DNA from: Thiotrichaceae bacterium
Lineage (GTDB): Bacteria > Pseudomonadota > Gammaproteobacteria > Thiotrichales > Thiotrichaceae
Reading direction: 5' to 3'
Assembly (NCBI GenBank): GCA_027009095.1
Contig: JALVDG010000071.1
Coordinates: 1 to 15,327 of the forward strand
DNA length: 15,327 bases
Of the stretch, positions 1 through 15,327 are shown one piece after another. Under the pieces are notes generated by a model. It worked only from the letters and a program-made list of their open reading frames with translations. It made no database searches and was not told where the DNA came from. The translations under genes and the position numbers were made by a program. Each line of letters starts with the position of its first letter. Within the stretch, counting starts at the first letter, position 1.

Positions 1-555
1 ACGCATAATCCCTGCTTTTTCTATCGCAATATCGTTTCGATTATTGCCGAGCCAGCTTTCGTGATCAATAGCAATACTAGTAATCAATGCGACATCAGCA
101 TCCCATAAATTGACAGCATCTAAGCGCCCACCTAGACCAACTTCAAAAATAGCTACATTGATATTTTCATCAACGAATAAGATTGCTGCTGCTAAAGTCG
201 CAAATTCAAAATAAGTCAGCGTTATTTCTCCGCGAGCCTTATCAATTTTTTCAAAAGCTCCGCAGATGGCATTATCACTGGCTTCTTTTCCATCAATAGT
301 AATGCGTTCGTTATAGCGTAATAAATGGGGAGAGGTATAAACGCCTGTTTTATATCCTGATTGTTGATAGATGGCTTGTAGCATGGCGGTGCTAGAGCCT
401 TTACCATTTGTTCCTGCTATGCTGATAACAGCAAAGGGGAGTTGTAGTAAATTGAGTTTATTTGCTACGTGACAAATACGTTCAAGACCTAAATCGATCG
501 ATGACAGGTGTAAGCTTTCTTGCCATTGTAACCATTCAGATAAATTTTTTACCAT
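1..555 (-). CDS. folC: Dihydrofolate/folylpolyglutamate synthase, N-terminal part (runs off left edge)
   Basis: Bifunctional folate enzyme that joins glutamate to dihydropteroate and adds further glutamates to folates in the cytosol using ATP. I translated 185 codons from an ATG at 553-555 to the window edge; the C-terminal half lies outside. Visible family signatures are the Mur-ligase-type P-loop GTNGKGS (residues 48-54), TSPHL followed by NERI (74-85), EVGLGGRLDAVN about halfway, and a downstream AIDHESWLG matching the usual IGLDHxxWLG. A shorter in-frame start at 407 would remove the P-loop, so 555 is chosen. It begins 6 bp after the accD stop with only a weak ribosome site, suggesting translation coupled to accD. 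accD-folC is a common gammaproteobacterial gene order. The identification is very secure. Confidence 0.96.
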   Translation of the reverse strand, partial: MVKNLSEWLQWQESLHLSSIDLGLERICHVANKLNLLQLPFAVISIAGTNGKGSSTAMLQAIYQQSGYKTGVYTSPHLLRYNERITIDGKEASDNAICGAFEKIDKARGEITLTYFEFATLAAAILFVDENINVAIFEVGLGGRLDAVNLWDADVALITSIAIDHESWLGNNRNDIAIEKAGIMR

Positions 556-561
556 CAGTAG

Positions 562-1527
562 TTACTTTTCGGTATCATCTTGTTTTTCTTTTTTTTCTGA
601 GTCAGCTTCTATTTTTGTCGCTTCTTTAGTTGCCTCATGCGCCTGCATTTCTTCATCAATACTCTCTGGGCGAGGCTTATGTGTGAGCATCGCAAGGAGA
701 TCTGCTATTTCTGCACGCATATCGTTACGGTTTATGATTTTATCAATCGCTCCCTTTTCTAATAAAAATTCACTGCGCTGGAAGCCTTCAGGTAATATCT
801 CACGTACGGTTTGCTCGATAACACGAGGACCTGCAAAACCAATTAATGCATGAGGTTCTGCTATTTGTACATCTCCTAACATAGCAAAACTGGCTGAAAC
901 ACCACCCATTGTAGGATCAGTTAAAACAGAGATAAAGGGTAAACCAGCATCTGCAAGTTTGGTTAACGCTGCACTGGTTTTCGCCATCTGCATTAAGGAG
1001 AAAAGAGCCTCCTGCATTCTTGCGCCCCCACTGGCAGAGAAAACAATAAAGGGGGTTTTTTCGCGTAAACAAGCATTAACACCTTGTACAAATCGCTCTC
1101 CAACGACCGAGCCCATTGAGCCGCCCATAAATCTAAAGTCAAATGCTGCCACCACAACGGGCAAGCCATGAAGCTGTCCCTTCATCACCACTAATGCATC
1201 GGTCTCACCCGTTGCTTTTTGTGCTTTCGTTAAGCGATCTTTATATTTTTGACTGTCTTTAAATTTTAAAATATCAACAGGTTTGATATTGTCAGCAATT
1301 TCTTCACGCGGTTCTTTATCAAGGAAAAAATCAATGCGCTGACGTGCGCTAATACGCATATGATGATTACATTTAGGGCAAACTTCTCTATTTCTCTCTA
1401 AATCAGCTCGGTATAAAACAGCATTACAGGCAGAGCAGGTGTGCCAAAGACCTTCGGGAACACGTTTTTTTTCTGTTTTACTATCAGTACGAATTCGTGA
1501 AGGGATTAAGTTTTCAAACCAGCTCAT
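562..1527 (-). CDS. accD: Acetyl-CoA carboxylase carboxyltransferase subunit beta
   Basis: Beta subunit of the carboxyltransferase half of acetyl-CoA carboxylase. With AccA it moves CO2 from biotin on AccB to acetyl-CoA, giving malonyl-CoA for fatty-acid synthesis in the cytosol. The 321-residue protein starts [10 protein letters not shown], typical of the family, and has the N-terminal zinc finger with cysteines at 31, 34, 50 and 53. The crotonase-like core follows, including the SGGARMQE stretch and the [12 protein letters not shown] stretch. The last 35 or so residues form a Lys/Glu-rich low-complexity tail, somewhat longer than in the E. coli protein (about 304 residues). An AAGG ribosome site (1536-1539) lies 8 bp before the ATG. 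The gene is 28 bp downstream of trpA and 6 bp upstream of folC, consistent with co-transcription. Its partner accA is not in the window. Confidence 0.97.
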
Positions 1528-1555
1528 AGTGACTACCTTGTTATTTTGTAACTAC

Positions 1556-2380
1556 TTAAGATTGTGTTTTATTTTGATTTTGATCCATCGCGGCACGCAT
1601 ATCGCTTAATAAATCTGTAATTTGGTTCATTATTGTATCAGCATCATCAATATTATTTTCAATAATTTTTACAATGGCACTACCCACGATAACCGCATCT
1701 GATACCGAAGCAACTGCCGCAGCTGTTTCAGCATTCTTTATACCAAAACCGACACCAACAGGTAAATTAGAAAATTGTTTAATTTTACTAACCTGTGCTT
1801 CAACCTCGCTAACATTTAAAACATTATCACCCGTCACTCCTTTGAGTGACACATAATAAAGAAAGGCACTAGCAACAGCGGTGATTTTTTTAATACGTTC
1901 ATCCTGAGTGGTTGGAGAAAGTAAAAAGATAGGATCAATATGGTGTGCTTTTAATGATGTTACAAGTTCCCGGCTTTCCTCTGGTGGCATATCAACGGTG
2001 AGTAAGGCATCAACGCCTGCTTGTTCTGCCGCCTGTGCAAACTCACTGTAGCCCATTGCTTCAACAGGGTTGAGATAGCCCATAAAGACAATCGGTGTAT
2101 CTTTGTCTGTTTGACGAAATTCTTGCGTCATTTTTATCACATCACGCAAGCTGGTGTGATGCGCTAAAGCACGTTCACAAGCTAACTGGATCGTCGGACC
2201 ATCCGCCATAGGGTCAGAAAATGGAATGCCGAGTTCGATAATATCAGCACCCGCTTCAACCATGCGATGCATTAGAGGTACGGTGATACTGGGGTTTGAA
2301 TCACCCGCAGTAATATAAGGAATTAAGGCAGTTTTATTCTGTGCTTTTAACTGTTCAAAACGAGATGATAGACGGCTCAT
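1556..2380 (-). CDS. trpA: Tryptophan synthase alpha subunit
   Basis: Cleaves indole-3-glycerol phosphate to indole and glyceraldehyde 3-phosphate, passing indole to TrpB through the intersubunit tunnel. The 274-residue TIM-barrel protein carries both catalytic acids at the positions known from Salmonella TrpA: Glu49 in [10 protein letters not shown] and Asp60 in MADGPTIQ. The late GVGFGIK and [11 protein letters not shown] stretches form the phosphate-binding end of the barrel. Its ATG overlaps the trpB stop as ATGA (2377-2380), and a GAGGG ribosome site inside trpB (2390-2394) lies 9 bp upstream. This indicates translational coupling and balanced synthesis of the alpha2-beta2 complex. The C-terminal tail after about residue 262 is polar and Gln/Asn-rich and probably unimportant for catalysis. 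Confidence 0.97.
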
Positions 2381-3609
2381 AATGTAATTCCCTCGCGTGC
2401 TGCAATGGTATTAATGTCTTTATCGCCACGACCTGATAAATTAACGATGATACTCTGATCAGGTGACATCGTGGGTGCTAATTTAATGGCATAAGCTAAG
2501 GCATGGCTACTTTCAAGTGCAGGGATAATACCTTCAATGCGAGTCAGAGAGTGGAACGCCGCCATTGCTTCGTCGTCTGTTACTGCCACATAATTGACAC
2601 GACCAACATCTTTTAACCAAGAGTGCTCAGGACCAACACCAGGATAATCTAATCCTGCGGAGATGGAGTGAGGCTCTATCACTTGACCATCTTTATCTGC
2701 CATTAAATACATGCGGTTACCATGTAGTACCCCAGGTTTAGCGGTACACAAAGGGGCAGCATGTTCGCCCGTTTCTAAGCCATGACCTGCGGCTTCAACA
2801 CCATACATAGCCACTTCGGCATCACTTAAAAATTCGTGGAATAAACCAATGGCATTAGAGCCACCACCAATGCAGGCAATTAAAGCATCGGCTAAACGCC
2901 CTGTTTGCTCTTGAACTTGCTGGCGTGCTTCACGTCCGATAATGGCTTGAAAATCACGTACCATAGCAGGATAAGGGTGAGGGCCTGCGACTGTGCCGAT
3001 GCAATAAAAAGTATCATCAATATTAGTGACCCAATCTCGCATGGCTTCGTTTAGCGCATCTTTTAGTGTTTTTGATCCTGAGCTAACAGGACGAACTTCT
3101 GCACCTAACAATTTCATGCGATAGACATTCGGTGACTGTCGCGCCACATCCACCTCACCCATATATACCACACATTCTAGCCCTAGGCGTGCCGCAATAG
3201 TTGCGGTTGCAACGCCGTGTTGCCCTGCGCCTGTTTCCGCAATAATACGTTTTTTACCCATGTGTTTAGCGAGCAAGGCTTGTCCAATGGTATTATTAAC
3301 TTTATGTGCGCCTGTGTGATTTAAGTCTTCACGTTTTAGATAAATCTGTGCGCCCCCTAACTCTTTTGACCAACGCTCCGCATGATAAAGTGGGCTAGGG
3401 CGACCCACATAATATGTGAGATCTTTATCGTACTCCGCCTGAAAATCATCATTATCTTTTAATGTCTCGTAGGCTTCACGCAAGGCTTCAATGGCTTCCA
3501 TTAATGTTTCTGCGGCAAAGCATCCGCCATAAGGTCCAAAATGCCCATTTTCATCAGGCATGTTATTCCAATCAAAGGAACTAAAATCTATCTCATTATT
3601 CGTGCTCAA
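2377..3609 (-). CDS. trpB: Tryptophan synthase beta subunit (TTG start)
   Basis: PLP enzyme that condenses indole with serine to give tryptophan. The 410-residue protein contains the Schiff-base lysine K103 in HTGAHKVNN, the catalytic Glu125 in ETGAGQHG and the phosphate-binding GGGSN loop at 248-252. The start codon is TTG at 3607-3609. It is preferred because AGAGGT (3618-3623) lies 8 bp upstream, a good ribosome site, and no in-frame ATG occurs until codon 17 (3559-3561), which lacks one. The TTG start gives a 16-residue polar extension before the conserved [13 protein letters not shown] region and makes trpB overlap the end of trpF by 14 bp. The alternative ATG at codon 17 would still give a complete enzyme. 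Downstream trpA overlaps by 4 bp. Confidence 0.95.
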
Positions 3610-4222
3610 CGCGCTTTACCTCTTGCATTAATGCTGTAATTTTTTCTTCACTTTTTATTCCTGGTAAAATCTCAACGCCACTACTCAAATCCATTGCATA
3701 AACAGACGTTGAGCGAATAGCATCGGCGATATTATCAGGGTTTAAACCACCCGCAAGGATGATAGGTTTAGGATAATCGCTCGGAATATCTTGCCAATTA
3801 AAGCTGTTTCCCGTACCACCTGCTGCACCAGGTGCATGACCATCGACTAAAAAGGCTTTTGCATCAGTATACTTGTCGGCATACTCACTGAAATTATCAA
3901 GCCCTATCATACCCACCGCTTTCATATAAGGCAGAGAGAAACTACGGCAATACTCAGGCGACTCTGAGCCATGAAATTGCAAAATATTGACAGGCACTTT
4001 ATTGATAACCTCTTCAACAATGCTTTTCTCGGCATCTAAGAACAAGGCAACAATGGTAATAAAAGGCGGTAATACAGCACAAATCTCGATGGCTTGTTCG
4101 ATAGAAATATAACGCGAGCTTTTAGGATAAAACACCAAGCCAATGGCATCAGCCCCCGAGTAAGCAACGGCTAAAGCATCTTTAACCGATGTTATACCAC
4201 AAATTTTTACTTTAACGCCCAT
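3596..4222 (-). CDS. trpF: Phosphoribosylanthranilate isomerase
   Basis: Cytosolic TIM-barrel isomerase that converts N-(5'-phosphoribosyl)anthranilate to the carboxyphenylamino-deoxyribulose phosphate, the step before indole-glycerol phosphate formation. At 208 residues it has normal length for a free-standing TrpF, not a TrpC-TrpF fusion. The general-base Cys8 sits in KICGIT and the general-acid Asp127 in [17 protein letters not shown] and the SSGVE stretch form the phosphate site. The ATG at 4220-4222 gives the usual start right before VKVKICG; the ribosome site upstream is weak. The gene starts 36 bp after the PEP-synthase-like gene and overlaps trpB by 14 bp. The earlier trp genes (trpE, G, D, C) are not here, so the pathway is split in this genome. 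Confidence 0.96.
3618..3623 (-). promoter_or_regulatory. Ribosome binding site AGAGGT deciding the TTG start of trpB
   Basis: On the minus strand AGAGGT lies inside the last codons of trpF, 8 bp before the TTG at 3607-3609. No comparable site precedes the alternative ATG at codon 17 of the same frame. This is the main reason to accept TTG as the trpB start. Confidence 0.65.
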
Positions 4223-4258
4223 ACAGTTATTTTCATCTTAAGAGAATATAGCGCGTCA

Positions 4259-5938
4259 TCATAGCGAATCAGATGCTTTAATACCACCTGTCAATGATAG
4301 CTCCACCCTATCCCCGTGATGGAAATTGCCAAGAGATTCGAGTGAACCAACAAAATAAGGTACACCTGCTTCACGCGCAACAATAGCAGAGTGTGATAAA
4401 TACCCCCCCTGCGTGACGATAATTGCCTTTAGCTGCGAGATTTTTTGTACCCAGCGATTATCAAAATAAGGCGCGATAAGAATAACACCCGCAGGTATCT
4501 CTTGCTGGAATAAGCTAGGATTTTCGATAATAAAAAGCTTTCCTGATGATGCCTTTTTAGCCCCCACTGCTTGCATCTCACCATCCGCTAGATCAGCTCC
4601 GAGTAAACTATAATCATACAATGCCTTTTTAGCCATTTCCTGCTCGACAGCATCACTTAATATAGTATCTGACTGATACTCCTTCCATGACAATAAAACT
4701 TTCTCAGGCGTATTAGCCACTTGTTGTTTTAGTTTTTCTAGCTCAAAAAAGAAAAGCTGTTTGAGTTGACGATTGAATACTCCCCATGAGTTATCGCTGT
4801 GATTAAAAACAGGAGGGGCTAAGTGTTGTTGCCAAGATAACTCATAAGCATGGACTGTATTTTCCTCTCTGCCTTCACCCTTGCTTAATACATTCGCGAC
4901 TAACCAATATTGAAAATACAGTGATAATTGTGTGTAAGAAAAGGCATTATCCAGTGTGACAGTGTTTAATAATTGCTTGATTTTTTGTTGCCACTGCGGT
5001 GCTTTAAAGCTATTCCAAAAACCACCAAAACGAGTTGCTTTGTAGAAATCTTTCTCTCGTTGCGGATCGCTTAGAATCGTTCCATCAGGTAAGCGAACCA
5101 TAAAATCAACCTGTTTAGCCTGATAACCTAAAGACTGTAAGCCACCCCTTGCCTCATCATACAGTTGTTGCAACAAGCTAAAAGACAAGGGAGAAAGTTT
5201 GCCAAGGCTTTCGGATAAAGCACTGTACTGCCAAACACCATCCGCTAATTTTAGCTGTTGCTGCATGGCAGGAGTGGCATTAAATAATGCTCCAACCAAA
5301 TGCGTCTGTGGGCGTACCTGCAATAAAACAATGGACTGTTTTTTCTCGCAATACACCCACTCACTATCAATCGGAAAATCAAATTGTTTCTGTAGTTGCT
5401 GGCTTAGCGTGCGTAAAGGATCATCTAAAAAATCCAGTGATTTAAGCAAAGGGAGCGGTGATAATGCCTGCTTTTTTAAACTAATAATGGCAGGTTTCGT
5501 TTTGCCTTCTACCGCCTCTTGAACACTGCGAGTAGAATATTCAATAAAACAATAATGAGAAAAAAAGCTCCAAGGACTAAATAGTACGCCACCGATACTA
5601 TGCTCGATATACTCTTGCAACATAAGCTGTGGTAACTCATCTAAGCCTAGCTGTTGCAAACGTTGCTGGTTTTTAGATTGTGCTAGCGCAATCGCGGTGA
5701 CGACCTCATCCGCTTTAAGTGCCGAAGAACTATAGAAATGACCCGCATAAGATAGTTGATGATTATCTTCAGCGCTTTGCATACTGCGTACAATAAAACG
5801 CTTATCTGTGCCACACTCACTAATAAAATGCTGAATATCGGCTTGATCAGTATTATCTAATAACAATGTTTTTGGTATAACAATGCCCGCTTTTTCAGCC
5901 TGTGCGAGATAGCGATATTTTTTAGATAATAAGGTCAT
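4259..5938 (-). CDS. Short PEP-synthase/rifampin-phosphotransferase-like dikinase, substrate unknown
   Basis: Protein of 559 residues with the three-part layout of PEP synthases and rifampin phosphotransferases. Residues 1-212 look like a compact ATP-grasp domain: a SKKYRYL remnant of the usual GGKxxxL start, RFIVRSMQSAED (R51, E57-D58) followed by YAG, IGGVLFSP (115-122), then E193, Q207 and R209 in EWVY...LLQVRPQ, the usual ATP/Mg-site end. The middle, about 215-470, begins with ESLGKLSPLSFS, recalling the TPLTxS stretch that opens the substrate domain of rifampin phosphotransferases; the rest I do not recognise. Residues about 475-555 form the swivelling phosphohistidine domain with GGYLSHSAIVARE, H516 being the likely phosphate carrier. 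Family members use ATP to phosphorylate this His, then a substrate. It is much shorter than PEP synthase (about 790) or rifampin phosphotransferase (about 860), so neither name should be assigned. It heads the trp-accD-folC block, 36 bp before trpF. Confidence 0.82.
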   Translation of the reverse strand: MTLLSKKYRYLAQAEKAGIVIPKTLLLDNTDQADIQHFISECGTDKRFIVRSMQSAEDNHQLSYAGHFYSSSALKADEVVTAIALAQSKNQQRLQQLGLDELPQLMLQEYIEHSIGGVLFSPWSFFSHYCFIEYSTRSVQEAVEGKTKPAIISLKKQALSPLPLLKSLDFLDDPLRTLSQQLQKQFDFPIDSEWVYCEKKQSIVLLQVRPQTHLVGALFNATPAMQQQLKLADGVWQYSALSESLGKLSPLSFSLLQQLYDEARGGLQSLGYQAKQVDFMVRLPDGTILSDPQREKDFYKATRFGGFWNSFKAPQWQQKIKQLLNTVTLDNAFSYTQLSLYFQYWLVANVLSKGEGREENTVHAYELSWQQHLAPPVFNHSDNSWGVFNRQLKQLFFFELEKLKQQVANTPEKVLLSWKEYQSDTILSDAVEQEMAKKALYDYSLLGADLADGEMQAVGAKKASSGKLFIIENPSLFQQEIPAGVILIAPYFDNRWVQKISQLKAIIVTQGGYLSHSAIVAREAGVPYFVGSLESLGNFHHGDRVELSLTGGIKASDSL

Positions 5939-6188
5939 TACTGTGCATCATTCTTAAAGTAGACGTGTAGACTAACAATCGTTTTCATTAAGCACAATAT
6001 TAAGGAATATATACGAAATAATATTATTTATTAAATATCAATAGATTGTATTTATTGATTGAGCTTTATGCATCCAACAATCTGTTTTTTATTACCGATA
6101 ATATTTAAGTACCGCCTTACTCTCAATGAAATGACTAAGATAAATTCCATCAAAAAAGTTTTTTCACTGAACAGTTCACGGAGGACTT
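5939..6188. other. AT-rich divergent intergenic region with a 14-bp palindrome
   Basis: These 250 bp separate the minus-strand dikinase-like gene from the plus-strand RTX gene and must hold promoters for both. I see no convincing sigma70 pair. A GATAAT box (about 6099-6104) is a weak -10 candidate for the RTX gene. A perfect 14-bp AT palindrome, AAATAATATTATTT, lies at 6016-6029, and could be an operator or simply AT-rich sequence. GGAGG (6180-6184) is the RTX ribosome site, 4 bp before its ATG. No small gene was recognised. Confidence 0.4.
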
Positions 6189-7856
6189 ATGTTCAAAAAT
6201 TCTATTAATGCTGTGGCAAATATGGCTGCTTCTTTGCAGACTAATAAAGCGAAGCCAAACAGTAAGAATAGCTCGCCGATGCAACAAATAAATGCATTTA
6301 ATAATAGTGCTTCCCCAGCATTGCCAAAGAATGTTTCCAAGCTTATTTCTCCGTTGATAAATCAGCTGAAAAACACACAAAATCAAACCAGTTCAAATCA
6401 AGCGGGTAGTCAATCAAATACAACAACAGGCACTTCTGGCAATGATCGTTTGGTCGGAACAAATGGGGATGATCAAATTGCAGGTCTTGGCGGCGATGAT
6501 GATCTATATGGTCTAAAAGGTAACGATCGTTTATACGGTGGTTCAGGTCGTGATCGCTTGTATGGTGGTATAGGGGATGATCACTTACACGGCGAGTCGG
6601 GTGATGATCGCTTATACGGTGATGTGGGCAATGATTACCTTAATGGTGGAGAAGGTAAAGATAAGCTGTATGGTGGCAGTGGTGATGATGCACTCTATGG
6701 TGGTGCAGGTAATGATCGCCTCTCAGGATCATCTGGAAAAGACAGTCTTTTTGGTGATGAAGGAGACGATAAGCTCTACGGTGGCAGTGGTGACGATACC
6801 TTAGATGGCGGTAGTGGCAAGGATCGACTTTCAGGCGGGAGTGGTGATGATGACTTGCAAGGTAAAGAAGGAAACGACAAGCTCTATGGTGGCAGTGGTA
6901 ACGATAGGCTAGATGGTGGCAGTGAAAATGATCGTCTCTATGGTGGTAATGGTAATGATTATCTTATTGGCGGAGTAGGGGATGATCGCCTTTATGGTGG
7001 TAATGGTGATGACTACCTTCTTGGCGGTGCATTATCCGCAAGTGCGCCACAAGGTAATAACTACTTAGACGGTGGACAAGGTAATGATACGACCAGTATG
7101 GTGGGTAATTTATCGGACTATCGTATTGAAAAAAATGGTAATACTTTTACTTTAACCAATGAACAAAATGGCAATGTTACCAAAGCCATTAATATAGAGA
7201 AATTTATCTTTGGAAGTAAAACGCTTTCTGAGGGACAACTCTCTAGTTTAGCTGAAAACTATTCACAACTTTCACTCACCTCAGGACAGCAACAAGCATT
7301 AGAAGAATCGATTACCAATAATTATCACAGTCCCATCTTACTAGATGCTGATAACTCAGGTGATATTAGTGAAGGCGATGTGGTGCTTGGTGCTCAATTT
7401 GGTGAGTTATATGAGCTAAGCCAAGCAGATGCCGATAGTTTATTAAATATATCACCAACAGACTCTAATGTTGTTTTACAGCAGGTAGAGAATATTGTGA
7501 ATGATTGGTATCGAACAGATTATACCGATAATGGTTTTTCGACACAGGACTTTGTTTTATCCCCTGATGGACAACATGCCTTTTATACAGCATCGTTAAA
7601 TAATTCATTTAATACGGGGAGTTCTGATTTTACTACCCTTATTGGACACTTCGTGACGGATGCGCTTGGTACTGAAGATAATAATGGTTTCTCTACCAAT
7701 TTATTTAATCAAACACATGATGCTAATACTAGCATTAATGTAGAGTTCCAGGGTTTTGTGGGTAATGATGAAGTCTCTTATAAAATTACAGAGTCTACAC
7801 CTGGGCAAGCCGATGTTGTGACTGACTTGCTTTATAATTATAGAACCAATCAATAA
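6189..7856 (+). CDS. RTX calcium-binding repeat protein, probably secreted by a type I system
   Basis: Protein of 555 residues. Residues 1-80 are Asn/Ser/Gln-rich, with no signal peptide. Residues 81-278 are 22 uninterrupted nonapeptides of the GGxGxDxLx type (for example GGSGDDTLD), which fold into a calcium-stabilised parallel beta-roll. A partial repeat follows (GGQGND, 295-300), then the LSDYRIEKNGNTF to INIEKFIFG stretch that commonly follows RTX arrays. Residues 386-397 (DADNSGDISEGD) match an EF-hand loop, with Asp at position 12 instead of the usual Glu. The last 150 residues contain no enzyme motif I recognise. RTX proteins normally leave the cell through a type I ABC exporter using a C-terminal signal and fold in extracellular calcium. 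No exporter genes are in the window. GGAGG precedes the ATG. The role is unknown; adhesion, surface layer or matrix function is possible. Confidence 0.9.
   Translation: MFKNSINAVANMAASLQTNKAKPNSKNSSPMQQINAFNNSASPALPKNVSKLISPLINQLKNTQNQTSSNQAGSQSNTTTGTSGNDRLVGTNGDDQIAGLGGDDDLYGLKGNDRLYGGSGRDRLYGGIGDDHLHGESGDDRLYGDVGNDYLNGGEGKDKLYGGSGDDALYGGAGNDRLSGSSGKDSLFGDEGDDKLYGGSGDDTLDGGSGKDRLSGGSGDDDLQGKEGNDKLYGGSGNDRLDGGSENDRLYGGNGNDYLIGGVGDDRLYGGNGDDYLLGGALSASAPQGNNYLDGGQGNDTTSMVGNLSDYRIEKNGNTFTLTNEQNGNVTKAINIEKFIFGSKTLSEGQLSSLAENYSQLSLTSGQQQALEESITNNYHSPILLDADNSGDISEGDVVLGAQFGELYELSQADADSLLNISPTDSNVVLQQVENIVNDWYRTDYTDNGFSTQDFVLSPDGQHAFYTASLNNSFNTGSSDFTTLIGHFVTDALGTEDNNGFSTNLFNQTHDANTSINVEFQGFVGNDEVSYKITESTPGQADVVTDLLYNYRTNQ
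6429..7022 (+). repeat. Tandem array of 22 RTX nonapeptide units (27-bp period)
   Basis: The coding DNA repeats every 27 bp for 22 units with no indels. Units share GGTGGCAGTGGTGATGAT-like sequence but differ at many third positions, so the array is fairly old or recombining and not freshly amplified. Nearly identical longer blocks occur around 6663, 6773 and 6878 (each AAGCT, CTC or GTA, then TAYGGTGGCAGTGGT), which could favour copy-number change. Confidence 0.9.
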
Positions 7857-7861
7857 CAATA

Positions 7862-7918
7862 AAAAGGGCGGAGTTTATCCGTATAAATCAGCACTTTTAA
7901 CTCAAAAATCGGGCAAAA
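7862..7918 (+). repeat. Dispersed intergenic repeat, copy B (3' module)
   Basis: A 57-bp stretch beginning AAAAGGGCGGAGTTTAT and ending ATCGGGCAAAA matches 14814-14870 without gaps at 50 of 57 positions. Four of the seven differences fall in or just beside the loop of a small TTTAT...ATAAA hairpin. It lies 5 bp after the RTX stop, between two convergent genes, and is noncoding. Confidence 0.85.
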
Positions 7919-7948
7919 AATATTACCTATTTTCCCCCTTTGCCCGAT
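7908..7948 (-). terminator. Terminator-like hairpin after the RNase T2-lipoprotein pair
   Basis: ATCGGGCAAA (7908-7917) and TTTGCCCGAT (7939-7948) form a perfect 10-bp inverted repeat around a 21-nt loop. Read on the minus strand the stem is followed by a short T run (GATTTTTG), fitting an intrinsic terminator 20 bp after the lipoprotein stop. The plus side has no T run. The left arm is the end of repeat copy B. The long loop lowers confidence. Confidence 0.55.
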
Positions 7949-7967
7949 GTATTCAATTTGGTAAACT

Positions 7968-8744
7968 TTAATGATGACAAGAGTAAATGCGTTTTTTCAA
8001 TATTTCTCTATTAATGTGCTGAGTAATAAAAACAACTTGATCTGATCGTAAACATTGTTTTATTTTTTGTGGTTTACAATCAGGATCATAAGCGATTGAT
8101 GCGCTATCGGCAGCGTAGGTACAGCCTTTCTCTTCACTATAACGCTGTCCTTGCATATCAAATATTTGATAAATTTCGGGATAAGCTTGCCCATAAGAAG
8201 AGTATTTATATTCTCTGAGCGTAAACGCTTTACGATGTTGATTGTAGGTAAACAACGCCATCCTCATTTCACCGCCATCATTATGTGCATGATTTGAATT
8301 ATCAATAATTAAGCTATCACCTTTACGAATAATACTCGTATATTCAACGTAGTTATCTCTTGTTGTAAACTCACGGGCAATATAGGCTGTTTTGATACGT
8401 TGATAATTTTTTTGATTATTGCTTATACAGGCAATTAGCCGCGCACTTTGCTTACTCGCTTTGCGTTCCAAAAACACATAATCTGCACGACCATCGTGAT
8501 TAAAGTCATGTTTTATTATGCCCTTCATCTTTTTCCCCTGTACAGGAGAGTAAAATCTGCGCTCACTATTGTACTGACGACTACCGACCAAGCCATGTAT
8601 AAACTGATATTGACCACTTGGCTCTATACAGGCATTCGGCAATCCGACAGTATTATTTATGGTCGGCTTTACCGTTGTTGCACTATTACAGGCACTTAGA
8701 GCAATAATAGAAAATAAAAAGCTTAGTATTGAGATTATTTTCAT
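7968..8744 (-). CDS. Lipoprotein of unknown function with a calcium-loop-like motif
   Basis: Protein of 258 residues. The start MKIISILSFLFSIIALSAC is a lipoprotein signal peptide with lipobox LSAC and lipidated Cys19, so the mature protein should be anchored to a membrane in the envelope. Residues 80-88 read DFNHDGRAD, a D-x-N-x-D-G-x-x-D loop like those in EF-hand, dockerin and FG-GAP repeats, followed by YVFLER. Other cysteines (39, and several near the C-terminus in GCTYA, DPDCK, KQCLR and YSCHH) could form disulfides in the periplasm. I do not recognise the family. The ATG overlaps the RNase T2 stop as ATGA (8741-8744), so the two are translationally coupled and probably act in the same compartment. 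An inhibitor or chaperone role for the nuclease is possible but unsupported by homology. Confidence 0.8.
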   Translation of the reverse strand: MKIISILSFLFSIIALSACNSATTVKPTINNTVGLPNACIEPSGQYQFIHGLVGSRQYNSERRFYSPVQGKKMKGIIKHDFNHDGRADYVFLERKASKQSARLIACISNNQKNYQRIKTAYIAREFTTRDNYVEYTSIIRKGDSLIIDNSNHAHNDGGEMRMALFTYNQHRKAFTLREYKYSSYGQAYPEIYQIFDMQGQRYSEEKGCTYAADSASIAYDPDCKPQKIKQCLRSDQVVFITQHINREILKKRIYSCHH

Positions 8745-9709
8745 GCTGGGTCTACCACTCCACTTTTACAATTAGATTGTGCATTAGGTGCGGCTTTTAA
8801 CAGGCTTGATAAAGAAAAATTGGTTTGCACATTTCCTTTAAGGTTTATCCATAACTCCGCTATTCGCCCTTTACGATCACAACGTAAGTTGACTTTATCG
8901 CCACTACCTTGTCCAAAATTCTGCTTAAATTGTTGACGAATCTGTTTCAGCGTGATGGTTTTACCGATATTTTCTCTAAACAGAGCCGCTACAGAAGAAT
9001 TGTTAATTTCCTGCAGTAATTTAATCGCATCAAGATAATAGTCATTCGCGTTTTTACCATAACAAGTGCCATGCTTAATCCATTCATGGCGTTGTAAATT
9101 TGAGGCAAAACCAGGCATTAATTTTTTAAGTGCTTTTTTCGTATTGTCCTCTAAGACTAAAGGATCTAATAAATGCCAACGTTTGGCACGATCAATCGAT
9201 TTATTTTTGTTACTCACACCACAATAGACATTGTTTCGTGGTTGTGGCCATAGCCCATGAAGTGATAAATTTTGTGCATCAAAACGTGTTGCCGTGAGTG
9301 TTTTACACTCTGCTTTGCTTTTATGAGTTTCGCAAAAACTCGCTTGCCAACTTATCGCGAGTAAGTATTCATCGCTACGACGAGGAGAGGTAAGTGCTTT
9401 TGTTTCTGCACAAGTATCTAATACCTGACCGCATTCTATCGCCACCCAGCGACGCTTAGGAGTCGCTCCTTTTATAATGATTTGATAGTGACTAGCAGCA
9501 TTGGCTTTATTTTTAGCGACTAAGGGATAGGTTTTCCCTGTTTCCAAGAGGACATGATTAGGATTCGTTTTTTTACGAATAGAACGATAGGCTTCACATG
9601 ACTTTTCTGCTTGAAAACACCCTTTTAATTTTTCGGCTGCTTGCGAATAACTAAAGGGAAGAAAAGCGATTAAAGTAATTGCGCTTAGCTTTATTTTGAT
9701 ATTTATCAT
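8741..9709 (-). CDS. Secreted ribonuclease T2 family protein
   Basis: Protein of 322 residues with an N-terminal signal peptide (hydrophobic run 8-22, likely cut after SQAA at about 25), so periplasmic or secreted. Both RNase T2 active-site motifs are present: CAS1 as LSLHGLWPQ (H151) and CAS2 as RHEWIKHGTC (H208, E209, H213). Family members cut single-stranded RNA through a 2',3'-cyclic phosphate. Residues about 26-115 form an extension before the catalytic domain, including SHYQIIIKGA and RWVAIECG, perhaps an SH3-like domain. Many cysteines (31, 38, 93, 100, 126, 135, 163, 216) fit disulfide bonding outside the cytosol. It is coupled by ATGA to the downstream lipoprotein. The ribosome site is weak, and its leader is repeat copy A, 10 bp upstream. 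The role may be nutrient scavenging from RNA, or hostile to other cells. Confidence 0.9.
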   Translation of the reverse strand: MINIKIKLSAITLIAFLPFSYSQAAEKLKGCFQAEKSCEAYRSIRKKTNPNHVLLETGKTYPLVAKNKANAASHYQIIIKGATPKRRWVAIECGQVLDTCAETKALTSPRRSDEYLLAISWQASFCETHKSKAECKTLTATRFDAQNLSLHGLWPQPRNNVYCGVSNKNKSIDRAKRWHLLDPLVLEDNTKKALKKLMPGFASNLQRHEWIKHGTCYGKNANDYYLDAIKLLQEINNSSVAALFRENIGKTITLKQIRQQFKQNFGQGSGDKVNLRCDRKGRIAELWINLKGNVQTNFSLSSLLKAAPNAQSNCKSGVVDPA

Positions 9710-9718
9710 ATCTTTATA

Positions 9719-9790
9719 ACGACTCTATATAATTAGTAACTGCTCAAATTGTACTTTATTTTGTTCGAGTTCAAGGCAAAAGGAGTGAAA
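9719..9790 (+). repeat. Dispersed intergenic repeat, copy A (5' module)
   Basis: About 65 bp ending TTTTGTTCGAGTTCAAGGC then AAAAGG match 14755-14819. The last 41 bp differ at 4 positions and the first 24 bp at 7. Copy A ends in AGGAGTGAAA, whereas copy C continues GGGCGGAGTTTAT. It lies directly upstream of the minus-strand RNase T2 start and must form part of its leader or promoter. Confidence 0.8.
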
Positions 9791-9916
9791 AATTTATCTT
9801 TTCTCATGTCGATGCCAATAGGCGAGACGGATGTTTGCTCTGTTGTTTTGCCCGACTAGCTTATCAGCATCGGCAGTATAAGTTTTGGTGACTGAAAAGC
9901 TGAAGCTTTCACTCCT
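9781..9916. repeat. Inverted repeat AGGAGTGAAA flanking 116 bp inside copy A region
   Basis: AGGAGTGAAA (9781-9790) and its exact complement TTTCACTCCT (9907-9916) enclose 116 bp with no gene. The interior carries TGTTTTGCCCGA (9844-9855), the reverse complement of the TCGGGCAAAACA found at the end of copy C, and a small hairpin AAAGCT-GA-AGCTTT (about 9896-9909) overlapping the right arm. The arrangement suggests a rearranged or distinct member of the repeat family. The rest of the 9710-9978 gap has no recognised gene or clear terminator. Confidence 0.55.
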
Positions 9917-9978
9917 GTTATCAGGAAGTTATTTATCTGAAAAACTATACAAAAACTTTCACTGATATTTGGAACTAA

Positions 9979-10896
9979 TTACCAGTTTAAACTCCGTGTA
10001 CTTTCAAAATAATGTTGATTACCCGTAATCGGGTCTGTAAATGCGATAGATTTTGCTAAAAGCTGTAATGGCTGACTAAAATCATCCCCTTTACAGGGTA
10101 GTAATATTGGATAAAAAGGATCATTTAAAATGGGACAACCCAAACTAGCAAGGTGAACGCGTAATTGATGCTGTTTACCACTCACAGGTTTTAAATCACA
10201 TAATGCCTTATCATCACGTTGCTCAATAACATCAATGAATGTTTCGGAATTAGGCTCGCCTTCTACCTCTTTCATGCGAAAAAACGGTTCACCTTGTACC
10301 ATTTTACTGCGATGAAGCAGTGGAAAACGAGTGGTCTGAGATGCCTGCATGCTAACAACTGCTTGATAATTTTTATCAATTTTTCGACTTTGGAAAAGTG
10401 ATTGATATAAACCTCGGTTAGATGGATTGATGCAAAACATCACCACCCCTGCTGTTTCTCTATCGATACGATGGATTGGCGTTAGCTCATCGAGTTGGAA
10501 TTCTTTTTTCAGACGCACCAGCAATGTTTGCTGTAAAAATCGCCCCGCAGGGACAACGGGTAAAAAATGCGGTTTATCTGCCACTAAAATATGCTCATCC
10601 CGATATAAAACGGTTGCCTGAAAAGGAATTTCCGTTTCGTGGACTAGCTCACGGTAGTAAAACAGATGAATACCACCACGATAAGGGCTATCGGGTGAGT
10701 AATATTTGCCATTGCTATCAACTAATTCCCCTCGCTGCATACGTCCTAACATGTCATCTTTGCTAATATTAGGAAATTTCTCGCTAAGAAAATCAATCAT
10801 TAAAGACCAGTTTCCCTCTGGTAGCCATACTCGGCTAGCCGTCACACCATCACGAATGGGTAAGGGACTTTTGATGTGATTATTTTTTCGTGCCAT
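9979..10896 (-). CDS. RluA-family pseudouridine synthase, target RNA unknown
   Basis: Converts specific uridines in rRNA or tRNA to pseudouridine in the cytosol. The 305-residue protein has the RluA-family catalytic motif HRIDRETAG, with Asp145 as nucleophile, preceded by YRDEHILVADKPHFLPVVP (98-116), the usual start of the catalytic fold, and followed by the late KQHQLRVHLASLG and ILNDPFYP motifs. Residues about 15-90 (RDGVTASRVWLPEGNW onward) resemble a degenerate S4-like front domain but lack the clear S4 signature of RluC and RluD. The substrate cannot be decided from sequence, so no symbol is given. The ATG lies 3 bp after the nadC stop without a good ribosome site, so it is probably co-translated with nadC. 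No clear terminator follows. Confidence 0.9.
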   Translation of the reverse strand: MARKNNHIKSPLPIRDGVTASRVWLPEGNWSLMIDFLSEKFPNISKDDMLGRMQRGELVDSNGKYYSPDSPYRGGIHLFYYRELVHETEIPFQATVLYRDEHILVADKPHFLPVVPAGRFLQQTLLVRLKKEFQLDELTPIHRIDRETAGVVMFCINPSNRGLYQSLFQSRKIDKNYQAVVSMQASQTTRFPLLHRSKMVQGEPFFRMKEVEGEPNSETFIDVIEQRDDKALCDLKPVSGKQHQLRVHLASLGCPILNDPFYPILLPCKGDDFSQPLQLLAKSIAFTDPITGNQHYFESTRSLNW

Positions 10897-10899
10897 TAA

Positions 10900-11736
10900 T
10901 TATGCAACTTGGAAACGCATGGATAAATCAACCGCTTTAATATCTTTGGTGATTTCACCAACAGAAATATAATCGACACCTGTTTCGGCAATGGCTCGTA
11001 CAGTTGTCATATTGACGCCACCCGATGCTTCGAGCTTAATATCGCTGTCTTTATTAAGTTCTACTGCTGTTCTCATATCCTCAAGACTATAATTGTCGAG
11101 CATAATAATATCTGCCTTAGCCGCACTTGCCTCAGCAAACTCTTGCAGATTCTCAGTCTCTACTTCGACTTTAATATCAGGATGCAAATTTCGTGCTTGA
11201 GCAATGGCTTTCGTGATAGAACCTGCTGCCATAATGTGATTTTCTTTAATTAAAATCATGTCGTATAAGGCAATGCGATGATTTTTTCCGCCACCACAGG
11301 TCACTGCATATTTTTGTGCAAGGCGTAAATTAGGTAAGGTTTTGCGAGTATCAAGAATGCGTGCATTGGTTCCCTTCACGCATTCAACATATTGATTGGT
11401 GAGTGTGGCAGTGGCAGATAGTGTTTGCAAAAAATTAAGAGCTGCCCGTTCACCACTTAATAAAGCACGGGAGTTACCCTTTAGTGTGCATAAGATAGAA
11501 CCTGCTTTAATATGATCGCTATCATTATAATGCCACTCTATTTCAAGCGTGTTATCAATCTGTGCAAACACTTCGTTAAACCAGTCTTTTCCCGACAAAA
11601 TGGCATTATCTCGACACACAACACTTGCATTAGCTTGCTCATTTGCATCAATAAGATCAGCAGTAACATCACCACTGCCAATATCTTCTTCTAGTGCTAG
11701 ACCAACCATTTTGCTGATATTTTCGGACAGATTCAT
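10900..11736 (-). CDS. nadC: Nicotinate-nucleotide pyrophosphorylase (carboxylating)
   Basis: Quinolinate phosphoribosyltransferase: quinolinate plus PRPP gives nicotinate mononucleotide, CO2 and pyrophosphate, the third step of de novo NAD synthesis. The 278-residue protein is normal length and shows ALEEDIGSGDVT (14-25), LSGERAALNFLQTLSATAT (93-111), DTRKTLPNLR (129-138) and GGGKNHR (148-154), with IKENH shortly after, covering the quinolinate and PRPP contacts of the family. The later EVETENL, IMLDNYS and EASGGVN stretches are the C-terminal barrel motifs. AAGG (11744-11747) lies 7 bp before the ATG. A terminator separates it from sqr upstream, so it needs its own promoter in 11737-11760 or reads weakly from sqr. 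The pseudouridine synthase follows after 3 bp. nadA and nadB are not in the window. Confidence 0.96.
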   Translation of the reverse strand: MNLSENISKMVGLALEEDIGSGDVTADLIDANEQANASVVCRDNAILSGKDWFNEVFAQIDNTLEIEWHYNDSDHIKAGSILCTLKGNSRALLSGERAALNFLQTLSATATLTNQYVECVKGTNARILDTRKTLPNLRLAQKYAVTCGGGKNHRIALYDMILIKENHIMAAGSITKAIAQARNLHPDIKVEVETENLQEFAEASAAKADIIMLDNYSLEDMRTAVELNKDSDIKLEASGGVNMTTVRAIAETGVDYISVGEITKDIKAVDLSMRFQVA

Positions 11737-11760
11737 TATTTAACCTTTTTAAGCAGACAT

Positions 11761-11793
11761 AAAAAAACGGCAAACATCGCAGGATGTTTGCCG
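11761..11793 (-). terminator. Strong intrinsic terminator of sqr
   Basis: CGGCAAACATC (11768-11778) and GATGTTTGCCG (11783-11793) make a perfect 11-bp stem with a 4-nt loop. On the minus strand it is followed directly by seven T residues (11761-11767), a textbook rho-independent terminator. It lies 35 bp after the sqr stop and 24 bp before the nadC ATG, so it isolates sqr from nadC. Confidence 0.93.
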
Positions 11794-11828
11794 CTTTAGT
11801 ATAGCTTTTTAAATGATGATTTTCCGAC

Positions 11829-13496
<1,668 letters not shown>

Positions 13497-14723
13497 ATGA
13501 AAGTATTTCTTGTGGGTGGGGCGGTTCGAGATCGTTTATTGGGTTTACCGATTAAAGATAGAGATTGGGTCGTAATAGGCGCAACACCTGAGATGATGTT
13601 AGAGGCAGGCTATAAAACAGTTGGTAAAGACTTCCCTGTCTTCCTTCATCCACAAACAAATGAAGAGTATGCACTTGCAAGGACTGAGCGTAAATCAGGC
13701 AAAGGCTATCATGGCTTTCACTTCTATGCTGGGCAAGATGTGACGTTAGAAGAGGATATGCAACGTCGTGACCTCACCATTAATGCCTTAGCCGAAGATG
13801 AACAGGGTAAGCTGATTGATACTGTTAATGGCGAGGCTGACTTAAAAAATAGACTGCTACGTCATGTCTCCCCTGCCTTTGCCGAAGATCCTGTACGAAT
13901 ATTGCGTATAGCGCGTTTTTTAGCACGTTTTTCATCCTTAGGGTTTAGCATTGCCCCTGAAACAATGCAGCTAATGAAAGATATGGTTAAGGCAGGAGAG
14001 GTAAACGAACTCGTTGCCGAGAGAGTTTGGCAAGAGACTAGCCGCGCCCTCGCAGAACCGCATCCCGAAAAATTTATAGAGGCTTTGCGTGAATGTGGGG
14101 CATTAGCGGTTTTATTTCCAGAAATTGATCGTTTATTTGGTGTACCTCAGCCAGAACAACATCATCCTGAAATAGATACAGGCATACATACCTTACTGGT
14201 GTTGCAACAGGCCTGTTTACTCAGCCAAGCTCCAGAAGTACGTTTTGCTGCATTAACTCATGATCTAGGCAAAGGAACCACTGATCCCGGTATTTTACCT
14301 CATCACAACGGGCATGAAGAACGTGGTTATTACCTAGTAAAAGATTTATGCAAACGCTATAAAATCCCAAAAAGCTACTCACAGCTTGCTGAAATTACTA
14401 GCAAATATCATACACATATCCACCGAGCTTTTGAGGTAAAAGCAAAAACACTACTAAAGCTACTCGAATCAACGGATGCCTTTCGTCGCCCTGAGCGTTT
14501 TGAACAATTTTTATTAGCCTGCACAGCCGATAGTCGGGGTCGTCCAGGCTATGAGCAAAACCCTTACGAGCAAGCTGATTTTTTTAGGAAACTCTTGAAA
14601 GCCGTATCGCTAGTGGATGTAAAAGATATTATTGATGCAGGATTCAAAGGCATAAAAATTCGTGAAAAGTTATACCAGAAAAGATTGGTTCTTGTGAAAC
14701 AATTACTTAGGGTATCTCAATAA
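13497..14723 (+). CDS. cca: Multifunctional CCA-adding tRNA nucleotidyltransferase with HD domain
   Basis: Adds or repairs the 3' CCA end of tRNAs in the cytosol without a nucleic-acid template. The 408-residue protein is a class II enzyme of the E. coli type. LVGGAVRD (5-12) and DRD (D21, D23) form the catalytic metal site, EEYALARTERK and RRDLTINALA are further nucleotide-binding motifs, and VARAR-type residues follow as EDPVRILRIARF. The C-terminal half carries the HD phosphohydrolase domain, with DTGIHTLL and LTHDLGKG followed by HHNGHE, as in the E. coli protein, where it gives 2',3'-cyclic phosphodiesterase, 2'-nucleotidase and phosphatase activities. The GFKGIKIRE stretch near the end is also typical. 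AAAGGA precedes the ATG by 10 bp. It is the only plus-strand housekeeping gene here and seems to be transcribed alone. Confidence 0.97.
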   Translation: MKVFLVGGAVRDRLLGLPIKDRDWVVIGATPEMMLEAGYKTVGKDFPVFLHPQTNEEYALARTERKSGKGYHGFHFYAGQDVTLEEDMQRRDLTINALAEDEQGKLIDTVNGEADLKNRLLRHVSPAFAEDPVRILRIARFLARFSSLGFSIAPETMQLMKDMVKAGEVNELVAERVWQETSRALAEPHPEKFIEALRECGALAVLFPEIDRLFGVPQPEQHHPEIDTGIHTLLVLQQACLLSQAPEVRFAALTHDLGKGTTDPGILPHHNGHEERGYYLVKDLCKRYKIPKSYSQLAEITSKYHTHIHRAFEVKAKTLLKLLESTDAFRRPERFEQFLLACTADSRGRPGYEQNPYEQADFFRKLLKAVSLVDVKDIIDAGFKGIKIREKLYQKRLVLVKQLLRVSQ

Positions 14724-14754
14724 GCTTAGCGGGATAAATTGAAAATGAGTCGTA
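14724..14754. other. Gap between cca stop and repeat copy C
   Basis: Short noncoding stretch. TGAGT and ACTCA (about 14746-14762, overlapping the start of copy C) could form a weak 5-bp stem, but no T run follows, so no clear cca terminator is seen. Confidence 0.3.
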
Positions 14755-14870
14755 ACTACTCAGCATAATCGATAACTGCTCAGATTGCGCTCTATTTTGT
14801 TCGAGTTCAAGGCAAAAGGGCGGAGTTTATAAGCATAAATGAGCACTTTTAACGTAGAAATCGGGCAAAA
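14755..14870 (+). repeat. Dispersed intergenic repeat, copy C (most complete)
   Basis: This 116-bp noncoding element joins both modules found elsewhere: 14755-14819 matches copy A (9719-9783), and 14814-14870 matches copy B (7862-7918) at 50 of 57 positions. Its left end contains two near-identical 11-mers, TAACTACTCAG (14753-14763) and TAACTGCTCAG (14773-14783), 20 bp apart. Its right end GGGCAAAA can pair, with G-U pairs, with TTTTGCTT just downstream (about 14883-14890). It lies between the convergent cca and App1-like genes. Confidence 0.85.
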
Positions 14871-14915
14871 CAGGAGGCTAAATTTTGCTTGGGTACTTCA
14901 ATGTCATCGATTTAC

Positions 14916-15327
14916 TTATAAAAAATGTTTAGGCGTATCAAAAATTTTCCATATTTTAGTGGGAATCCCTTTAAACGTTGTTGCTAAACGAGACTTACTG
15001 ACATCCGAGCCATCGACACGACGTATCCAGATAGACTGGATATTGCGAGGAAATTGTCGGTAAATATTAGCATAAACTTCAGGGTCGTGTTCTCCGCTAT
15101 CGCCTATTAAAATAAAGCGGTGTTTCGGGTAGCGTTTTATAATCTTAGTGATTTTTTCAATTTTATACGTTTGTGAAGAACGGAAAAATCTAAAAATACT
15201 ACTATCTTTGAGGCGAAAATAACGCAGGCTAATGCTTCCTTTAGGATAATATTTTTCCATAAAACCTTTTAAGCTAGGGTATAACTGCCAAGGGGATGCA
15301 GAGACGTAGTGAAAATAAGCGCCTCTC
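14916..15327 (-). CDS. App1/DUF2183 phosphatase-like protein, C-terminal part (5' end beyond right edge)
   Basis: The reading frame stays open to the window edge, giving 136 visible residues; the internal Met at 15260 is not the start. The edge segment reads FHYVSASPWQLYPSLKGF, followed by PKGSISLRYFRLKD and then RFILIGDSGEHDPEVYANI. These match the App1 (DUF2183) catalytic domain, whose fungal member is a phosphatidate phosphatase of the HAD superfamily; GDSGEHD supplies the late HAD acidic motif. The nucleophile DxDxT motif should lie upstream, outside the window, so activity cannot be judged. The final 40 residues (QSIWIRRVDGSD to the end) are the usual close of the domain. It is convergent with cca across repeat copy C. 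In bacteria the substrate of this family is uncertain, so lipid phosphatase activity is only an inference. Confidence 0.85.
   Translation of the reverse strand, partial: RGAYFHYVSASPWQLYPSLKGFMEKYYPKGSISLRYFRLKDSSIFRFFRSSQTYKIEKITKIIKRYPKHRFILIGDSGEHDPEVYANIYRQFPRNIQSIWIRRVDGSDVSKSRLATTFKGIPTKIWKIFDTPKHFL

Follow-up and report, generated by a model that had tools for sequence, protein, structure and literature searches.

The window, a stretch of 15,327 nucleotides from a Thiotrichaceae draft genome, contains three homologous noncoding stretches, and raises the question of what kind of repeat these copies (A, B and C) represent, and whether they are whole elements, remnants or independently moving parts. 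Copy C is a 3′-truncated copy of a 142-bp MITE, and in our assessment it is probably a truncated IS66-type MITE that carries an ERIC-like hairpin, putatively acting at mRNA ends.

All three copies align to a family consensus built from 29 full copies (Table 1). The likenesses pointed out in the preliminary description are reproduced: copy B (7862–7918) is identical to copy C from 14814 at 50 of 57 positions without gaps, and the 5′ module common to copy A (9719–9783) and copy C (from 14755) has 54 of 65 bases identical. The boundary of copy C maps to 14752, slightly upstream of the 14755 given before. According to Pfam, a PolyA_pol/HD gene (cca-like) lies upstream of copy C, an RTX-repeat ORF precedes copy B and a ribonuclease T2 gene adjoins copy A. 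Behind copy B, an inverted 10-nt arm (ATCGGGCAAA / TTTGCCCGAT, 7908–7948) possibly forms a hairpin following the RTX-repeat ORF. No Rfam family matched the window above its gathering score, and four other loci and the Pleionea locus L204 gave below-threshold matches only.

Table 1 Repeat features of the window
Feature	Position	Strand	Description and basis
Copy C	14752..14873	+	MITE positions 1–122 of 142, right end lost; alignment to family consensus
Outer left end of copy C, GTAACTACTCAG	14752..14763	+	Same 12 bases terminate IS66-family elements in G027/G032
Inner left end of copy C, here ATAACTGCTCAG	14772..14783	+	20 bp inward of outer end
Hairpin domain of copy C	14787..14878	+	Match to covariance model R1, 96.5 bits
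Third repeat family, joined to 3′ side of copy C	14881..14898	+	40 genome matches, control 0
Copy A, remnant	9717..9783	+	MITE positions 2–68; consensus alignment
Second repeat family, takes over where copy A ends	9778..9981	+	Other genomic copies; inverted arms 9778–9803 / 9894–9919
Copy B, remnant	7862..7918	+	MITE positions 63–119; directly after RTX-repeat ORF (6189–7856)

The family is abundant in the host draft genome (2.39 Mb, 461 contigs), as had been supposed from the window, and is present in both orientations. A 22-base core allowing up to 3 mismatches gave 54 + 43 = 97 matches (reversed control, 0), a 16-base end tolerating up to 2 gave 133 + 130 = 263 against 1 + 2 = 3 in the control, where one element may count twice, and copy C with its flanks as query gave at least 52 matching stretches with 40 of 212 candidates scored. 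A full copy measures about 142 bp and comprises, in this order, GTAACTACTCAG, a further 8 bp, GTAACTGCTCAGATTG, the hairpin (about 92 nt) and CAAGCTGAGTAGTTAC; the outer left end is missing from shorter copies (about 122 bp). The elements are short, non-coding, bounded by terminal inverted repeats and present in many copies, as is characteristic of MITEs. Exact 8-bp target-site duplications flank 17 of 42 parsed host copies compared with 1 of 1722 cross-pairings (26/42 and 2/1722 with up to one mismatch), the end-finding script used for parsing under-sampling decayed copies and, by picking the end pair with fewest mismatches, being slightly biased towards duplications. Among relatives, 50 of 58 loci given could be parsed (8 unparsed; the 50 include three that are the same element twice), and 19 of these have exact duplications, 23 with up to one mismatch. 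On either strand the 29 full host copies fold far better than shuffled sequences (mean z −6.6 and −5.1), and in 27 of them the AAGGC strand is the better one; for copy C with its flanks, C being truncated, folding is not above shuffles (z −0.99; 36 of 200 shuffles as good). The earlier suggestion of a non-autonomous, structured and mobile family is upheld.

Variants of the element were also encountered. One 34-bp element (L051:1483–1516) consists of barely more than the two ends, with an exact 8-bp repeat on both sides, and in another (L068, genome G044) the left end is present four times at 22-bp steps. Doubled left ends in other genomes are spaced by about 20, 21–22, 30–32 and also 44 bp. 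An origin of the doubled end by nested insertion, with 8 bp between 12-bp sites, was dropped in view of the 21–22, 30–32 and 44 bp spacings elsewhere; helical phasing is possible, though the copies share descent.

Elements of the IS66 family have GTAA ends and 8-bp duplications, and both are found in the MITE. The preliminary description had proposed to look for matching terminal repeats on a transposase gene; such repeats occur in a sister genus, in IS66-family elements with the same 12-bp ends, and not in the host draft, from which the IS66 domain (PF03050 / DDE_Tnp_IS66) is absent. PF03050 was found in 8 of 15 genomes examined. In genomes G027 and G032, six of eight fetched stretches carry GTAACTACTCAG at both unit ends. 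Exact 8-bp duplications surround the units L130, L131 (which covers a larger unit of 2740 bp) and L136, and, by reading of the flanks, L132; a matching duplication is absent from L133 and L134, and in L135 and L137 one end or both are missing. The 472-aa ORF of L130 contains the DDE_Tnp_IS66 domain. The single-ORF elements thus resemble the MITE in their 12-bp ends and, in several, in their exact 8-bp duplications; however, L130 and L136 (1.46–1.47 kb) encode a transposase and the MITE does not, and only the 12 end bases are shared. An autonomous partner with the ends of the MITE is present in both G027 and G032. We infer that the MITEs were mobilized in trans by a transposase of the IS66 family, which is the likely route of their spread. 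Full-length IS66 genes in the MITE-bearing genomes G028 and G004 (L080, L081) were rejected as candidates, having other ends (GTAAGCG, GTATCCG) and no matching duplications. A REP-like or integron attC-like site was considered as well and not adopted, since GTAAC ends and 8-bp duplications suit a DDE-type element.

The interior of the MITE consists of a long hairpin; its internal-loop motifs are conserved, and its helices covary strongly, with changes on one side compensated on the other. In alignment A2, which comprises 48 of 77 listed hairpins, 94.7% of cells are paired compared with 84.6% after shuffling, and 161 cells show two-sided change compared with 53; the number of pairs with two-sided change (16) is not above that in shuffles (14.2; 81 of 500 shuffles). 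Alignments A4 and A5 give 93.4% and 89.7% paired cells, and covariation of 0.665 versus 0.207 and 0.746 versus 0.211, respectively; both were fitted to the model, and their counts lean towards it. In six loci (L159, L163, L164 of G022, L170 of G033, L175, L177 of G028) an insert of about 45–50 bp, alike between genomes, lies 3′ of the loop.

The hairpin is widespread and occurs within different terminal shells. Of 369 genomes sampled across the class, 58, belonging to 51 of 272 genera and including the host, have a match to covariance model R1. Model R2, built from 50 wider matches, detects the hairpin in 98 of 398 sampled genomes of the phylum, again including the host, and among the matches listed 59 genomes are marked as the same phylum but a different class. 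Among 48 loci of R2 matches, one of which (L219) comes from a genome already sampled, 7 combine GTAAC-type ends with an exact 8-bp duplication and 6 with a duplication that has one mismatch; other shells, recognized by eye, include the GGGAACCTCTGATTAA-like ends in L243 and L245. In Pleionea sp. CnH1-48 (L204:3999–4837) the hairpin core forms a 9.3-copy tandem array of 90-bp units that ends in a single full hairpin. Viral contigs contained no match to the wider core pattern, a 371-base Pleionea stretch gave no match in plasmids or phages, and an exact 25-mer of copy C had no match in named genomes.

The position of the hairpins relative to genes was analyzed in a Vibrio/Alteromonas-like set of 50 hairpins from 17 genomes and three families, made up of 30 returned loci and 20 chosen from the list, with ORFs called mechanically; one genome, G750, had 71 matches, 2 of them examined. 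Two-chromosome layouts suggest that family f184 is the Vibrionaceae. Thirty-six of the 50 hairpins lie 2–15 nt downstream of a stop codon and are oriented so that the mRNA concerned contains the CTGCGTT..CGCCTTG strand, and none lies within 15 nt past a stop in the opposite orientation, where the nearest is at 21 nt; 6 of 50 are found 16–21 nt upstream of a start codon. Judged by alike terminal residues, the same sites recur: dnaK-dnaJ in 7 genomes and the 5′ side of purD in 5, each in two families, as well as glyA (7 genomes), gyrB (4), secA (4), menB (3), ilvC (3) and infB (2). NCBIfam named one protein per site at ten sites. At three recurrent sites, hairpin identity is 0.65–0.97 and gene-end identity 0.75–0.95. 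In the host, 19 of 42 MITEs are within 30 nt of a stop codon, against an expectation of 6.5 for points placed at random between genes, and 6 of 42 are within 30 nt of a start codon (4.4 expected); with 11 sense and 9 antisense relative to the near stop, there is no orientation bias. The hairpin is probably ERIC-like and may act between cistrons or at the ends of mRNAs, where it would tune processing or decay, a role that would make insertion right after stop codons tolerable or useful.

Comparison with ERIC was made using a consensus that we take to be that of ERIC; its matches in 5375 of 5426 E. coli genomes identify it as a real, common repeat, and the E. coli copy between ybhI and ybhJ was used for comparison. 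Like the MITE hairpin, ERIC (enterobacterial repetitive intergenic consensus, RU-1, 127 bp) is intergenic, non-coding and a long hairpin, and on the same strand both appear to carry AAGGCGA, GGAG-helix-UGA and AACGCAG in the same order. The best R2 match in the ERIC stretch, GGAGCUUACAUAAGUAAGUGA, is apical and scores 12.7 bits (E = 0.0063 in 711 bases); R1 does not detect ERIC (10.8 bits, E = 1 in 24 kb). When nine elements were aligned to ERIC, no more than 25 of 2000 shuffles did as well for five of them, and 401 or more did so for the other four, which are thus not nearer to ERIC than shuffled sequences. For 45 Vibrio/Alteromonas-like hairpins the same strand always outscores the opposite one, at a mean same-strand z of only 1.25. 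A blastn search of E. coli with the MITE gave no match, and ERIC sequence over the full length was not found. The comparison suggests that the hairpin and ERIC are probably related, short of proof.

Knowledge of ERIC goes back to about 1990, by the references cited in PMC2759123, a paper of 2007 according to which its transfer mechanism was not known; the same paper describes TA ends and TA duplications, unlike the GTAAC ends and 8-bp duplications of the MITE. At the 3′ ends of Yersinia genes, ERIC is reported to alter transcript levels (PMC10969869, available portion, in which the term IS66 is absent). Repeats under the ERIC name in V. cholerae are said in PMC2267715 not to be predicted to fold, whereas the Vibrio-like hairpins here pair. 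The bacterial MITEs NEMIS/Correia, RUP and Nezha, named in PMC3733652, are likewise short and non-coding with terminal repeats, a likeness by description rather than sequence, and are stated there to be transcribed structures affecting their neighbours. An IS66-derived MITE with this core was not found in the literature searched; most subscription papers lay outside the search, so a prior description is possible.

A broader reading, to which we give somewhat less than an even chance, is that one structural module, with ERIC as a branch, crossed the Pseudomonadota in several unrelated transposon shells, IS66-type MITEs among them, and became fixed in Vibrio/Alteromonas-like lineages, oriented and just past housekeeping stop codons, where it would set mRNA ends. 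If the same hairpin is indeed carried by IS66-type MITEs and stands in one orientation at the ends of the same genes in other bacteria, both its movement and its RNA role can be put to the test, with the questions of which transposase mobilizes it and of its action behind dnaK, glyA, gyrB or secA.

The element could instead be a plain MITE, its hairpin a relic of the symmetry of an ancestral transposon and devoid of RNA function; recent spread and copying between the arms would then have kept the copies alike. The mobile copies with duplications, the absence of orientation bias in the host and the number of A2 pairs with two-sided change, which does not exceed that in shuffles, are all consistent with this; however, the internal mismatch motifs are conserved while the helices covary, and copying between arms would erase mismatches. 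That the hairpins hold fixed positions, in one orientation, next to the same genes of several species also argues against it, so that we consider this explanation unlikely. Still less probable is a function of the hairpin as DNA, single-stranded or duplex, exerted on the AAGGC strand, such as that of a protein or replication site. G-U cells outnumber A-C cells on that strand (179/39 in A2, 143/20 in A4 and 102/35 in A5), which favours it as the pairing strand, and this strand is antisense at Vibrio-like gene ends; both points speak for a DNA role and, with the lack of orientation bias in the host, count against the mRNA-end reading. A single near-invariant pair nevertheless supplies 48, 41 and 43 of the G-U cells in A2, A4 and A5, respectively, and the nearness to stop codons points to transcripts.

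The proposal in the preliminary description that the module moves as two separate halves drew on the fact that copy A ends and copy B begins at the same six bases, and we now regard it as very improbable. The duplications surround whole elements, and copies A and C run into other repeat families at such sites: copy A into the second family at AAAAGG (9778–9981), and the 3′ end of copy C into the third, which has 40 matches in the genome and none in the control. In five other copies of the second family the first matching query base is likewise 79, and in one it is 80; the third repeat is found in the middle of a 105-bp element in L033. The joins of A and C to other repeats fall at CAAAA runs, and microhomology joining is inferred from this. 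Copies A and B are remnants and not mobile halves; in our reading of copy C as a truncated MITE, A, B and the 3′ side of C would be decayed MITE copies fused to other repeats. The second family (9778–9981) has inverted arms of 26 nt, and part of it (query 186–250) recurs alone elsewhere in the genome.
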